A DNA stretch of 64,000 nucleotides from contig NZ_KI519609.1 in the NCBI RefSeq assembly GCF_000483485.1, positions 2,261,460 to 2,325,459 of the forward strand, in the 5' to 3' direction. The notes below the pieces were generated by a model. It did not search any database. It saw nothing but the letters and a program-made list of their open reading frames with translations, and had not been told where the DNA came from. Made by a program: the position numbers and the translations under genes. The stretch comes from Thiomicrorhabdus chilensis DSM 12352. Lineage in GTDB: Bacteria > Pseudomonadota > Gammaproteobacteria > Thiomicrospirales > Thiomicrospiraceae. This document shows, piece by piece, positions 1-64,000 of the stretch (position 1 is the first letter of the stretch; every line of letters begins with the position of its first letter).

Positions 1-299
1 ACCAACTGTCGCAATTATTTTTTGGCCACACACACCTACCCAACTCGCCCTACCCCTTTCGCTTAACCAGACCACCTCAGTAAAATGTACTGCCATCAAA
101 GTAAAACGTCTGGTTTAGTTTTGCTTACAGTATTATTATGTTTTGAATAGATTATGAAGTTTAACGCTAAACAGAACCCGGAAAACCAGTCGACACTATG
201 CATTCGTTTTGAATGAAAGGGTCTCTTCGATCCGGCTTTACCTTGCTCACTGAAGCTGCAGTCCAAGCAAGTCGCATGAATCACTTAGGGAGCGCTCCG
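1..299. other. Upstream region, no gene recognised
   Basis: AT-rich leader before the DUF2254 gene. I see no convincing coding frame, RNA gene or clear promoter. An in-frame ATG at 213 would extend the next gene upstream but has no ribosome binding site. Confidence 0.5.
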
Positions 300-1631
300 A
301 TGAGGGTACAGGTTTTCAAGACATGGGATCGAGTCCACTCCAGCTTTTGGTTTCTTCCAGCACTCATGGCCAGCGGAACAATACTCTTGGCCTTTGCCAC
401 TGTCGCTCTGGATACGATAGCGACGGATTGGATAACGCAGAACTGGGGAGTCACGTTTAATGGTGGCGCGGAAGGAGCCAGCGCCCTGCTGGGCGCCATC
501 GCCGGTTCAATGATCACCATCGCCGGAGTCGTTTTCTCGATGACCCTTGTCGCTCTGTCACTTGCCTCGTCTCAGCTCGGTCCCCGCTTACTGCGTAGTT
601 TCATGCGCGATACCACCACCCAAGTCGTACTCGGCACCTTCGTCGCAACTTTTCTATACTGCCTTCTTGTGCTCCGCACCATTCGCCACACTGAAGAGCT
701 TGTTTTCGTCCCTCACCTATCCGTCTCCGTCGGCGTGCTGCTCGCGGTAGTGAGCGTGGGAGTCTTAATCTTTTTCATTCATCACGTATCGGTTTCCATC
801 CAAGCCAATGAAATTGTGGCACGAGTCGGCAATGAGTTAATTGCAGAACTGGGAGAGCTGTTTCCCGGAAACATAGGGCAGGCAGGGCCCCGGACTCCGA
901 TCAAACCACCCGATACTGACTTCCTCGACCGGTGTAGCCGAGAGGCGCAACCTATCGATTCGGCTCAGGATGGTTATTTGCAATTCGTTGATGGAGAAGC
1001 CTTAATGGCTTTAGCCGTTCAAGAAAATCTGGTCATCGAACTTATAAAACGTCCTGGCCACTATATCATTGCCTCGCGTCCACTGGCACGGATCTGGCCA
1101 GGGCACAAGGTAACCGAACAGATGATTGAGCGCGTCAATGCCGCATTCGCCTTGGGCAACCAGCGTACGTCAGGTCAGGATATTGAGTTTGCAGTCAATC
1201 AACTTGTCGAAATCGCGGTACGAGCACTCTCTCCCGGAATCAACGACCCCTTCACTGCGATGACTTGCGTAGATCGTCTGGGGTCAGCATTATGCCGCTT
1301 GGCACAACAAGAAATGCCATCTCCTTATCGACATGACAATCAGGATCAACTCCGAATCATTACCCCCGTTTTCACCTTTCCGGACATCACCGATGCGGCG
1401 TTCAACCAGATTCGACAATATAGCCGCTCCAGCGCAGCCGTGACCATCCGTTTACTTGAAACCCTTGCTGAAATCGCGAGATCGGTTCAGCGACCAGAAG
1501 ACGGTAATGCGCTTTTAAGGCACGCCAATATGATCGTCAGCGGAATCAGTGCGCTTCCGGGAGACGAAGATCGTCAAGCGGCAAAAGAACGCTACCAATC
1601 CATAACGCTCTTATTAAGCGAATCCTCATAG
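300..1631 (+). CDS. DUF2254 family integral membrane protein
   Basis: A 443-residue protein of the DUF2254 family, whose molecular function is not established. The N-terminal third carries several hydrophobic segments (a helix just after the Trp-rich start, one in the Gly/Ala-rich stretch around residues 60-90, two more around 110-165), followed by a soluble C-terminal half. The ATG at 300 is preferred over in-frame starts at 213 and 276 because AGGGAG lies seven bases upstream and because family members begin just before the W-D-R-x-x-S-S-F-W motif seen at residues 9-17. It stands alone on its strand with no obvious terminator. Family assignment is confident; function is unknown. Confidence 0.8.
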   Translation: MRVQVFKTWDRVHSSFWFLPALMASGTILLAFATVALDTIATDWITQNWGVTFNGGAEGASALLGAIAGSMITIAGVVFSMTLVALSLASSQLGPRLLRSFMRDTTTQVVLGTFVATFLYCLLVLRTIRHTEELVFVPHLSVSVGVLLAVVSVGVLIFFIHHVSVSIQANEIVARVGNELIAELGELFPGNIGQAGPRTPIKPPDTDFLDRCSREAQPIDSAQDGYLQFVDGEALMALAVQENLVIELIKRPGHYIIASRPLARIWPGHKVTEQMIERVNAAFALGNQRTSGQDIEFAVNQLVEIAVRALSPGINDPFTAMTCVDRLGSALCRLAQQEMPSPYRHDNQDQLRIITPVFTFPDITDAAFNQIRQYSRSSAAVTIRLLETLAEIARSVQRPEDGNALLRHANMIVSGISALPGDEDRQAAKERYQSITLLLSESS

Positions 1632-1677
1632 ACTCGTCTTTGAAATACATTTACACAATTGGTGTTAAGGTGGTAAG

Positions 1678-1693
1678 TTAGCTAAATAGCTAA
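1678..1693. promoter_or_regulatory. Inverted repeat TTAGCT-AAAT-AGCTAA
   Basis: A perfect 6-bp inverted repeat with a 4-bp spacer, about 170 bases upstream of the DUF3185 gene in the 231-base gap after the DUF2254 gene. It could be an operator, but no regulator is identified. Confidence 0.25.
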
Positions 1694-1862
1694 GTACTTT
1701 AAAACACAAACCCTACTGCGGTGCAGTTTGAGCAAGACCTAACAATGGGGATGTCTTTACCATTCAAAAATATAAAACCAAAAGGTGGATGAGCACATTT
1801 TGCAAGCCAAGTTGCGGATGAGCTGTCTCACTAAACCATTTTTTTAACAGAGGAATTTAAAT

Positions 1863-2078
1863 ATGGCAATGGCTTCTGGAGGTTCAATGAAAATAATCGG
1901 CATTATCCTGATCGTCATAGGCGCTGGACTTGCGCTATGGGGGTATCAACTATCCGACTCTATCGGTTCTCAAATAACAGAAGCCGTAACAGGTGCGGAT
2001 ACCGATAAGGTGATGACGCTCTACATCACTGGCGCAGTCAGTTTTGTGGTGGGTTTATACCTTTTCGTTAAAAAATAA
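1863..2078 (+). CDS. DUF3185 family small membrane protein
   Basis: A 71-residue protein with two hydrophobic helices, one near residues 10-28 (I-I-G-I-I-L-I-V-I-G) and one at the C-terminus (G-A-V-S-F-V-V-G-L-Y-L-F-V), separated by a short polar loop. This matches the small DUF3185 membrane family of unknown function. Two starts are possible: ATG 1863, with AGAGGA eight bases upstream, and ATG 1887, with GGAGG four bases upstream, which would begin M-K-I-I-G as relatives do. It is followed 13 bases later by a GlsB/YeaQ-type protein. Small membrane proteins of both families often sit together in envelope-stress loci (inference). Confidence 0.7.
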   Translation: MAMASGGSMKIIGIILIVIGAGLALWGYQLSDSIGSQITEAVTGADTDKVMTLYITGAVSFVVGLYLFVKK

Positions 2079-2091
2079 CACTGGAGGCAAC

Positions 2092-2343
2092 ATGGAAATT
2101 ACTAGCTTGATCGTATTTTTAGCCATAGGCGCACTGGCCGGATGGCTTGCCGGCAACATCATGAAAGGAAGAGGATTTGGTCTCGCAGGCAATATTATTG
2201 TCGGAATTGTGGGGGCGGTATTGGGTGGATTTGTATTTGGCTTACTCGGCATCACAACAGGCGGTTTAATAGGTGCCATCATTATGGCGACGATCGGCGC
2301 GGTGATTTTGCTGTATCTGTTAAGCCTGGTGAGAAGGACGTAA
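2092..2343 (+). CDS. GlsB/YeaQ/YmgE family stress membrane protein
   Basis: An 83-residue Gly-rich protein with three hydrophobic segments. The pattern G-W-L-A-G-N-I-M-K-G-R-G-F-G and later G-x-I-V-G-x-V-G-A-V-L-G-G-F is typical of the transglycosylase-associated (GlsB/YeaQ/YmgE) family. The family name reflects weak similarity only, and no transglycosylase activity is known. ATG 2092 is chosen because GGAGG lies immediately upstream at 2083-2087; an in-frame start at 2044 would overlap the previous gene. It is probably co-transcribed with the DUF3185 gene and ends at a strong terminator. Confidence 0.8.
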   Translation: MEITSLIVFLAIGALAGWLAGNIMKGRGFGLAGNIIVGIVGAVLGGFVFGLLGITTGGLIGAIIMATIGAVILLYLLSLVRRT

Positions 2344-2382
2344 CTCACCGATACAGACCTTAAAACAGAGATACTAAAAAGG

Positions 2383-2407
2383 AAAGGGTGATCTCACCCT
2401 TTTTTAT
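2383..2407 (+). terminator. Rho-independent terminator
   Basis: AAGGGTGA and TCACCCTT form a stem with a 2-base loop, followed by a run of T. It closes the small membrane protein pair. Confidence 0.8.
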
Positions 2408-2485
2408 TGGCCTATTCAATGCCTTCTGACAATTAATATCTACCGAGAGGGTGTCTCCTCCCTGCCTGCCAAAACAGGCCTTAAC

Positions 2486-2493
2486 CAGGCCTG
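2486..2493 (+). repeat. CAGGCCTG element, intergenic
   Basis: Core followed by CTCATTTC. It lies in the gap between the GlsB-type gene and convergent cca, next to a partial second copy (ACAGGCC at 2474-2480). Confidence 0.7.
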
Positions 2494-2562
2494 CTCATTT
2501 CTTGAGCCGCCGCCAAAAGCTAGAGTTCTTGAAATTGCAATGCGGTCACACATTTTCTATTT

Positions 2563-3843
2563 TCAATGATTCTTAAGCGAATAGGCTTCCAAAAATTGAC
2601 CAATCAACTGCAATCTCTGACGTTCAATCGCTTCGGCAATCTCGGCACCTTGATGACCTTGTGCCAGAATCGCACGGTTATCTACTTGAGTCGCAGCCTC
2701 TGCCAAGGCCATCCAAAACTTAGCCTGCGGATAAGCCACCGTTTCAAATCCGGTACGGCCTTTGGCATCCGCTTCGCAGGCCAGCAAAATGCGTTCAAAA
2801 TTTTCCGGTTTCTTCAAAACCTGGCAGGCCTGGATGACTTTCAAATAGGTCTTGGGCTTGAGCGCCGGTTTACCGCCAGAGTCTAATCCCTTATGAATCA
2901 AACCATGCCATTCGGTGACCTTTTCGGCCAGCTGCTGAGTTTTTTTAGGCACACGGTAACGCCGACATAATGCGGCCACCACCGGTACACCTGCGGCTTC
3001 ATGGCCATGATGCTTTGGCCAGAACTCCTCGGGAGTCAAGCCTTTACCCAAATCATGCATTAAAGCGGCAAAACGCACTTCAAGATCGTCACTCAAGCAC
3101 GCGGCGGCATCCAGCACCATCATCGTATGGGTTCCTACATCGCCTTCCGGGTGATGCTTAGGCGGCTGAGTCACCACAAACAGGCGATCCAATTCGGGAA
3201 ACAGAACCTTCAGAGCCCCCACTTCACGCAAAACCATAAAAAACACACTGGGTTTTTGGGTATTCAACGCCTTAACCACCTCCTGCCAGACGCGTTCCGG
3301 CGTTAAGGCGGCCAATTCTCCGCTTTGCACCATATGTTGCATCAAGTCTCGGGTATCGGCATGCAACTTAAAATCAAACGCCTGCAGCTTGGCGGCAAAC
3401 CGCGCCACCCTAAGCACCCTTAAAGGATCTTCCGAAAAAGCCGGGGACACATGGCGCAGAATCCTCTTCTGCAAATCGTCTTGTCCGCCATAGGGGTCAA
3501 TCAAAGCCCCTTGCGGAGTTTGCGCCATGGCATTGATGGTCAAGTCACGGCGTAACAAATCCTCTTCCAGGGTCACATCGGCCGAGGCACTGACCTCAAA
3601 ACCGTGATAGCCGATCCCGGATTTTCGCTCGGTTCGTGCCAGCGCATATTCTTCTTTTGTCTTGGGATGCAGAAACACCGGAAAGTCTTTGCCAACTTGC
3701 TCAAAACCGGCTTGAAGCATCGCCTCGGGTCTAGAACCGACCACCACCCAATCGCGATCATAAACTTCAATGCCCAACAGGGCGTCACGTACCGCCCCCC
3801 CAACAAGATAAGCCTGCCCCTGCACAATTTCACCTTTCATCAT
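2563..3843 (-). CDS. cca: CCA-adding tRNA nucleotidyltransferase (multifunctional, with HD domain)
   Basis: Adds or repairs the 3' CCA end of tRNAs. The class II nucleotidyltransferase head is clear: G-G-A-V-R-D at residues 15-20, the metal-binding D-R-D at 29-31 and [10 protein letters not shown] at 98-107. The C-terminal half has an HD phosphohydrolase domain with the H-T-M-M-V-L-D helix and H-D-L-G-K at 263-267, as in the E. coli enzyme that also has 2',3'-cyclic phosphodiesterase and phosphatase activity. At 426 residues it is close to the usual length. ATG 3843 is preferred because AAAGG lies seven bases upstream; an in-frame TTG at 3846 and ATG at 3840 are alternatives. One CAGGCCTG element lies in the 3' half. 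Confidence 0.95.
2825..2832 (-). repeat. CAGGCCTG element inside cca
   Basis: On the minus strand it reads CAGGCCTGCCAGGTTTTG and encodes I-Q-A-C-Q-V-L-K. Confidence 0.7.
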
Positions 3844-3884
3844 CAAAACGCCTTTTCAATACTTTACTTTATCCCAAGACCAAC

Positions 3885-3915
3885 AAAAAAGCCGTCATTA
3901 AAGACGGCTTTTTTT
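3885..3915 (-). terminator. Terminator of the SDR gene
   Basis: GCCGTC and GACGGC form a stem with a 6-base loop. It is flanked by A-run and T-run, so it could work in both directions. It lies between the SDR gene and cca, both on the minus strand. Confidence 0.8.
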
Positions 3916-3946
3916 AACTTGAGCGTAGCACACCCTAAACGAAACG

Positions 3947-4918
3947 CTACACCAACTCGTCGGCGCTGCGTTTGGCTTCTTTTCGATAAAAGTTATAACG
4001 CTCGCGAATATGATGTGGCGCGGCATAATTGGAAACCACCCACTCTAAACTGCTTGGTGCAAAGCCAAACTGCGTCGCGAAGTCCGTATCCGCGATTAGA
4101 TCCTGTTTCAGCATCATGATTTGCGATTTTGAAATCGAGCGAACCGGCGTCAACACCCCCAAAGCGGCCATGAATTTGGCATTCAAGCTGCACATAGGAA
4201 ATACTACCGCGTCCTTTTGCATCAACTCAACCACCAGCTCACCCAGCTCTTTCAGCGTCAGGCGCTCTTCGCCAACCACTTCAATCTTCTTGCCAAAGGT
4301 ATCGGCCTGCTTGATCGACTGCACCATGGCTTGTGCCAAATCGCGCACCCAAATCGGCTGCACCACGGTGTCACCATGCGCCAGCATCAAAAGGTCAAAA
4401 CGATTCAACTGCTTGACATAGCGCTGAGTGGTATCGTCATGTTCACCAATGATCAAACCCGCCTTGAAAATGGTCACATCGGCACGCGCGATACCATGCA
4501 TCAAGGCATCGGCCTCACCCAATCTGTACAGATATTCATCCGCTTCCTGACTGGCGGTCGCACCAACCTGAGAAAGACTCAATACACGCTGCACTCCAGC
4601 GTGCTCACAGGCCTGCTTGATTTTCTGATTAACTTCAACCAGATCGTCCAGAGCGACCATTTCCGTGCCGTTCAAACGATCGGCGGTCAGATTGATGACA
4701 ATGTCCGCATCCTTGAGGGCCGCTTCCAACTGCGACGTTTCGTCGTAGGAAGTCAGTGAAGCCAGCCGGGTATTGGCAAACAGCGCAAAATCTCGGTAAC
4801 GCTCCGGACGACGCACACAAACCGTCGTTTCATACCCGGCTTTTGACAAAGCATTGACCACTTCACGACCGATATAGCCTGTCCCGCTAAAGACAGTGAC
4901 CTTGTTTCCTAACATCAT
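3947..4918 (-). CDS. Atypical short-chain dehydrogenase, NDUFA9/NmrA-like
   Basis: A 323-residue NAD(P)-binding protein with an N-terminal Rossmann motif G-T-G-Y-I-G at residues 12-17, a basic stretch V-R-R-P-E-R suited to NADP binding, and I-N-L-T near residue 70. It resembles the bacterial proteins grouped with mitochondrial complex I subunit NDUFA9 and NmrA-type SDRs. The classical Y-x-x-x-K catalytic pair is not evident, so a structural, redox-sensing or quinone-related role is as likely as dehydrogenase activity (inference). Adjacent ATGs at 4918 and 4915 are likely starts; a TTG at 4930 is possible. No strong ribosome binding site is visible. Confidence 0.75.
   Translation of the reverse strand: MMLGNKVTVFSGTGYIGREVVNALSKAGYETTVCVRRPERYRDFALFANTRLASLTSYDETSQLEAALKDADIVINLTADRLNGTEMVALDDLVEVNQKIKQACEHAGVQRVLSLSQVGATASQEADEYLYRLGEADALMHGIARADVTIFKAGLIIGEHDDTTQRYVKQLNRFDLLMLAHGDTVVQPIWVRDLAQAMVQSIKQADTFGKKIEVVGEERLTLKELGELVVELMQKDAVVFPMCSLNAKFMAALGVLTPVRSISKSQIMMLKQDLIADTDFATQFGFAPSSLEWVVSNYAAPHHIRERYNFYRKEAKRSADELV
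4608..4615 (+). repeat. CAGGCCTG element inside the SDR gene
   Basis: Core followed by CTTGATTTTC on the plus strand, opposite to the gene. In the gene it encodes K-Q-A-C-E. Confidence 0.7.
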
Positions 4919-5047
4919 GCCCAAATCCAATTCTTTAATTCAAAACCGTACAAGGATAAGTAATCCCCCATTTAAGGTCAAGCTTTTACACTTTGGTTTT
5001 TTGTTACAATACGCGCAAATCATTGCCTTAACATTCACGAGAGACCT

Positions 5048-5344
5048 ATGACAACTATCACTGTATCCGTCTTCAAAAGCCCTAAAAAGGCCGAACTTTA
5101 CCTTTATGTTCCCCAAGACGATGGATTGGAAAAGCTGCCGGACGAACTGCTGGTTATGTTTGGCGAACCGGCCCACGTCCTCGACTTCGAGTTGAGTCCC
5201 GAGCGCAAACTGGCGCGAGAAGACAGTCAAACCGTCATCGAAGCGTTGCAGAAAAAGGGCTACTATATGCAAATGCCACCCAATGAAGTGGAAAAATTCG
5301 GCGACATGGCTCCGCCTCCGGAACATCTTGACAACATCTGCTAA
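5048..5344 (+). CDS. YcgL domain protein
   Basis: A 98-residue protein of the YcgL family, small soluble proteins of gammaproteobacteria without a defined biochemical role. The family pattern is present: V-x-K-S-x-K-K-A-x-L-Y-L-Y-V at the N-terminus, then L-P-x-x-L-L-x-x-F-G and a closing Y-Y-M-Q-M-P. GAGAG sits six bases upstream of the ATG. It is transcribed divergently from the SDR gene. A hairpin without a good T-run follows. Confidence 0.85.
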   Translation: MTTITVSVFKSPKKAELYLYVPQDDGLEKLPDELLVMFGEPAHVLDFELSPERKLAREDSQTVIEALQKKGYYMQMPPNEVEKFGDMAPPPEHLDNIC

Positions 5345-5347
5345 GGT

Positions 5348-5374
5348 TGAGGGCTTTTCTGCACAAAGCCCTCA
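5348..5374 (+). terminator. Hairpin after the YcgL gene
   Basis: TGAGGGCTTT pairs with AAAGCCCTCA across a 7-base loop directly after the stop codon. The T-run is missing, so termination may be partial. Confidence 0.5.
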
Positions 5375-5418
5375 TTGAGCATCTGCCCTGGATAATACCC
5401 GATAAAACAACTCAACTA

Positions 5419-5446
5419 TTTACAAAGTCACTGGGTTGACTACAAT
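5419..5446 (+). promoter_or_regulatory. Probable promoter of the superoxide dismutase gene
   Basis: TTTACA (5419-5424) and TACAAT (5441-5446) are separated by 16 bases, about 50 bases before the ATG at 5495. The gene has its own AAGGA ribosome binding site. Confidence 0.4.
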
Positions 5447-5494
5447 ATCGGAGACGACAATTAAATTACCATTTACATACAAAAGGAAATAAAC

Positions 5495-6103
5495 ATGGCT
5501 TTTACCCTTCCTGACCTACCGTACGATTACAATGCGCTTGAAGTCTCCATTGATGCCCGCACCATGGAAATTCACCACACCAAACACCACAACACCTACA
5601 TCACCAACCTGAACAACGCCATTGCCGGCACCGAAAACGAAGACAAGTCTTTGGAAGAATTGATTGCGAACGCAGGTTCCATCTCTCCGGCTGTGCGCAA
5701 CAATGGTGGCGGACACTGGAACCACTCATTCTTCTGGGAAGTGATGACTGGCGATAGCATGGGGGCACCAAGCGGTGCTTTGGCCGACGACATCAGTGCC
5801 ACTTTCGGCAGCTTCGATGCCATGAAAGAGAAGTTCAACACCGCCGGTGCCACCCGTTTCGGTTCTGGCTGGGCTTGGTTGACGGTCTCTGCGGATGGCA
5901 AACTTGAAATCTCTTCAACACCTAACCAGGACAACCCATTAATGGATGTAGCCGAAGTGAAAGGAACACCCATCCTAGGTTTGGACGTTTGGGAACACGC
6001 TTACTACCTACGCTACCAAAACCTACGCCCGGCTTACATGCAAGCTTGGTGGGACGTGGTTAACTGGGATAAAGTATCCGAGCTGTATTCAGCCGCCAAA
6101 TAA
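5495..6103 (+). CDS. sod: Superoxide dismutase, Fe/Mn family
   Basis: Dismutates superoxide to oxygen and hydrogen peroxide in the cytoplasm. The 202-residue sequence has all four metal ligands of the family: H27 in [10 protein letters not shown]77 in G-G-G-H-W-N-H, and D164 and H168 in D-V-W-E-H-A-Y-Y-L. Metal preference is not simple. N-N-G-G-G-H plus a Gln at 145 (N-Q-D-N-P-L) match the Mn-type arrangement of the active-site glutamine, while G-H-W-N-H-S-F-F-W is also seen in proteins annotated as SodB. Mn-type or cambialistic use is therefore possible. It is a single gene with a promoter upstream and a strong terminator downstream. Confidence 0.95.
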
Positions 6104-6120
6104 GTTCGTTCCAGTTCAAA

Positions 6121-6149
6121 AAAACCTCGCGTTGCGAGGTTTTTTTTCG
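6121..6149 (+). terminator. Rho-independent terminator after sod
   Basis: AACCTCGC and GCGAGGTT form an 8-bp stem with a 3-base loop, followed by eight T. Confidence 0.9.
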
Positions 6150-6164
6150 TCCCTTAAAAACCGA

Positions 6165-6172
6165 CAGGCCTG
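6165..6172 (-). repeat. CAGGCCTG element, intergenic
   Basis: Minus-strand reading CAGGCCTGTCGGTTTTTA. Downstream, GCCTGT-CTTT-ACAGGC makes a small hairpin (6168-6183). Confidence 0.7.
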
Positions 6173-6292
6173 TCTTTACAGGCTCCAGCTTGTCAAAAAC
6201 GGCAAACTCCCCCTTTTTACGTTACATTGCTTCTTTACCTTTTCATCGCTCATAACCTGCAAAATTCAAATGCGTAAATCAGCAAAAAAGAT

Positions 6293-6331
6293 TTGACTCT
6301 TTATTTTTTGGGAATATAATCCCAAAACATG
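6293..6331 (+). promoter_or_regulatory. Promoter with operator-like palindrome and leaderless start
   Basis: TTGACT (6293-6298) and TATAAT (6315-6320) are spaced 16 bases. The -10 box lies inside an inverted repeat, TTTTGGGA (6306-6313) and TCCCAAAA (6320-6327). The ATG at 6329 is about where transcription should begin, and there is no ribosome binding site. This suggests a leaderless mRNA under repressor control. Confidence 0.6.
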
Positions 6332-7156
6332 AACAAGACATTATTAGACACTCTCAACCAAACCGCCTTGATGATTCTGCGCCCGCTAGCCAGAACCATG
6401 ATTCGCAACGGCGTCTCCTGCGGCAACTTCGAAGCTTTGGTTCGCAAAGCTTATGTGGATGAAGCTTTCCGTATGGGGGAACTCAACAACACCAAAACCA
6501 CGGTTTCCAGCGTATCCGCCCAAACCGGGCTGTCACGCAAAGAGGTCAAGCGCCTCAGGGAGCTCATTGAAATCGATCCTGGACAAAACGATCAGAAATA
6601 CAATCGCGCCACACGGGTCATCAGCGGCTGGACCAACCATCCTGATTTTCTTGATGAACAGGGCCAGCCTATGCCGCTGACCCTCAATGGCGATTCTGAG
6701 AATTCAGCTGCCAGCTTTGCTGACTTGGTCAAACACTTCAGTGGAGACATCACCGCCAAAGCGATGCTTGACCTCTTACTGAATTCCAACACCGCCAAAC
6801 TTGACGGGCAAACGGTCAAGCTCCTCAAACAGGCCTATGTGCCCGGCAACGACTCCTCGGAAATCGCACTGATTTTGGGAACCGACACCGCCGAACTCAT
6901 TGAGACCATTAGTCACAACATGACAACCGAAAGCCATGAAAAACGTTTTCAGCGTAAGGTTTCGACCCATAAACTTGACCGCAAATCGTTGCAGCTTTTC
7001 AAGCAGCGCTGTGAAGATCAGGCTCAAACCTTACTGGAAGAGCTCGACCAATGGCTCAGCGAACACGAAACCGATGACCCCAAAGAGGCTCAATATGTGA
7101 GTCTTGGAATCTATTACTACCAACCCGAAACGGAAGGAAACAGCAATGAACAATAA
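6329..7156 (+). CDS. DUF6502 family protein, possible HTH regulator
   Basis: A 275-residue protein matching the DUF6502 family, not functionally characterised. The N-terminus reads L-x-P-L-A-R-x-M-I-R-N-G-V-S-C-G-N-F-E-A-L-V, followed by a helix-turn-helix-like stretch around residues 55-80 (T-T-V-S-S-V-S-A-Q-T-G-L-S-R-K-E-V-K-R-L). That stretch suggests DNA or RNA binding (inference). The C-terminus is predicted helical. The stop codon overlaps the following DUF5666 lipoprotein gene by 11 bases, so the two are translated from one message. The palindrome over its -10 box would fit autoregulation. Confidence 0.7.
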   Translation: MNKTLLDTLNQTALMILRPLARTMIRNGVSCGNFEALVRKAYVDEAFRMGELNNTKTTVSSVSAQTGLSRKEVKRLRELIEIDPGQNDQKYNRATRVISGWTNHPDFLDEQGQPMPLTLNGDSENSAASFADLVKHFSGDITAKAMLDLLLNSNTAKLDGQTVKLLKQAYVPGNDSSEIALILGTDTAELIETISHNMTTESHEKRFQRKVSTHKLDRKSLQLFKQRCEDQAQTLLEELDQWLSEHETDDPKEAQYVSLGIYYYQPETEGNSNEQ

Positions 7157-8549
7157 ATTCAAACTCAGCGCACTGGCAAGCGCCATCACCCTAACCCTGG
7201 CCGCTTGCGGCGGTGGAAGTGGAACAGGCGACATCGCCGGAATTGGAGGATCAGGTTACACCTCAACCGGAACCGTAACCGGATTCGGCAGCGTCTACGT
7301 CAACGGCGTCAAATACGAAACCGACAGCACCGAATTTGATGTCGAAGGGATCAGCGCAACCCAGAATGAACTCGCCATCGGCATGGTGGTAAGAGTGGAA
7401 GGGACCGTGAACGCCGACGGTCAAACCGGTACCGCATCACGAATCGTGTTTGATGACGAATTGCAAGGGCCGGTTTCCAATCTGACTGTGGATGCGGCAA
7501 ACCCCGACATCAAAACCTTCGATATTCTCGGTATCAGCGTCAAGGTCGACCGTCGTCGCACCGAATTTGACGACAAAGACAACCAGGGCTTCAGTTTTGA
7601 CAATCTCACAGATGGCAACACCGTCGAGGTCAGCGGATTCTTTGATGCCAACGGCATGTTAAACGCCACTTACATCGACCGAGAAAACAGCCTTGATGAC
7701 ATCAAGCTTCAAGGGAAAATCACCAATTTAACTGCGACCACTTTCGAAATCAATGGCCAAACGGTCAACCACAACACGGCAGAACTGGATGACAATCTCA
7801 TCTTGGTTGAAGGCTTATGGGTCAAAGTGGAAGGCACACTCGATACGGGCATACTCGTCGCCTCCGAAATCGAAGCGGTAAACAACGACAGCTACGATGA
7901 GAACGACGAGATGGACATTGAAGGCTTCATTTCCGACTTTGTCAGCAACGGCGATTTCACGGTCAACGGTATCAGCGTAGACGCCAGCAATGTCACTCTC
8001 TCTGACTACGTCACCTTGGGTAATAATGTGTGGATCGAGGTCGAGGGTACCTATGCCAATGGCGTGTTGGTAGCCGACGAAATCGAACTGCGCGATGGCG
8101 AAGTTGAAATCGATGCCGTCATTGATCAAGTGAATGACGACGGCAGCTTCAGCGTCACTGTTGGCGGCCAAAGCATCGAAGTGCAAATCGGCTATGAAAC
8201 CAAGTTCGATTTTGAAGACGGCACCAGTGAGCTGAGCATTGGGCAGTTTGTGGAGATCGATGGTTATCAAATCGACGCCAACACCCTGTTCGCTTTGGAA
8301 GTGGATGTCGAAGATGCCTCCGGTGACGATAATGAACTCCAAGGAATCTATCAAGGCACTAACGAAACGCAAGACGTCATCAAAATTCTCAATATTGAAT
8401 TTACGGTAAACGACAACACCGATTTTGGTGACCTCAACGATATGACCGGGTTCCTTGCCAGCGCGGTTGTCGGCGAAACCCTAGTCAAAGTTGAATACGA
8501 CATCGATGGCGTGGCCATTCAGGTTGAGATCGAAGAAGAGGACGACTAA
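7146..8549 (+). CDS. DUF5666 domain lipoprotein, acidic repeat protein
   Basis: A 467-residue exported lipoprotein. The N-terminus has a basic start, a hydrophobic core and the lipobox L-A-A-C at about residues 18-21, followed by G-G-G-S-G. The rest is a run of beta-rich modules of roughly 70 residues with the DUF5666 pattern (G-x-V-x-x-x-x-x-x-x-F-x-V-x-G, then G-x-x-V-x-V-E-G-x-x-x-x-G-x-L-x-A-x-x-I). The composition is strongly acidic and the protein ends E-E-E-D-D. ATG 7146 has AAGGAA upstream and overlaps the DUF6502 stop codon. Its role is unknown; a cell-surface or periplasmic binding protein is a reasonable guess. A terminator follows. Confidence 0.75.
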   Translation: MNNKFKLSALASAITLTLAACGGGSGTGDIAGIGGSGYTSTGTVTGFGSVYVNGVKYETDSTEFDVEGISATQNELAIGMVVRVEGTVNADGQTGTASRIVFDDELQGPVSNLTVDAANPDIKTFDILGISVKVDRRRTEFDDKDNQGFSFDNLTDGNTVEVSGFFDANGMLNATYIDRENSLDDIKLQGKITNLTATTFEINGQTVNHNTAELDDNLILVEGLWVKVEGTLDTGILVASEIEAVNNDSYDENDEMDIEGFISDFVSNGDFTVNGISVDASNVTLSDYVTLGNNVWIEVEGTYANGVLVADEIELRDGEVEIDAVIDQVNDDGSFSVTVGGQSIEVQIGYETKFDFEDGTSELSIGQFVEIDGYQIDANTLFALEVDVEDASGDDNELQGIYQGTNETQDVIKILNIEFTVNDNTDFGDLNDMTGFLASAVVGETLVKVEYDIDGVAIQVEIEEEDD

Positions 8550-8580
8550 AATCCCCTTCATTCAATTCAATCGCTATTCA

Positions 8581-8604
8581 AGCCCTGCATTGCAGGGCTT
8601 TTTT
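8581..8604 (+). terminator. Rho-independent terminator after the DUF5666 gene
   Basis: AGCCCTGC and GCAGGGCT form a stem with a 3-base loop, followed by T-run. Confidence 0.85.
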
Positions 8605-8749
8605 ATTGATAAAGATTCAACAACCTCCACCCAGGATAATGTTTTACGTCTACCCTTTATTAAAAGCATTCCACAACACTGACTTTCCAAGCTTCCAGTA
8701 AACCGAGGGATTTGTTTTAAATGTGCTGCTTTTAACGCTTCATAAAAAC

Positions 8750-8938
8750 TCAATCAATACGGCAAGGTTCCTTGAGCGTCACAACCATGCCTTCATCAGA
8801 AGGCTTAAACACCGGATAACCCGCCGACTGCCAAGCGTTCATTCCACCCAGCAAATTGCTCACTCTGGAAAACCCCATCTCTGACAACACCTGTGTAGCC
8901 AACGCCGCACGACCAACCAATCGGCACACGACCAAAAC
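8750..8938 (-). pseudogene. Truncated rhodanese-like domain
   Basis: About 61 codons match only the C-terminal half of a single-domain rhodanese: V-V-C-R at the active-site loop, then a helix A-A-L-A-T-Q-V-L-S-E-M-G-F, and the hallmark N-L-L-G-G-M-N-A-W-Q-S-A-G-Y-P-V. The N-terminal half is missing: an in-frame TAG (8939-8941) stands two codons before the first possible start (TTG). The active-site loop after the Cys reads L-V-G-R-A rather than the usual S-G-x-R-S. I read it as a decayed remnant; expression as a short peptide is possible but not supported. Confidence 0.65.
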
Positions 8939-8957
8939 CTAATCAACGTAAACACCC

Positions 8958-8979
8958 TGTATCCACATAACTGGATACA
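8958..8979. repeat. Perfect 8-bp inverted repeat
   Basis: TGTATCCA, spacer CATAAC, TGGATACA. It lies between the rhodanese remnant and the terminator of the MBL-fold gene. No T-run follows, so it is not a normal terminator. Confidence 0.4.
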
Positions 8980-8985
8980 AGGCAC

Positions 8986-9026
8986 AAAAAAACCGGAAAC
9001 CTCAACAACGAGACTCCGGTTTTTTA
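8986..9026 (-). terminator. Terminator of the MBL-fold gene
   Basis: AAAACCGGA and TCCGGTTTT pair across a 17-base internal region that can pair further (CCTC/GAG). A-run and T-run flank it, so it may act in both directions. Confidence 0.7.
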
Positions 9027-9062
9027 TTTTAAAGACCTGTTAACGCCCTATTGAAAAATGGA

Positions 9063-9070
9063 CAGGCCTG
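9063..9070 (-). repeat. CAGGCCTG element, intergenic
   Basis: Minus-strand reading CAGGCCTGTCCATTTTTC. On the plus strand GCCTGC-TTAAAAT-GCAGGC makes a hairpin just after the stop of the MBL-fold gene. Confidence 0.7.
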
Positions 9071-9090
9071 CTTAAAATGCAGGCAGACAA

Positions 9091-10218
9091 TCAGTTGTCG
9101 TCTTTTTCTTCTGCCGGCAAATGGCGTAAAACGTCATTGAATATTTTACGCGCATTGCCTTTATAGGTCTGTGCATACACAGGACGCCACGCAAACTGGC
9201 TCTGATCAATTTTTAGCGCCTCATCCACCCCTTTGCCTGCACGAATCAATTCAAGCGACTCATCACGCATATACTTCAGATATTCGTATGTATCCTCAGC
9301 CACTTTCGCCATGGTTGACGGGCCGCCGTGTCCCGGAATCACCAACGCATCCTCTCCGGCATAGGCGCGCATCCGTTCAAAGGCTCCCATCCAGTCATGC
9401 GTATTGGTGTATGGGAAAACCGCAATCATCCGATCGGCATACCCCAGATCACCGGTAAACAGCAGTTTTTTCGAAGGCACAAAAGCCACCGTTGATCCTC
9501 GAGTATGCGCTTCGCCAAAATAGCGCAGCTCCACCGTTTCGCCTCCGCCAACATCAATCTCAGCCCGATCTTTAAATGTGGTGTATTTCGCCGTCATATT
9601 CCGTGCCGGTGCATAGAGAGCTTCATCGCCACGCAGCACCCCGCGTTCAACTCCTCTGTCAAACGCCTTATTAAAATCCTTGGTCGCAAATTCCTGCGAA
9701 TAAATATGGCGTACACCCACGTCCCACCAATAACTTGCACCTAAATTGGCGTGTCCCTGGTTATTCTCGATCACCACCCATTTCACAGGCTTATCGGTTA
9801 TACGTTTAATCTGCTTATGGGCGCTGTAGGCTACCACCGGATTCGGTCCGGCGTTATACACCATGATCCCATCCTCGAACTCCACAAAACTGATATTGTT
9901 GTTAAGACCAAAATTCTCTTTGGTGGCCCACATCAAAGCACCGGTAATGGTATAAACACCCTCTGCCGCCTTTTCCAACGGCGGAATCGGCAACTCCGGT
10001 CCAATATAGCCTTCATTCCGGACACGCTGCTGCACTTCCTCGGCGTAAGCGGCCACCGAAGTTAACTGGCTCTCTTTGGCATAATGCTGCATCCCCGCCA
10101 CAAACGGGTCCTGATACCCTTCTGTTTTGGCGGCAACGGCCGTCTGCATCCCTAACAACAAGGCACAAAGCCCACCCAAGCCTCTGCTTAAACCGGTTTT
10201 AATTTTTTTTAATCGCAT
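9091..10218 (-). CDS. Exported metallo-beta-lactamase-fold protein with degenerate metal site
   Basis: A roughly 375-residue periplasmic protein. The N-terminus from M-R-L-K-K-I-K-T is a typical signal peptide ending A-V-A-A. The fold is recognisable from F-G-L-N-N-N-I-S-F-V, G-E-A-H-T-R-G-S-T-V-A-F-V, L-L-F-T-G-D-L-G-Y and V-I-P-G-H-G-G-P. The later ligands (H, D, H) are kept, but the H-x-H-x-D-H motif reads E-N-N-Q-G-H, so three of four ligands of the first motif are lost. It resembles SoxH-like or alkylsulfatase-like exported hydrolases. It may bind one metal or act differently (inference). An ATG at 10245 would add nine mostly acidic residues before the signal peptide; GGAGG favours 10218. 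Confidence 0.7.
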   Translation of the reverse strand: MRLKKIKTGLSRGLGGLCALLLGMQTAVAAKTEGYQDPFVAGMQHYAKESQLTSVAAYAEEVQQRVRNEGYIGPELPIPPLEKAAEGVYTITGALMWATKENFGLNNNISFVEFEDGIMVYNAGPNPVVAYSAHKQIKRITDKPVKWVVIENNQGHANLGASYWWDVGVRHIYSQEFATKDFNKAFDRGVERGVLRGDEALYAPARNMTAKYTTFKDRAEIDVGGGETVELRYFGEAHTRGSTVAFVPSKKLLFTGDLGYADRMIAVFPYTNTHDWMGAFERMRAYAGEDALVIPGHGGPSTMAKVAEDTYEYLKYMRDESLELIRAGKGVDEALKIDQSQFAWRPVYAQTYKGNARKIFNDVLRHLPAEEKDDN

Positions 10219-10285
10219 ACGCAACGCATCCTCCACCCTATCCATTTCTGGCTCTTATTATTGTTATTCAAATGTTAATAAAAAA

Positions 10286-10319
10286 TGTAGCGCTCACTAC
10301 ACATAGAATAATGATTCTA
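10286..10319. promoter_or_regulatory. Two small inverted repeats in a divergent promoter region
   Basis: TGTAG-CGCTCA-CTACA (10286-10301) and TAGAAT-AATG-ATTCTA (10304-10319) lie between the MBL-fold gene and the thioredoxin-like gene. They are possible operators. The second loosely resembles a Fur-type AT-rich dyad, but the match is weak. Confidence 0.3.
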
Positions 10320-10421
10320 GTCTCTCCATGAAGCGTTTGCAACTGCCTTGCATCCTCTCACCGCTTGACGCATACTGGCCTGCAACCCGAATACCCATCG
10401 ATCATTGACAAGGAGAAAACC

Positions 10422-10979
10422 ATGGTCAGTTTAACCACTCCCATTTGCGAATTTAACCAGCCGGCCATCGACTTCAATCTGCCAGGCGTCGACGGCCAGA
10501 ACTGGACACTCGAAAAAGCCAAAGGGCAAAACGGCCTGCTGGTGATGTTCATCTGCAATCACTGTCCATACGTTAAAGCAATTCATCAACGGCTAGTGGA
10601 GGACACCCGCATTTTGCGCGATGAGTTCGGCATCAACAGCATCGCCATCATGTCCAACGACCCGAACGAATATGCCGAGGACTCCTTTGAAAATATGAAG
10701 AAAATTTCCGACGAATGGGGCTTTCCTTTCCCTTATGTGCTGGATGAAACCCAAGAAACGGCCAAAGCCTACGGTGCCGTGTGCACCCCAGACTTCTTTG
10801 GTTACAACGCCGATTTAAACTTGCAATACCGCGGCCGCCTCGACGAATCCCGCAAGGAAACCGCCCCCGAAGGTGTGCGCCGTGACCTGCTGGAAGCGAT
10901 GAAACAAATTGCGCAGAGCGGTCAAGGACCTTTGGAGCAAATTCCCAGCATGGGCTGCTCAATTAAATGGAAAGACTGA
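10422..10979 (+). CDS. Thioredoxin-like redoxin (AhpC/TSA-type fold)
   Basis: A 185-residue cytoplasmic thioredoxin-fold protein. Features are A-I-D-F-N-L-P-G-V-D-G near the start, the redox motif C-N-H-C-P-Y-V at about residues 46-52 after L-L-V-M-F-I, then V-L-D-E-T-Q-E-T-A-K-A-Y-G-A-V-C-T-P-D-F-F, with a cis-Pro-like T-P and an extra Cys. This is a recognised bacterial redoxin family of unknown substrate. ATG 10422 is preceded by AAGGAG at seven bases. It is divergent from the MBL-fold gene. Confidence 0.8.
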   Translation: MVSLTTPICEFNQPAIDFNLPGVDGQNWTLEKAKGQNGLLVMFICNHCPYVKAIHQRLVEDTRILRDEFGINSIAIMSNDPNEYAEDSFENMKKISDEWGFPFPYVLDETQETAKAYGAVCTPDFFGYNADLNLQYRGRLDESRKETAPEGVRRDLLEAMKQIAQSGQGPLEQIPSMGCSIKWKD

Positions 10980-11001
10980 ATTCGGCAAAAGCAAACCTGC
11001 T

Positions 11002-11024
11002 GGACGAGTCGCCCCCACTCGTCC
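11002..11024. repeat. Hairpin GGACGAGT/ACTCGTCC
   Basis: A perfect 8-bp stem with a 7-base loop shortly after the redoxin gene. No T-run follows. A second hairpin, CCTTAC/GTAAGG, lies at 11074-11093. Confidence 0.4.
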
Positions 11025-11045
11025 GGACGGTCGCGCCGATATAGA

Positions 11046-11053
11046 CAGGCCTG
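11046..11053 (+). repeat. CAGGCCTG element, intergenic
   Basis: Reads CAGGCCTGCTGGTTTT, identical over 16 bases to the copies at 57150 (minus) and 58742. Confidence 0.8.
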
Positions 11054-11225
11054 CTGGTTTTACACTGTATTTTCCTTACGCCTTTTGGTAAGGTAGAAAG
11101 TGTCGTTGAGCAAAGACTGGCTTCCTATCCGGAGCCATGCCGAGCCTTAACAATAACGACTCCCCATCCCGCCGCAACGATGCGCCTATCCGATTTCAGA
11201 AATCAACTTTGCCAAGGATTTTGCC

Positions 11226-12353
11226 ATGAACAGACCACTTTGCGTATTGCTCGCGCCCGACAGCTTTAAAGGTTCGCTCAGCGCCATTGAGTTTTGCGAC
11301 ATTGCCACTCGGGTGATTCAGTCTCACCATCCGCAGGCGCAGGTGATTTCCCGCCCCATGTCGGACGGTGGTGAAGGGTTTGTGGACAGCTTCGTATTTG
11401 CCGGTCTGGCTGAAAAACAGACGTTATGGACATCCAATGCCCTGGGACGCAAAACCAAAGCCCAGTTCGCTTGGCAAGAACATACCAAAACCGCCATGAT
11501 TGAAATGGCGCAGGCCTCAGGCCTGCCCGGGATTCGCCCGGAAGAACGCAACCCTTTACAGACCCACACCTATGGCACCGGACAAATCATTCAGGCGGCG
11601 CTTGAACTGGGCGCCAAAAAAATCGTACTGGGGCTGGGCGGCTCGGCCACCAATGATGGCGGTGCGGGCGCCTTGCAAGCCTTGGGAATCCCGCTTCTCA
11701 ACGCCCAAGGAAAAGAGATCAATTTAGGAGGTCAGGGCTTGCGCAATCTGGCTCAAATCGGTGACATCCCCGCCCACTTGCTGGAGGTGGAATGGCAGCT
11801 GGCGTGCGACGTCACCAACCCGTTACTGGGAGAACATGGAGCGACCGCAGTGTTCGGTCCGCAAAAAGGGGTGACGCCACAGAACTTCGACATATTGGAA
11901 AACGGACTCAAAAACTGGGCGCAGGCCATAACCGCCAAAACCGGAAAGGAAGTAGCCGAAATTCCGGGATCCGGTGCGGCAGGCGGCATGGCAGCGGGAT
12001 TCATTGGCCTGCTTAACGCCCAGGTCAGCCCAGGATTTGAGATTCTGAACCAAACCCTGCAACTGGATACTTTACTCGAAAGCCAATCTATCGACTGGAT
12101 CATAACCGGCGAGGGGCGCATGGATCTGCAAACCCGCTATGGCAAACTGCCAATGCGCATCGCGGAAATGGGACTCAAACACAAGATCCCAACCATCGGG
12201 ATTTGCGGCACTTTACAATGTGCACCCGAAGATTTGCCGGAATTCCAGGCGCTGTTCAGCATCCTCAACGCCCCGATGCACGAAATCGAGGCGTTTCAGC
12301 AAACTCCGCAAATGCTGCACGATACCCTAAGCTCCCTCTTCCGCCTCATCTGA
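11226..12353 (+). CDS. glxK: Glycerate kinase (GlxK/GarK type)
   Basis: Phosphorylates D-glycerate, feeding glycolate/glyoxylate-derived carbon into lower glycolysis. The 375-residue protein has the family signatures: A-P-D-S-F-K-G-S-L-S-A at the N-terminus, the R-P-M-S-D-G-G-E-G motif at about residues 43-51, L-G-L-G-G-S-A-T-N-D-G-G-A-G near 137-150 and I-I-T-G-E-G-R-M-D near 293. Family relatives release 2-phosphoglycerate; I cannot tell the product from sequence. AAGGA precedes the ATG by seven bases. It appears monocistronic, with no other photorespiration gene beside it. Confidence 0.9.
   Translation: MNRPLCVLLAPDSFKGSLSAIEFCDIATRVIQSHHPQAQVISRPMSDGGEGFVDSFVFAGLAEKQTLWTSNALGRKTKAQFAWQEHTKTAMIEMAQASGLPGIRPEERNPLQTHTYGTGQIIQAALELGAKKIVLGLGGSATNDGGAGALQALGIPLLNAQGKEINLGGQGLRNLAQIGDIPAHLLEVEWQLACDVTNPLLGEHGATAVFGPQKGVTPQNFDILENGLKNWAQAITAKTGKEVAEIPGSGAAGGMAAGFIGLLNAQVSPGFEILNQTLQLDTLLESQSIDWIITGEGRMDLQTRYGKLPMRIAEMGLKHKIPTIGICGTLQCAPEDLPEFQALFSILNAPMHEIEAFQQTPQMLHDTLSSLFRLI
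11518..11525. repeat. CAGGCCTG element inside glxK
   Basis: Encodes S-G-L-P. No T-rich tail on either side, so this may be a chance occurrence. Confidence 0.5.
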
Positions 12354-12403
12354 CAACTGACTGATCCAATTTCCGTGCGGATCATCAGTGAATCTAGCCC
12401 CGC

Positions 12404-12431
12404 CTGTTTGGCGTAAACGCCTGCCAAACAG
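12404..12431. repeat. Hairpin CTGTTTGGC/GCCAAACAG
   Basis: A perfect 9-bp stem with a 10-base loop, abutting the CAGGCCTG element at 12433. It may help terminate glxK transcription but lacks a close T-run. Confidence 0.5.
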
Positions 12432-12432
12432 A

Positions 12433-12440
12433 CAGGCCTG
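12433..12440 (+). repeat. CAGGCCTG element, intergenic
   Basis: Reads CAGGCCTGCCGATTTTC, 16 bases identical to the argS copy at 48792. A further CAGGC follows at 12455. Confidence 0.8.
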
Positions 12441-12511
12441 CCGATTTTCAAAACAGGCTTTTCTCCGCCTTTATTTTTTCAAGATTTTCAGCCGACTAGC
12501 TTCCCACCCGA

Positions 12512-12540
12512 CAGTCACAAAGCTGTTATACAAGCTTCAT
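12512..12540 (+). promoter_or_regulatory. Pho-box-like heptamer array
   Basis: Three heptamers at exact 11-bp spacing, CAGTCAC, CTGTTAT and GCTTCAT, are separated by AAAG and ACAA. Against the PhoB half-site CTGTCAT they match at 5, 6 and 4 of 7 positions, and the AT-rich 4-base spacers fit. It lies 66 bases upstream of the btaA-like gene. Confidence 0.45.
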
Positions 12541-12606
12541 AAATGATTAAAAAACCGCTTTTAAGATGGTCAATTGAAGACTTAGGCCATCAAAAGGGTA
12601 GCATTC

Positions 12607-13899
12607 ATGAGCATCAGCACGGCAACTGCGGAACCGATCAAAACCAAAAACCTGCTCGATTCGGCAGTCAACAACACCTCCATCTTCAGCCGCAAAGGGC
12701 TGCTGGATCGACTGTTCACTACCTGGTTCGACCGCTTGGTTTACCCTCAAATCTGGGAAGATCCGGAGGTGGATATCCAGGCTTTGCAGCTCAATGCCCA
12801 GTCACGCATCTTCACCATCTCTTCCGGCGGCTGCAATGTGCTCAACTACCTGACCGAACATCCGGCCTCCATCACCGTAGTGGATCTCAATGAAGCGCAC
12901 ATCGCTCTGTTGAATCTCAAGCTGGTGGCCATTGAACACCTGCCCGACCAAGCCTCTTTTTTCGACTTCTTCGGCAAAGCCAATCTCAAAAAAAATCTGG
13001 ATCGCTACCACGCCTACATCAAACCCAACCTGGATCAGAAAACGCAGGATTACTGGGAAGGGAAAACCAGCCTCTTCGGCAAAAAGCGCATCGAACTGTT
13101 CACCGACGGCTTTTACCGCCACGGTCTGCTTGGGCAATTCATCGGCTTCATCCATTGGATCAGCAAGCGCCTTGGCTATGACATTTCGCAACTGATGCGC
13201 GCCCGCACCTCAGAAGAACAAAGCGCCCTGTTCGAACAGCATGTCGCACCGGTGTTCGACACCCGTCTGGTCAAGTTTCTGTGTCACCGTTCCGTAGTGA
13301 TGTACAGCCTTGGCATTCCACCGGCCCAGTTCGACGAGATGAATCAGGAGTCCAAAGAGGCCAAACTGGGCATGCATAACCTGCTAAAAGAACGCGCCCG
13401 CCACTTGGCATGCGACTTTCCGCTGAAAAACAACTATTTTGCCTGGCAGGCTTTCAACCGCGAATACGATCTGACTCATCGTCAGGCGATTCCGCGCTAT
13501 CTGCAAAAAAATCAATTTGAAACCCTGCAACAAGAACGCAGCAAGGTTCATGTCCATCACCTTTCCATGACCGAGCGCCTTAAACAGATGCCGGCACACA
13601 GCCTCAACGCCTACCTGTTTCTGGATGCACAGGATTGGATGAATGAAACCCAACTGCACGAACTTTGGCAAGAGGTTAACCGCACGGCCATGCCGGGCGC
13701 ACGCGTAGTCTTCAGGACCGCCGGAACCCAGTCACCACTTGAACAGAAGCTCTCCCCGGATTTACTACGCCACTGGCAGAGCGATGCCGAAGAGAATCAG
13801 CGCTACACCCAACAGGATCGCTCCGGCATCTACGGCGGTGTATTCCTTTACCGTAAAGACAATCAGGAAACCGACCTGAGCCAGACACCCCAGGACTAG
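12607..13899 (+). CDS. btaA: BtaA-like 3-amino-3-carboxypropyl transferase (DUF3419)
   Basis: The family enzyme BtaA moves the 3-amino-3-carboxypropyl group of S-adenosylmethionine to diacylglycerol, making diacylglyceryl-homoserine, the precursor of betaine lipid DGTS. The 430-residue protein has the family N-terminus Y-P-Q-I-W-E-D-P-E-V-D, a SAM-binding strand-loop I-S-S-G-G-C-N at 71-77 and acidic V-V-D-L-N at 91-95. The C-terminal part includes L-F-L-D-A-Q-D-W-M and a late R-T-A-G. AAGGG precedes the ATG by eight bases. It heads an operon with a GNAT-like gene 10 bases downstream and a PlcP-like gene. No BtaB-type N-methyltransferase is nearby. The family is clear; the lipid product here is inferred. 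Confidence 0.8.
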   Translation: MSISTATAEPIKTKNLLDSAVNNTSIFSRKGLLDRLFTTWFDRLVYPQIWEDPEVDIQALQLNAQSRIFTISSGGCNVLNYLTEHPASITVVDLNEAHIALLNLKLVAIEHLPDQASFFDFFGKANLKKNLDRYHAYIKPNLDQKTQDYWEGKTSLFGKKRIELFTDGFYRHGLLGQFIGFIHWISKRLGYDISQLMRARTSEEQSALFEQHVAPVFDTRLVKFLCHRSVVMYSLGIPPAQFDEMNQESKEAKLGMHNLLKERARHLACDFPLKNNYFAWQAFNREYDLTHRQAIPRYLQKNQFETLQQERSKVHVHHLSMTERLKQMPAHSLNAYLFLDAQDWMNETQLHELWQEVNRTAMPGARVVFRTAGTQSPLEQKLSPDLLRHWQSDAEENQRYTQQDRSGIYGGVFLYRKDNQETDLSQTPQD

Positions 13900-13909
13900 A
13901 GTAAATAGG

Positions 13910-15079
13910 ATGATTGGAACGCCAAGCATGACAATGAAACCACCTGAAATCGCCTGGTCTCGAGCGCACAATTTTGTATTGGGTCTCAATAGCCTGCAAC
14001 AGGGCGATTCAAATGAACAGCCGGTTTACCAGGGCTGCAAGGCAATTCACAACATCAATACCGAACTGGAAACGGTGATCATCGACAATCATGCCTTTCC
14101 ACTGACACGCAATGAAACCGACTACGACAACAGCTATGTGTGCTCGCCTTATACCGCCTACATCCGTTACGCTCGTGACGAACTTGGCCTGCTCAAAAGC
14201 CGCAAACTACGCTGGTTGATGAGAGGCGTGATTGTCATGGCGGCAGGCTTGCTCAGGCTTGGAAAAATAAACCAGACGGTGTCGGTCAATAACTGGCTGT
14301 TTTCGACCAACCCCCTGCCCAAATGGCAGGACAAAACCGTTAAAGCGTTAACCCAGAAATTGATCCAGTCCAACCCGCAACACAGTCTCAGCATTCGTTC
14401 CTTGAACTGTGAGACCGATGGTGCCTTGATGCAACATCTGGCCGCCAATGGTTGGATCATGCTACCGGCGCGCCAAGTGTATCTGTTTCTTCCTGATGAA
14501 AAGGGCGAGAATCCACCTTGGTGGAAACGCAACAATGTGCAAAACGATCAACGGCTGTTACGCAAAACGCCGCTAAAACGGGTGGAACCCAATCAACATC
14601 AGGCACAGGACTTTGTCGAAATCGAACGTTGCTTCAACCAGCTGTTCATCGAAAAACATTCCGCCTTCAACCCGCAATTCAGCGCCGAATACTTCAAGTT
14701 CTTGCATCAACAGAAACTGGTCGAATTTTACAGTTATCGTGATGAGACCGGGCGAATCGTCGCCAGTCTGGGGATGTTCACCCAACATGGCGTACTCACC
14801 GCCCCCATTGTCGGTTACGACACCCATCTACCCAAGTCGCTCGGACTCTATCGCTTACTGATGGCCACACTGCTGGAACTGACGCGGGAGCGCAACTTGC
14901 CTTTGAACTTGAGTTCCGGAGCCGGACATTTCAAACGCCAGCGCGGCGGCCAAGCGGTGATTGAATACACCGCCTTGTATGTGCGCCACCTGCCCTGGAA
15001 TCAACGCTGGATACAGAACGGTTTTGCCAAATTGCTCAACCGTTTCGCAGCGGACTTCCTGCAAAAACACGAACTCTAA
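13910..15079 (+). CDS. GNAT-like acyltransferase of unknown substrate
   Basis: A 389-residue protein. The C-terminal half (about 220-375) looks like a GNAT or FemX-like N-acyltransferase: F-V-E-I-E-R-C-F-N-Q-L-F, then a strand pair V-E-F-Y-S-Y-R-D-E-T-G-R-I-V-A-S-L-G-M-F, and L-G-L-Y-R-L-L-M-A-T-L-L-E-L-T near the usual CoA-binding helix. The N-terminal half has a long hydrophobic helix around residues 100-120 (G-V-I-V-M-A-A-G-L-L-R-L), possibly for membrane association. Its place between btaA and plcP suggests a lipid substrate (inference). The start is uncertain: ATG 13910 has only AGAG upstream, with other ATGs at 13928 and 13934. Confidence 0.6.
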   Translation: MIGTPSMTMKPPEIAWSRAHNFVLGLNSLQQGDSNEQPVYQGCKAIHNINTELETVIIDNHAFPLTRNETDYDNSYVCSPYTAYIRYARDELGLLKSRKLRWLMRGVIVMAAGLLRLGKINQTVSVNNWLFSTNPLPKWQDKTVKALTQKLIQSNPQHSLSIRSLNCETDGALMQHLAANGWIMLPARQVYLFLPDEKGENPPWWKRNNVQNDQRLLRKTPLKRVEPNQHQAQDFVEIERCFNQLFIEKHSAFNPQFSAEYFKFLHQQKLVEFYSYRDETGRIVASLGMFTQHGVLTAPIVGYDTHLPKSLGLYRLLMATLLELTRERNLPLNLSSGAGHFKRQRGGQAVIEYTALYVRHLPWNQRWIQNGFAKLLNRFAADFLQKHEL

Positions 15080-15137
15080 CAAAATGAAATCGACTCTATT
15101 CCACCCGAATTTGAACCTGAAACAAGGCTAAAAAACC

Positions 15138-16064
15138 ATGAACCAAGCACACACCCCTGAATGGATGCAGTTGCAAACAGAAGTGATGTCGGAACTGCAC
15201 AATGCGGGGAGCTCCCCGGCAGACGCCAAAACGGAGAATGAAACTGAACCCCAACATTCAGATTCATCGGTCAATCGCCATTACCGCACCATCTGGATAT
15301 CCGATACACACTTGGGTTCAAAGGGGTGTAAAGCGGACTACCTAAGCGAATTTCTCAAACAACACAACTGCGACACTCTGATTCTGGTCGGCGACATCAT
15401 CGACGGCTGGCGCATGCGCAAGCGTGTCTATTGGCCGCAAGCGCACACCAATGTGATCCGCCGCATCCTCACGCGCGCCAAACGGGGCACCAAAGTCATC
15501 TACATTACCGGCAACCACGACGACATGCTGCGTCGCTATTCGGGCATTCAGTTCGGCAATATCGATCTGGTGGACGAATACTTTCACACCACGGCAGACG
15601 GTCGTAAAATCTGGTGCATCCACGGTGATCAGTTCGACGGTGTGGTGCAATGCCACCGCTGGATCGCCCTGTTCGGCGATTTTCTATATGAAACCGTACT
15701 CCACTTCAACCGCTGGTTCAACCAAGCGCGGCATCGCCTAGGCTTTGGCTATTGGTCGCTTTCGGCCTACCTCAAAGGAAAAGTAAAACGCGCCGTCAAC
15801 TTCATCTCCGACTTTGAAACCGCGGTCGCAAAGGAAGCACACAACCAAGGGATGGACGGTGTGGTGTGCGGACACATCCATCATGCGGAAATCCGTCAGA
15901 TCGGCGAAGACATCACCTATTACAATTGCGGCGACTGGGTCGAATCCTGCACCGCTCTGGTGGAGCACCATGATGGAAAAATCGAACAGATTCACTGGGT
16001 GAAAATCGACCATCAAAACCGTCCGTCTGAAGAAGGTTCCGAACCCGTTCTTCAACCCACTTAA
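15138..16064 (+). CDS. plcP: PlcP-like metallophosphoesterase
   Basis: A 308-residue calcineurin-like phosphoesterase with an extra 48-residue N-terminal segment. All metal-site motifs are present: S-D-T-H at 55-58, G-D-I-I-D at 85-89, G-N-H-D-D at 125-129, H-G-D-Q-F-D at 162-167 and G-H-I-H-H-A at 245-250. Databases often call such proteins UDP-2,3-diacylglucosamine hydrolase. The sequence around S-D-T-H-L-G-x-x-G-C-K-A-D is typical of PlcP, the phospholipase C-type enzyme that turns phospholipids into diacylglycerol under phosphate starvation. The neighbouring btaA-like gene supports this reading. Diacylglycerol released here would be the substrate of BtaA (inference). Confidence 0.75.
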   Translation: MNQAHTPEWMQLQTEVMSELHNAGSSPADAKTENETEPQHSDSSVNRHYRTIWISDTHLGSKGCKADYLSEFLKQHNCDTLILVGDIIDGWRMRKRVYWPQAHTNVIRRILTRAKRGTKVIYITGNHDDMLRRYSGIQFGNIDLVDEYFHTTADGRKIWCIHGDQFDGVVQCHRWIALFGDFLYETVLHFNRWFNQARHRLGFGYWSLSAYLKGKVKRAVNFISDFETAVAKEAHNQGMDGVVCGHIHHAEIRQIGEDITYYNCGDWVESCTALVEHHDGKIEQIHWVKIDHQNRPSEEGSEPVLQPT

Positions 16065-16114
16065 ACGCTTTCTAAACAAAGAATACCTTGCGGTTAATCC
16101 TTTTTAATCCGAGT

Positions 16115-16140
16115 CAAATCCGCGCTTTTTAACGGATTTG
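16115..16140 (+). terminator. Hairpin after the lipid operon
   Basis: CAAATCCG and CGGATTTG form a perfect 8-bp stem with a 10-base loop. There is no T-run after it, so its terminator function is uncertain. Confidence 0.4.
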
Positions 16141-16155
16141 GCGCTTAGATCTGGA

Positions 16156-16163
16156 CAGGCCTG
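16156..16163 (+). repeat. CAGGCCTG element, intergenic
   Basis: Core followed by CCTATTTTT, between the plcP-like gene and the exonuclease gene. Confidence 0.7.
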
Positions 16164-16242
16164 CCTATTTTTAAGAATTGCTCACCAAGCCGGTCGGCAA
16201 CTGTTAAAATAAGCGTTTTTAATTTCGATACAAAAGACTTCC

Positions 16243-17319
16243 ATGAGCAACGCACAACTTATTCTGATTGACAAACGTAACCAGCCTTTAAAAGAGTATC
16301 TAGTCGCGGTTGCGGCCTCCGACGGCTTAAACATCAAAGGCGTGCAAATCATGGCTTCACCGGCCAAAGGTGAAAAAGCGTTGCTCAATGCCGATCTCAT
16401 CATTCCTCCTTTGGAAGCGTTTGAATTCAACGTCAAAAAACTGGTCAACGAGATCCTTAAGAACCTGTCGGTAAAAGGCGACATCATTGACGTGGACACC
16501 TTTATCGAACGCAGCAGCGAAGATGAAGACGTCCAAAAATCCTTGAAAAAGTCGGTTAACCGTCTCAAAAACAAACTGGAAGCCCTGATCAAGGAATTCA
16601 CCTCTTCGGAAGTCATTCCGCTGATTCAGGAACGCCGCAACGATGCCCTCTTCAAACTCAAAGAACATGACGAAAAGCTTAAAGACAAGAAGATCGTCTG
16701 CATCGACATCGAAGCCACCGACATCTGCACCAACCCGGAAGCCGACATCATCCAGATCTCCGGTTGCGACCAGTTCGGCAAAGAACTGTTCAACCAACTG
16801 ATCAACCCGGGTTACGACATTCCGGAAAACGAAAAACACAACATCACCACCGAGATGGTGCAAGGTCAGCCGACCTTGGCGCAAGTCTGGGATGAGATTC
16901 ACCAAATTCTCAAAGACGCCGATGTGGTGCTGGCGTACAGCACCGAAAGCGACTTTGCCTATCTGGAAAAAAGTGCCGAGAAGAAACTGCTGCCGTTTGA
17001 GCTGGATTACAACACCTGGCTGGATGCCGCCGAACTCAGTAAAGACCTGATTGGGGCCCTGCGCTGGCAGAGTGAAAAAATGTACTGGTTCTACAAGACT
17101 CCAAAACTCACCGACGCCTATGAGCGCGTACTGGGTAAACCTTTTCCTGGCGATGCACACGACGCGCTGGCCGACGCACGTGCCACGGTCGAATTGTTCC
17201 AGTCCATGCTCATCAAGGGGCGCAAATCCCAGGTGGCGATCAAAAAACCCAAAGCCGTCAAACAAGAGATTACCAACAACCCGTTCGCCGCGGCCTTTGC
17301 CAACGCCAAACGGAGCTAA
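16243..17319 (+). CDS. DEDDh 3'-5' exonuclease with novel N-terminal region
   Basis: A 358-residue protein. The C-terminal 200 residues form a DnaQ/RNase T-type exonuclease: D155 and E157 in C-I-D-I-E-A-T-D, D237 in S-T-E-S-D-F-A-Y-L, and H306 with D311 in H-D-A-L-A-D, the DEDDh set. The first 150 residues, with a Lys/Glu-rich helical stretch, match nothing I recognise. The substrate could be DNA or RNA. hisI starts five bases after its stop codon, so the two are probably co-transcribed. Confidence 0.85.
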   Translation: MSNAQLILIDKRNQPLKEYLVAVAASDGLNIKGVQIMASPAKGEKALLNADLIIPPLEAFEFNVKKLVNEILKNLSVKGDIIDVDTFIERSSEDEDVQKSLKKSVNRLKNKLEALIKEFTSSEVIPLIQERRNDALFKLKEHDEKLKDKKIVCIDIEATDICTNPEADIIQISGCDQFGKELFNQLINPGYDIPENEKHNITTEMVQGQPTLAQVWDEIHQILKDADVVLAYSTESDFAYLEKSAEKKLLPFELDYNTWLDAAELSKDLIGALRWQSEKMYWFYKTPKLTDAYERVLGKPFPGDAHDALADARATVELFQSMLIKGRKSQVAIKKPKAVKQEITNNPFAAAFANAKRS

Positions 17320-17324
17320 GCCCC

Positions 17325-17765
17325 ATGTCAGAATTGAGTTTCAAACAATTGGAAAAAGCCAAACAGGGCGACACTTTTGAATGGGATGAGTTGAAAAAAC
17401 AGCTTAAATTTGATGAAAACGGTCTGATTCCGGCGATTGCCCAGCAATACGACAGCAAGGAAGTATTGATGATGGCTTGGATGAATTTGCAGTCACTGGA
17501 AGAGACTCTGGAAACCGGGCGGGTGTGTTACTGGTCGCGTTCGCGCCAGAACTACTGGCGCAAAGGCGAAGAATCGGGGCAAATTCAGGTATTGAAAGCA
17601 CTGGCTCTGGATTGCGACGGCGACACCATTTTATTGAGTGTTGACCAGACCGGACCGGCGTGCCATACCGGCAGAAGAAGCTGTTTTTATACGGCCGTGG
17701 AAGGTCATCAGGTGAAGATTCTCAACAACCCGCTGATTGACCCTAACGACCTTTATAAAAAGTAA
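17325..17765 (+). CDS. hisI: Phosphoribosyl-AMP cyclohydrolase
   Basis: Third step of histidine biosynthesis, opening the adenine ring of phosphoribosyl-AMP. The 146-residue protein has W-R-K-G-E-E-S-G at 78-85, the zinc/magnesium motif D-C-D-G-D at 96-100 and the zinc cysteines 113 and 120 in C-H-T-G-R-R-S-C-F-Y. It is a stand-alone HisI without a fused HisE domain, and no other his gene is in the window. The first 25 residues are longer than the core family. GGAG lies about nine bases before the ATG. Confidence 0.95.
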   Translation: MSELSFKQLEKAKQGDTFEWDELKKQLKFDENGLIPAIAQQYDSKEVLMMAWMNLQSLEETLETGRVCYWSRSRQNYWRKGEESGQIQVLKALALDCDGDTILLSVDQTGPACHTGRRSCFYTAVEGHQVKILNNPLIDPNDLYKK

Positions 17766-17778
17766 GTTTTCACCTTTA

Positions 17779-17802
17779 AAAACCGACAGGCCTGTCGGTT
17801 TT
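17779..17802. terminator. Perfect 24-bp palindrome built from two CAGGCCTG elements
   Basis: AAAACCGACAGG and its complement CCTGTCGGTTTT abut without spacer. It is placed between the converging hisI and histidine kinase genes, with A-run and T-run at either end, as expected of a bidirectional terminator. Confidence 0.7.
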
Positions 17803-17804
17803 GT

Positions 17805-20651
17805 CTATTTTCGTGGCAGATCCGGAAACCATTTGTAGACCATCTTCTGAAAATCCTCCATAAACAGCGGTTTCACCAGAAAATCGTTCATACCCGCTTC
17901 CAAACAGCGTCGTTCGTCCTCTTTGTAGGCATTGGCGGTGAAGGCGATAATCACGGCCGGATTCAGAGGTTCCAACAAGTCTTCCTCCTGACGAATCAGG
18001 CGACTCGCCTCATAGCCGTCCATAATCGGCATCTGACAATCCATCAGCACCAGGCCGAACTGTCCATGATGCAGACGCCAGAACTCAAGGGCTTCCAAGC
18101 CGTTATTGACCACATCGACCTCCAGACCCAGCTTGTGGATAAAGGCTTCGGCAATCTGCTGATTGGTCACATCATCCTCAACCAGCAATACCCGTTTCAA
18201 GGGTTTTTCCTGACCTGGACGTGCTGTGTCGACCACCGACTCCGCCGGCAAGGCCTTGTCCTGCTGGGCCATTTCCTCTTGCAGTGACCACTCTTGTTGC
18301 GGAATATTCGTCACCAAACCGAAATTCAATTTAAGGATAAAGGTGCTGCCCTGCCCCAGTTCGGAAACCAGTTGAATGTCACCCTCCATCAAATCAACCA
18401 GCTGCTTGGTGATGGCCAAGCCCAAACCGGTGCCGCCATAATGGCGTGAGGTCGAGCTGTCGGCCTGGGTAAAAGGTTCAAACAACCGCGCCTGCTGAGA
18501 CTTAGCGATACCGATTCCGTTATCCTGCACACTGAACTGCAAATGGGTTTTGCTCTCATCGCTTTTCAGCAAGGCGACATTGATGTGCACTTGACCATTG
18601 GGGCTGAACTTGATTGCATTGCCGACCAGATTGAGCAACACCTGCCGGAGCCGCAGAGCGTCGCCTTGAACCCAAAGCGGACAGTCCTGTGCATAAGACT
18701 GTTGAATCGAGACGCCCCCAATCTTGGCTTGCGGCATCAGCAAACGAACGCAGTTATTGACCAGATCCTGAAGGTTGAAAGGTTCATTGAAAAGATGAAT
18801 CCCACCCTGTTCGAGTTTGGAAAAGTCGAGCACGTCATTGAGGATAGCCACCAAGGAGCGGCCGCTTTCACGAATGGCGCCTAAATATTTTTGCTGCGAC
18901 TCATCTAACGGGGTTTCCGAAAGCAAATCCGCCATTCCCAAGACCCCGTTCATCGGGGTGCGGATTTCATGACTGATCATCGCCACGAACTGGCTGCGGG
19001 CCTGAGCCAGGCTTTCCGCGCGTTCCTTAGCCAAAAGCATTTGCTGCTGTGCGGCTTTCTGCAGGGAAACATCGCGAATCACGCTGGCAACCACCACACC
19101 ATCAGCGGTCTGCAAATGATTCAAGCTGACCGCCAATGTCAATTGTTTGCCGGAAGAGGTTTGCCCTTTGCACTCATTTTGGGTGGTCACACCGGAGATC
19201 AGCAAGCCCTCCAGAGCCTTTTGGTAGGAAGGAATCCACTCGACCATGGACAAGGCCTTGACCCCTTCCCTATCGGTTTCAAACAACTGTTCGGCCATTT
19301 TATTCAAACTCTGAATGCGCCCTTGGGTATCGGTCACCACCATGGCATCCGGGGCATTTTCAATCAGGGTGGTAGCTTGCTGTTCAGCCAACTTTTGTGC
19401 TTGTATTGAGGTAATATACCCTTGAATTCGAGCCACCTGATTGGTTTTAGTGCGGGTCAAATGCACCAGACTGTATACCCAAATGTAATCCCAGTCCGCG
19501 GCCATTAAGCGATATTCAATTTCAAAAGAAGGCACTTCATTATCAATCGCCCGCAGGATCGCCTGCTTGAAGCCAGGCAAATCTTTAGGGTGAACCAAAT
19601 CATAAAAGCTGCGCTCTGCAATCAATTCCGAATCCCTAAACCCCAGCAGTTGAAAAACATTAGGGGAGACATATTCAATCGACATGCCTGCCGGATAGTT
19701 TTTTTCAAACAGAACCGTTGGCCCTGCATTGAACAACGCACTGTAAGAGGCTTTCTTTTCAGCCTGAAAACGCGCCTGATTGGCTTTTTTAAGGTAGTAA
19801 CTGAACACCAGCAACAGCAACAGCAGGCCAAAAAACAACAACCAGGCAAACAGGTTAATCTGCCGGGCATATTTGGCAAATACGCCATCCACCGGCAGTG
19901 CCAACAACATCCAACGGGTATTCTCGACAGACTCTTTAGCGAGAGCATTTTGATGGAAATTTACAGGCATGGCTTTCTGCACAGTCTGATCCGAACCAGC
20001 AGACGAAGAAATCACAATTTTCTCTGGATTTTGCACTTCAACCAGCACCAACTTCAATTCGGGGCTGGCAAACTGGCTGAGCAATTTCTGCAAATGCTCA
20101 AGGGTGAAACTCACAAATAACGCCGCCATCTCCTCACCCCGACTGATTCTAACAACCACATCAAAATGGTAACCTTGCCCAGAGTGATGCAGTTCGGCTT
20201 TAATGTCGCCCTGGGTTTGCGTCATCATTTTCTCGACCTGCCCCTGACACTGGGCATCCAGCGCATCACCCTGACTGACGACAACCGCTCGGCCATGACG
20301 ATTGATGACTGCAAACTCTTTGGCTTCGCTAAAAAGAGTGAAAATATCGCTGGAAATCTGCGTAAAGTCATAAGGGTAACCACCACCGGTAGCCAATTCG
20401 TAAATTCGATCCTGGTGATGATTGGCAATGGAGCGAATCACCAAGTGATAATTATTCAGGCGTTCATTGATCAGGCTATTGACCCCTTTGGCGGTCACCG
20501 TAGCAGTTTCCTGCAAACGCTCCTGGTAGCTCTGCTTCAAATACTGGCTTCCAAAATACACCGCCAACGCAATCAAAACCACACCCAACACAATGCTCGG
20601 TGAAAGCGACTTCATAAACAACGGTTTAAATTTTGACAGCTTGGCGGACAA
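17805..20651 (-). CDS. Hybrid sensor histidine kinase with PAS domains and receiver
   Basis: A membrane hybrid kinase of about 948 residues. Order: N-terminal membrane helix (S-I-V-L-G-V-V-L-I-A-L-A-V), periplasmic Cache-like sensor of about 240 residues, second helix (F-A-W-L-L-F-F-G-L-L-L-L-L-L), two PAS domains, HisKA with the phospho-His motif I-S-H-E-I-R-T-P-M-N, HATPase with V-G-N-A-I-K-F-S and G-T-G-L-G-L-A-I, and a receiver with phospho-acceptor Asp in L-V-L-M-D-C-Q-M-P. No output domain is present. The start is uncertain: TTG 20651 has GAGAGG nine bases upstream, TTG 20660 abuts that GAGAGG, and ATG 20615 has no ribosome binding site. It is divergent from a chemoreceptor gene. Confidence 0.85.
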   Translation of the reverse strand: MSAKLSKFKPLFMKSLSPSIVLGVVLIALAVYFGSQYLKQSYQERLQETATVTAKGVNSLINERLNNYHLVIRSIANHHQDRIYELATGGGYPYDFTQISSDIFTLFSEAKEFAVINRHGRAVVVSQGDALDAQCQGQVEKMMTQTQGDIKAELHHSGQGYHFDVVVRISRGEEMAALFVSFTLEHLQKLLSQFASPELKLVLVEVQNPEKIVISSSAGSDQTVQKAMPVNFHQNALAKESVENTRWMLLALPVDGVFAKYARQINLFAWLLFFGLLLLLLVFSYYLKKANQARFQAEKKASYSALFNAGPTVLFEKNYPAGMSIEYVSPNVFQLLGFRDSELIAERSFYDLVHPKDLPGFKQAILRAIDNEVPSFEIEYRLMAADWDYIWVYSLVHLTRTKTNQVARIQGYITSIQAQKLAEQQATTLIENAPDAMVVTDTQGRIQSLNKMAEQLFETDREGVKALSMVEWIPSYQKALEGLLISGVTTQNECKGQTSSGKQLTLAVSLNHLQTADGVVVASVIRDVSLQKAAQQQMLLAKERAESLAQARSQFVAMISHEIRTPMNGVLGMADLLSETPLDESQQKYLGAIRESGRSLVAILNDVLDFSKLEQGGIHLFNEPFNLQDLVNNCVRLLMPQAKIGGVSIQQSYAQDCPLWVQGDALRLRQVLLNLVGNAIKFSPNGQVHINVALLKSDESKTHLQFSVQDNGIGIAKSQQARLFEPFTQADSSTSRHYGGTGLGLAITKQLVDLMEGDIQLVSELGQGSTFILKLNFGLVTNIPQQEWSLQEEMAQQDKALPAESVVDTARPGQEKPLKRVLLVEDDVTNQQIAEAFIHKLGLEVDVVNNGLEALEFWRLHHGQFGLVLMDCQMPIMDGYEASRLIRQEEDLLEPLNPAVIIAFTANAYKEDERRCLEAGMNDFLVKPLFMEDFQKMVYKWFPDLPRK

Positions 20652-20802
20652 TGGGTTCAACCTCTCAGAGTTAATAACAAGAGTTTAAAGCATAGCACCC
20701 GCTTTTTTAAAGCGTTAAAAAAATAACTCGCAATAAAGCTTTTAACAAAAAAAACCACATCATAAGTAAGTTTATGCATACCAAAAGTTTTTCTTATTCA
20801 CA

Positions 20803-20823
20803 AATTATGCAATAATTATGCAA
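20803..20823. repeat. Tandem AATTATGCAA repeat, 11-bp period
   Basis: AATTATGCAA occurs at 20803-20812 and again at 20814-20823, one helical turn apart, within an AT-rich intergenic stretch of about 360 bases between the divergent kinase and chemoreceptor genes. A related TTATGCAT lies at 20772-20779. Nothing else was recognised in this gap. Confidence 0.45.
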
Positions 20824-21010
20824 CCTTATTGATTATATGGTTTAATCTAAATACCCTTATTTTCATAGGTCATTGACTTTAAAGCAAAGACAACGAAGTC
20901 CATGCTTTGATTTTGACATTTTCAGACTGGTTCACCCCCTCTCCAAGAAGGAACACAGACCATGTCTAGTGAGTTTTATAAACGATTTAATCACTGCGAG
21001 TCTTTTAAGA

Positions 21011-23776
21011 ATGAGAAACAATCAGCCCGTCACAAATCAAGAGTACGTTGTCCCTGAAGGCCTTATTTTGGTTTCCAAAACCGATCTTCAAGGCACCATT
21101 ACCGAATGTAACGATGCCTTTGAGGCCGCCAGCGGATTTTCAAAAAACGAACTGATTGGCCAGGCTCACAACCTGGTACGCCACCCGGACGTGCCGGAGG
21201 CTGTATTCAAAGACATGTGGGCGACTTTGAAAATGGGGGCGCCCTGGACGCAAATGGTCAAAAACCGTCGCGCGGATGGCGGTTTCTACTGGGTACAAGC
21301 CAATGCCACTCCGGTCTATAAGGACAATCAGATTGTCGGCTACATGTCAGTGCGTACCGCCATCAGTGAAGCCGATAAGCGCGCGGCAACTCAAGCCTAT
21401 CAAGACATTGCCGCAGGCAAAGCCAAAATCAAACACGGTCAAGTCATTTATGGATTCGACTGGTCACGGTTGAACTTCTACCCCAAACTCAACCCCCAAT
21501 ATCAGATGACCTTGATGATCGGCCTGCTTTACCTGTTGCCTTATCTGATTTATGCCGAAACAATTGGCAGAGGACACATGGAGGTGGCATTGGTCACCAT
21601 TCTGGGATTAATCCCCCCTTACCTCTATGGTCTGGCAAGACTCAAATCCGACCGCAAAATGCGGGAACGATTGAGAAGACTGGCCGCCAATGATCCTATG
21701 CAAACCGAACAATCCGATCCCACCACCTACAACGGTAAAATGCAAAGTGCATTTAAAAGTGCCTGCCTGGGTGCGGTGGAACGATCTGAAGAGAGCGCTT
21801 ATCAATTAGACAAAGCCAACCAGCTGCAATCCGCCATCGACCAGGTCAGCGCCAATGTCATGATTGCCGACAGCAAACTCAATATTGTCTACATGAACCA
21901 AACCATGACGGACTTCATGAGTGAACGCGAAAACCAGTTACAAAGCGAACTGCCCAACCTGAAGGCTGATGAAATTTTAGGCTCCAGCATCGACATATTC
22001 CATAAAAATCCGGAACACAACCGAGCCATGTTGCAGCAAATAAAAAAACCGACTGTTGCCAGCATTCAGGTGGGTGGATTCCATCTTGAACTCAACATCG
22101 TACCGGTTTTCAACCGCGCCGGAATACAGACTTCAACCTTGGTGGAATGGCGAGACTGTACCGCAGAATTCCAATTAATCGACCAGGTCAACAGCACGGT
22201 CAATGCGGCCAAAAACGGCATACTGACTCAACGCATTGACCTCTCCAAGGTCAATGGTGTAGCCAGACAGCTGAGCCAATCCATCAATGAAATGCTGGTT
22301 GCGATAGAAAAGCCGATCAATTCCGCGGTACAGATTGCCGTCGCCTTGTCGAGCGGGGACTTGACTCAACAGATTAACGGCCGTTATTCGGGTCGGTTTG
22401 CGGTCATGCAAGACAGTCTCAATGTCGCCGTCAACAATCTTTCATCGATGATGGCGCAAACCAAAAACACCACCATCAGAGTCGAAGAAGGTGCCCAGCA
22501 AATCAACACCGGCAGTATCGAACTGAACGAACGCACTCAGAATCAGGCGGTCTCAATTGAAGAGACCGCCGCCAGCATGGAACAGATGACATCAGCCGTG
22601 AAGCAAAATGCTGAAAACGCACAGCAAGCCGCTCAAGCCACGCAACGTTCGGCCGAACAAGCCAAACAAGGCGTCAAGGTCATGGATGATGCTATTCTCT
22701 CTATGCAACAGATTAACCAGTCTAGTCAACGCATTAACGACATCATCAGCTTGATCGACAGCATCGCTTTCCAAACCAACTTATTGGCTCTGAATGCGGC
22801 GGTGGAAGCGGCGCGTGCCGGTGAGCACGGACGCGGTTTTGCGGTGGTGGCCGGAGAGGTCCGAAACTTGGCCGGAAAATCCTCCGAAGCCGCCAAAGAA
22901 ATCCGTCAACTGATTGAGGATACCGTACAGAAAGTATCAGAAGGAACCCAGCATGTGCAGGGCTCAGGCGAAGCATTGAATCAAATGGTGGAATCCATTA
23001 CTCAGGTCAATCAGATCATCGAAGAGATTGCGACTTCCAGTCATGAACAGAGTGAGGGCATTATCCAGGTCAACCAGGCCATCACCAATATCGATTCCGC
23101 TGTTCAGCAAAACGCCGCCATGGTGGAGGTCACGACCTCTACCGCGGAAGAACTGGAGAAAATGGCCAAAATCATGATCGACAATGTCTCTCAATTCAAA
23201 ATGCATGAATTAAAAGGCACCCCAGCTACGGGAGACGATATGAGCGGATTTGATTTTGCCCGGGCACGTCGCGCTCACACCCAGTGGCGTGTCAAACTTA
23301 ACGCCTACGTCAATGATGTGGACATTGAATTCGACCGCAAAAGCGCAACCAACCCTAATCTTTGCGAACTCGGAAAATGGATGAAGGACAGCGGTAAACG
23401 CTATCAACATCTATCAAGTTATCAAACATTGCAAAGCGCGCACACTCAACTGCATGAACTCATTGGAAACATACTCGAATTCAAAGAAAATAATGATGAA
23501 GATGCCTTGAAACAGGGATTGACGGAACTATTCCAGCTTAGCGAAAAGGTTGTCTCGGAGCTGCACCAGCTTGAAAAAGAGCTTCAACAAGATTCGCTAA
23601 GCAATCAACACAAAGTTGCTTACCTGCCGGGAAATGAACCGAAAACATCCGAACAAAAAGCCAGGCATTCAGGCACTTTGCCGAAAACACAACTTGCCCA
23701 GAATTCCGCCAAACCGGAACCCAAAGTAGCGAACAGCGGCCTCCAGCCCAGTCAGGACGAATGGGCTGAATTTTAA
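21011..23776 (+). CDS. PAS-containing methyl-accepting chemotaxis protein with CZB domain
   Basis: A 921-residue chemoreceptor. An N-terminal Aer-type PAS domain (residues about 10-120, with [10 protein letters not shown]) is followed by two membrane helices (about 166-182 and 190-207), a second PAS-like region and a HAMP-like segment. The MCP signalling hairpin contains [22 protein letters not shown]-terminal CZB zinc-binding domain has [13 protein letters not shown] and a later A-H-T-Q-L-H. This arrangement suggests redox or energy taxis through an intracellular sensor (inference). ATG 21011 matches where Aer-like relatives begin; an upstream TTG at 20873 has no support. Confidence 0.85.
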
Positions 23777-23787
23777 TCGATAAAACA

Positions 23788-24897
23788 TCATGATGTAGGG
23801 GTTTCAGGGGGACGCGATCCACGCTCTTTATGTTGGATTTGAGCGTCCTCTACCTTCATGATTTCACGCATGACCATCGTGGCGTAACTGCCCGCTGGCA
23901 ATTCAAACTGCAGACTCAAAGTATCTGTTTTCAAAACCCAACTAATATTCTTGGGCAACACCCGCAAAGCTCGGCGATCCTGTTTGAGCCCCAGGCGCTC
24001 AAGCCCATCACGCCAAACCTCGTAAGACTGCATTACCTGCTCCTCCAAATCGCGAACACTCCCTTGACTGGGCAATTCACCGCGTCCGAACATGGGGCCG
24101 GTAGGATGTAAATCCCCTTCTTCAACCCGCTGGGACAAATCCGAAGAACCATCTTCACTAAACCAGCGGCTTGAGCCTTCAAGTTGCAACACATCTCCAC
24201 TGACGAAATGGTTCCAGTCGCCTTTCTGAACCCGCTGACTCAACACCAGGTTAAACAGCCAGGAACGGGCCGAGGAGATGTACATACTTTTTTGATTGCG
24301 CTTGACTCGCTGCAGTTTTCCGGACAGAAACTCGGTCGCCTTATTGAGGTTGCGGCCTTGATAACCAAAACGTTGCTCGCCAAAGTAGTTGGGCACCCCG
24401 CCCTGTTGAATGGCAAGCAAACGCTGTTCAAGCGTTTCGCACTCACCATGAATGTCACGCACCACCAATTCAAAACGGTTACCACTCAAACCCCCGGTTT
24501 GCAATTTACGCTGATGACGTTGCATCTTGAGTATGCGTACAGAATCCAAACCTAAAGCCTCCGGATCGGGATCGCTTTGGCCCGGCAACTGGATGCTGAA
24601 CCACTGGCGAGTGACCGCATGCCGATCTTTCTGCCCGGCTACGCCGATACGCGCTGGCGAAACTCCAGCCCATTTCGCCAGTTGCTGCAATACCCAATCG
24701 GTATTCTCGCCGGTTTTTTCCACCCAGCACCAAAGATGCTCGCCTTCACCGCTCAGTTCGAAAGCGATCTGCTCTTCCACCAAAAAATCCTCAGGTTTTT
24801 GCTTATAAATTCCTGAGCAGCTGGGGAGACCATACGCATAGGCCAAACCCGACATTAAAGGTTGCGGCAATTCTTTATTCATCTTTTCAATACTCAT
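23788..24897 (-). CDS. truD: tRNA pseudouridine(13) synthase
   Basis: Isomerises U13 in tRNA-Glu. The 369-residue protein has the catalytic G-Q-K-D-R-H-A loop with Asp 91 and the family motif N-Y-F-G-E-Q-R-F-G at 170-178. Near the C-terminus L-Q-F-E-L-P-A-G-S-Y-A-T-M-V-M-R-E is typical. It ends 11 bases from the converging chemoreceptor gene with no terminator between them. ATG 24897 is the best start; ATG 24882 is an alternative and TTG 24912 is unlikely. In many gammaproteobacteria truD sits next to ispF/surE, but not here. Confidence 0.92.
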   Translation of the reverse strand: MSIEKMNKELPQPLMSGLAYAYGLPSCSGIYKQKPEDFLVEEQIAFELSGEGEHLWCWVEKTGENTDWVLQQLAKWAGVSPARIGVAGQKDRHAVTRQWFSIQLPGQSDPDPEALGLDSVRILKMQRHQRKLQTGGLSGNRFELVVRDIHGECETLEQRLLAIQQGGVPNYFGEQRFGYQGRNLNKATEFLSGKLQRVKRNQKSMYISSARSWLFNLVLSQRVQKGDWNHFVSGDVLQLEGSSRWFSEDGSSDLSQRVEEGDLHPTGPMFGRGELPSQGSVRDLEEQVMQSYEVWRDGLERLGLKQDRRALRVLPKNISWVLKTDTLSLQFELPAGSYATMVMREIMKVEDAQIQHKERGSRPPETPTS

Positions 24898-24942
24898 AAA
24901 AAAACCCGGCAAAACGCCCTGGTGTTACCAGAGTCGCTTTAC

Positions 24943-24950
24943 CAGGCCTG
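24943..24950 (+). repeat. CAGGCCTG element, intergenic
   Basis: Reads CAGGCCTGCTGATTTTA, between truD and the lipoprotein gene at 25029. Confidence 0.8.
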
Positions 24951-25028
24951 CTGATTTTAAAAATGCGTTGATTCAAGCCAATTCAGTCGCTCAATCGTCG
25001 CCTCATCTTTGTCTCGCGTTTTACAAGA

Positions 25029-25490
25029 TCAGAGATCCTTGAATACGCGCTCGCTAATGGGGCGCTCTTTACCCTCAGGCTTGGAATCGTAGATCTGGAC
25101 TAAAATCTGACGGATATTTCCCGGCACCACATAATCTTTGATCAACTCGCGCGCGCCGATCGGCGAATCCTTATGGATATAGGTGTAGATATTTCTTAAC
25201 TGACATTTATTATCCGGATCCGAAGCCAAAGGACGCAAAGTCCCTTCACCGGTGATTTTCACCGACTCTTTGGTCAAAATCACAACCTTATGATAATAAG
25301 TATCGGACAAAGGCTGTTTAAAGCAGATTTGAAGCACGCGGTCGAAATTTCCGGAACCCTTATCCAAATTAGAGACCACTTGGGCCGATTCTAACTCGAC
25401 CGGCTCCTTGGAGCATCCGCTGAAAAGACTCATAACCAAAACCGAAAAAACCAGTGTCAGCAGTCCGTTTTTAACCCGACCTCTTTCCAT
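25029..25490 (-). CDS. Hypothetical lipoprotein
   Basis: A 153-residue protein I do not recognise. It has a basic N-terminus, a hydrophobic stretch and the lipobox F-S-G-C at residues 23-26, so it should be lipid-anchored. The mature part has three more cysteines (I-C-F, K-C-Q-L and none near the end) and no known motif. It follows the Tim44-like gene on the same strand by 44 bases and is probably in the same transcript. Confidence 0.6.
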   Translation of the reverse strand: MERGRVKNGLLTLVFSVLVMSLFSGCSKEPVELESAQVVSNLDKGSGNFDRVLQICFKQPLSDTYYHKVVILTKESVKITGEGTLRPLASDPDNKCQLRNIYTYIHKDSPIGARELIKDYVVPGNIRQILVQIYDSKPEGKERPISERVFKDL

Positions 25491-25534
25491 CTTCCTTCCT
25501 CCGCTTACGCTTAAACTTTAGGCTGTGCGTCCTT

Positions 25535-26470
25535 TTAAACTTCCTGCTGAATCCCTGCAACCAACCAATTTCCTTGATTGGAAAGCTTACGACGAATATG
25601 CCAGATTTCACGGAAAGCGTGAGCATCGGCCCCGGCCTCTTCCTGAATAAAACCACTGAAACGCACACTCACCACAAAATATTCACCATCAACGACCCTA
25701 TCCGCCATTTCGGCATATAAGGTATCGACCACAGTGTGGTTGTCACCGGATACACGTCCTTGCATCTGCTGTTTTATCTCGGCAAACAGTTCCGGCGTAC
25801 AATAAGACTCAATTTCAGTCACATCCAAATCATCCCAAGCTTTTTGCAAGGTAATGAAATGCCCTTTCGCTCCCTGCAAAAACTGCTCGGCATCAAACCA
25901 GTCTGGCACTTCAGCCATGAATTGAGCCTGGCTGGAAGGAGCTTCCCCTAGTGCTGAGCCGATAATGGAGTCGCCGCCTTTGGCCGCAAAGTCCGATTGA
26001 GGCGAATGGGATTCACGTCTCTGCAAGGACTCATCACGCGAAGCGACTGGCTCAAACGGACGGGAAGGCTCGACATAAGCTGATTGATAGCTCGACTGTT
26101 GGGCTTGTCGCATACGCGCAGCGGCAAACAGCTTAAAGAGTACAAAAGCAATCAAGCCCAAAATCAAGAAATCCATGATTTGAAAGCCTTCAAAACCGTC
26201 ACCGAACAGCATGGCGGCCAATAAGCCACCTGCTGCCAAACCGGCCAAAGGCCCCAACCACTTGGAAGCGCCACTGGTCGCAGCCTTACCAGTTGAGGTC
26301 GCCGCAGGCTTGCTGGCGGTTGACTTGGGTGCGGTGTTATAGGACTTGGACGGCACCGACTTGGAATAACCGAAACTGGAGCCTCCCCCAAAACGTTTGG
26401 CCTCCGCGACCTGCACCATAGACATGAAACCGAATAAAAATGTAAACACCACCAGCCAAGATTTTTTCAC
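25535..26470 (-). CDS. Tim44-like domain membrane protein
   Basis: A 311-residue protein. The start is GTG at 26470, supported by GGGAG six bases upstream. It has an N-terminal signal-like helix, a Ser/Thr/Pro/Gly-rich linker starting R-F-G-G-G-S-S-F-G, one or two membrane helices around residues 90-125 (G-L-A-A-G-G-L-L-A-A-M-L, then I-M-D-F-L-I-L-G-L-I-A-F-V-L-F) and a C-terminal Tim44-like domain of about 130 residues with D-V-T-E-I-E-S-Y-C-T-P-E-L-F. Bacterial members are not transporters of known substrate; the domain is thought to bind lipids or membranes. Confidence 0.8.
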   Translation of the reverse strand: MKKSWLVVFTFLFGFMSMVQVAEAKRFGGGSSFGYSKSVPSKSYNTAPKSTASKPAATSTGKAATSGASKWLGPLAGLAAGGLLAAMLFGDGFEGFQIMDFLILGLIAFVLFKLFAAARMRQAQQSSYQSAYVEPSRPFEPVASRDESLQRRESHSPQSDFAAKGGDSIIGSALGEAPSSQAQFMAEVPDWFDAEQFLQGAKGHFITLQKAWDDLDVTEIESYCTPELFAEIKQQMQGRVSGDNHTVVDTLYAEMADRVVDGEYFVVSVRFSGFIQEEAGADAHAFREIWHIRRKLSNQGNWLVAGIQQEV

Positions 26471-26632
26471 GACTTACTCCCAAAATACAATGATAAGACT
26501 CCAACCTTTAACCTATGCAAAGCGGAGCCTCAAAACCAATCAAATACCTGATAAGAATACTCGGTATTCTAACAAGGACTTGAATAATAACAAGTCAAGA
26601 CCTCACCCCTGTCCTGCCAAGGGTTGACGCCG

Positions 26633-27214
26633 TCACTGTTTGACGCAACGCGAAATCGTATAGTCTTTACCCTGCTTTACCTTTTCATAATTGCCGAACA
26701 CCTCGATGAAGTTGCGCTTCATATACTGTCTTAATCCGTTGATGGTCACCACCACAAACTGTCCGCCCGGCGCCAATTGCTGATGAACGTCATGCAACAA
26801 AATGCTCAACATCTCCTTGCCGACTTTGGCGGGGATATTGGACACCACCGTGGTGAACTCAATGTCTTTAGGCACGCTGCTCAAACCATTGGAAAGATAG
26901 GCCTTGGCATTCGACAGACCATTCATTTCCGCGTTTTTATTGGCATATTCCACCGCCACAAAATCCTTATCCACCATATGAACCTCGCCTTTTACTGCGC
27001 TGGCGGCAATCGCCAATCCAATCGGGCCATAACCGCAGCCGATGTCCAAAGCGACCTCATCGTCCTTGACTTGCAAATACCGTAAAAAAAGATCGGTTCC
27101 GGAATCGATCTCACGCGGACTAAAAATCCCCCACGTAGTCGCAAAACGCAAGGGGTTGCCCATCAGATTCGCTTCGATATGCAGGTCTTGTTTTAACTCA
27201 TTAATGGTCGCCAT
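26633..27214 (-). CDS. Single-domain RsmC-like methyltransferase
   Basis: A 193-residue class I SAM-dependent methyltransferase of the small-domain type, resembling the catalytic half of RsmC. SAM motif I is L-D-I-G-C-G-Y-G-P-I-G at about residues 56-66, followed by acidic V-D-K-D. The usual N-P-P-F/Y substrate motif is replaced by S-N-I-P-A-K-V-G, which is unusual for N2-guanine or N6-adenine methylation. It may act on rRNA, a protein or a small molecule. It is divergent from rep, with only about 120 bases between the two start codons. Confidence 0.75.
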   Translation of the reverse strand: MATINELKQDLHIEANLMGNPLRFATTWGIFSPREIDSGTDLFLRYLQVKDDEVALDIGCGYGPIGLAIAASAVKGEVHMVDKDFVAVEYANKNAEMNGLSNAKAYLSNGLSSVPKDIEFTTVVSNIPAKVGKEMLSILLHDVHQQLAPGGQFVVVTINGLRQYMKRNFIEVFGNYEKVKQGKDYTISRCVKQ

Positions 27215-27333
27215 ACTGGTATTTTCCTAAAGTAATTCTTTTCGATTTGAATTATCATATTGTACCTTTTCTGCTGTTCCGTCATCCAAAAAGCATCAGA
27301 ACCCAAAGTACTCAAATAGAATCCGAAGCCAGA

Positions 27334-29367
27334 ATGCATAGCCTAAACGAACGACAATATGAAGCGGTCATCCACATTGACACGCCTGCCTTGGTGCTTG
27401 CCGGTGCCGGCTCGGGAAAAACTCGAGTCATCACTGAGAAAATAGCCTATTTGATTCGTAAGCACGACTATAAAGCGCATAACATTTATGCCGTGACCTT
27501 TACCAACAAATCCGCCAAAGAGATGAAGGAACGTGTCACCAAACTGCTTAAGGACGAGAATACTAAAGGCCTAAATGTTTCGACCTTTCACAACCTGGGG
27601 CTGAACATCATCCGCCAAGAGTATAAAACCCTCGGCTATAAAGCCAATTTCTCAATCATGGATGCCACCGACAGCGGTCAGATTCTGAAAGAACTGATGC
27701 ATAAACAGTCGATTGACCCCGAAGTGCTGGACGGCGTGCAGTGGGACATCTCCAACTGGAAAAACGCACACATTAACCCGCAACAGGCGCTGGAAAATGC
27801 CGAAGATGCCCAACAGCAAGCACGCGCACTGTTATACCAGGCCTATCAGAAACAGCTACACGCCTATAATGCGGTGGATTTCGACGACCTGATCGGCTTG
27901 CCGGTGAAACTCTTCAGCGAACACCCCGAGGTTCTCGACAAATGGCAGAATAAAGTACGTTATCTGTTGGTGGATGAGTACCAGGATACCAACGCCTCCC
28001 AGTACGCACTCGTGAAACAATTGGTCGGCATTCAGGCACGCTTTACCGTGGTCGGAGATGACGACCAATCGATTTATGCCTGGCGCGGTGCCCAGCCAGA
28101 AAACCTGGCCTTGCTTCAGGAGGATTTCCCAGCACTTAAACTGATCAAACTAGAGCAAAACTACCGCTCCAGTAACCGCATTCTACAATCGGCCAACCAA
28201 TTGATTGCCAACAACCCGCACGTTTTTGAAAAATCGCTGTGGAGTGACATGGGCATGGGCGACCACATTCGCGTGATTTCCTGCGCCAACGAAAACCAGG
28301 AAGCGGAACGCGTGGTGTCGGAAATCATCGTGCATAAATTCAAACACCGCACCAAAAACAAAGACTATGCGATTCTTTATAGAGGCAACCATCAAGCGCG
28401 CCTGATGGAGCGCGCTTTACGCGAACAGAACATCCCCTACGTGATTTCCGGCGGAAAATCCTTTTTCGACCATGCGGAGATCAAGGACATCATGAGTTAC
28501 CTGAAACTCATCGTCAATCCGGATGATGACGCGGCCTTCTTGAGAATCGTCAACACCCCGCGCCGCGAAATCGGCGCCTCAACGCTTGAAAAACTCGCCA
28601 CCTACGCCACCGGACGTGGCATCAGCCTGTTCGACGCTACCCAGGAATTCGGCCTGACCAGCATCCTCTCTGAAAAAGCCTTGAAACGCGTGCAGTTTTT
28701 TGGCCAGCAACTGCTGGACTGGGCTCAAAAGGTGGACGCGGCACAAGGCGAAGAGGTCATCTCTTTTGTGCGCCAGTTGATTGAAACCCTGGAATACGAC
28801 AACTGGATTCACGAAACCGCCAGCAACGTCAAAACCGCGGAACGTCGCATCAACAATGTACGTGAACTGATATTGTGGATTGAACGCATCATCAACAAGG
28901 CGATTGAAGAGGACGGTGAAGAAAAGCAACTGCAAAGCATCGTCACTCACATGACTCTGATGGACATGATGGAACGCAACGAATCCGAAAAAGAGCACGA
29001 CATGGTCAGCCTGATGACCTTGCATGCCTCCAAGGGGCTGGAGTTTCCGCACGTTTTTCTGATCGGCATGGAAGAAGAACTTCTGCCGCACAAGCAGAAC
29101 CTCGAATCTCCCGGCCTGGAGGAGGAACGCCGTCTCGCTTATGTAGGCATCACACGCGCGCAACAGACCCTGACCATGACCTATGCTTCCAAACGCCGAA
29201 AATATGGAGAGGACATGGCTTGTGACCCCAGTCGTTTCCTGGAGGAGTTGCCTCAAGACATCCTTAAATGGGAAGGCAAACCCGGCCAGGTCATCAGCAA
29301 AGAAGAGCACCTTGAAACCGGTAATGCCCATTTGGCGAATTTGAAATCCTTTCTCAAAAAAGATTAA
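27334..29367 (+). CDS. rep: ATP-dependent DNA helicase Rep
   Basis: A 3'-5' superfamily 1 helicase that helps replication forks pass protein blocks. At 677 residues it matches Rep. Motifs: L-N-E-R-Q-Y-E-A-V at 4-12, Walker A A-G-A-G-S-G-K-T at 23-30, V-D-E-Y-Q-D-T-N, G-D-D-D-Q-S-I-Y-A-W-R-G, L-E-Q-N-Y-R-S, T-L-H-A-S-K-G-L-E-F and V-G-I-T-R-A. ATG 27334 gives the start expected of the family; an upstream TTG at 27247 would add 29 atypical residues. The Fe-alcohol dehydrogenase gene follows 44 bases downstream. Confidence 0.93.
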   Translation: MHSLNERQYEAVIHIDTPALVLAGAGSGKTRVITEKIAYLIRKHDYKAHNIYAVTFTNKSAKEMKERVTKLLKDENTKGLNVSTFHNLGLNIIRQEYKTLGYKANFSIMDATDSGQILKELMHKQSIDPEVLDGVQWDISNWKNAHINPQQALENAEDAQQQARALLYQAYQKQLHAYNAVDFDDLIGLPVKLFSEHPEVLDKWQNKVRYLLVDEYQDTNASQYALVKQLVGIQARFTVVGDDDQSIYAWRGAQPENLALLQEDFPALKLIKLEQNYRSSNRILQSANQLIANNPHVFEKSLWSDMGMGDHIRVISCANENQEAERVVSEIIVHKFKHRTKNKDYAILYRGNHQARLMERALREQNIPYVISGGKSFFDHAEIKDIMSYLKLIVNPDDDAAFLRIVNTPRREIGASTLEKLATYATGRGISLFDATQEFGLTSILSEKALKRVQFFGQQLLDWAQKVDAAQGEEVISFVRQLIETLEYDNWIHETASNVKTAERRINNVRELILWIERIINKAIEEDGEEKQLQSIVTHMTLMDMMERNESEKEHDMVSLMTLHASKGLEFPHVFLIGMEEELLPHKQNLESPGLEEERRLAYVGITRAQQTLTMTYASKRRKYGEDMACDPSRFLEELPQDILKWEGKPGQVISKEEHLETGNAHLANLKSFLKKD

Positions 29368-29411
29368 ACTGCCTTACAGCCACCTCAAACCCAAACTTTC
29401 GGATTCGCTTT

Positions 29412-30611
29412 ATGCCTCAAACCCTTCCCATATTTCAATTCGCCCCCATGCCGCTTCTCCGTTTCGGCTGGGGAATTCGACACCAACTGGTCGATCACCT
29501 CAAAAACAACTATCACGGTCGAGTGGTTTTGATTACAGGCAATTATTTGAGCAGGCCTGGTGAATTTGGGCAGGTGGTTCGAGATGCCCTGCTGGAAAAC
29601 AATCGCCTAGTCGATCACTTTACGGTTTCCGGCGAACCGTCGCCCGATCTAGTGGACTACATCGTCAGTCAATGCAAGACGGACAGCGAAGTCGTCATCG
29701 GCATCGGCGGCGGCAGTGTTTTGGATGCTGCCAAAGCCGTCGCCGGGTTGATTCCGAGCCAAACCTCGGTGATGGAATACCTGGAAGGCGTCGGGGCGGG
29801 AAAACCTTTTAATGTCCCCACCTGTCCGTTTATCGCCGTGCCTACTACGGCGGGAACCGGCAGCGAAACCACCAAAAACGCGGTTTTATCCCACCTCGGC
29901 GAATTTAAAAAATCGTTTCGTGACGACACTCTCTTGGCGAAAGAAGCTTGGCTGGATCCTGAGCTGTTACGCAGTTGCCCTAAGGATGTGCTCTATGCCA
30001 CCGGCATGGACGCTTTCACCCAACTGCTTGAATCCTACACGACACTCAAATCCAACCCGATTACCGATGCGCTGGCCTGGCAAGGCATGACACTATTCAA
30101 AGGCGCTTTTGAAGACATCGAAAGCGTGGATCCGAATGCTCAGCAGCAAGGATATAGCCGCCTGATGCTGGCCGCTTCACTGTCGGGCACGACACTGGCC
30201 AATGCCGGCTTGGGCGCGGTGCATGGTTTGGCCGGTCCGATTGGGGCTTTTTTTGAAGCCCCTCACGGCTTGGTGTGCGCCAAACTTCTAGCGCCGATCT
30301 CACAGAAAAACATCACCGCCCTGCAACAACAAACCGATACAAATTCGCAACAAACCTTGGAAAAATACCGTCAAGTCGGCCGTCTTTTCAACCCCGATAG
30401 CGAGCCCGGCCAAGAATTGACAGCCCTGCTTGATACGCTCAAAGATTACGCATCGGTTTATACGCCACAAGCCCTGTCCGGATACGGATTACACAAGGAT
30501 AAATTGCAAAAGGTCATAGCGCATTGCCGTAGCGGCAGCATGATGGGCAACCCGGTGACCTTAAGCGACGTCGAACTGATGGATGCGATGCTTGATACCC
30601 TTAGCCAATAA
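29412..30611 (+). CDS. Iron-containing alcohol dehydrogenase family protein
   Basis: A 399-residue Fe-ADH-fold protein. The NAD(P)-binding G-G-G-S-V-L-D-A-A-K lies at 99-108 and P-T-T-A-G-T-G-S-E at 144-152. Metal ligands expected from FucO map to D200 (G-M-D-A-F-T), H271 (A-V-H-G-L-A-G) and H285 (A-P-H-G). The fourth, His in D-A-L-T-H, is Gln 204 here. A Q at this position defines a subgroup of the family, so metal use may differ. Substrate unknown. No clear ribosome binding site; it may depend on rep transcription. Confidence 0.8.
   Translation: MPQTLPIFQFAPMPLLRFGWGIRHQLVDHLKNNYHGRVVLITGNYLSRPGEFGQVVRDALLENNRLVDHFTVSGEPSPDLVDYIVSQCKTDSEVVIGIGGGSVLDAAKAVAGLIPSQTSVMEYLEGVGAGKPFNVPTCPFIAVPTTAGTGSETTKNAVLSHLGEFKKSFRDDTLLAKEAWLDPELLRSCPKDVLYATGMDAFTQLLESYTTLKSNPITDALAWQGMTLFKGAFEDIESVDPNAQQQGYSRLMLAASLSGTTLANAGLGAVHGLAGPIGAFFEAPHGLVCAKLLAPISQKNITALQQQTDTNSQQTLEKYRQVGRLFNPDSEPGQELTALLDTLKDYASVYTPQALSGYGLHKDKLQKVIAHCRSGSMMGNPVTLSDVELMDAMLDTLSQ
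29552..29559. repeat. CAGGCCTG element inside the Fe-ADH gene
   Basis: Encodes S-R-P-G; the core is followed by GTGAATTT. Confidence 0.55.
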
Positions 30612-30954
30612 ATACCCATATCGACTTGCACACTGAAAAGCCGAAATCACAAGCCAATTGGTGAAAACCAACAGCGTTTTTACCTTTTTTTACCGTTTTA
30701 TAATTGCCAAACCCGACCATTCCGTAGAGAATTATGCCTATCACCAAACGGTAAAACCGGGTTAACGAATCAGATCACTCCGGAATTCAACCCAACCTGA
30801 AGAAACACACAATGGCAGGAACCTATTGATTCGTGTTTTTCACACAACCGAAAACAAAGCAGAAATAAAATCAAGCATTTGTTTCTGTTTTTGACTAAAC
30901 TGTCATTATTGACATTAAGTTGTTGACCTAGAAACTATTTTCAGGAGATTTAAA
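30612..30954 (+). promoter_or_regulatory. Regulatory region of the Lap locus
   Basis: A 343-base non-coding, AT-rich region. It contains the tandem motif TTTACC-TTTT-TTTACC (30679-30694), closely repeated at 40190. A TATAAT at 30699-30704 follows five bases after it. A weak hairpin TTGGT-GAAA-ACCAA (30658-30671) with following T may end the preceding gene. AGGAG at 30943-30947 serves the first lap gene. Confidence 0.45.
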
Positions 30955-31905
30955 ATGCGCCATAACGAAAACTCTTCAATGACTTTATCACTGCCCATTT
31001 GGGTCATCCTTTTAAGTTTTGCCGGTCTTTCAGCTTGCACAACGACTCCTGAAGAACCGAAAGAATACCCGTCTCATGCCATTGAGGTTCTGCATGAAGA
31101 CAAACCCGATGCCTATCAAACGGTCTATCCTGATTTGGATCAGGACGGTGTCGCCGACAGACTCGATCACTGCCAGAATAGCCGCTTGAACAGCAAAGTA
31201 AACCGTCTGGGTTGTGAACTGGATGCCGATAACGATGGCGTATATGACAAAGACGACCAGTGCCCTAACACGCCAGAAGGCGTTCGCGTTAACTTCATGG
31301 GCTGCGAACCCGACGATGACCGCGACGGCGTTGCCAACTCTATTGATGAATGCCCGAACACCCCAATCGGCACAAAAGTAGACGCTAAAGGTTGCCCACT
31401 GGATATGGATCTCGACCGTGACGGCGTATTCAACGATAAAGACCAGTGTCCCGACACCCCGCTTGGCGCCAAGGTCAACGAACACGGATGTCCGCCTGAA
31501 ATCAAAGTGCTGAGCAACATCGTTTTTGATACCGGATCGCCGAAAATCCGTGACGACCAAGCTGCAGTATTGCAACAAAACGCCAGCCGCTTGAAAGACC
31601 TCGACAGCGATGAAGTGGTCCTGATTACCGGGCATACCGACTCCGTTGGTGCCGAGAGTTATAACCTGAAACTTTCTTGGCAACGTGCGGACAGCAGCAA
31701 GGAGTTTTTACTGAAAACCCTTAACCTTAAAGACTCTGACATATACATCTCCGGAAAAGGTGAGAGCAGCCCGATTGCCGACAATGGGTCAAGCGAAGGC
31801 AGACAGCAAAACCGCCGTATCGAGTTGCAGGTTATTCCTCGCGAAAGCTTGCCTGAAAGCGCCGCGGACCGTCTTCCATCTGAATTTGAGAGCATGCGTG
31901 ATTAA
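30955..31905 (+). CDS. OmpA-family lipoprotein with thrombospondin type 3 repeats
   Basis: A 316-residue outer-membrane lipoprotein with lipobox L-S-A-C (Cys 28). Residues about 55-180 hold four Ca-binding type 3 repeats (D-x-D-x-D-G-V followed by D-x-C-P-N-T-P-x-G and G-C). The C-terminal 115 residues are an OmpA-like peptidoglycan-binding domain with V-L-I-T-G-H-T-D-S-V-G and N-R-R-I-E-L. In Shewanella-type bpf loci an OmpA-like gene lies just before the LapG and LapD homologues, as here, which supports a role with the adhesin system. AGGAG is seven bases before the ATG. Confidence 0.85.
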   Translation: MRHNENSSMTLSLPIWVILLSFAGLSACTTTPEEPKEYPSHAIEVLHEDKPDAYQTVYPDLDQDGVADRLDHCQNSRLNSKVNRLGCELDADNDGVYDKDDQCPNTPEGVRVNFMGCEPDDDRDGVANSIDECPNTPIGTKVDAKGCPLDMDLDRDGVFNDKDQCPDTPLGAKVNEHGCPPEIKVLSNIVFDTGSPKIRDDQAAVLQQNASRLKDLDSDEVVLITGHTDSVGAESYNLKLSWQRADSSKEFLLKTLNLKDSDIYISGKGESSPIADNGSSEGRQQNRRIELQVIPRESLPESAADRLPSEFESMRD

Positions 31906-31962
31906 GAGACTGATAACGGGTTGCCAAGCCAGTTACCCAACAACGAGTTAACGAGGTGCGTA

Positions 31963-32625
31963 ATGTCCTCTTGGGCCAAACACTTCGTTTTAACCATAAC
32001 CGGACTCGCTTTTGGGTTAATGAGCGCCAACGCACAGAAGTCGGCGCAAGTCATCAGCGAGGCACAACTTGTTAAGGCGAGCCAACAATACGGCATGCTC
32101 GCCGAAAAGCGATTTCGTGCCTGGCAAAACTTGGTTGACCAGAATGCTGGCAAGCCTGACAAAATCCTGCTGAATAAAGTGAATGACTTTTTCAATCAAG
32201 CCCAGTTTGTATCTGATGAAATCCACTGGAAACAAAAGGACTACTGGGCGACCCCCATTGAGTTTTTGGGCACCGATGCAGGGGACTGTGAAGACTACGT
32301 CATTGCAAAATACTTTACCCTGAAAGCTTTGGGCGTCCCAGAAGAAAAACTCTATTTAACCTACGTTAAAGCCATTCGGCTCAATCAGGCGCATATGGTA
32401 CTCACCTATTTCGAAAGCCCAAGGTCGGTTCCTTTGGTTCTGGACAATCTCAACAACCGCATTCTCAAAGCTACTCAGCGAAATGACCTGGTGCCGATAT
32501 ACAGTTTTAACGGTGATGGTCTTTGGCTATCCAAACAGCGCGGCAAAGGCAAAGCGGTCAAAGGCGGAACAAATCGTCTGAAAAAGTGGACTTCATTACT
32601 CAAGAAGCTGGAAAACGAATCATGA
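31963..32625 (+). CDS. lapG: Periplasmic cysteine protease LapG
   Basis: Cleaves the N-terminus of a giant LapA-type adhesin, releasing it from the cell surface. The 220-residue protein has a signal peptide ending A-N-A-Q and the transglutaminase-like catalytic triad C109 (G-D-C-E-D-Y), H144 (Q-A-H-M-V-L) and D161 (L-D-N-L-N). ATG 31963 has GAGG eight bases upstream and starts directly with the signal peptide; an earlier in-frame start at 31921 would spoil it. lapD follows 58 bases downstream. Confidence 0.93.
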   Translation: MSSWAKHFVLTITGLAFGLMSANAQKSAQVISEAQLVKASQQYGMLAEKRFRAWQNLVDQNAGKPDKILLNKVNDFFNQAQFVSDEIHWKQKDYWATPIEFLGTDAGDCEDYVIAKYFTLKALGVPEEKLYLTYVKAIRLNQAHMVLTYFESPRSVPLVLDNLNNRILKATQRNDLVPIYSFNGDGLWLSKQRGKGKAVKGGTNRLKKWTSLLKKLENES

Positions 32626-32683
32626 CACACTCTCATCCAGACGCCCCAATAGGTCGTTTTGTTGTAAAAAGTAGGAAAAACGT

Positions 32684-34633
32684 ATGAGCTTAAACAAACA
32701 GATGGTGCTCTTTATCGCTTCGATGCTGTTGATACTATTGATCGGCACCTTTGCACTCAACTTATCCAACACCAAACATTTCCTGCAGGAACAGTTAAGC
32801 TCGCATGCCCAAGATACCGCGACTTCACTCGGCCTTTCGCTAAGCAGCAACGCCGATCCGGATGACATTTCCACCATGGAAACCATGATCAATGCGGTGT
32901 TTGATCGCGGTTATTACTCCAACATCACACTCACAGACATGGACGGCAAGATACTGTACGAACGCATCAACCCCCAGCAAATGGAGGCTGTGCCGGCTTG
33001 GTTTATTGAAAGCATAAACTTGCAGACCCCAACGGCAGAAGCGATTGTGCAGGCGGGTTGGATACCAATCGGAATGCTTAATGTCACCAGTCATCCGGGC
33101 TACGCCTACACTGAACTCTGGAAGGCCGTCATTAATCTTTCGATCTGGTTTGCGATTGCCGCCTTATTGGCCGTCATCGTCATTGTCAGTGCATTACGCA
33201 TCATGCTAAAACCGCTCAAGGCAATGGAACAACAGGCTGAAGCGATTGTGAAAAAAGAGTATCTGCTGCAGGACGACCTGCCCAACACCACCGAATTCAG
33301 ACAAGTGGTCAGAGCCATGAATGCGATGGTTCAAAAAATGAAAGATGTTTTTGACAGGGATGCCAAAACTGCCGCGAAACTGCAGAAGATGGCCTATCAG
33401 GACAGCGTGACCGGGCTGAGCAACCGTCGCCACTTTGAAATGGTGGTCGACACCCTGCTCGACATTCAAGAAGAAACCACCCCTGGCATGATCACCCTGG
33501 TTCGTGTAGAAGGCTTAAAAGAGTTGAATGATCAGTACGGCTATTTGATTGGTGACCACTTCATGAAACAATTGGCCGATTCACTCTACAGCACCCTGCA
33601 CACCCCTTATGCCTTATTAGCGAGGTTGAACGGCACCGAAATTGTGACCATCAACCCGGGCTTGGAGGCGCAAAAATTACAGCCGGTGCTTTCACAGGTT
33701 TCCAAAGCAATTCCGGATGCTCTAAAGAGCCTGAATGCGGGTGAAGCCCCCACATCCGTTTCCATCGCCTATATGGATTACCAGCCGGGCGAAACCCGGG
33801 CGAATCTGCTGTCCTCGCTGGACTACGCGATTGAACAGGCTAGGGAACAAGGTAAAAACCAGACTTTTTACTACTCAAAACAGTCCGACATGGAAAAACA
33901 GGCGAACATCTGGAGCCAATTGATCAGAAAAGCCATCACCGAACAGCGTTTCGTCTTGTACCAGCAAAACACCTTCACCTATCAAGGCGAACCGCAGGAC
34001 AAGGAGGTCTTCATTCGCCTCAGGGATGAGGACGGGGTGATACATTCCGCCGGCTATTTCATGCCTGCGGTCGAACAGTCCGGCAAAACCGCCGAGATCG
34101 ATAAAATGGTGATCAATCTTGCTTTTGAGCATTTGCAAAAACATCAACCAACCCAGCGCTTGTCAATCAACCTCACGCGTTCCATCGTCTTTAATGCAGA
34201 ATTACGCAACTGGCTGATACGCAACCTAAATACGAAAGACGTCAGGACATCATTAGCGTTTGAGTTAAGCGAGCCGTTGATGATCGAGAACCCCGAAGTC
34301 ACCAGCCAGTTCATCAAGGTATTGAAAACCCTCGGGGTGGCGATAGGCATTGACCATTTTGGCAGTCGCTTTTCCAACCTGGGTTATCTGCAAGGCATCA
34401 AACCCGATTATGTCAAATTGGATTCGGCTTTTAGCAAGGTCATCGAACAAGACGAGCAGACCCGTCAATACGTCTCCAGCCTGTGTGAAATGGCCAATAG
34501 CCTAGACATTAATGTCATCGCCCTGGCGGTTGAAAGTCAGGCTCAACTGGATGCCTTTAGTGAACTGGGGGTGGCGATGTTCCAAGGGTACTACTATGGC
34601 GCCCCCACTCCGCTGAATGAGCAGACAAGCTAA
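32684..34633 (+). CDS. lapD: c-di-GMP receptor LapD (degenerate GGDEF-EAL)
   Basis: An inner-membrane receptor that sequesters LapG when c-di-GMP is high. The 649-residue protein has an N-terminal helix and a periplasmic domain ending G-W-I-P-I-G at 125-130. Trp 126 corresponds to the tryptophan LapD uses to hold LapG. A second helix (about 148-172), HAMP, a GGDEF domain with N-G-T-E-I at 316-320 in place of G-G-D-E-F, and an EAL domain with K-E-V-F-I-R-L at 440-446 follow. Both enzymatic motifs are degenerate, as in known LapD. AGGA lies seven bases before the ATG. Confidence 0.93.
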   Translation: MSLNKQMVLFIASMLLILLIGTFALNLSNTKHFLQEQLSSHAQDTATSLGLSLSSNADPDDISTMETMINAVFDRGYYSNITLTDMDGKILYERINPQQMEAVPAWFIESINLQTPTAEAIVQAGWIPIGMLNVTSHPGYAYTELWKAVINLSIWFAIAALLAVIVIVSALRIMLKPLKAMEQQAEAIVKKEYLLQDDLPNTTEFRQVVRAMNAMVQKMKDVFDRDAKTAAKLQKMAYQDSVTGLSNRRHFEMVVDTLLDIQEETTPGMITLVRVEGLKELNDQYGYLIGDHFMKQLADSLYSTLHTPYALLARLNGTEIVTINPGLEAQKLQPVLSQVSKAIPDALKSLNAGEAPTSVSIAYMDYQPGETRANLLSSLDYAIEQAREQGKNQTFYYSKQSDMEKQANIWSQLIRKAITEQRFVLYQQNTFTYQGEPQDKEVFIRLRDEDGVIHSAGYFMPAVEQSGKTAEIDKMVINLAFEHLQKHQPTQRLSINLTRSIVFNAELRNWLIRNLNTKDVRTSLAFELSEPLMIENPEVTSQFIKVLKTLGVAIGIDHFGSRFSNLGYLQGIKPDYVKLDSAFSKVIEQDEQTRQYVSSLCEMANSLDINVIALAVESQAQLDAFSELGVAMFQGYYYGAPTPLNEQTS

Positions 34634-34737
34634 AGGTCCGTCTAGATAAGAAAACACACCTGAATAACAATTGAGTTTTCAGGGGTTCTCGGCTAAAGTC
34701 ACCTTACACCATAAAAATGACAGGATTCAAACGCAAC

Positions 34738-36936
34738 ATGACGGAGCATTCAACCACCAATCCATCGCTTACAACAGAAAACGATGAAGAGGTGCACGCC
34801 AGTGAATTCAAAGGCATCAACAGCCCTCTGCTTGATTGCTTAGTGATTTACAGCAAACTCAACCGCAATCCGATCTCCAAAGAATCCTTACTGTCCGGCC
34901 TGCCCATCGAGTGCGAAAACATCACCCCTGACATTTTCAAGCGCGCCGCCAACCGCGCCGGTCTGATCGCAACGTTCAAACAAAAGCAACTCGGAGAGAT
35001 TTCCAACCTGGTTCTCCCGTGTATTTTGATCCTTAAAAACCAACAGGCCTGTCTACTCCAAGAGATTGATTTTGAAAATCAGCAGGCCAAACTCATTTTG
35101 CCTGACCAAGAAGAGGGCCAAACCCTCATCTCACTGGAAGCCCTTCAGCAGGATTTTGACGGCTATGTTGTCTACCTGACTCAAAAACAATATCACGACC
35201 GTAAAAAAGAGAACCTTATCGGTTTTGAACAAGGCCACTGGTTCTGGGGCACCTTATGGTCATCGCGTGCCATTTACCGGGACGTTTTGATTGCCTCAGT
35301 CGTCATCAACTTCTTCATTCTCGCCAATCCGTTATTCGTCATGAACGTCTATGACCGAATTGTTCCCAATAACGCAGTGGAATCGCTTTGGGTTCTGGCC
35401 ATCGGCGTGAGCGTGGTGTACATGTTTGACATCCTGCTCAAATTCCTGCGTTCCTACTTTCTGGAAGTGGCGGGTAAAAAAAGCGATGTTTTACTGTCGG
35501 CCAAGCTGTTTGAACAGACTCTCGGACTGACCATGGCCAACCGCGAAGGCAGCATCGGTGCCTTTGCCAACAATCTGCGTGAATTTGACAGTATTCGCAA
35601 CTTCTTCACCTCAGGCACCATCGCTTCTCTGGTGGATCTACCGTTTGTGATTCTGTTTCTGCTGGTGATTTTCTACATTGCCGGCAGCATTGTAATGGTG
35701 CCGATTTTCATTATTTTAATCATTTTGCTCTACAGCCTGTTGCTAAAAGGGCCAATCCAGCGAAGCATCGAAGCCTCCTACGAAGCCTCCAGCCAGAAGA
35801 ATGCGGTTTTAATCGAAACCTTAACCGCGATTGACACCATCAAATCATTGGGAGTTGAAGCACACTCACAATGGAAATGGGAACAGGCGGTGGGCGAAAT
35901 CGCCCGTGCCAGCTTGCGCTCCAAAATGCTGCAGAGTTCGATTGGCCGCATGACCGGTTTCATGCAGCAAATGAGTACGGTCGTCATTGTACTGTCGGGC
36001 GTTTACATGATCCAGGAAGGCGACCTGACCATGGGTGGGCTCATTGCAACGGTAATGATCAGCCAGAGAGCGATTGGCCCAATGGGACAGTTTGCCAACC
36101 TGACCAGCTCCTACCAACAAACCAAAACGGCTTTAGACACGCTCAATCAACTCATGAAAAAAGAGATTGAACGCCCTGAAGAAAAACGTTTCATCCAGCA
36201 CCCGCACTTTGAGGGGGCCATTGAGTTCGTCAATGTCAGCTTCACCTATCCCAATGAGAACAAACCGGCTCTGAAAAATGTCAGTTTTAAAATCGAACCC
36301 GGCGAAAAAGTAGGCATCATCGGAAGAATCGGCTCGGGTAAATCGACCATAGAAAAACTTATTCTGGGCTTTTACCAGCCGACAGAAGGGTCGATTATGA
36401 TTGACGGCATAGACATCACTCAGCTTGACCCAGCGGAATTGAGACGTAACATCAACTACGTTCCCCAAGAAGTCACATTGTTCAGTGGTGATGTACGCGA
36501 TAACATCGCTTACCGAGCCCCTTACATTGAAGATGACAAGATCATCAAAGCGGCGCGTCTGGCAGGCGTGGACGATTTCATTAAACAGCACCCTTCCGGT
36601 TACAGCCTTAAAATCAATGAGGGCGGTAGTTCTTTATCCGGTGGGCAACGTCAAAGCATTGGGGTCGCCCGCGCGCTCCTGCTGGAAGCGCCCATTTACC
36701 TGTTTGACGAACCGACCAATTCTCTGGACGCCAAGTCGGAACAGATCATGATTGACCGCCTCAAACAGGGCACCATTAAAAACACCAGTATTCTAGTCAC
36801 CCACAAAATGAGCCTGTTACAGCTAACCGACCGACTGATGGTCATGGATAACGGAAAACTGATTGCCGATGGCGAAAAACAAAGCGTACTCGAAGCCTTG
36901 AAGACGGGCAGAATTAATAAAAGCAACCAATCATGA
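34738..36936 (+). CDS. lapB: Type I secretion ABC transporter LapB
   Basis: Inner-membrane ATPase that exports the adhesin. The 732-residue protein begins with a C39-like domain (S-P-L-L-D-C-L near residue 30) that lacks the peptidase active-site context. Membrane helices around residues 170-330 and an ABC domain follow, with Walker A G-R-I-G-S-G-K-S-T, signature L-S-G-G-Q-R-Q, Walker B I-Y-L-F-D-E-P and H-loop V-T-H-K. A start at 34717 is possible but has no ribosome binding site; 34738 has AGGA twelve bases upstream. It overlaps lapC by four bases. Confidence 0.92.
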   Translation: MTEHSTTNPSLTTENDEEVHASEFKGINSPLLDCLVIYSKLNRNPISKESLLSGLPIECENITPDIFKRAANRAGLIATFKQKQLGEISNLVLPCILILKNQQACLLQEIDFENQQAKLILPDQEEGQTLISLEALQQDFDGYVVYLTQKQYHDRKKENLIGFEQGHWFWGTLWSSRAIYRDVLIASVVINFFILANPLFVMNVYDRIVPNNAVESLWVLAIGVSVVYMFDILLKFLRSYFLEVAGKKSDVLLSAKLFEQTLGLTMANREGSIGAFANNLREFDSIRNFFTSGTIASLVDLPFVILFLLVIFYIAGSIVMVPIFIILIILLYSLLLKGPIQRSIEASYEASSQKNAVLIETLTAIDTIKSLGVEAHSQWKWEQAVGEIARASLRSKMLQSSIGRMTGFMQQMSTVVIVLSGVYMIQEGDLTMGGLIATVMISQRAIGPMGQFANLTSSYQQTKTALDTLNQLMKKEIERPEEKRFIQHPHFEGAIEFVNVSFTYPNENKPALKNVSFKIEPGEKVGIIGRIGSGKSTIEKLILGFYQPTEGSIMIDGIDITQLDPAELRRNINYVPQEVTLFSGDVRDNIAYRAPYIEDDKIIKAARLAGVDDFIKQHPSGYSLKINEGGSSLSGGQRQSIGVARALLLEAPIYLFDEPTNSLDAKSEQIMIDRLKQGTIKNTSILVTHKMSLLQLTDRLMVMDNGKLIADGEKQSVLEALKTGRINKSNQS
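35044..35051 (-). repeat. CAGGCCTG element inside lapB
   Basis: Minus-strand reading CAGGCCTGTTGGTTTTTA. In the gene it encodes N-Q-Q-A-C-L in the C39-like domain. Confidence 0.75.
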
Positions 36937-38297
36937 CCGAAAAAAACCATAACAAACCGCCGATCAAACCGATCTCGCATGACAAGCAGCAAGATCTGGA
37001 ATTCATGTCCAGCCTGAGCCAAGCGGCGTTGGAAAAGCCGACACGACGTTCACAACTCGTCGTCTGGGTGGTGCTTTTAGTGATGATCTGGCTGGTGGTC
37101 TGGGCCAACTATGCAGAGCTCGATAAGATCGTGCGTGGAGAAGGCAAGGTGGTGCCTTCAACCAAAGTTCAGGTGATCCAGAACCTCGAGGGTGGAATCG
37201 TTGAAGATATTTTTTTCCAATCCGGTGACAAGGTACGTAAAGGCGACGTGCTCATCAAACTGGACAACACCCAATTCGCGAGTTCCTTTGGCGAGAGTAA
37301 GATACGTGCGACCCAGTTGCGCGCGCGCGCCCAAAGGTTACATGCCGAAGCCTTTAACAAACCTCTAACAAGAACCAAAGACCTTGACGACCCGATCATG
37401 CAGACCCTGTTTGACCGCGAATATCAGCTTTATGAATCCCGCCAAAAACAACTCTTGACCACTCATGCGATATTGGATGCGCAAATTGAACAGCATAAAA
37501 TCGAACTTACCGAAGCCTATAGCCAGGAAACCCAACTTAAACGTTCTCACCGCCTTTTAAGCCGCGAAATCAACATGATGAGACCGCTGGTCAGGCAAGG
37601 TATTGCTTCTGAAGTCGACTTGCTGAAATTACAGCGTGAAGAGAACGATGCCTTAACCAAACTGAAAAGCACGCAGAACTCGATCCCCAGACTTAAATCG
37701 ATCATTGCCGAAGCCAAAAACAAACGTAAACAGGCCGAAGAAGAATTCATGAATCAGGCGCATGAGGAGCTTAATGACGTGCTTGCCGAGATCAGTCAGA
37801 TTGACCAGTCCAATACCGCGCTGGAAGACCGAGTGCGCCGCACTGCGATTACCTCACCGGTAAACGGCACCATCAAACAGCTGCTCGTCAACACCATCGG
37901 CGGGGTGGTTCAACCGGGAAGCGACATTGTTGAAATCGTTCCTGACGATGACAAACTTGTTCTGGAGACCAAAATCCTGCCCGCCGACATCGGATTTATC
38001 TATCCCGGCCTAAAAGCCAAAGTAAAATTCACCGCTTATGATTTTGCAATCTACGGCGGGCTTGACGGCATCGTCACGCGCATATCCGCCGACACCATCA
38101 CCGACGAGGAAGGCAACAGTTTTTACATCGCGCGCATTCAAACCGACAAAAACCATTTAGGCAATAAAGCGCAACCGCTGTTCCTGCTTCCGGGCATGAC
38201 GGCCAGTGTCGACATCGTCGTCGGAAAACACACCGTATTGGATTACATCCTAAAACCGATTATCAAGGCAAAAGAGCTAGCCCTCAGAGAGTCCTGA
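36933..38297 (+). CDS. lapC: Type I secretion membrane-fusion protein LapC (HlyD family)
   Basis: Links LapB to the outer-membrane channel. The 454-residue protein has a cytoplasmic N-terminus, one membrane helix (V-V-W-V-V-L-L-V-M-I-W-L-V-V-W-A), the biotinyl/lipoyl-like half motif I-Q-N-L-E-G-G-I-V-E-D-I-F near 85-97, a long coiled-coil (about 130-300) and the second half with V-N-G-T-I-K-Q. The start codon overlaps the lapB stop as ATGA, showing translational coupling. Confidence 0.92.
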   Translation: MTEKNHNKPPIKPISHDKQQDLEFMSSLSQAALEKPTRRSQLVVWVVLLVMIWLVVWANYAELDKIVRGEGKVVPSTKVQVIQNLEGGIVEDIFFQSGDKVRKGDVLIKLDNTQFASSFGESKIRATQLRARAQRLHAEAFNKPLTRTKDLDDPIMQTLFDREYQLYESRQKQLLTTHAILDAQIEQHKIELTEAYSQETQLKRSHRLLSREINMMRPLVRQGIASEVDLLKLQREENDALTKLKSTQNSIPRLKSIIAEAKNKRKQAEEEFMNQAHEELNDVLAEISQIDQSNTALEDRVRRTAITSPVNGTIKQLLVNTIGGVVQPGSDIVEIVPDDDKLVLETKILPADIGFIYPGLKAKVKFTAYDFAIYGGLDGIVTRISADTITDEEGNSFYIARIQTDKNHLGNKAQPLFLLPGMTASVDIVVGKHTVLDYILKPIIKAKELALRES

Positions 38298-38323
38298 TCG
38301 GAGTCAGTCGGTCTTTTATCCAA

Positions 38324-40165
38324 ATGAACAGTTCTTTTCATACACTCCACAGTCGACCTGCGTCTCAAACCATGAGAGGCAGGCATCAGTCCCTATTCCA
38401 TTTCTTGCTGATCTGTTTCACCTGCTTGGGCATATTGTTTTCTCCCGCAGCCATTGCCGGCGATGGAAAAACCACCCCCATTAAAATGCAGCTTAAGTGG
38501 GAACATCAATTTCAATTTGCCGGTTACTATATGGCTAAACACAAGGGCTTTTACCGTCAATATGACTTGGATGTCGAGTTCATTGCCGCCACGCCCGACT
38601 CCGATCCCATCGAAGCAGTATTAAACGGGGAAGCAGACTTTGGCGTTGGAACCAGCGATTTACTGCTTAAATTCCACCAGGGCCATCCGGTTAAAGTTCT
38701 TGGGGTACTTTTCCAACACTCGCCCCTAGCCTTGGTATCTCTGGAGTCTTCCGGCATTGATACCGTCCAGGATCTCGCCAACCGCGCCATGATGATCGAA
38801 CCCAACTCTGCTGAAATCTATGCCTACCTCAAACAGTCCGGCCTGTCTCTGAACTCATTGCAAACCGCCAATCATAGCCTTCAAATCTTCGAGTTGATTT
38901 CCGGACAAGTCGATGCCATGAGTGTCTATACGACCACCGAGCCTTTTGAACTCTATGCCAAAGAAATTCCCTATCGAATCTTCACTCCAAGAATGGGAGG
39001 GATCGACTTTTACGGAGATAACCTGTTCACCACGACTCAACTGATCAATTTAAACCCTAAACGGGTTGAACAGTTCACACAGGCCAGCTTCGAAGGCTGG
39101 AAATACGCCATGAACCATATTGAAGAAAGCATAAACGTGATTCTAGCAAACTATCCGGCAAACCGGAGTCGTCAGGCGTTGCGTTTTGAAGCTGAAACCA
39201 TGCAGGATTTAATGCGCACAGACCTGATTGAACCGGGCTACATGACTGAAAATCGCTGGCACCACATTCAAACCATTTACCAAGAATTGGGATTATTGGA
39301 TCGCCAAGCAAACATGCAATTAGAGGACTTTTTATACAATCCCGATGCCCAGCTCAACCGGCTCAAATCCTCAATGCAATGGCTAACCTTGACTGTCATT
39401 GTCATTCTGACTATCACCGCTTTAACGCTGTACCTGCTTAGAAGGGTCAATCAAACACGCAAGCAGCTGGCGGCTATGGTTCAAAACTCCCCCATCCCGA
39501 TTCTGCTTTTAAATGAACGCCTAACTATCATCGAATGGAACCGACAGGCTGAAAAAGTCTTTGGCTGGCCAGCTCATGAGGTGCTCGGCAAGGATGTCAT
39601 AGACATTCTGGTGGCAAATTCCCATCAGGCTTCAGTCCGAGAGGTTCTGAAAAACACCCTCAAACAACAACTAAGCCAAACGTTCAGTAATAAAAACCTA
39701 ACCAAAAGCGGTCAATTAATTTCATGTAACTGGTCGAATGCGCCTTATCATGTGCAACACAAAAAGTATGTATTATGCATGGCCATCGACACCTCCGAAA
39801 TCCGGGAACTCAAGGCGATCACCCTGGCCAAGGAAGACACACAAGAGGAGTGCGATCTCCAGAAGAAACAGGCATTACTTTCCGGACTGGTTGAAATTAC
39901 GCAACTGTGCCTGACCATTTGGGAAGAGTGTACTCATACCAGCAAGATTCAGCTCGCAGACCAGAGTGGCCTCTGGCGTGTGAGCTTGGACAATGGCACC
40001 GCCAAAACTCGTACCCTTGATAAATACCTCAGCCTTGAAACCATCCCCAACAACCCCAGATGGAAAACCGTCATACAAACCGCCAACTTCATTATTCGTC
40101 AGTGCCCAGACCATCCTATGACGGAAAAACTCAAAAAACTCAAGCTACGGCACCAGCATAAATAA
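38324..40165 (+). CDS. THI5/NMT1 periplasmic-binding domain fused to PAS, membrane sensor
   Basis: A 613-residue protein. Signal peptide (ending A-I-A-G), then a solute-binding domain of the NMT1/THI5 type (I-K-M-Q-L-K-W-E-H-Q-F-Q-F-A-G-Y-Y-M-A and G-x-A-D-F-G-V-G-T-S-D-L-L), a membrane helix around residues 345-365 and a cytoplasmic PAS domain (N-S-P-I-P-I-L-L-L-N, F-G-W-P-A-H-E-V-L-G-K). The last 105 residues (L-C-L-T-I-W-E-E-C, G-L-W-R-V-S-L-D-N-G-T, T-R-T-L-D-K-Y-L-S-L-E) form a domain I cannot name. There is no kinase or GGDEF output. It sits 26 bases after lapC and probably senses a pyrimidine-like or other small ligand (inference). Confidence 0.75.
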   Translation: MNSSFHTLHSRPASQTMRGRHQSLFHFLLICFTCLGILFSPAAIAGDGKTTPIKMQLKWEHQFQFAGYYMAKHKGFYRQYDLDVEFIAATPDSDPIEAVLNGEADFGVGTSDLLLKFHQGHPVKVLGVLFQHSPLALVSLESSGIDTVQDLANRAMMIEPNSAEIYAYLKQSGLSLNSLQTANHSLQIFELISGQVDAMSVYTTTEPFELYAKEIPYRIFTPRMGGIDFYGDNLFTTTQLINLNPKRVEQFTQASFEGWKYAMNHIEESINVILANYPANRSRQALRFEAETMQDLMRTDLIEPGYMTENRWHHIQTIYQELGLLDRQANMQLEDFLYNPDAQLNRLKSSMQWLTLTVIVILTITALTLYLLRRVNQTRKQLAAMVQNSPIPILLLNERLTIIEWNRQAEKVFGWPAHEVLGKDVIDILVANSHQASVREVLKNTLKQQLSQTFSNKNLTKSGQLISCNWSNAPYHVQHKKYVLCMAIDTSEIRELKAITLAKEDTQEECDLQKKQALLSGLVEITQLCLTIWEECTHTSKIQLADQSGLWRVSLDNGTAKTRTLDKYLSLETIPNNPRWKTVIQTANFIIRQCPDHPMTEKLKKLKLRHQHK

Positions 40166-40564
40166 CTTTTAGCTCAAGTCGAAATGATATTTACCCTTTT
40201 TTACCTGAATTTGATCGCATCACATTTGCGTATTGATGCGGTAATAAGGATAATTTAACAAGGGTTTCTAGGGATAAGCTTGGTTTATTTGCAATCAATC
40301 GCAAGGTATCAAAGACAAGCCATAAGTTTTCTTGATGTTTTGATGTGTAATTAAGCAAATGATCTGCTGGTACAAACCAGTATCTATCACTCTCAAAACG
40401 TTCATTCCATAATTTGCATATTGCATACTGACTGAAGGCAACTGAACGAAAAACCTATAAAAAAAACAAATAGATACACATACTCTATTTTGAGTTATGA
40501 TAAATATCTGCCTGATTAAATAGATAAAAAAACATACAGTGCAGAAAAGAGAGAGGATGCACCT
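40166..40564 (+). promoter_or_regulatory. Long AT-rich regulatory region before the LuxR-type gene
   Basis: About 400 bases without a credible gene. It contains the tandem motif TTTACC-CTTT-TTTACC (40190-40205), matching that before the lap locus, and an inverted pair GCATCA/TGATGC around 40216-40239. GAGAGGA at 40551-40557 is the ribosome binding site of the next gene. Confidence 0.45.
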
Positions 40565-41173
40565 TTGAATAAAAGGCCGATTTACATTTACGTGCAAGAT
40601 CCAAATGCATTAAAGACATGGTTGAGCGCGTGCGAAAGCAAACCGGAAATCATCTACAACCTGGAATCACTTGACTCTAAAACCAGTGCAAAAGAACACT
40701 TACTGTTGCTTCATGAAACAGAAGAAGTCAATGACCAACAGGTTCGCAAACTGGCCGAAATGGGCTGGGATATTTTATTGTTCAGCAATAAACCTAGCGT
40801 CAACCAGAGCATCCATTTTTTTAAACTGGGTATCAAAGGATATTTAAATACTTTTTCAAGTTCGGAACGCATTAAACAAGCCATTGAAACGGTCCAACTA
40901 GGCAATGTCTGGCTTGGCCAAAACCTTATGAATGCCATGATTCAATCGATAGGCGACAAAAACCTTGGAACAGATGAGTGGAAAAAAAACCTGACTGAGC
41001 GCGAAATAGAAGTCGTCAGTTGGGTTGTCAAAAGTAAAAGTAATAAAGAAATTGGCCAATTGCTGGACATTACTGAACGCACGGTAAAGGCTCATTTGCA
41101 AAATGTTTTTCAAAAACTTAATGTCAAAGACCGATTGAGCTTGGTCATTAAGGTGCAAAGTTGGCAAGCCTGA
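40565..41173 (+). CDS. LuxR-type regulator with degenerate receiver
   Basis: A 202-residue regulator. The start is TTG at 40565: GAGAGGA lies seven bases upstream, while the nearby ATG (40557) meets a stop after three codons. The N-terminal 120 residues have receiver-like alternation, but the phospho-acceptor position reads L-L-L-L-H-E-T-E (46-53) with no Asp, and the conserved Lys is Asn in G-Y-L-N-T. The C-terminal LuxR helix-turn-helix is intact (L-T-E-R-E-I-E-V-V, S-N-K-E-I-G-Q-L-L, T-V-K-A-H-L-Q-N-V-F). It may respond to a ligand such as c-di-GMP, as CsgD/VpsT-type proteins do, but the VpsT W-[FLM]-[TS]-R motif is not kept (W-L-G-Q). Confidence 0.8.
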   Translation: MNKRPIYIYVQDPNALKTWLSACESKPEIIYNLESLDSKTSAKEHLLLLHETEEVNDQQVRKLAEMGWDILLFSNKPSVNQSIHFFKLGIKGYLNTFSSSERIKQAIETVQLGNVWLGQNLMNAMIQSIGDKNLGTDEWKKNLTEREIEVVSWVVKSKSNKEIGQLLDITERTVKAHLQNVFQKLNVKDRLSLVIKVQSWQA

Positions 41174-41260
41174 CAGGCGCTGTTTCAAACCCGAAAGAAT
41201 TAGATTCGATAACAACCTTTAAAAAAACATATTCAGTCAAACCTGAATGAGGAGCCTAAA

Positions 41261-42604
41261 ATGGATGCTTTTAACATGAAACGTTTTTATCTGACTTGCC
41301 TGGGAGGCATGATTTTCCCACTGGCAAGCCTATTCAACCCGGCGATCGCCATTGAGCTCAATGAAACCGTTGAGGACGCCATTCTGCACAACCCGCAATT
41401 GCGTGAGCAAGTCAAGGCCTACCGCGCGATTGAAGCGGAACTGGATGGTGCAAAAGGCAGCTGGCGCCCTACAATCGACTTATCTGCTGGCATTGGTTAT
41501 GAAGAGGTCGACAATCAAACTACTGACAACACCGGCGACGGCCTGACCCGCCGTGAAGCCTCGATCCGCTTGACTCAAAACCTGTTTGAAGGCTTTGGCA
41601 CCGAAAATGAAATCAAACGCCAACAGCATCGTTTGGATGCCGCAGCCTATCAGGTTGAGGCCACCGCCAATCAGATTGCTTTGGATATGACCGAAGCCTA
41701 TATCAACCTGATCAAAGAAAAAGAGTTTGTAACACTCGCCGAAGACAACGTTGAGACCCACCAGAAAATCCTCGACCAGATCACACAGAGACGAGAGGCA
41801 GGAATCGGCAATCAGGTAGAAGTCGACCAAGCTAAAGCACGTCTGGCCTTGGCTCAATCCAATCTAATGGCAGCAAAAAACAACTATTCCGATGTATTGT
41901 CACGTTTTCAACGTGTACTGGGACGTTTTCCTGACAGCGAACTCATTGCGCCAAACTTTGAAACCGAACTGCCGAAAACCGTCGAAGAAGCGGTGGATAT
42001 CGCCCTTCTAAACCATCCGACCATCCTTTCGGCCAGTGCGGACATTGCTGAAGCACAAGCGCAATATGATGCCTCTGAAAGCAGTTATTACCCGCGTATC
42101 GACTTGGAAATCGAAAAAACCTACGACCATAACATTGCCGGTGTCGAAGGTCGTAATGAAGATTTTCAAGCTATGCTGAGAATGCGTTACAACCTATACA
42201 ATGGCGGTAAAGACAAAGCCGAAAGACGTCGTACCAACAGTGCCATGCATCAGGCGATTGAGATTCGCAACAACAGCCGTCGCCAAGCAATTGAGAACCT
42301 TCGTTATGCTTGGAATGCCCACCAATATGTAGGTGCGCAGCTGGACTACATTCAAGCCCACATCAAAATGACACGTGATACGCTCGAGGGCTACCGTCAA
42401 CAATTCAGTCTAGGACGCCGTTCGTTGCTTGACCTGTTGAACACGGAAGATGAATACATCAATGCGTTGAGAACACTGGTCACCAGTGAAAATGAATATA
42501 AACTGGCGGAATACCGGATCCTCAATGGCATGGGCACCCTGCTTGATACCTTGGAAGTGCAAGTGGACATGGCTCAGTCTGAAAACGACTATTCCAACTA
42601 CTAA
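41261..42604 (+). CDS. lapE: TolC-family outer-membrane channel of the type I system (LapE)
   Basis: Outer-membrane efflux protein forming the exit duct with LapB and LapC. The 447-residue protein has a signal peptide ending A-I-A-I, then two TolC-type repeats. They include R-L-T-Q-N-L-F-E-G-F-G-T-E-N-E-I-K in the first, M-R-Y-N-L-Y-N-G-G-K-D-K-A in the second and S-L-G-R-R-S-L-L-D-L-L-N near the C-terminus. GAGGAG precedes the ATG. It is separated from lapB/lapC by the sensor and LuxR-type genes, and ends at a strong terminator. Confidence 0.9.
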   Translation: MDAFNMKRFYLTCLGGMIFPLASLFNPAIAIELNETVEDAILHNPQLREQVKAYRAIEAELDGAKGSWRPTIDLSAGIGYEEVDNQTTDNTGDGLTRREASIRLTQNLFEGFGTENEIKRQQHRLDAAAYQVEATANQIALDMTEAYINLIKEKEFVTLAEDNVETHQKILDQITQRREAGIGNQVEVDQAKARLALAQSNLMAAKNNYSDVLSRFQRVLGRFPDSELIAPNFETELPKTVEEAVDIALLNHPTILSASADIAEAQAQYDASESSYYPRIDLEIEKTYDHNIAGVEGRNEDFQAMLRMRYNLYNGGKDKAERRRTNSAMHQAIEIRNNSRRQAIENLRYAWNAHQYVGAQLDYIQAHIKMTRDTLEGYRQQFSLGRRSLLDLLNTEDEYINALRTLVTSENEYKLAEYRILNGMGTLLDTLEVQVDMAQSENDYSNY

Positions 42605-42635
42605 AACTCCTAAAGGTCTGGTTTGGATTTTCAAA

Positions 42636-42643
42636 CAGGCCTG
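42636..42643. repeat. CAGGCCTG element, intergenic
   Basis: Centre of the palindrome AAACAGGCCTGTTT, between lapE and its terminator. Confidence 0.65.
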
Positions 42644-42665
42644 TTTATAAGCTGTAGAAACCCAT

Positions 42666-42704
42666 AAAACAGCGATGCATTTTATCAAACCATCGCTGTT
42701 TTCA
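42666..42704. terminator. Bidirectional terminator
   Basis: AAAACAGCGATG and CATCGCTGTTTT form a perfect 12-bp stem with a 13-base loop. It serves lapE and the convergent TauE/SafE-type gene. Confidence 0.88.
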
Positions 42705-42706
42705 TA

Positions 42707-43393
42707 TTAGACCTTTAACGTCATCGCCAAATATATTTGCCAGGCTCCCATGGACATAACCCCCAGGCCTGCCAATTTTCGCACCCATTCTTTTCGAGCC
42801 AGCCGGGTGAAGTAGAATGCAAACACCCCCATCAGCATCAAGTTGGGCAAGGTTCCCAAACCAAATGCCAACATTACCATCGCCCCCTGAAGGGCTCCAC
42901 CGGCACTCAAGGCCATAATCAACATGCTGTACACCAATCCACAAGGCAACCAGCCCCAAATCAGGCCATACCACCACGCTTGCGGCAACGATTTTACCGG
43001 CGTCAGCTTTTTCGCATAGGGTTGCATTCTCAACCAAAGTTTTTGACCAAGTTTTTCAATCTGCACCACTCCATACCACCAGCCAGCCAAATACAAGCCC
43101 AAGGCCAACATAAACAGTCCGGCCAATACTTGTAACGCTTGCTGAGCCGGGAGGACGGTCGCTAAAGAGCCTAAGGCCGCGCCCAAGTAGCCGAACAGAG
43201 CCCCAATCAACATGTAACTGCTGATACGCCCCAGATTATAGGCCAACTGATACGGGAGCATGCGCCACCAACTGCTCTGAACCCGCACATCCAAGCTAAA
43301 GGTCAAAGCGCCGACCACACCGCCACACATTCCCAAACAGTGGACACCGCCTAATATTCCCACCAATAGGGACGTAAGGTAAATTGATTCCAT
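42707..43393 (-). CDS. TauE/SafE-like (UreH domain) membrane protein
   Basis: A 228-residue protein with six hydrophobic helices. It has the motif H-C-L-G-M-C-G-G at 18-25 in the first helix and W-L-P-C-G-L-V-Y in the middle, both typical of the sulfite-exporter TauE/SafE-like group often found near cbb3 oxidase assembly genes. The cysteine-containing motifs suggest metal, perhaps copper, handling, but no cco gene is in the window. Its ATG overlaps the comM stop by one base (TAATG), so it is translationally coupled to comM. Confidence 0.8.
   Translation of the reverse strand: MESIYLTSLLVGILGGVHCLGMCGGVVGALTFSLDVRVQSSWWRMLPYQLAYNLGRISSYMLIGALFGYLGAALGSLATVLPAQQALQVLAGLFMLALGLYLAGWWYGVVQIEKLGQKLWLRMQPYAKKLTPVKSLPQAWWYGLIWGWLPCGLVYSMLIMALSAGGALQGAMVMLAFGLGTLPNLMLMGVFAFYFTRLARKEWVRKLAGLGVMSMGAWQIYLAMTLKV
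42764..42771 (+). repeat. CAGGCCTG element inside the TauE-like gene
   Basis: Reads CAGGCCTGCCAATTTTC on the plus strand. In the gene, on the minus strand, it encodes K-L-A-G-L-G. Confidence 0.75.
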
Positions 43394-44931
43394 TAAAACG
43401 ACCTTGAATGACGGTCAAAACTGCGATAACTGAGCGCTTCCGCAAGGTGATTCTGGTGAACATCAAGACTATCAGACATATCCGCCAAGGTGCGCGCCAC
43501 CCTTAAAATCCGGTGATAACTGCGTGCCGAGATGCCCATGCGTTCAACCGCATTTTTAAGCAAGACCTGACCTTGCTGATCAACCGGCACGTGCTGTTGA
43601 ATTTGTTTAGGCGTTAAATCCCCATTCAAACAGCCCTGACGAGCTATCTGCTTAAGATGCAGTTTCTCTACCCGCTGCCTGACCGTCTCACTGGTCTCGT
43701 TTTGAGGGTTGGATTTGGCCTGCAAGGCGTCGATATCCACAGCGGGAACTTCCAGGTGTAAATCAATTCGGTCCAGCAAGGGGCCCGACACCTTTTTTTG
43801 ATAACGTGCAATCTGATCCGGCGTGTCTTTACAGCGCCCATAGGGGTCGTCGGGAAAAAACCCGGAAGGGGTGGGGTTCATAGCCGCCACCAATAAAAAC
43901 TTAGCCGGATAGGTAACCTGTCCGTTGACTCTGGAAATGTCTACGCGATGATTTTCGAGAGGCTCACGCATCGCCTCCAGTACACTGCGCGAAAATTCAG
44001 GCAACTCATCCAAAAACAAAACCCCATGATGCGCTAAACTGATTGCGCCAGGTTTGGGTGTGCTTCCTCCGCCAACCATCGCCGCGGCAGAAGCCGTATG
44101 ATGCGGGCTAATCATTTTGCGCACCAAGTCCTGAGCTCCCGCCACCTCTTGGCCGGAAACCGACCGAATGGCTGCCAGCTCAATCGCTTGATCCCTTTTA
44201 AGATTGGGCAACAAAGTCACCAGCCTTGAAGCCAACATGCTTTTTCCAGAACCGGGCGGTCCAACCATCAAAACCGAATGCCCGCCACTGGCACTCAGCT
44301 CCAGCAAACGTTTGGCCTGAGTTTGCCCGACCACATCCGCCAAATCCAATGCAAAATCGATTTCGGGTTCGGGCACGGGTAAAGTGGATTCAAGCACATT
44401 GCGATTCAACAAAAAACCGCATAACTCCAACAAGTTGGATGCCCCATAAGCCTGGGCACTGTCACCCCCCTCCGGCCCTCCTTGCACGGCAAGACTCGCC
44501 TCTTGCAAGTTTTCGAGCGGCACAATGGCAACCTTTCCGTCCTGCACGGTCTGCAACACGGCCGGCAAGACTCCCGGAACACGACGAATCTCACCGTTCA
44601 ACCCCAACTCCCCGAAAAACTCAAAACCGGAAAGGTCGACCGACAACTGTTCGGTGGCTAACAATATCCCCAAAGCGATCGCCACATCATAGCGCCCGCC
44701 GCTTTTCGGCAAGTCAGCCGGTGCCAAATTGACCGTGATCCGTTGCGGTGGCAACTGAAACCCACTGCTCAACAAGGCACTGCGCACGCGCTCTTTACTC
44801 TCTCTTACCGAGGCTTCTGGCAACCCGACTATTGACAGGGCGGGCAAGCCGTTACTGGCATGCACCTCAACCGTGACCGAAGGGGCTTTCAAGCCGAGCA
44901 TGGCACGGGTATTAATGGCTGCAAACATCAA
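43393..44931 (-). CDS. comM: YifB/ComM family AAA ATPase
   Basis: A 512-residue Mg-chelatase-like ATPase. In naturally transformable bacteria ComM is a hexameric helicase that extends branch migration of incoming DNA. Domains: N-terminal Lon-like fold (A-x-L-G-L-K-A-P-S-V-T-V-E-V-H), AAA core with Walker A G-P-P-G-S-G-K-S, G-V-L-F-L-D-E-L-P-E-F Walker B, A-A-M-N-P-T-P-S-G and a Zn-like cysteine pair region P-D-D-P-Y-G-R-C, then a C-terminal helical domain. It starts five bases after ubiK and overlaps the next gene. Confidence 0.92.
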   Translation of the reverse strand: MMFAAINTRAMLGLKAPSVTVEVHASNGLPALSIVGLPEASVRESKERVRSALLSSGFQLPPQRITVNLAPADLPKSGGRYDVAIALGILLATEQLSVDLSGFEFFGELGLNGEIRRVPGVLPAVLQTVQDGKVAIVPLENLQEASLAVQGGPEGGDSAQAYGASNLLELCGFLLNRNVLESTLPVPEPEIDFALDLADVVGQTQAKRLLELSASGGHSVLMVGPPGSGKSMLASRLVTLLPNLKRDQAIELAAIRSVSGQEVAGAQDLVRKMISPHHTASAAAMVGGGSTPKPGAISLAHHGVLFLDELPEFSRSVLEAMREPLENHRVDISRVNGQVTYPAKFLLVAAMNPTPSGFFPDDPYGRCKDTPDQIARYQKKVSGPLLDRIDLHLEVPAVDIDALQAKSNPQNETSETVRQRVEKLHLKQIARQGCLNGDLTPKQIQQHVPVDQQGQVLLKNAVERMGISARSYHRILRVARTLADMSDSLDVHQNHLAEALSYRSFDRHSRSF

Positions 44932-44935
44932 TCGC

Positions 44936-45202
44936 TTACTCTAAAGATCCGTCTTTGACGTCGACCAGACTTTCAAGCTGCTCGACTTTTTTCTCCAGGG
45001 CTTCCAGTTTGGCTCGAGTTTTTGCCAAAACCGCGCTTTGCAAATCAAACTCATCACGCGAAACCAGTTCCATCTTTTCAAAGCTGGCAGTTAGAATCGC
45101 CTTAAACTGTGATTTAAGCTCTTCCGGAGCCTGACCCAGACCGGATGGAATCGCCTGTGAGAGTTTTACAACGGTTTCTTCGATTTGTTTGGGATTAAAC
45201 AT
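44936..45202 (-). CDS. ubiK: Ubiquinone biosynthesis accessory factor UbiK
   Basis: An 88-residue protein, mostly helical with a C-terminal coiled coil (L-E-A-L-E-K-K-V-E-Q-L-E-S-L-V). It matches UbiK (YqiC), which helps the soluble ubiquinone synthesis complex. The N-terminus M-F-N-P-K-Q-I-E-E and E-L-K-S-Q-F-K-A-I-L are typical. It is first in the ubiK-comM-TauE-like operon and divergent from a GGDEF gene. Confidence 0.85.
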   Translation of the reverse strand: MFNPKQIEETVVKLSQAIPSGLGQAPEELKSQFKAILTASFEKMELVSRDEFDLQSAVLAKTRAKLEALEKKVEQLESLVDVKDGSLE

Positions 45203-45461
45203 CTTATTACCTTAAATTGAGTGACGATCAATGGAATCAAACCTTGCGGATTTGGCCATGGTTTGAGCCAATTTTGAATATTACTGGACTATACTATTTT
45301 TAAGGTTTTTTCACCAGTGATTCACTTTACACTACGCAAAATAAACCCATTCAAAATCGTTAAGGGTGGATGTGTTGGTTTTTCTTTTTCATGTTAAAAT
45401 CAAATCGGATTCTGACTCCAAATAGGCAATCCCACTTAAGCCAAACATAAGAGTTTTAAAC

Positions 45462-46511
45462 ATGATCAACGTCAATGATACGCCAGAAAAGGCCAAAAGA
45501 ATCTTTTCGAAACTGATTGAGGATTTTGAAGAGCAAAATATCAACCCTACTCCGTTGAATTATTTTGTCTGGTATCAATATCTCAAAGGCGAAAACCCTA
45601 AGTTCCGCCAGGAGATGGACGCCATCATCAACGATCCGTTTGGCTACAATGACCGTGCTGGTAAACGTTTATATGAAGAGTACCTGATCGAAGACGGCGA
45701 GGCCACCTCAGAATTTGACCGTGCTTTCCGACGTTTGGTCAATCTCATGATCAAAAAGATGAACGTATGGAGCGACAAACTTGAACAGCACACCAAAGAG
45801 CTTGATGACTGTGCCACTTCGCTCGCCAACCCCGATATTGACTCGGCTGAAATCAAACGCATCACTCATACCATGATCTCCACGGCACACTCCATGAACG
45901 AAAGCAGCCGCGCCTTTCAGCAAGAGATGTTCATGAGTTCTGAAGAAGTCAAACAGCTCCGCAACGATCTACTTGAGGCTCAGGCGGCAGCCCTAACCGA
46001 CGAACTCACCGAAGTCGGTAACCGCAAGGCCTTCAACAACGCCTTGGAAGAGAAGATTTTAGACACGATCGACAAGCCGCAGAGCCTGTGCCTGATTTTG
46101 AGTGATATCGACCATTTCAAGAAATTCAACGACAACTATGGCCATCTGATCGGTGACAGCGTCTTACGTTATTACGCCAATATCATGAAAAAACTCCAGG
46201 GAGAACATGAAACCATTTGCCGATATGGTGGAGAGGAATTTGCGATCTTGCTGACCCATTCGTCACTCGAAGAAGCCAAGGCCCACGCAGAAGAGATTCG
46301 CACCGCCATTGAAGCCGCGGTGCTCAAACGCAAAAATTCAAGCGAACCTTTGAGCAAAATCACCGCCTCTTTCGGTATCGCCCACTACCATGGTGAAAAT
46401 GACAGCAACGACGCCTTCATCGGCCGAGCCGATAAAGCCCTCTACCAAGCGAAAGAAGCCGGGCGTAATTGCATAAAAGACGAACTCGATCTCACCGAAA
46501 ACCAATCGTAA
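45462..46511 (+). CDS. Soluble diguanylate cyclase
   Basis: A 349-residue protein without membrane helices. The first 170 residues are a helical sensory region I do not recognise. The GGDEF domain follows with D-E-L-T-E-V-G-N-R-K-A-F, S-D-I-D-H-F-K-K-F-N-D and an intact R-Y-G-G-E-E-F-A-I-L, so it should make c-di-GMP. The RxxD inhibitory site before G-G-E-E-F is absent (G-E-H-E). It could supply signal for the LapD system nearby (inference). Confidence 0.88.
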   Translation: MINVNDTPEKAKRIFSKLIEDFEEQNINPTPLNYFVWYQYLKGENPKFRQEMDAIINDPFGYNDRAGKRLYEEYLIEDGEATSEFDRAFRRLVNLMIKKMNVWSDKLEQHTKELDDCATSLANPDIDSAEIKRITHTMISTAHSMNESSRAFQQEMFMSSEEVKQLRNDLLEAQAAALTDELTEVGNRKAFNNALEEKILDTIDKPQSLCLILSDIDHFKKFNDNYGHLIGDSVLRYYANIMKKLQGEHETICRYGGEEFAILLTHSSLEEAKAHAEEIRTAIEAAVLKRKNSSEPLSKITASFGIAHYHGENDSNDAFIGRADKALYQAKEAGRNCIKDELDLTENQS

Positions 46512-46545
46512 ATAAGCGTATCGATCCGCTCGGGAAAATATTAAG

Positions 46546-47190
46546 TCAGTCGGTCGTAGGCACTTTTATCAACAGGGTATCGACACCCAGAGCGCGAAGT
46601 TCATTACGCTTTTTATTCATTTCCAAACGGTCATCGTAGGGTCCTACCCTCAAGCGGTAGTAGGTTCGATCCCGCTGATGCAATGGCGACAAGTCGACAA
46701 TCTGACCAAAACGCGCCAAACGACGCTGCTCTTTTAAGGCTATTTCTTGCGAGCCGAAACTTCCCGCATAAATATAATAAGCGTCTTCCAGCTTCACCGA
46801 AATCGGCACCGCATCCACCACCACCTCAGTTTCTTTCAAGCCTTCATAAAAACTGTAAGTGCGGGGTTTTTCAGCCGCTTCAACCGATTCATCAGAGGAT
46901 TTATCCGCTACTACGGCCTCAACGGTAATCGTTGCTTGTTTGTTTACCGGCTCTTCGGGCAAGGCATTGACTTCGGCATAGATTTCGGACGTCGCTTGGT
47001 TTTTGGCGTAGGGCTGCCCGCTCATAAAGTGCTGAACGACCCAGAAGCCGCCTAAAAACACCACCGATACCAGCAAGCCAATCACCCAAACACGCCCAAC
47101 AGCGCGACTCGGGCGTGTTTCCTGCTGTTGAGACTTGCGCTGGAATCCAGCTTTATGATGATTATGACCGTAGCGATAATCTCGGGACAT
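46546..47190 (-). CDS. SPOR domain membrane protein
   Basis: A 214-residue protein with a short basic cytoplasmic N-terminus, one membrane helix (V-W-V-I-G-L-L-V-S-V-V-F-L-G-G-F-W), a Glu/Val-rich linker and a C-terminal SPOR domain (Y-Y-I-Y-A-G-S-F-G-S and Y-Y-R-L-R-V-G-P-Y-D). SPOR domains bind denuded peptidoglycan at division sites. The arrangement argS-SPOR protein is common in proteobacteria. Its ATG overlaps the argS stop codon by one base. Confidence 0.88.
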   Translation of the reverse strand: MSRDYRYGHNHHKAGFQRKSQQQETRPSRAVGRVWVIGLLVSVVFLGGFWVVQHFMSGQPYAKNQATSEIYAEVNALPEEPVNKQATITVEAVVADKSSDESVEAAEKPRTYSFYEGLKETEVVVDAVPISVKLEDAYYIYAGSFGSQEIALKEQRRLARFGQIVDLSPLHQRDRTYYRLRVGPYDDRLEMNKKRNELRALGVDTLLIKVPTTD

Positions 47191-48962
47191 TACATTTTCT
47201 CAGGTGCGGACACCCCTAAAATCGCCAAACCGTTCTGCAGAACCTGCTGCACTGCCAGCACCAGGGTCAAACGCGCATTGCGTACGGCACTGTCCTCGAC
47301 AATGAACTGGCTGGCATTGTAATAACTGTGCAAACCATGCGCCAAATCCTTCAGATAATAGGCGATTTGATGCGGTTCATAAGCCAAAGCAGCGCGCGCA
47401 ATGACCTCAGGGTATTTGGCCAACTGAACCGCCAGAGCCGCTTCTTGCTCAAGTTCTAGTTTATCCAGCGCAGCCAGGCCTGCCGATTTATCCAAGGCCA
47501 ATCCTTTTTCCGAAGCTTGTGCCAACACGCTGCAAATACGCGCATGGGCATACTGGATGTAATAAACCGGATTTTCATTCGACTTGGATTTGGCCAAATC
47601 CAGATCAAAATCCATATGCTGTTCGGATTTACGCTGCACATAAAAAAAACGTGCCGCATCGGTTCCCACTTCTTCTCTAAGTTCGCGCAGGGTGACAAAT
47701 TGACCACTACGAGTAGACATGGCGAGCTTTTCTCCGCCGCGGTACAGAATCGCAAACTGCACCAACAGCACCTCAAGGGCATCCGGATTGGTTTCCAACG
47801 CCTGCATCGCCGCCTTCACCCTGGGCACATAACCGTGATGATCGGAGCCCCAGACATCGATCAAAATATCGAACCCACGCTCCAACTTGTTGAAGTGATA
47901 GGCGATGTCGGACGCGAAATACGTCTTCAAACCATTGTCACGTACCACCACCCGGTCTTTTTCATCGCCATATTCGGTCGATCGAAACCATAAAGCGCCA
48001 TTTTTCTCATACACTTTATCCGCCGCCTGCAATTTCTCCAGAGCGGCATCAATCACCCCGGTTTCCATCAAGGAACGTTCCGAGAACCAGTTTTCAAAGG
48101 TCACGTTAAAGCCGTGCAAATCCTCTTTGATGTCCCCTAAAATGCTATTCAAAGCCAGCGAAAACACGGTTTCATAATGATGTGCACCCAATAGATTTTT
48201 GGCCTTGGCAATCAGGTCGTCAATGTGCTTTTCCTTATCTCCGTCGGTCTGCCCTTCATCTGCACACACCCCGGTAAACACTTCAAAAGCGGGCTTTCTC
48301 AAAGTCTCACCGTGCTCACGTTGCAGTTCCGCACTGATGTCAAAAATGTACTCACCTTTGTAACCATTGCTCGGGAAAGTGAACTCTTCGCCACACAACG
48401 CCAGATAACGCAGCCAAACCGAAGTGGCCAGAATGTCCATCTGGCGACCGGCATCGTTCACGTAGTACTCTTTATCCACTTCAAACCCAGCGACTTCCAG
48501 CAAGTTCGCGACACTCGCCCCATAGGCCGCGCCACGCCCATGACCAACATGCAACGGGCCGGTCGGATTGGCGGAAACAAATTCCACCAAAACCGATTTA
48601 CCCTGTCCCACATTGCAACGCCCAAAATCTTGCGCTTGCGCAAACACGGTTTCCACCACCGCAAATTTGGCGTCATCCTTGACAAAGAAATTGATAAATC
48701 CCGGTCCGGCGATTTCGACTTTCTCGACCGACTTTTGATCCGCCATCGCCTCGATTAAAGCCACAATCTTTTCCGCCAACGCCCGTGGAGGCAGGCCTGC
48801 CGATTTTGTCAACATCATCGCCAGATTCGTCGCCAAGTCTCCATGTGCCTTATCACGTGTGTTCTCAACATTGATTCGGGGATTGGTATCCTCTGGCAGG
48901 ATTCCCTCTTCTTTTAACTGTTGAACAACGTTCATCAAAATTTGCACAATTTGCTGCTTCAT
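47190..48962 (-). CDS. argS: Arginyl-tRNA synthetase
   Basis: Class I synthetase charging tRNA-Arg; 590 residues. It has an N-terminal tRNA-binding domain, the HIGH-type motif H-V-G-H-G in P-T-G-P-L-H-V-G-H-G-R, M-S-T-R-S-G in the KMSKS position as usual for this enzyme, and a C-terminal DALR anticodon-binding domain. ATG 48962 has GAGAG upstream and matches the family start; an upstream in-frame start at 49028 adds 22 unrelated residues. Two CAGGCCTG elements are embedded in it. Confidence 0.95.
   Translation of the reverse strand: MKQQIVQILMNVVQQLKEEGILPEDTNPRINVENTRDKAHGDLATNLAMMLTKSAGLPPRALAEKIVALIEAMADQKSVEKVEIAGPGFINFFVKDDAKFAVVETVFAQAQDFGRCNVGQGKSVLVEFVSANPTGPLHVGHGRGAAYGASVANLLEVAGFEVDKEYYVNDAGRQMDILATSVWLRYLALCGEEFTFPSNGYKGEYIFDISAELQREHGETLRKPAFEVFTGVCADEGQTDGDKEKHIDDLIAKAKNLLGAHHYETVFSLALNSILGDIKEDLHGFNVTFENWFSERSLMETGVIDAALEKLQAADKVYEKNGALWFRSTEYGDEKDRVVVRDNGLKTYFASDIAYHFNKLERGFDILIDVWGSDHHGYVPRVKAAMQALETNPDALEVLLVQFAILYRGGEKLAMSTRSGQFVTLRELREEVGTDAARFFYVQRKSEQHMDFDLDLAKSKSNENPVYYIQYAHARICSVLAQASEKGLALDKSAGLAALDKLELEQEAALAVQLAKYPEVIARAALAYEPHQIAYYLKDLAHGLHSYYNASQFIVEDSAVRNARLTLVLAVQQVLQNGLAILGVSAPEKM
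47475..47482 (+). repeat. CAGGCCTG element inside argS (3' part)
   Basis: Core followed by CCGATTTA on the plus strand. In argS it encodes D-K-S-A-G-L-A. Confidence 0.75.
48792..48799 (+). repeat. CAGGCCTG element inside argS (5' part)
   Basis: Reads CAGGCCTGCCGATTTTG on the plus strand. In argS it encodes T-K-S-A-G-L-P. Confidence 0.8.
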
Positions 48963-49329
48963 GGAGCTCTCTCTTAAAATCAACTGGATGGGTAAGGCTT
49001 CAGAATACCGAACTGAAAAGAAGGCCACGAAAACGCCCCCTAATTGAACTTTTCATCAAGGTTTTCGCACTGGTTCACAAGCCCGGTCAAATACGAAGAA
49101 GCTATTTTACTAAAATCCGTTGCAAGATGGAAAAGGGATTGTCGCCAGGACGCTCCAATTGATGCACAACCGCTTTAAAATGAATCCAAGCAGGCCTGCT
49201 GACTTGACCTTAAAGCCAAACATACCAAAATTTTACTTATACCCCTCTATTTACAATCAATCCCCCTATAAAATCAGGGAGTTATAATATGCGCTGGTTT
49301 TTCGATTTCTCAAGGCAAGCCCCTTCCAA
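48963..49329. other. Intergenic region between argS and a GGDEF gene
   Basis: About 370 bases, divergent promoters expected. It holds a CAGGCCTG element (49191), a TATAAT at 49283-49288 without a good -35 partner, and no credible gene or RNA. Confidence 0.45.
49191..49198. repeat. CAGGCCTG element, intergenic
   Basis: Lies in the argS-GGDEF gap within AGCAGGCCTGCT, a 12-base palindrome. The T-rich tail is weak (CTGACTTG). Confidence 0.65.
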
Positions 49330-50859
49330 ATGAGCAGACTTCTCTCACTGTTTCCAATCCAACCTCTAGTGCTCGTCACTTGGAGCCTGCTTGTTGTCTT
49401 GACAGTAAACCTAATTCACCCGCTCACCTTATTGGATCCGCTGTTGACGGCTGTGCCCTATTCACCGGCACAACAGCTGCTTTTTTTATTATTGCTGATG
49501 GTGCCCTTGGGACTGTTATTGACGTTAAAAAGCGCCCGCTTGCAACGCGCTCTGGAAACACAACAGCAACAGCATAAACAGGAAATCAAAACCCTCAAGA
49601 AAAGTTACAACAAAACCGACGATCAAATCCGCACCCTGATGCAAAGCGATCAAATCGCTTACTGGGAGTGGGACATCAAACACAATCGCGCCGACTATTC
49701 ACCGCAATGGAAAAAAATGCTGGGCTACCCGGCCGATGAAACCTTGAACAGTTTGCACGCCCTGCAAAACCGAATCCACCCCAAAGACCAGTCGGCGGTG
49801 CAAACACGCTTCCTAAAGATACTCAGTGGCGAACACCGCCATTTTGAATGCACCCACCGGGTGCAACATCAAGACGGCCACTACCTCTGGGTTCATGATA
49901 AGGGGCAAATCTTTTACTCACCTCACGGCGAAGTGGAAAAGCTCAGCGCCATCCGTCTGGATGTCAGCGCACAAAAGTGGATAGAAGCGGAACTGGAATT
50001 GGATGCCACCATTATCGAGCACTCCTCGGAAGGCATCGCCATCGCCGATCAGAGCAAGCAGGTCATCCGTTGCAACCGGGCGCTGAGTGAAGCCTTGAAG
50101 CTGACACGAGAACAGATTGAAAGCATGGATCTGCAAAGTCTGATCGAGGCGTTGCAATCAAACCCGTCCAGCAATACGCTCGAAAAGGTGGAAAGCGAAG
50201 GGCGATGGCGTGGAGAAATGGCTTTATATAACTCCGAGGGTCACCTTCTGCTGGCGAGCATCGTACACATTCAGAAAATCTTTCAGGAGACCAGTCAAAG
50301 CGTGCACTACAGCCTGACCCTGACCGACATCACCGACCTAAAACACAGCCAACAGGCGCTCGACGACCTGGCTAACATCGACAACGTCACCGGTCTGGCC
50401 AACCGCAACAAACTCTACCAAGAGCTGGACAGGGTACTGCAAGATGAGCAGCCAATCACCCTGTTTTTCATGGATTTGGACGATTTCAAACCGGTCAATG
50501 ATACCTTCGGTCACGATTTCGGGGATGCGCTTTTGCAAAAAGTCAGCCAGGTGATTCAGGAATCCACTCCGGACAACACTCTGATTTCCCGCATTGGAGG
50601 GGACGAATTTGTACTCTTTTACCCTCAATCCGAGGATGTCACGCAAGCCCAACAGATTGCGCAGACACTTAGCGACCGTCTAAAAGAGCCTTTTCAGATT
50701 AAGAATCAGTCGATTAAGATTGGGTCAAGCATCGGCATCGCCCACTACCCGCAAGACGCCCAACAGCGCCAATCGCTAATGAAAGCCGCTGACACCGCTA
50801 TGTATCAAGCCAAACGCGCAGGCAAGGGACGGTTCCACTGCTTTTCAGCCCAAACCTGA
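49330..50859 (+). CDS. Membrane PAS-GGDEF diguanylate cyclase
   Basis: A 509-residue protein. Two N-terminal membrane helices (about 10-35 and 48-64), a coiled coil, PAS domains around 105-210 (Y-W-E-W-D-I-K-H-N-R, W-V-H-D-K-G) and 220-330, then a GGDEF domain with D-N-V-T-G-L-A-N-R-N-K-L, M-D-L-D-D-F-K-P-V-N-D and an intact I-G-G-D-E-F-V-L-F. No RxxD inhibitory site is seen. It should synthesise c-di-GMP in response to a signal read by PAS. Convergent with topA. Confidence 0.88.
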   Translation: MSRLLSLFPIQPLVLVTWSLLVVLTVNLIHPLTLLDPLLTAVPYSPAQQLLFLLLLMVPLGLLLTLKSARLQRALETQQQQHKQEIKTLKKSYNKTDDQIRTLMQSDQIAYWEWDIKHNRADYSPQWKKMLGYPADETLNSLHALQNRIHPKDQSAVQTRFLKILSGEHRHFECTHRVQHQDGHYLWVHDKGQIFYSPHGEVEKLSAIRLDVSAQKWIEAELELDATIIEHSSEGIAIADQSKQVIRCNRALSEALKLTREQIESMDLQSLIEALQSNPSSNTLEKVESEGRWRGEMALYNSEGHLLLASIVHIQKIFQETSQSVHYSLTLTDITDLKHSQQALDDLANIDNVTGLANRNKLYQELDRVLQDEQPITLFFMDLDDFKPVNDTFGHDFGDALLQKVSQVIQESTPDNTLISRIGGDEFVLFYPQSEDVTQAQQIAQTLSDRLKEPFQIKNQSIKIGSSIGIAHYPQDAQQRQSLMKAADTAMYQAKRAGKGRFHCFSAQT

Positions 50860-50923
50860 GCCTCCTTTCTCAAGAGAGGCAAGCCCACTAAACAGAGTGC
50901 AAATCCGGCAAATTGAAAACCGG

Positions 50924-50931
50924 CAGGCCTG
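50924..50931 (-). repeat. CAGGCCTG element, intergenic
   Basis: Minus-strand reading CAGGCCTGCCGGTTTTC, in the gap of about 85 bases between the converging GGDEF and topA genes. Confidence 0.8.
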
Positions 50932-50943
50932 GTGAAAAAAGGT

Positions 50944-53469
50944 TTATTCGGCCTTTTTAGGCGGTGCTTTCTTAGCCGTGGTTTTTTTAGCAGTCGTCTT
51001 CTTAGTCGCCGGCTTCTTGGCGGCCGGTTTTTTAGCTGGCGCTTTCTTTGCGACAGCCTTGGTTGAGGCCTTTTTGGCCGGTGCTTTCTTGGCGGCGGGC
51101 TTTTTAGCCGCTGCACGACCACGTCTTTTAGGCTCCGGGGCTTCGTCCAAACGTTTCTGGCACTCTTCCAAAGTCAACTCCAAGGCGTCTTCATCTTTGG
51201 CAATTTTGGCATTTTTCTTGGTCGACACATCGGTAATGTAAGGTCCCCAGCGCCCTTTAAGGATCTTCACATCTGTTCCGGCAAAAGTCTTGACGATTTT
51301 ATCCGCATCGGCCTGAATTTTAGCTTCAATCAAAGCCACCGCATCTTCCAGTTCGATACTCAGCGGATCAAAGCCTTTGATCGGTGCGTACAGCTTCGGA
51401 CCATACTCCAGATAAGGACCAAACGGCCCTTGCTTGGCGATGATTTTCTGCCCCTTCTCCACCGAAAACACGGTGCCATCCACCGCTTTGGCCTCATAGG
51501 ATTCCGGCATTTCACCGACTTCGCGCGGCAACTTGAACAGTTCCAACGCCTGCTCAAGGTTGATGACATCCATCTTCTGACCCGGCATCAAGCTGGCGAA
51601 AACCGGTTTTTCATCATTCTCGCCATCACCCAACTGCACATAAGGCCCAAAGCGCCCAATTTTGACATACATCGGCAAACCGCTTTTCGGATGATTACCC
51701 AACAGGCGAGCCTGCCCCGCCTCTTCACGGGAAACGTCCTCGGCCGCAACCACCTTGGGATGGAATTGCTTGTAAAACTCGTCCAGCATCGCCTGCCACT
51801 GGACTTGGCCCTGGGCGATGTTATCGAACTTGTCTTCCACCTTAGCGGTGAACTGATAATCCAACACATCGCCAAAATGATTGATTAAGAAATTGGTGAC
51901 AATACCGGCGATATCTGTCGGGAACAGCTTGTTCTTCTCGCTGCCTGCCATTTCAGTCAACGTCTCGGCTACAACTTCTCCCGCCTTCAAGGAAATCTGG
52001 CGGTACTCGCGTTCCTTGCCTTCGCGGTCTTCCTTAACGACATAACCGCGCTGCTGAACGGTATCAATGGTCGGCGCATAGGTAGAAGGTCGCCCTATCC
52101 CCATCTCTTCCAGCGTTCTGACCAGACTGGCTTCGTTGTAACGCGCCGGTGGCCGGGAAAAACTCTGACGTGCCCCCAGCTCAAGAACCTCTAGCGCTTG
52201 GCCTATATGCATCGGTGGCAATAAACCGTCATCGCCAGACTTGTCCAGATCATACACTTTCAGGAAACCGTCAAATGTGACGACTTCACCTTTGGCAGTA
52301 AACTTATCGCCGGGAAGCGTATCGATGCCGATTTCAACAGTGGTGCGTTTCAGCGCTGCATCGGCCATCTGCGACGCGATCGCTCTGCGCCAAATCAGTT
52401 GGTAAAGCCGTTGTTCATTACGCTCACCCTCAACCTGCTGCATGGAAAAATCGGTGGGGCGGATGGCCTCGTGTGCCTCCTGAGCGTCCGCATTTTTGGT
52501 TTTGTAGCGTCGCGGAACGCTGTATTCGGAACCGTAATCCTGATTGATCACTTCCTGCGCCTGTGAAATCGCCAATTCCGACAAATTCACCGAGTCGGTA
52601 CGCATATAGGTGATTTTTCCGGACTCATACAAACGCTGCGCCACCATCATGGTCTGCTTAACTGAAAAGCCAAGTTTAGAAGAGGCTTCCTGTTGCAGGG
52701 TCGAAGTGGTAAACGGAGCTTTCGGGCTGCGTTTGGCCGGTTTTTCTTCCAGAGATAAGACCGACAGATTGGCTTTGGAGACAGCCTCTAAAAACGCCGT
52801 GGCCTCGGCTTCGGTGTCGAAGGTCGCAGTGCGTTTGACCTCCAGCTCCCCAACCGGCTTGCCGTCGTCTCCCAATAAGTTAAGCACACCTTGAACCCGG
52901 AATACGAAACTGGATTCAAACGCATCGATTTCGCGCTCGCGTTCCACAATCAAACGCACGGCGACTGACTGAACACGGCCGGCCGAAAGGCCGGTGCGAA
53001 TCTTTTTCCACAAAATCGGCGACAGCTCAAAACCGACGATACGGTCTAGAATACGTCGCGCCTGCTGGGCATTGACCAAATCCATGTCCACCTTACGCGG
53101 CTCGGCAATCGCCTTTTGAATGGCCGGCTTGGTAATCTCATGGAATACGATTCGTTTGGTGGTGGTCACATCCAGATTTAGGGCTTCCGCAAGGTGCCAG
53201 GCGATCGCCTCCCCCTCGCGGTCCTCATCCGTCGCCAGCCAGACGGTTTCCGCCTGTTTGGTGAGTTTCTTCAGTTCGGTGACGTTTTTCTTCTTGTCCG
53301 CAGAAATTTCATAATTTGGCACAAAACCATTTTCCAGATCTATGCCCATGCCTTTCTTCTGAATGTCTCGGATATGCCCATAACTGGAACGAACGGTAAA
53401 GTCTTTTCCCAGGTATTTTTCTATGGTTTTCGCTTTTGCGGGGGACTCCACTATTACCAAATTTGTCAT
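50944..53469 (-). CDS. topA: DNA topoisomerase I with Lys/Ala/Pro-rich tail
   Basis: Relaxes negative supercoils. The 841-residue protein has the Toprim domain (E-S-P-A-K-A-K-T-I, D-E-D-R-E-G-E at 81-87) and the catalytic Tyr 288 in Y-M-R-T-D-S. In place of E. coli-type Cys4 zinc ribbons, the C-terminal part has three topoisomerase C-terminal repeats (G-R-F-G-P-Y-V-Q-L-G, G-P-F-G-P-Y-L-E-Y-G, G-R-W-G-P-Y-I-T-D). These are followed by a roughly 65-residue tail of A-K-K-P/A-P-A-K-K units, like histone H1 or actinobacterial TopA tails. The tail should bind DNA non-specifically (inference). Confidence 0.95.
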   Translation of the reverse strand: MTNLVIVESPAKAKTIEKYLGKDFTVRSSYGHIRDIQKKGMGIDLENGFVPNYEISADKKKNVTELKKLTKQAETVWLATDEDREGEAIAWHLAEALNLDVTTTKRIVFHEITKPAIQKAIAEPRKVDMDLVNAQQARRILDRIVGFELSPILWKKIRTGLSAGRVQSVAVRLIVEREREIDAFESSFVFRVQGVLNLLGDDGKPVGELEVKRTATFDTEAEATAFLEAVSKANLSVLSLEEKPAKRSPKAPFTTSTLQQEASSKLGFSVKQTMMVAQRLYESGKITYMRTDSVNLSELAISQAQEVINQDYGSEYSVPRRYKTKNADAQEAHEAIRPTDFSMQQVEGERNEQRLYQLIWRRAIASQMADAALKRTTVEIGIDTLPGDKFTAKGEVVTFDGFLKVYDLDKSGDDGLLPPMHIGQALEVLELGARQSFSRPPARYNEASLVRTLEEMGIGRPSTYAPTIDTVQQRGYVVKEDREGKEREYRQISLKAGEVVAETLTEMAGSEKNKLFPTDIAGIVTNFLINHFGDVLDYQFTAKVEDKFDNIAQGQVQWQAMLDEFYKQFHPKVVAAEDVSREEAGQARLLGNHPKSGLPMYVKIGRFGPYVQLGDGENDEKPVFASLMPGQKMDVINLEQALELFKLPREVGEMPESYEAKAVDGTVFSVEKGQKIIAKQGPFGPYLEYGPKLYAPIKGFDPLSIELEDAVALIEAKIQADADKIVKTFAGTDVKILKGRWGPYITDVSTKKNAKIAKDEDALELTLEECQKRLDEAPEPKRRGRAAAKKPAAKKAPAKKASTKAVAKKAPAKKPAAKKPATKKTTAKKTTAKKAPPKKAE

Positions 53470-53698
53470 CTATTGAAACTCTAAAATTATTGGGGGTTTA
53501 TTAATGTGTATTTTTAACAGGGTGCAAAAAATTCTCTCAATTTGCAAACTAAAAATTTTAAAAGCCGCCGCAAATAAAACGTTTTTTATTTAAAAGGCTT
53601 ACCACATCGCCGTCAAAAACCTTTAAAATAAAAACTAAAATACAAACAATTACTTAGTTGCACCTTTGCAGGTCGATATTGGATTCGAATCATACCCT

Positions 53699-54631
53699 AT
53701 GACTGACGTTACTTCCTATCAAAAAAATCCATTGCGCATTCTTCTGGTGGATGACGACCCCGCCAGCCTGGCGTTAATATGCGCTTATTTCGAGGGATGT
53801 GATTATGAAATCATCACCGCCACCAATGGCGTAGAAGCCGAAGAGATCATCCACAGCCATGCGGACGACTACTTCAGCCTGTATCTGTTTGACTACCGCA
53901 TGCCGAAAAAAGACGGCATACAGCTACTGATCGATCTCAAAAAAGATTCCCGCTATAAAATGGTGCCTGCCATCCTGCAAACCTCGGCGGACAGTCAGGA
54001 GGACATTCAAAGAGGCATCCAGGCCGGGGCTTTCTACTATCTGCTCAAACCTTTTACCCGAGCCCACCTATGCTCCATCGTTGAAGCCGCCATCAAAGGT
54101 TTCACCAACCACCAGCAGATCAACCGCCAGATCAAAAGCTTTCCAAAAGCGGCCGAACTGCTTAAGCGGGCGCATTTTGGCTTCAAGACCATTGAGCAAG
54201 CAAAAGATTTGGCCACCACCTTGGCGTTTTTGACCCCCGACCCCCAACAAACCGGGATCGGCCTGTTCGAACTGATGATAAACGCCATCGAACATGGCAA
54301 CTTGGGAATCGGTTATGATGAAAAAACCCGCCTGATCAAAACCGACCGATTGCAACAGGAAATTCAGCGCCGCCTGAACCTTCCTGAAAACCTGAATAAA
54401 TCGGTAAAAGTCGAGCTTACCCGACATGAAGATCGTCTGGATATCAGCATTGAAGACATGGGCATAGGATTTGACCCCAAACCCTATATGGAGTTTTCGC
54501 TGGAGAGAGCGATGGACAATCATGGCCGAGGCATTATGATGGCGAATCAGTTGAGTTTTGACCGACTCCACTTTTCAAATCATGGCCGTAAGGTCACCTG
54601 TTCGGTAAAACTTGACGATGCTTACCGCTAG
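53699..54631 (+). CDS. Response regulator fused to a serine-kinase-like ATPase domain
   Basis: A 310-residue soluble protein. Residues 10-135 are a canonical receiver (L-V-D-D-D, phospho-acceptor D65 in L-F-D-Y-R-M-P, L-L-K-P-F). Residues about 180-308 are a HATPase of the RsbW/anti-sigma type with F-E-L-M-I-N-A-I-E-H-G-N, E-D-M-G-I-G-F-D and G-R-G-I-M-M-A-N. There is no dimerisation/phospho-His domain, so it is not a usual histidine kinase. Such fusions act in partner-switching or as phosphorylation-controlled ATPases; the partner is not visible here. An upstream in-frame TTG at 53666 is less likely as start. No clear ribosome binding site. Confidence 0.8.
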   Translation: MTDVTSYQKNPLRILLVDDDPASLALICAYFEGCDYEIITATNGVEAEEIIHSHADDYFSLYLFDYRMPKKDGIQLLIDLKKDSRYKMVPAILQTSADSQEDIQRGIQAGAFYYLLKPFTRAHLCSIVEAAIKGFTNHQQINRQIKSFPKAAELLKRAHFGFKTIEQAKDLATTLAFLTPDPQQTGIGLFELMINAIEHGNLGIGYDEKTRLIKTDRLQQEIQRRLNLPENLNKSVKVELTRHEDRLDISIEDMGIGFDPKPYMEFSLERAMDNHGRGIMMANQLSFDRLHFSNHGRKVTCSVKLDDAYR

Positions 54632-54645
54632 GCGAAAAACCGCCA

Positions 54646-55779
54646 TTAGCGCAATCTTCGCCAACGGCCTGCCGACAAGGCTTCGACCTCACCGGAAAGT
54701 TCCAGCAAAGTCAGCTGGCTCTGTATCTCGGACACCGGCATCTTGCTTAAGACCACCAATTCATCCAACCCTATTGGGTCATATTCAATGTATTTAAGCA
54801 CCCCTGATCCCGCGGAATGCTTTTGGCTACTGACTTCCGGCTCCTGTCCGCCATGCTCAGAGACAAAGTCAAAACGATCCTGCTGATTCCAGTCTTGTTT
54901 CAACACGGAAGCCAGTTCTTCCAAGACATCCTGGCCGGATTCGACCAATTTAGCGCCCTGTTTGATCAATTGATGACAGCCCTTGGCCTGGGGGTTATTG
55001 ATTGAACCCGGTACTGCAAACACTTCGCGCCCCTGCTCGTTGGCGATCCTGGCGGTAATCAGGGAGCCGCTTTTCAAAGCGGCTTCCACCACCAGCGTGC
55101 CGACACTCAAACCACTGATCAAGCGGTTACGTTTTGGAAAATGATAATTCAGCGGTTTGGTGCCCAATGGGAATTCCGACACCATCGCCCCCTGCTCCAC
55201 AATCTCGTAAGCGAGTTTTTTATTCGCCGCCGGATAGATGCGATCCAGTCCGGTTGCGACGACCGCAACAGTTTTACCCAAGCCTAACAAGCCGCCCTCA
55301 TGTGCCGCAGTGTCAATGCCCAGTGCCAAACCACTGGTGATGCACAACCCCTGATCAGAAAGATGATGAGCAAAGTCTTTTGCCGTGTTAATGCCCTGCC
55401 TGGACGCGTGACGGCTGCCGACAATTGCCAATTGTGGATCGCTCAATAGTCCCACCGATCCGCGAACCGCGAGCAGAATCGGCGGATCGGAGATGTCTTT
55501 CAGCAAAGGCGGGTAAGCCTCCGATCCAATCGCCACCAAAGATTGCATGGGTTCTTCACACCAGGCCTGCGTCTCCTCTATCCGCTCCGGAAGTTTTGCA
55601 TCAAACAGCTGCTCCAACTGAGATTCACTGACCAGACCGGCCTTTTGCCACTGCGATTTCCCGGCTGCAAGTGCATCGTTCAAACTGCCAAAATACTGCT
55701 CGCAGCTGCGTAGCTGATTCAACGAGAAAAAACTCAGATGAAAGGGAATCAGGCGGGGTAAGTCGGAAAAACTTGACAT
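54646..55779 (-). CDS. dprA: DNA-processing protein DprA
   Basis: Binds incoming single-stranded DNA and loads RecA during natural transformation. The 377-residue protein has an N-terminal SAM-like region and the Rossmann-like DprA core with I-V-G-S-R-H-A-S-R-Q-G, T-S-G-L-A-L-G-I-D-T-A-A-H and F-P-L-G-T-K-P-L-N-Y-H-F-P-K-R-N-R. The C-terminal winged-helix DML1 domain follows (Y-D-P-I-G-L-D-E-L). Position divergent from def is typical of gammaproteobacteria. Contains one CAGGCCTG core. Confidence 0.94.
   Translation of the reverse strand: MSSFSDLPRLIPFHLSFFSLNQLRSCEQYFGSLNDALAAGKSQWQKAGLVSESQLEQLFDAKLPERIEETQAWCEEPMQSLVAIGSEAYPPLLKDISDPPILLAVRGSVGLLSDPQLAIVGSRHASRQGINTAKDFAHHLSDQGLCITSGLALGIDTAAHEGGLLGLGKTVAVVATGLDRIYPAANKKLAYEIVEQGAMVSEFPLGTKPLNYHFPKRNRLISGLSVGTLVVEAALKSGSLITARIANEQGREVFAVPGSINNPQAKGCHQLIKQGAKLVESGQDVLEELASVLKQDWNQQDRFDFVSEHGGQEPEVSSQKHSAGSGVLKYIEYDPIGLDELVVLSKMPVSEIQSQLTLLELSGEVEALSAGRWRRLR
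55562..55569. repeat. CAGGCCTG core inside dprA
   Basis: Encodes T-Q-A-W-C. No T-rich tail, so it is a core-only copy and possibly chance. Confidence 0.5.
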
Positions 55780-55828
55780 AGTCAGATATAATATAAGGAA
55801 TGGAATTTAAATAAGTATAAACGACACT

Positions 55829-56341
55829 ATGGAAAAACTCGACATTGTTCTTTACCCGGAGCAGGGTTTGCGTGAAGTCTGCACTCCGGTGGCGGAAATG
55901 AACGACGACATCGACAAGCTCATCGACGACATGTTCTATACCATGTATGACGCCCCCGGCATCGGCTTGGCTGCGCCACAGGTAGCGGTTCAGGAACGTC
56001 TCATCGTGGTGGACGTGTCCGAAAAAAACAACCAGCCGATCGCACTCATCAACCCGGAAATCATCCAATCTTCCGGGCACATCACCTGGGAAGAAGGTTG
56101 CCTGTCTTTGCCGGGCATCTACGCCAAGGTCAACCGCCCCAGTCACATCCTGGTGCGCGGCATGGACCGCGACGGCAAGCCGGTCGAATTTGAAGCCGAC
56201 GAACTGCTGGCGATTTGCATTCAGCATGAAATCGACCACCTGAACGGCAAGCTGTTTGTCGATCATTTATCGGGTTTGAAGCGCACACGCGCCCTGCAAA
56301 AATTCCGTAAACTTCACCAAGAACAGACCCAAGAGCACTGA
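55829..56341 (+). CDS. def: Peptide deformylase
   Basis: Removes the formyl group from nascent N-terminal Met. The 170-residue protein has all three motifs: G-I-G-L-A-A-P-Q-V at 44-52, E-G-C-L-S with metal ligand Cys 91, and H-E-I-D-H at 133-137. It is followed 21 bases later by fmt, with which it forms the formylation/deformylation pair. Confidence 0.96.
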   Translation: MEKLDIVLYPEQGLREVCTPVAEMNDDIDKLIDDMFYTMYDAPGIGLAAPQVAVQERLIVVDVSEKNNQPIALINPEIIQSSGHITWEEGCLSLPGIYAKVNRPSHILVRGMDRDGKPVEFEADELLAICIQHEIDHLNGKLFVDHLSGLKRTRALQKFRKLHQEQTQEH

Positions 56342-56362
56342 TTTTTGACTAGGAGCCAACCA

Positions 56363-57304
56363 TTGAAAGTAATTTTCGCCGGCACGCCCGAATTTTCGGT
56401 CGCGCCCCTTCAAGCGCTGCTGGATTCCAACCATGACGTCATTGCCATCTACACTCAACCCGACAGACCGGCTGGAAGAGGTCGAAAGCTGACCGCCAGC
56501 CCCGTCAAACAGTTAGCTCTGCAACATGACATTCCGGTGTATCAACCTAACAGCTTACGCGATGCCGAAGCCCAGACCGCGCTGGCGGAACTTAATGCCG
56601 ACATCATGATCGTGGTGGCTTATGGCTTGATTCTGCCGAAAGCGGTGCTGGAGATGCCCAAATACGGCTGCCTGAACATTCATGCCTCCCTGCTGCCACG
56701 CTGGCGCGGAGCCGCGCCGATTCAACGCGCCATTGAAGCTGGCGACGCCGAAACCGGCGTCACCATTATGCAGATGGATGTGGGTCTGGACACCGGCGAC
56801 ATGCTTTACAAAATGAGTACGCCAATTGCTGCCGAAGACAATGCGCAAAGCCTGCATGACCGTTTGAGTCAGATGGGTTCCAAGGCGCTGATGGAAACCC
56901 TGGCACAACTCCAGGCTGGCCAACTCACACCTGAAAAGCAGGACGAAACCCGGGTCACTTACGCCGAAAAACTCAACAAAGCCGAAGCGGAAATTGACTG
57001 GACACAGCCGGGTGAGACGGTGTTGCGTAAAATCCAGGCCTTTAACCCTTGGCCGATGGCCTTTACCCGTTTTCAGGAACAGCCTTTGAGGGTATTGCAG
57101 GCAAGAATCGCCGACGATACCGCGCAAAAAGAGGCCAACTCAAAACCAGCAGGCCTGGTTATTGATGTCGATAAAAACGGTATTCTAATAACCACGGGCA
57201 GTCGTCCCATCTGGCTGACGCAAGTGCAACCCGCCGGTAAAAAACCGATGGCCGCTTATGACTTTGCCCAATCACGCCAACTTCTGGGGCAACAATTCCC
57301 ATGA
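56363..57304 (+). CDS. fmt: Methionyl-tRNA formyltransferase
   Basis: Formylates initiator Met-tRNA. The start is TTG at 56363, with AGGAG seven bases upstream, giving M-K-V-I-F-A-G-T-P-E-F as in relatives; an in-frame TTG at 56345 has no support. The 313-residue protein has the catalytic N-I-H-A-S-L-L-P-R-W-R-G-A-A-P motif and a C-terminal OB-like domain. Its stop overlaps the rsmB start (ATGA). One CAGGCCTG element lies near its 3' end. Confidence 0.95.
   Translation: MKVIFAGTPEFSVAPLQALLDSNHDVIAIYTQPDRPAGRGRKLTASPVKQLALQHDIPVYQPNSLRDAEAQTALAELNADIMIVVAYGLILPKAVLEMPKYGCLNIHASLLPRWRGAAPIQRAIEAGDAETGVTIMQMDVGLDTGDMLYKMSTPIAAEDNAQSLHDRLSQMGSKALMETLAQLQAGQLTPEKQDETRVTYAEKLNKAEAEIDWTQPGETVLRKIQAFNPWPMAFTRFQEQPLRVLQARIADDTAQKEANSKPAGLVIDVDKNGILITTGSRPIWLTQVQPAGKKPMAAYDFAQSRQLLGQQFP
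57150..57157 (-). repeat. CAGGCCTG element inside fmt
   Basis: Minus-strand reading CAGGCCTGCTGGTTTTG. In fmt it encodes K-P-A-G-L-V. Confidence 0.8.
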
Positions 57305-58635
57305 ATACAGAAGCCAAGCCCATCAACACCCGTCTGGTCGCTCTCAAAATCTGCTTGACCGTCATCGAAGACGGACGTTCGCTCAGCCAGACCTTATCCG
57401 AAGGTTTGGCGCAATTCAGCGACCGCAGGGAACGCAACTTCACCCAAAACCTGGTTTTGGGCACCTTGCGTTGGCAGGAGCGTTTGGCGGCGATCAGGGC
57501 CCATTTGCTCAACAAACCCATGAAAGCCAAGGACGAAGACATCAACCAACTGATTCTTCTTGGGCTCTACCAAATCCTCTACATGGACACTCCGGAACAC
57601 GCGGCGGTTTCGGAAACCGTCGGCGTCACCAAATCGTTGAAGAAACCCTGGGCGAAAGGCTTGATCAACGGTCTGTTAAGACGTTTTTTGCGGGAAAGAG
57701 AGAGTATTTGCCAGGAGGTCGACCTCAAACCGGCTTATCGCTATTCGCATCCTCAATGGATGGTTCGGGTCTTGCGCAAAGCTTACCCGGAGCAGTGGGA
57801 AAACATCCTCGACGCCAACAACCAGCAGGCCCCTCTGACATTGCGCGTCAACACCCATTACCAAAGCCGTCAGACCCTGCTAGAGACTTTGCAAGCCGAG
57901 CAAGTCGAAGCAGAAATCCATCCGCAAGCGCCGCAAGGCATCGTACTGCAGAAAAGCGCGGATATATCGCAATTACCAAGCTATGACGAAGGCGGTTTCA
58001 GTGTTCAGGACCCTGCTGCACAACAAGCGGCCAACCTGCTCAAGCCGCAGCCGGGAGAACGTATTCTCGATGCCTGCGCCGCCCCCGGCGGAAAAACCAC
58101 CCACCTGCTGGAACTTTCCGCCAATCAGGCGCAAGTTTTCGCGCTGGAAAAAGAGCCGGAACGTCTGGAACGATTGGCGGAAAACCTGCACCGACTGGAT
58201 CTGCAAGCCGACTATGAAGCCGGAGACGCTTCCGAACCGGACAGCTGGTGGGATGGCCAAAGCTTTGACAAAATTCTGTTGGATGCGCCCTGTTCGGCTA
58301 CCGGCATTATCCGCCGCCATCCGGATATCAAATGGCACCGTACCGAAGACGATATTGAACAACTGGTGGCTACCCAAAAACTCATTCTCGGAGCGCTTTG
58401 GCCTTTGCTCAAACCCGGCGGACAGATGCTTTACGCCACCTGCTCGGTTCTGCCTCAAGAAAACACTTTGCAGATGCAACACTTTTTGGAGGACGAGCCC
58501 AGCGCCCGGGAAATCCCCCTTGAATCGGAATGGGGCATGCGTTTTGAAAGCAGCCCCGGCACTCAGATTCTGCCTGGAGAACACGGCATGGACGGTTTTT
58601 TCTACTGCCTGCTTCAAAAAACGCAAACGGCCTAG
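57301..58635 (+). CDS. rsmB: 16S rRNA m5C967 methyltransferase
   Basis: The 444-residue protein has an N-terminal NusB-like RNA-binding domain (about 1-140) and a Rossmann methyltransferase domain. Motif I is L-D-A-C-A-A-P-G-G-K-T-T-H. The two cysteines of m5C enzymes lie in D-A-P-C-S-A-T-G and A-T-C-S-V. It is translationally coupled to fmt by a 4-base overlap. Confidence 0.94.
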   Translation: MNTEAKPINTRLVALKICLTVIEDGRSLSQTLSEGLAQFSDRRERNFTQNLVLGTLRWQERLAAIRAHLLNKPMKAKDEDINQLILLGLYQILYMDTPEHAAVSETVGVTKSLKKPWAKGLINGLLRRFLRERESICQEVDLKPAYRYSHPQWMVRVLRKAYPEQWENILDANNQQAPLTLRVNTHYQSRQTLLETLQAEQVEAEIHPQAPQGIVLQKSADISQLPSYDEGGFSVQDPAAQQAANLLKPQPGERILDACAAPGGKTTHLLELSANQAQVFALEKEPERLERLAENLHRLDLQADYEAGDASEPDSWWDGQSFDKILLDAPCSATGIIRRHPDIKWHRTEDDIEQLVATQKLILGALWPLLKPGGQMLYATCSVLPQENTLQMQHFLEDEPSAREIPLESEWGMRFESSPGTQILPGEHGMDGFFYCLLQKTQTA

Positions 58636-58644
58636 GACAAACGG

Positions 58645-59307
58645 ATGGTTCAGTCTTCACACACACACCCAGGCATGATTCCCATCCAGGACTTAAAAGA
58701 CGGGGGATTACCCCCAAACGGGCACATAAAAAAATTACTGACAGGCCTGCTGGTTTTGGGGATGCTGCTGTTTTCCGTGACAATCTCGGCTTCCGACGAA
58801 ATCCGCATTATGCAGGTCACCGACTTTCAGGAAGACCAGTTGCTGATGTTTGACTCTCAAACCCAGTTTCATCTTCCTGATGCGGTGATCGATGCCATTC
58901 ACAATGAAATCACCCTCACCTTCGAAACCTCGATCATCTTTACCGAACACCACCGCATGCTCGGCATTAAATACGACCGTGAGCGCAAAAACATTCAATA
59001 CCAGACCAAATTGCACTATTCCGCTTTCAGCAACCGCTACACTCTAACCAATGAACGCAATCTCAACACTCAGACATTCGGCAGCCTCAAAAAAGCGCTG
59101 AGCACACTGGGTACCCTGGCGTCCTTTCCGGTGTTATCCTTATCCGAACTGCATCCGGGGCAAAAATATACCCTAAAATTGAGAATCCGCCTCAACCCAT
59201 GGCGGCTTCCCGCACCCATGGTGCTTAATTCTCTGCTGGATTCGGATTGGCAGCTCAACAGCGGCTGGTTTGAAACCACCATTTACACCCCCAAGAGTTG
59301 GTTATGA
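58645..59307 (+). CDS. DUF4390 family protein
   Basis: A 220-residue protein with a hydrophobic segment around residues 30-50 (L-L-T-G-L-L-V-L-G-M-L-L-F-S-V) that acts as signal or anchor, then a beta-rich extracytoplasmic domain. The DUF4390 family has no known function but is typically encoded between rsmB and the ntrY-type kinase, as here. AGGA is seven bases before the ATG, and its stop overlaps the next start (ATGA). The CAGGCCTG element at 58742 encodes part of the hydrophobic segment. Confidence 0.8.
   Translation: MVQSSHTHPGMIPIQDLKDGGLPPNGHIKKLLTGLLVLGMLLFSVTISASDEIRIMQVTDFQEDQLLMFDSQTQFHLPDAVIDAIHNEITLTFETSIIFTEHHRMLGIKYDRERKNIQYQTKLHYSAFSNRYTLTNERNLNTQTFGSLKKALSTLGTLASFPVLSLSELHPGQKYTLKLRIRLNPWRLPAPMVLNSLLDSDWQLNSGWFETTIYTPKSWL
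58742..58749 (+). repeat. CAGGCCTG element inside the DUF4390 gene
   Basis: Reads CAGGCCTGCTGGTTTTG and encodes T-G-L-L-V-L. Confidence 0.8.
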
Positions 59308-61493
59308 AGATAACAAGCTGGCAATTCATCAAACAATATGGCTGGCTGGCAGTGCTCTCCAGTGCGATGCTGATCGCACTGGTGATGATGAGTCAAATCC
59401 TACAAAACGCCTCGGAATTCGCCGAAGCCTACTCCAGCCTCCTGCTGTTCACCTTCGCCGGCATCAGCGTGTTGCTGGTCATGCTGGTGCGTACCTTATT
59501 GACCTTACGCAAACGTTATCTGCAGAAAACCCCCGGCATCAAAATCACCTTAAGAATCACCGCCATTTTCACCTTCCTGATTGGAATACCGGTTGCCATC
59601 ATTTTCTATTTTGCCTTGAACTTCATCCAACAAGGCATCAACCAATGGTTTGACGTCAAGACCGAAACCGCCTTGAGCAACGCCACCTCACTGGTGCGCA
59701 TCACTCTGGACAACAAAACCATAGACAGCCTCAACCTGACCTTGAGTGTGGCTAAAGACAACCGCTCACTGTTGGCCTCGTCGCCGTTCATCGGGGTGAG
59801 TACCCTGCGCACCAAACTCAGTGCCCAGGAAGTGGCACTCTACCACTCCAACCAACAATTGATTGCCTTCAGCAGCCTCGACGAAACCGACATCCTGCCG
59901 GTGCCGCCCGGCGACAACCTGTTTCAGCAGATCCGCCAGAAAAAAACCTATGCGGCGGTGGAGACCCTTCCCGGGGCCACCCGCGAACAGGAAATCATCC
60001 GCGTCATCATTCCATTTTCCGACATTCAACTGAACGGCAACTATGCGCTCCAGGTCATCTTCAATGTCCCGGCCGGCATCAGCGAACTGGCCGACTCGGT
60101 CAAGGTGGCCTCGGGGCAATACAAAGAGCTCTCCTACCTCAAAGGCCCGCTGACCGCGAGTTTTACCCTGATCCTGTCAATGGTTCTACTGCTGACGTTG
60201 GTCACCGCCTTACTGTTCACCATTCAGGCGGTTCAAAACCTGACACGCCCGATCCGAACCCTGGCACGCGGAACCGCAGCGGTGTCGCGCGGTGATTACA
60301 GCATTAAAATGCGTGCCGACAGGGAGGATGAGTTCGGCACCTTGATCAAATCCTTCAACGACATGATTCAGAAAATCGCCCAAGCGCGCAACGACATCAA
60401 AATCGGGCACCAGCAAACAGAAGTGCAGAAACTCTACCTACAGGCAATCATCCAAAACCTCTCCAGCGGGGTTTTGACTTTTGACATGAACAATCGCCTG
60501 CGCACCTCCAACGATGCCGCCGCCACCATTCTCAACACCGACCTGACCCGGCACATCGGCAAGCCCTTTGAAGAACTCATACAAAGCGAGGACAGCACCC
60601 ACCTCAAAGCCTTGTTCGACCACATCAAACCAATGTTCGACAAAAGTGTCAAACCGTGGAACATGCAGCACAAGTTCTCCTGCAAACAGGGGCAAAAAAT
60701 CCTGTTGTTACACGGTTCGACCCTGCCCAGCATCGACAAGAAAATCGGCGGTTTCGTTATCGTCATGGACGACATCACCGAACTGGTGCAAGCACAGCTT
60801 AATGCAGCCTGGAGTGATGTCGCGAGGCGTTTGGCGCATGAGATCAAAAATCCATTGACGCCGATCCAGCTCTCCGCCGAACGTTTGAACTACAAACTGC
60901 ATACCAAGCTTGAATCTGAAGACCAGGCGTTACTGGCGCGAATGACCCATACCATCACCGAGCAGGTCTCCACCATGCAAACCCTGGTGCAGGCTTTTTC
61001 TGAATACGCTAACACTCCGGAAGTTCAGGTGCGTAAACTGGACGTGAACCAGCTGATTGATGATGTGACCCTGATGTATCAAGGGCCCGATGTGCGCTGT
61101 AAAATCATTCAGGACCTGGATGCACAGTGCCCGCAGATGATGGTTGACGCCTCCAGACTGCGCCAGCTGTTCCACAATCTGATTAAGAATGCCATCGAGG
61201 CAACCGAAACCACCCCTCAAGCTCATGTTAAAATCACCACACAGTGCGCAAACGACCTTAGCGAACTGGAGATTACAATCTGCGACAATGGTCCAGGAAT
61301 CGGTGAAGAGGCGAAAAACTGGATTTTTGAGCCCTATGCTACCGACAAGCCCAAAGGCACCGGCTTGGGCTTAGCCATTGTACGCAAGATTGTAGAAGAG
61401 CATAATGGACAGATACAGGTGGAGTCTTCCCCGGAAAGTGGCACCTGTTTTATCATCAATTTACCGATTATAGTGAGTGACACGCCAGCATGA
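59304..61493 (+). CDS. ntrY: NtrY-like sensor histidine kinase
   Basis: A 729-residue membrane kinase. Three N-terminal helices, an extracytoplasmic region (about 125-270), another helix (S-F-T-L-I-L-S-M-V-L-L-L-T-L), HAMP, PAS, a HisKA motif A-R-R-L-A-H-E-I-K-N-P-L-T-P-I-Q and a HATPase with H-N-L-I-K-N-A-I-E-A and G-T-G-L-G-L-A-I-V. The order and the P-L-T-P-I-Q motif are typical of NtrY. ATG 59304 has AAGAG six bases upstream and overlaps the DUF4390 stop. Its partner follows, overlapping by four bases. Confidence 0.88.
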   Translation: MKITSWQFIKQYGWLAVLSSAMLIALVMMSQILQNASEFAEAYSSLLLFTFAGISVLLVMLVRTLLTLRKRYLQKTPGIKITLRITAIFTFLIGIPVAIIFYFALNFIQQGINQWFDVKTETALSNATSLVRITLDNKTIDSLNLTLSVAKDNRSLLASSPFIGVSTLRTKLSAQEVALYHSNQQLIAFSSLDETDILPVPPGDNLFQQIRQKKTYAAVETLPGATREQEIIRVIIPFSDIQLNGNYALQVIFNVPAGISELADSVKVASGQYKELSYLKGPLTASFTLILSMVLLLTLVTALLFTIQAVQNLTRPIRTLARGTAAVSRGDYSIKMRADREDEFGTLIKSFNDMIQKIAQARNDIKIGHQQTEVQKLYLQAIIQNLSSGVLTFDMNNRLRTSNDAAATILNTDLTRHIGKPFEELIQSEDSTHLKALFDHIKPMFDKSVKPWNMQHKFSCKQGQKILLLHGSTLPSIDKKIGGFVIVMDDITELVQAQLNAAWSDVARRLAHEIKNPLTPIQLSAERLNYKLHTKLESEDQALLARMTHTITEQVSTMQTLVQAFSEYANTPEVQVRKLDVNQLIDDVTLMYQGPDVRCKIIQDLDAQCPQMMVDASRLRQLFHNLIKNAIEATETTPQAHVKITTQCANDLSELEITICDNGPGIGEEAKNWIFEPYATDKPKGTGLGLAIVRKIVEEHNGQIQVESSPESGTCFIINLPIIVSDTPA

Positions 61494-62839
61494 AACCAGG
61501 CAAGATCTTAATTGTGGATGACGAAAAAGACATTCGTAATTTGATGCGCGAAATCTTCGAAGAAGAAGGTTACCAAATCGAGACCGCCGCCAATGGCGTC
61601 CAAGCCAAAGCCGCATGGAAAACCAAGGTGCCGGACGTGATTTTCTTAGACGTCTGGATGCCCGACATCGACGGCATCACCCTGCTCAAAGAGATGCAGA
61701 ACGACCCGCTTCTGGAACAGACCAGCATCATCATGATGTCCGGCCACGGCACCATTGAAACCGCTATTGAAGCCACCAAACTTGGCGCCTATGACTTTCT
61801 GGAAAAGCCGCTCTCGCTCGCAAAACTGATTGTCATCGCCGAACGGGCGCTTGAACATACCCGCCTGAATCAGGAAAACCGTCAACTCAAGCAAACCCTG
61901 CCTGAACAGATCCTGCCCATCGGCAAAAGTAAACTCATCAGCGCCCTGCGTGACTCCATTGAACGCCTGGCCAAATACAGCATGCCCATCCTGGTGATTG
62001 GCGAAGCCGGCAGCGGCAAAAAGCATTTTGCCAAGGCGGTGCATAAAACCAGCGATCGAAAAGAGGCAGGCCTGTTGGTTTTTTATGCATCGGATTTCAA
62101 TGATTTAGCTCAAAAAGCCTGGGAGGAGAACAGCACCGAACTTCTGACTCAGCTTCGCCAGATTGATGGCGGCACGCTGGTGATTACCGATGCCGACCTG
62201 CTCAGCCCACAAAGCCAGGTGATTCTGGCGGGCATCATGCTTGACCACCGCTATCAAAACGCCCACCAGCAAGAGGCCATGCAGCTTGATATCCGCGTCA
62301 TCGCCCTTACCAAAACCGGACTGGAAAACGTGCATCATAAAGGCGAATTTCGCGACGATCTTTACCAGCGTTTTCAGGTCATGCCCATTCACATTCCAGC
62401 ACTCAGACAGCATACCGAGGACATTCCCGAATTGATTGGCCATTTCATCAATCAATTTGTAACTCATGATGGCCTGACTTACCGCGATTTCACGGTCTCC
62501 GCGCAAAACATCATGCGCCAGTACAGTTGGCCGGGAAACCTACGTGAATTGCAGAACCTGATTCAAAAACTGCTAATCCTCGGAAACGGCGATATTGATG
62601 ACGCCGAAGTGAAAGCCGCCCTGACACAATCGGAAGCGGCCGAACTCAGTGCACTGGAAGTGGACACCGGCATCAACCTCAAGCAGGCAAAAGACCAATT
62701 TGAAAAAGCCTATTTAAGTCAGCTTCTGAGGGAAACCGGCGGCAATGTCTCGGAAACGGCAAAACGTTCGGGAATTGACCGTACCAACCTTTACCGCAAA
62801 CTGAAAACCCTGGGGATAGACCCAAAAAACCCGGTTTAA
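61490..62839 (+). CDS. ntrX: NtrX-like response regulator lacking the GAFTGA loop
   Basis: A 449-residue regulator: receiver with D54 (F-L-D-V-W-M-P), AAA+ domain with Walker A G-E-A-G-S-G-K-K at 171-178, and Fis-type helix-turn-helix at the C-terminus (G-N-V-S-E-T-A-K-R-S-G-I-D-R-T-N-L-Y-R-K). The E-S-E-L-F-G-H and G-A-F-T-G-A elements, needed to contact sigma-54, are absent, and Walker B reads L-V-I-T-D-A-D. It probably does not activate sigma-54 promoters and may work with other polymerase forms (inference). A CAGGCCTG element lies in frame at residues about 193-195. Confidence 0.88.
   Translation: MKPGKILIVDDEKDIRNLMREIFEEEGYQIETAANGVQAKAAWKTKVPDVIFLDVWMPDIDGITLLKEMQNDPLLEQTSIIMMSGHGTIETAIEATKLGAYDFLEKPLSLAKLIVIAERALEHTRLNQENRQLKQTLPEQILPIGKSKLISALRDSIERLAKYSMPILVIGEAGSGKKHFAKAVHKTSDRKEAGLLVFYASDFNDLAQKAWEENSTELLTQLRQIDGGTLVITDADLLSPQSQVILAGIMLDHRYQNAHQQEAMQLDIRVIALTKTGLENVHHKGEFRDDLYQRFQVMPIHIPALRQHTEDIPELIGHFINQFVTHDGLTYRDFTVSAQNIMRQYSWPGNLRELQNLIQKLLILGNGDIDDAEVKAALTQSEAAELSALEVDTGINLKQAKDQFEKAYLSQLLRETGGNVSETAKRSGIDRTNLYRKLKTLGIDPKNPV
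62067..62074 (+). repeat. CAGGCCTG element inside ntrX
   Basis: Reads CAGGCCTGTTGGTTTTT and encodes A-G-L-L-V-F, just after the Walker A helix. Confidence 0.75.
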
Positions 62840-62911
62840 CCATATTTATTAAGTTGTTTTCAGCGTAGAATACGGTTTGAATATGGCATTACTTAAAGAA
62901 CCTTACACACT

Positions 62912-64000
62912 ATGAATATCGTGATTTTAGGAGCAGGTCAGGTCGGTTCCTCCTTGGCTGAGCTACTGGCAAACGAAAACAACGACGTCACCGTGGTCGA
63001 TTTGGACAGCGCCAGCCTGCAACGTTTACAGGACCGTTTGGACATTCGCACCGTGTGCGGTCACGCCTCTCACCCCGATGTGCTTGAACAGGCCGACCTT
63101 GAAGAGGCGGACATGCTGATCGCCGCGACACAAAACGACGAAACCAATATTCTGGCCTGCCAGATCGCCCATATTCTCTATAAAACCAACACCAAGATTG
63201 CCCGTGTACGCAGCGGCTCCTACCTGGATCACCCGGAGATTTTCAGTCGTAACTATACCTCTGAAGCCTTGCCGATCGACGTGCTCATCAGTCCGGAAAC
63301 CTTGGTCACAAACTACATTCTACAGTTGATCGAATATCCGGGCTCGCTACAGGTCATCGACTTTGCGGAAGGCAAGGTGCGTTTGATTGCGGTGCGTGCC
63401 TTTAAGGGAAGTTTGCTGGTAGACAAACGCATCAGCGAACTCAAAAACTACCTGCCCAAAGAGGTCAAAACCCGCATCGTTGCGATTTACCGCAAGGATG
63501 AAGTGGTCATGCCCAACGGCAATGCCACCATCAAAGCCGAAGATGAAGTGTTCTTTCTGGCCGAACCCAAACACATTCCCGCGATCGTTGAAGAGTTGCG
63601 ACGCCATAAAGAACGTCCTTCGCGTAACATCATGATCGCCGGCGGAGGAAACATCGGCTTTAACCTGGCCAAAGAGTTGGAAAAGGCCCATCAGGTCAAA
63701 CTCATCGACCACAATATTCAACAAGCCAGACAGGTCGCCGAAATTTTGGATCACACCATCATCATTCATGGCGACGTGGCCGACAAAGATCTGCTTCTTG
63801 AGGAAAACATCGATGAGATCGATCTATTTGTGGCGGTCACCAACTCGGATGAGGCCAACATCATCTCCGGCATGCTGGCCAAGAAATTAGGGGTGCGGCG
63901 TGTCATTGCCCTGGTCAACAACCAATCCTACATCGAGCTGATTCAGCTAAACAGCATTGACGTCGCCATTTCCGCCGACCAAATCACCACCAGTAAGTTG
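62912..64000 (+). CDS. trkA: Trk potassium uptake regulatory protein TrkA (cut by window end)
   Basis: Peripheral NAD-binding subunit gating the TrkH/TrkG potassium channel. The frame is open from ATG 62912 to the last base, 363 codons without a stop; full-length relatives are about 458. The first RCK domain starts M-N-I-V-I-L-G-A-G-Q-V-G-S-S, and a second Rossmann motif reads I-M-I-A-G-G-G-N-I-G near residue 245. TrkA after rsmB-ntrY-ntrX is a common gammaproteobacterial order. Only a weak ribosome binding site (AAAGAA) is seen. Confidence 0.93.
   Translation, partial: MNIVILGAGQVGSSLAELLANENNDVTVVDLDSASLQRLQDRLDIRTVCGHASHPDVLEQADLEEADMLIAATQNDETNILACQIAHILYKTNTKIARVRSGSYLDHPEIFSRNYTSEALPIDVLISPETLVTNYILQLIEYPGSLQVIDFAEGKVRLIAVRAFKGSLLVDKRISELKNYLPKEVKTRIVAIYRKDEVVMPNGNATIKAEDEVFFLAEPKHIPAIVEELRRHKERPSRNIMIAGGGNIGFNLAKELEKAHQVKLIDHNIQQARQVAEILDHTIIIHGDVADKDLLLEENIDEIDLFVAVTNSDEANIISGMLAKKLGVRRVIALVNNQSYIELIQLNSIDVAISADQITTSKL

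Follow-up and report, generated by a model that had tools for sequence, protein, structure and literature searches.

A probable lipid-remodelling operon of Thiomicrorhabdus chilensis with a tandem-GNAT gene in the usual place of btaB

In the window, the whole 64,000-nucleotide stretch of Thiomicrorhabdus chilensis DNA that was analysed, a btaA gene, a GNAT-like gene and a plcP-like gene follow one another from 12607 to 16064 (Table 1). They had been annotated as a three-gene operon, and all three open reading frames were recovered on the + strand at these positions; related genomes encode conserved versions of each protein. The GNAT gene contains a second in-frame ATG at 13928. The glycerate kinase gene was not adopted as an operon member, since 253 nt with a Pho-box-like site separate it from btaA. 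Promoter and terminator scans gave matches at chance level.

Table 1. Positions of the operon genes and neighbouring features in the window
Feature	Position	Strand	Description
Glycerate kinase gene	11226-12353		Upstream of btaA
Pho-box-like site	12512-12529	+	Two direct 7-mers, 11 nt apart; 95 nt before btaA start
btaA	12607-13899	+	430 aa; predicted S-adenosylmethionine:diacylglycerol 3-amino-3-carboxypropyltransferase; PF11899
Tandem-GNAT (Fem/MprF-like) transferase gene, in btaB's place	13910-15079	+	389 aa; PF13480, AlphaFold2 model
plcP-like metallophosphoesterase gene (predicted intracellular phospholipase C)	15138-16064	+	308 aa; PF00149

The product of btaA matched PF11899 (DUF3419) with 352 bits (cut-off 28.2) and shared 41 and 44% identity with two rhizobial BtaA proteins whose genes lie next to btaB. 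By this match and by its tree position next to BtaB-partnered BtaA, it was assigned as a BtaA ortholog of the DGTS pathway. The first-pass annotation had described an operon without btaB and proposed a genome search; this search, over the whole genome (2.44 Mb, 99.99% complete), detected no btaB. The best match to rhizobial BtaB reached 25% identity over residues 42-162 and 22 bits, and the protein concerned is UbiE (418 bits, cut-off 378), by which a BtaB elsewhere in the genome was ruled out. At 46 loci elsewhere, the same query gave matches of 65-488 bits next to btaA, and congeners without btaA gave weak BtaB matches of the same kind as that of UbiE.

The third gene product matched PF00149 (51.5 bits, cut-off 21.5), while its score against the LpxH model TIGR01854 was 26.2 bits, far under the cut-off of 190. 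It was 44% identical to its sole match in a Sinorhizobium meliloti record, which we take to be PlcP. A plcP gene was present in all 22 genomes carrying btaA with the GNAT gene, and lay within about 3 kb of them in 20.

The Pho-box-like site matched 11 of the 14 fixed positions of the E. coli consensus. Of 20 loci, 14 had a site scoring 11 or more out of 14 ahead of btaA, versus 4 of 105 control upstream regions from the same loci; among these four are the upstream regions of two plcP homologues (L073, L076) and of the L067 GNAT gene. The 20 loci comprised the window and 19 of the 22 btaA-bearing loci. Left out were L069, where btaA is truncated, L078, a second copy from the MAG that also contains L067, and L122, with 191 nt of upstream sequence. 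The best scores of the 20 btaA upstream regions summed to 219, versus 172.9 for shuffles that preserve base composition only (sd 3.5, maximum 186). A scan of the window alone was at chance level, with 4 matches versus 4.35 expected; the signal lies in position and conservation. PhoB is encoded in the genome (334 bits, cut-off 296), and the conserved site upstream of btaA places the operon in the predicted Pho regulon.

Distribution among genomes was examined at three levels. Among 58 related genomes, the GNAT gene was present in 22 and adjoined btaA in every one. DUF3419 was found in 23, namely the same 22 and G037, which is outside the family and whose examined protein is divergent. A class sample of 369 genomes contained 29 with DUF3419 above cut-off: BtaB adjoined in 18, the GNAT protein in 3, neither in 8 (divergent) and both in none. 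In a phylum sample, all 28 further loci had BtaB and none had the GNAT gene. Taken together, the class and phylum samples contained 46 btaA loci beside btaB, 3 beside the GNAT gene and none beside both (neighbours being tested over about 1.5 kb on each side), so that BtaB adjoined 46 of the 49 non-divergent btaA loci, the 8 divergent DUF3419 genes having neither partner. The GNAT-like gene therefore occupies the usual btaB slot, and the two were never neighbours of the same btaA in the sampled loci.

The phylogenies placed the partner switch in one clade. In the BtaA tree, 21 GNAT-partnered proteins formed one clade (100/98) with 19 BtaB-partnered proteins outside it; the GNAT-partnered loci L069 and L078, the class locus L161 and all 28 new phylum loci were omitted from this tree. 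The GNAT tree, built like the alignment from 60 of 81 sequences (80 loci and the window), placed 21 BtaA-partnered proteins on one side of a branch (94/89); the GNAT of L075 lies inside that side, yet has no btaA upstream. The lineage with the GNAT gene in place of btaB is made up mostly of sulfur-oxidising members of Thiomicrorhabdus, Hydrogenovibrio and related genera, Thiomicrorhabdus arctica DSM 13458 (locus L070) among them, and includes a single case in Vogesella. In one congener pair, whose flanks are 94-99% identical, G026 has both btaA and the GNAT gene and G020 has neither; a tblastn search detected no remnant in G020, which retains plcP. The two genes were thus gained or lost jointly in this pair.

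The GNAT protein matched PF13480 weakly, although above the cut-off (25.0 bits versus 22). In a Pfam scan at E up to 1, the only other match was a sub-threshold ribosomal one; PF02388 and PF09924 (family models of FemABX/MprF), PF13444 (OlsB/OlsF) and PF04339 were all unmatched, and an OlsB-like identity was rejected on the absence of PF13444. The possible membrane helix of the earlier annotation was not upheld. The best 19-residue hydropathy was 1.32 in residues 95-122 and 1.38 anywhere, only 4 of 60 relatives reached 1.6 in that stretch, and a transmembrane anchor was rejected on these values; in the predicted model the suspected segment is helix 98-117 of the fold. Structure prediction using AlphaFold2, also proposed in that annotation, returned a tandem GNAT with a pLDDT of 93.9, and in this model the fold spans the whole protein as in FemABX and MprF. 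The closest solved folds included FemX (Z 16.2 over 276 residues, rmsd 3.9), Sba18/Sbb17 (Z 15.8) and MprF (Z 14.2 over 250 residues, rmsd 3.8), and the ten top structural matches are all aminoacyl-tRNA users. The fold does not fix the donor, because VipF, solved with acetyl-CoA, scored level with MprF (Z 14.3, 200 residues, rmsd 6.2) and N-myristoyltransferase, which also has two GNAT domains, reached Z 11.9-12.3. When the GNAT family, BtaA and the phosphoesterase were compared by sequence with solved structures, no credible match emerged, and an LPG synthase (PF09924), sought as a comparison sequence in two genomes, was not found there.

Motifs were read from the 60 aligned relatives. The full CoA P-loop consensus (Q/R-x-x-G-x-G/A, strand 4/helix 3) was in place in none. 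Residue 314, at the final Gly/Ala position, is Tyr in 59 and Asn in one, while the first half is often kept (residue 309 is Q, R or K in 46; residue 312, the first Gly, is conserved in 54). A consensus-like string occurs elsewhere in the C-terminal half of 13, the window protein included. This makes CoA use less likely, although atypical P-loops are known (PMC4964394). The pair F341-K342 is invariant in all 60 and would fall at positions 303-305 of Weissella FemX, as counted back from the alignment end points only; FemX requires F304 and K305.

The gene content, the btaB that was not found and the GNAT-like gene in its usual slot support the earlier view of the operon as a lipid-remodelling unit, and it is probably a PhoB-controlled pathway branching from the betaine-lipid pathway. 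From the known families, we infer the first two reactions as follows. Under phosphate shortage, PlcP would cleave phospholipids to diacylglycerol, onto which BtaA would move the 3-amino-3-carboxypropyl group of S-adenosylmethionine, giving diacylglyceryl-homoserine. The Fem/MprF-type tandem-GNAT protein, replacing BtaB, would then form an amide on the homoserine amine; for this step we infer the acceptor, the bond and the donor alike. We regard such a pathway, with an aminoacyl or a fatty acyl group placed on the amine, as fairly probable. If an amide is formed, chances are about even that the donor is an aminoacyl-tRNA and the product an aminoacyl- or peptidyl-homoserine lipid, which is slightly favoured; a fatty acyl-ACP or acyl-CoA donor, yielding N-acyl-diacylglyceryl-homoserine, falls somewhat short of even. 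Because the nearest solved folds are aminoacyl-tRNA transferases, the predicted model suggests that an amino acid is no less likely than a fatty acid to be the group donated. Only tentatively do we suggest a new class of membrane lipid as the product of the operon, an aminoacyl- or peptidyl-diacylglyceryl-homoserine formed by transfer of an amino acid from aminoacyl-tRNA onto the BtaA product.

Fatty N-acylation, the branch of the amide reading put forward in the first-pass annotation, would draw on acyl-ACP or acyl-CoA for a long acyl chain and give N-acyl-diacylglyceryl-homoserine, an acidic three-chain lipid. As a full account of the operon it appears unlikely, although conservation keeps the GNAT gene beside btaA, where one would expect an enzyme that modifies the amine, and GNAT relatives elsewhere have KAS III and a distant adenylation-like protein as neighbours, a setting that fits acyl chemistry. 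The N-myristoyltransferase match also agrees with it, and bacterial ceramide synthase is a Fem-like GNAT (PF04339) that N-acylates a lipid amine. Against it stand the full P-loop consensus, in place in none of the 60, the aminoacyl-tRNA users at the top of the structural matches and the unmatched PF13444 and PF04339. Moreover, the genome encodes a separate OlsF-like protein (L217 990-2723, Acyltransf_2 and Acetyltransf_5), which points to an existing route to an N-acyl amino-acid lipid.

The pathway could end at diacylglyceryl-homoserine, which is already zwitterionic, or an unrelated methyltransferase beyond the reach of sequence search could convert that lipid to DGTS. In both cases the GNAT protein would act on something else, and most GNAT relatives are indeed without btaA. 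We consider this quite unlikely, as the only BtaB-like match is UbiE, with similar weak matches in btaA-less congeners, and the GNAT gene is gained or lost with btaA in the btaB slot. Short-chain capping of diacylglyceryl-homoserine, with acetyl or similar groups, by a CoA-dependent GNAT would accord with the naming of PF13480 as an acetyltransferase domain and with VipF and MshD (Z 12.9), both solved with acetyl-CoA, among the fold matches, but is very unlikely given a P-loop consensus lost at its structural position in 60 of 60, atypical P-loops notwithstanding.

The amide-forming pathway can be set beside known systems. With the BtaA-BtaB-PlcP (DGTS) pathway of Sinorhizobium and Rhodobacter, it shares BtaA (at the 41-44% identity given above), a PlcP-like enzyme and a Pho-type site, whereas BtaB is replaced here by the tandem-GNAT protein. 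The known pathway is PhoB-regulated and PlcP supplies its diacylglycerol (PMC3972451). With FemABX, MprF/LPG synthase and Sbb17/Sba18, the GNAT protein shares the tandem-GNAT fold over most of its length (Z 12.3-16.2), and with FemABX/MprF also a putatively equivalent Phe-Lys pair and the loss of the full P-loop; it differs from the latter in its unmatched family models, in lacking a flippase domain and in having BtaA as partner. MprF acts on a membrane lipid. OlsB/OlsF, like the proposed enzyme, are GNAT-fold amide-forming enzymes of phosphorus-free aminolipids (PMC11631085), but belong to another Pfam family, and the substrate here would be diacylglycerol-based. Bacterial ceramide synthase offers a parallel as a Fem-like GNAT working on a lipid amine, but PF04339 was unmatched here, and hhalign to two FemAB_like (PF04339) Caulobacter proteins, either of which may or may not be that enzyme, was weak, with probabilities of 4.1% and 0.7%.

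One lineage has replaced the second betaine-lipid enzyme by one of unrelated fold and then kept the replacement. The sulfur-oxidising bacteria with this operon may make a previously undescribed membrane lipid; among the matches listed from openly licensed literature, none described the btaA-GNAT pair or its lipid. If the proposed pathway holds, the product would contain no phosphorus and would be overlooked or wrongly assigned in lipid surveys. Should the donor be an aminoacyl-tRNA, amino acids drawn from translation would feed into the remodelling of lipids under phosphate starvation, and membrane lipids with a phosphorus-free backbone would be aminoacylated by an MprF-like route.

The operon also offers a first way into a wider GNAT family, for which the matches listed from the same literature gave no function or description of the family or its cluster. 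For 58 of the 80 GNAT loci, the sequence examined around the gene contained no recognised btaA (the 80 include six of Ralstonia sp. TCR112 with little sequence covered upstream), and many of them share another conserved cluster; the acceptor in the family therefore need not be diacylglyceryl-homoserine. A search for acyl carrier proteins near GNAT relatives, using a crude pattern, gave one credible open reading frame, L090 8830-9018, at a distance of about 3.8 kb from the GNAT gene. The wider family is present in Paenibacillus, roseobacters, rhizobia and others.

Three consecutive plus-strand genes were found by ORF calling within window 12607-16064, separated by gaps of 10 nt (btaA/GNAT) and 58 nt (GNAT/phosphoesterase). 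In Pfam searches, gene 1 encoded a DUF3419/BtaA protein of 430 aa, gene 2 a 389-aa protein with a weak match to the GNAT family PF13480, and gene 3 a metallophosphoesterase of 308 aa. The BtaA shared 80% identity with that of Thiomicrorhabdus sp. ZW0627, and 41 and 44% with two BtaA proteins from rhizobia; the Rhizobium btaA of this comparison sits immediately 5' of an annotated methyltransferase gene, the canonical btaA-btaB order. The phosphoesterase scored far under the LpxH model cut-offs and shared 44% identity with the one protein that it matched in a Sinorhizobium meliloti record, and we take that protein to be PlcP. According to an excerpt of PMC3972451, the DGTS pathway is under PhoB control with diacylglycerol supplied by PlcP; BtaA with S-adenosylmethionine converts diacylglycerol into diacylglyceryl-homoserine, which is then methylated three times by BtaB.

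The first-pass annotation had described this operon as lacking btaB, and a search of the genome (2.44 Mb, completeness 99.99%) agreed with it. A rhizobial BtaB query gave one match there, with 25% identity and 22 bits, and no BtaB was found; the matched protein scored 418 bits with the UbiE model, above its cut-off of 378, and was rejected as BtaB. Comparably weak matches occurred in congeners without btaA (e.g. genomes G003, G009, G020 and G025). The identical query detected a neighbour of btaA at 46 loci, with scores of 65 to 488 bits, so the absence is not due to query failure. Because BtaB was tested for and not found, we regard the operon as a variant of the betaine-lipid pathway rather than one of its members.

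Coordinates of the features discussed, as window positions unless a locus or segment (L) is named
Feature	Location	Strand	Remarks
btaA	12607-13899	+	
GNAT gene	13910-15079	+	
plcP-like phosphoesterase gene	15138-16064	+	
Pho-box-like site	12512-12529		95 nt 5' of btaA; 11/14 positions match
Metallo-beta-lactamase-fold protein	9091-10245	-	
Rhizobial BtaB query	L026 5209-5883		
GNAT gene of the Synechococcaceae-filed MAG	L075 3827-5029		
Empty site, genome G020	L218 613-3942		
plcP without btaA, genome G036	L219 345-4117		
OlsF-like two-domain protein (Acyltransf_2 + PF13444)	L217 990-2723; own genome C1, about 232589-234322	-	
GNAT cluster with KAS III and other genes	L085 1-7287; also L088, L106, L108, L118, L120, L123		several phyla; Rieske protein is an oxygenase; not all genes in every locus

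Among 58 relatives, the GNAT gene was present in 22 and DUF3419 in 23; all 22 GNAT genomes belonged to the DUF3419 set, and btaA and the GNAT gene adjoin in each. The extra DUF3419 genome (G037) is outside the family, and the one of its DUF3419 proteins that was examined (L048) is divergent with neither partner beside it. Nine of the 32 congeners with no hit to the GNAT are either incompletely assembled or complete but likewise without btaA. The phosphoesterase was found in all 22 btaA+GNAT genomes with at least 59% identity, lying at most about 3 kb from the pair in 20 (exceptions G013 and G024), and it also occurs without btaA in several relatives, e.g. G020 and G036. In G036, two glycosyltransferases of group 4 adjoin plcP, and this may be a glycolipid branch of the same remodelling.

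The neighbours of btaA were tested over about 1.5 kb on each side in wider samples. DUF3419 was over the cut-off in 29 of 369 genomes of the class, where BtaB adjoined btaA in 18, GNAT in three (G000, G026 and G094, the last locus cut by a contig end), neither in eight and both in none; the DUF3419 proteins of those eight are divergent. A divergent DUF3419 subfamily with neither BtaB nor GNAT alongside was seen in gammaproteobacteria (L048, L174-L180). Apart from these loci, the class sample gave a single hit to the GNAT family, weak and partial (G064, 46 bits). In the phylum sample, DUF3419 was present in 30 of 398 genomes. Besides G000 and another genome counted before, these were 28 new ones, and all 28 new loci carried BtaB and none GNAT.

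A maximum-likelihood tree was built from 41 BtaA proteins. It unites the 21 that have a GNAT partner in one clade (100/98), provided that the root lies outside it, and places the 19 with a BtaB partner outside, six close and 13 distant. The 21 GNAT proteins partnered by BtaA, in a tree of 60, lie together on one side of a branch (94/89), a split recovered in 92% of the bootstrap trees. These groupings fit a single partner switch, after which btaA and the GNAT gene would have been inherited or transferred jointly. Vogesella oryzae (L098) fell in the btaA-GNAT group of both trees, on a long branch of unsure placement. The GNAT protein of L075 was also on the BtaA-partnered side; this Thiomicrorhabdus-type GNAT comes from a MAG recorded under the cyanobacterial family Synechococcaceae, has no btaA in 3.8 kb upstream, and possibly belongs to a mis-binned contig. 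Comparison of G020 with G026 (L072), whose flanking genes are 94-99% identical, revealed a natural empty site: in G020 both btaA and the GNAT gene are missing, with no remnant of either detectable by tblastn, and plcP is kept. The two genes were thus gained or lost there as a unit.

The protein had been read as GNAT-like at first pass, and structure prediction upheld this, giving a GNAT-fold AlphaFold2 model (60 homologues as input; pLDDT 93.9, pTM 0.90). The top Foldseek matches were an MprF/LPG synthase domain and Sbb17 (E 1.6e-9 to 6.1e-9). In VIA-align, FemX was best (Z 16.2, 276 residues, rmsd 3.9), followed by Sba18/Sbb17 (Z 15.8), the acetyl-CoA enzyme VipF (Z 14.3, 200 residues, rmsd 6.2), MprF level with it (Z 14.2), MshD (Z 12.9) and N-myristoyltransferase (Z 11.9-12.3). 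FemX uses aminoacyl-tRNA and requires F304 and K305 (PMC4964394, section 2.15). The same section names FemA as a GNAT-fold protein that works without acetyl-CoA; MprF is an aminoacyl-tRNA user acting on a membrane lipid (excerpt of PMC8131360), and so is Sbb17 an aminoacyl-tRNA user, going by the title of its structure entry. Residues R315, F341, K342, R345 and E352 were invariant in the alignment of 60 family proteins, and F341-K342 would correspond to FemX 303-305, counted from the alignment ends and assuming no gap between. The Gly/Ala position of the CoA P-loop consensus held neither residue in any of the 60 (59 Tyr, 1 Asn). The first part of the loop is often kept (residue 309 Q, R or K in 46, first Gly in 54), and a consensus-like string lies elsewhere in the C-terminal half of 13, the window protein among them. 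From model and motifs we lean towards a Fem/MprF-type transferase. They do not fix the donor, since N-myristoyltransferase, a fatty acyl enzyme, has the same two-domain architecture (PMC4964394, section 2.16).

On this basis we propose a route in which PlcP would act first and BtaA second, as in their known families, and an amide would then be formed on the homoserine amine, a step suggested by gene position, exclusion and fold. Against this proposal, GNAT relatives elsewhere function without BtaA. Scanning a species-genome collection gave 148 relatives, and 80 loci among these were retained. The gene lies beside btaA in 22 of them: 21 from Thiomicrorhabdus, Hydrogenovibrio, Thiomicrospira and related gammaproteobacterial MAGs, plus Vogesella. 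Around the other 58, from Paenibacillus, roseobacters, Mesorhizobium, Ralstonia, Opitutaceae, Chlamydiae and others, btaA was not found in the sequence examined, which for six loci of one Ralstonia assembly excludes most of the upstream side. Many of these share a cluster encoding KAS III, an epimerase-type reductase, a metallo-beta-lactamase fold, a Rieske protein, a distant adenylation-like protein (PF00501 under cut-off in one, none in another) and an ATP-grasp-like protein, named by inspection of its sequence with no Pfam match. The family is thus a tool of more general use, which one lineage coupled to BtaA.

Among the matches listed from an incomplete library of papers, none described the btaA-GNAT pair or the proposed lipid, or the GNAT/KAS III cluster, and neither BtaA nor DGTS occurs in the excerpted text of a 2024 aminolipid review (PMC11631085). 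The genome also encodes an OlsF-like protein, probably a separate ornithine-lipid route; PF13444 was present in 26 of 32 searched genomes of the genus. With this protein, an ornithine-type lipid may coexist with the proposed new lipid, and lipidomics would have to tell them apart.

The whole window holds four Pho-box-like sites at the tolerance used versus 4.35 expected, so the single site before btaA proves nothing. Across loci, a match of at least 11/14 was found in 14 of 20 btaA upstream regions versus 4 of 105 control upstreams of the same loci, and the summed best scores were 219 versus 172.9 (sd 3.5, maximum 186) for shuffles preserving base composition. Two of the four control regions reaching the threshold lie upstream of plcP homologues standing apart from btaA. 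PhoB is encoded in the genome (334 bits, cut-off 296). Elsewhere in the window, the metallo-beta-lactamase-fold protein resembles SoxH-related quinoprotein relay hydrolases, under the family cut-offs.
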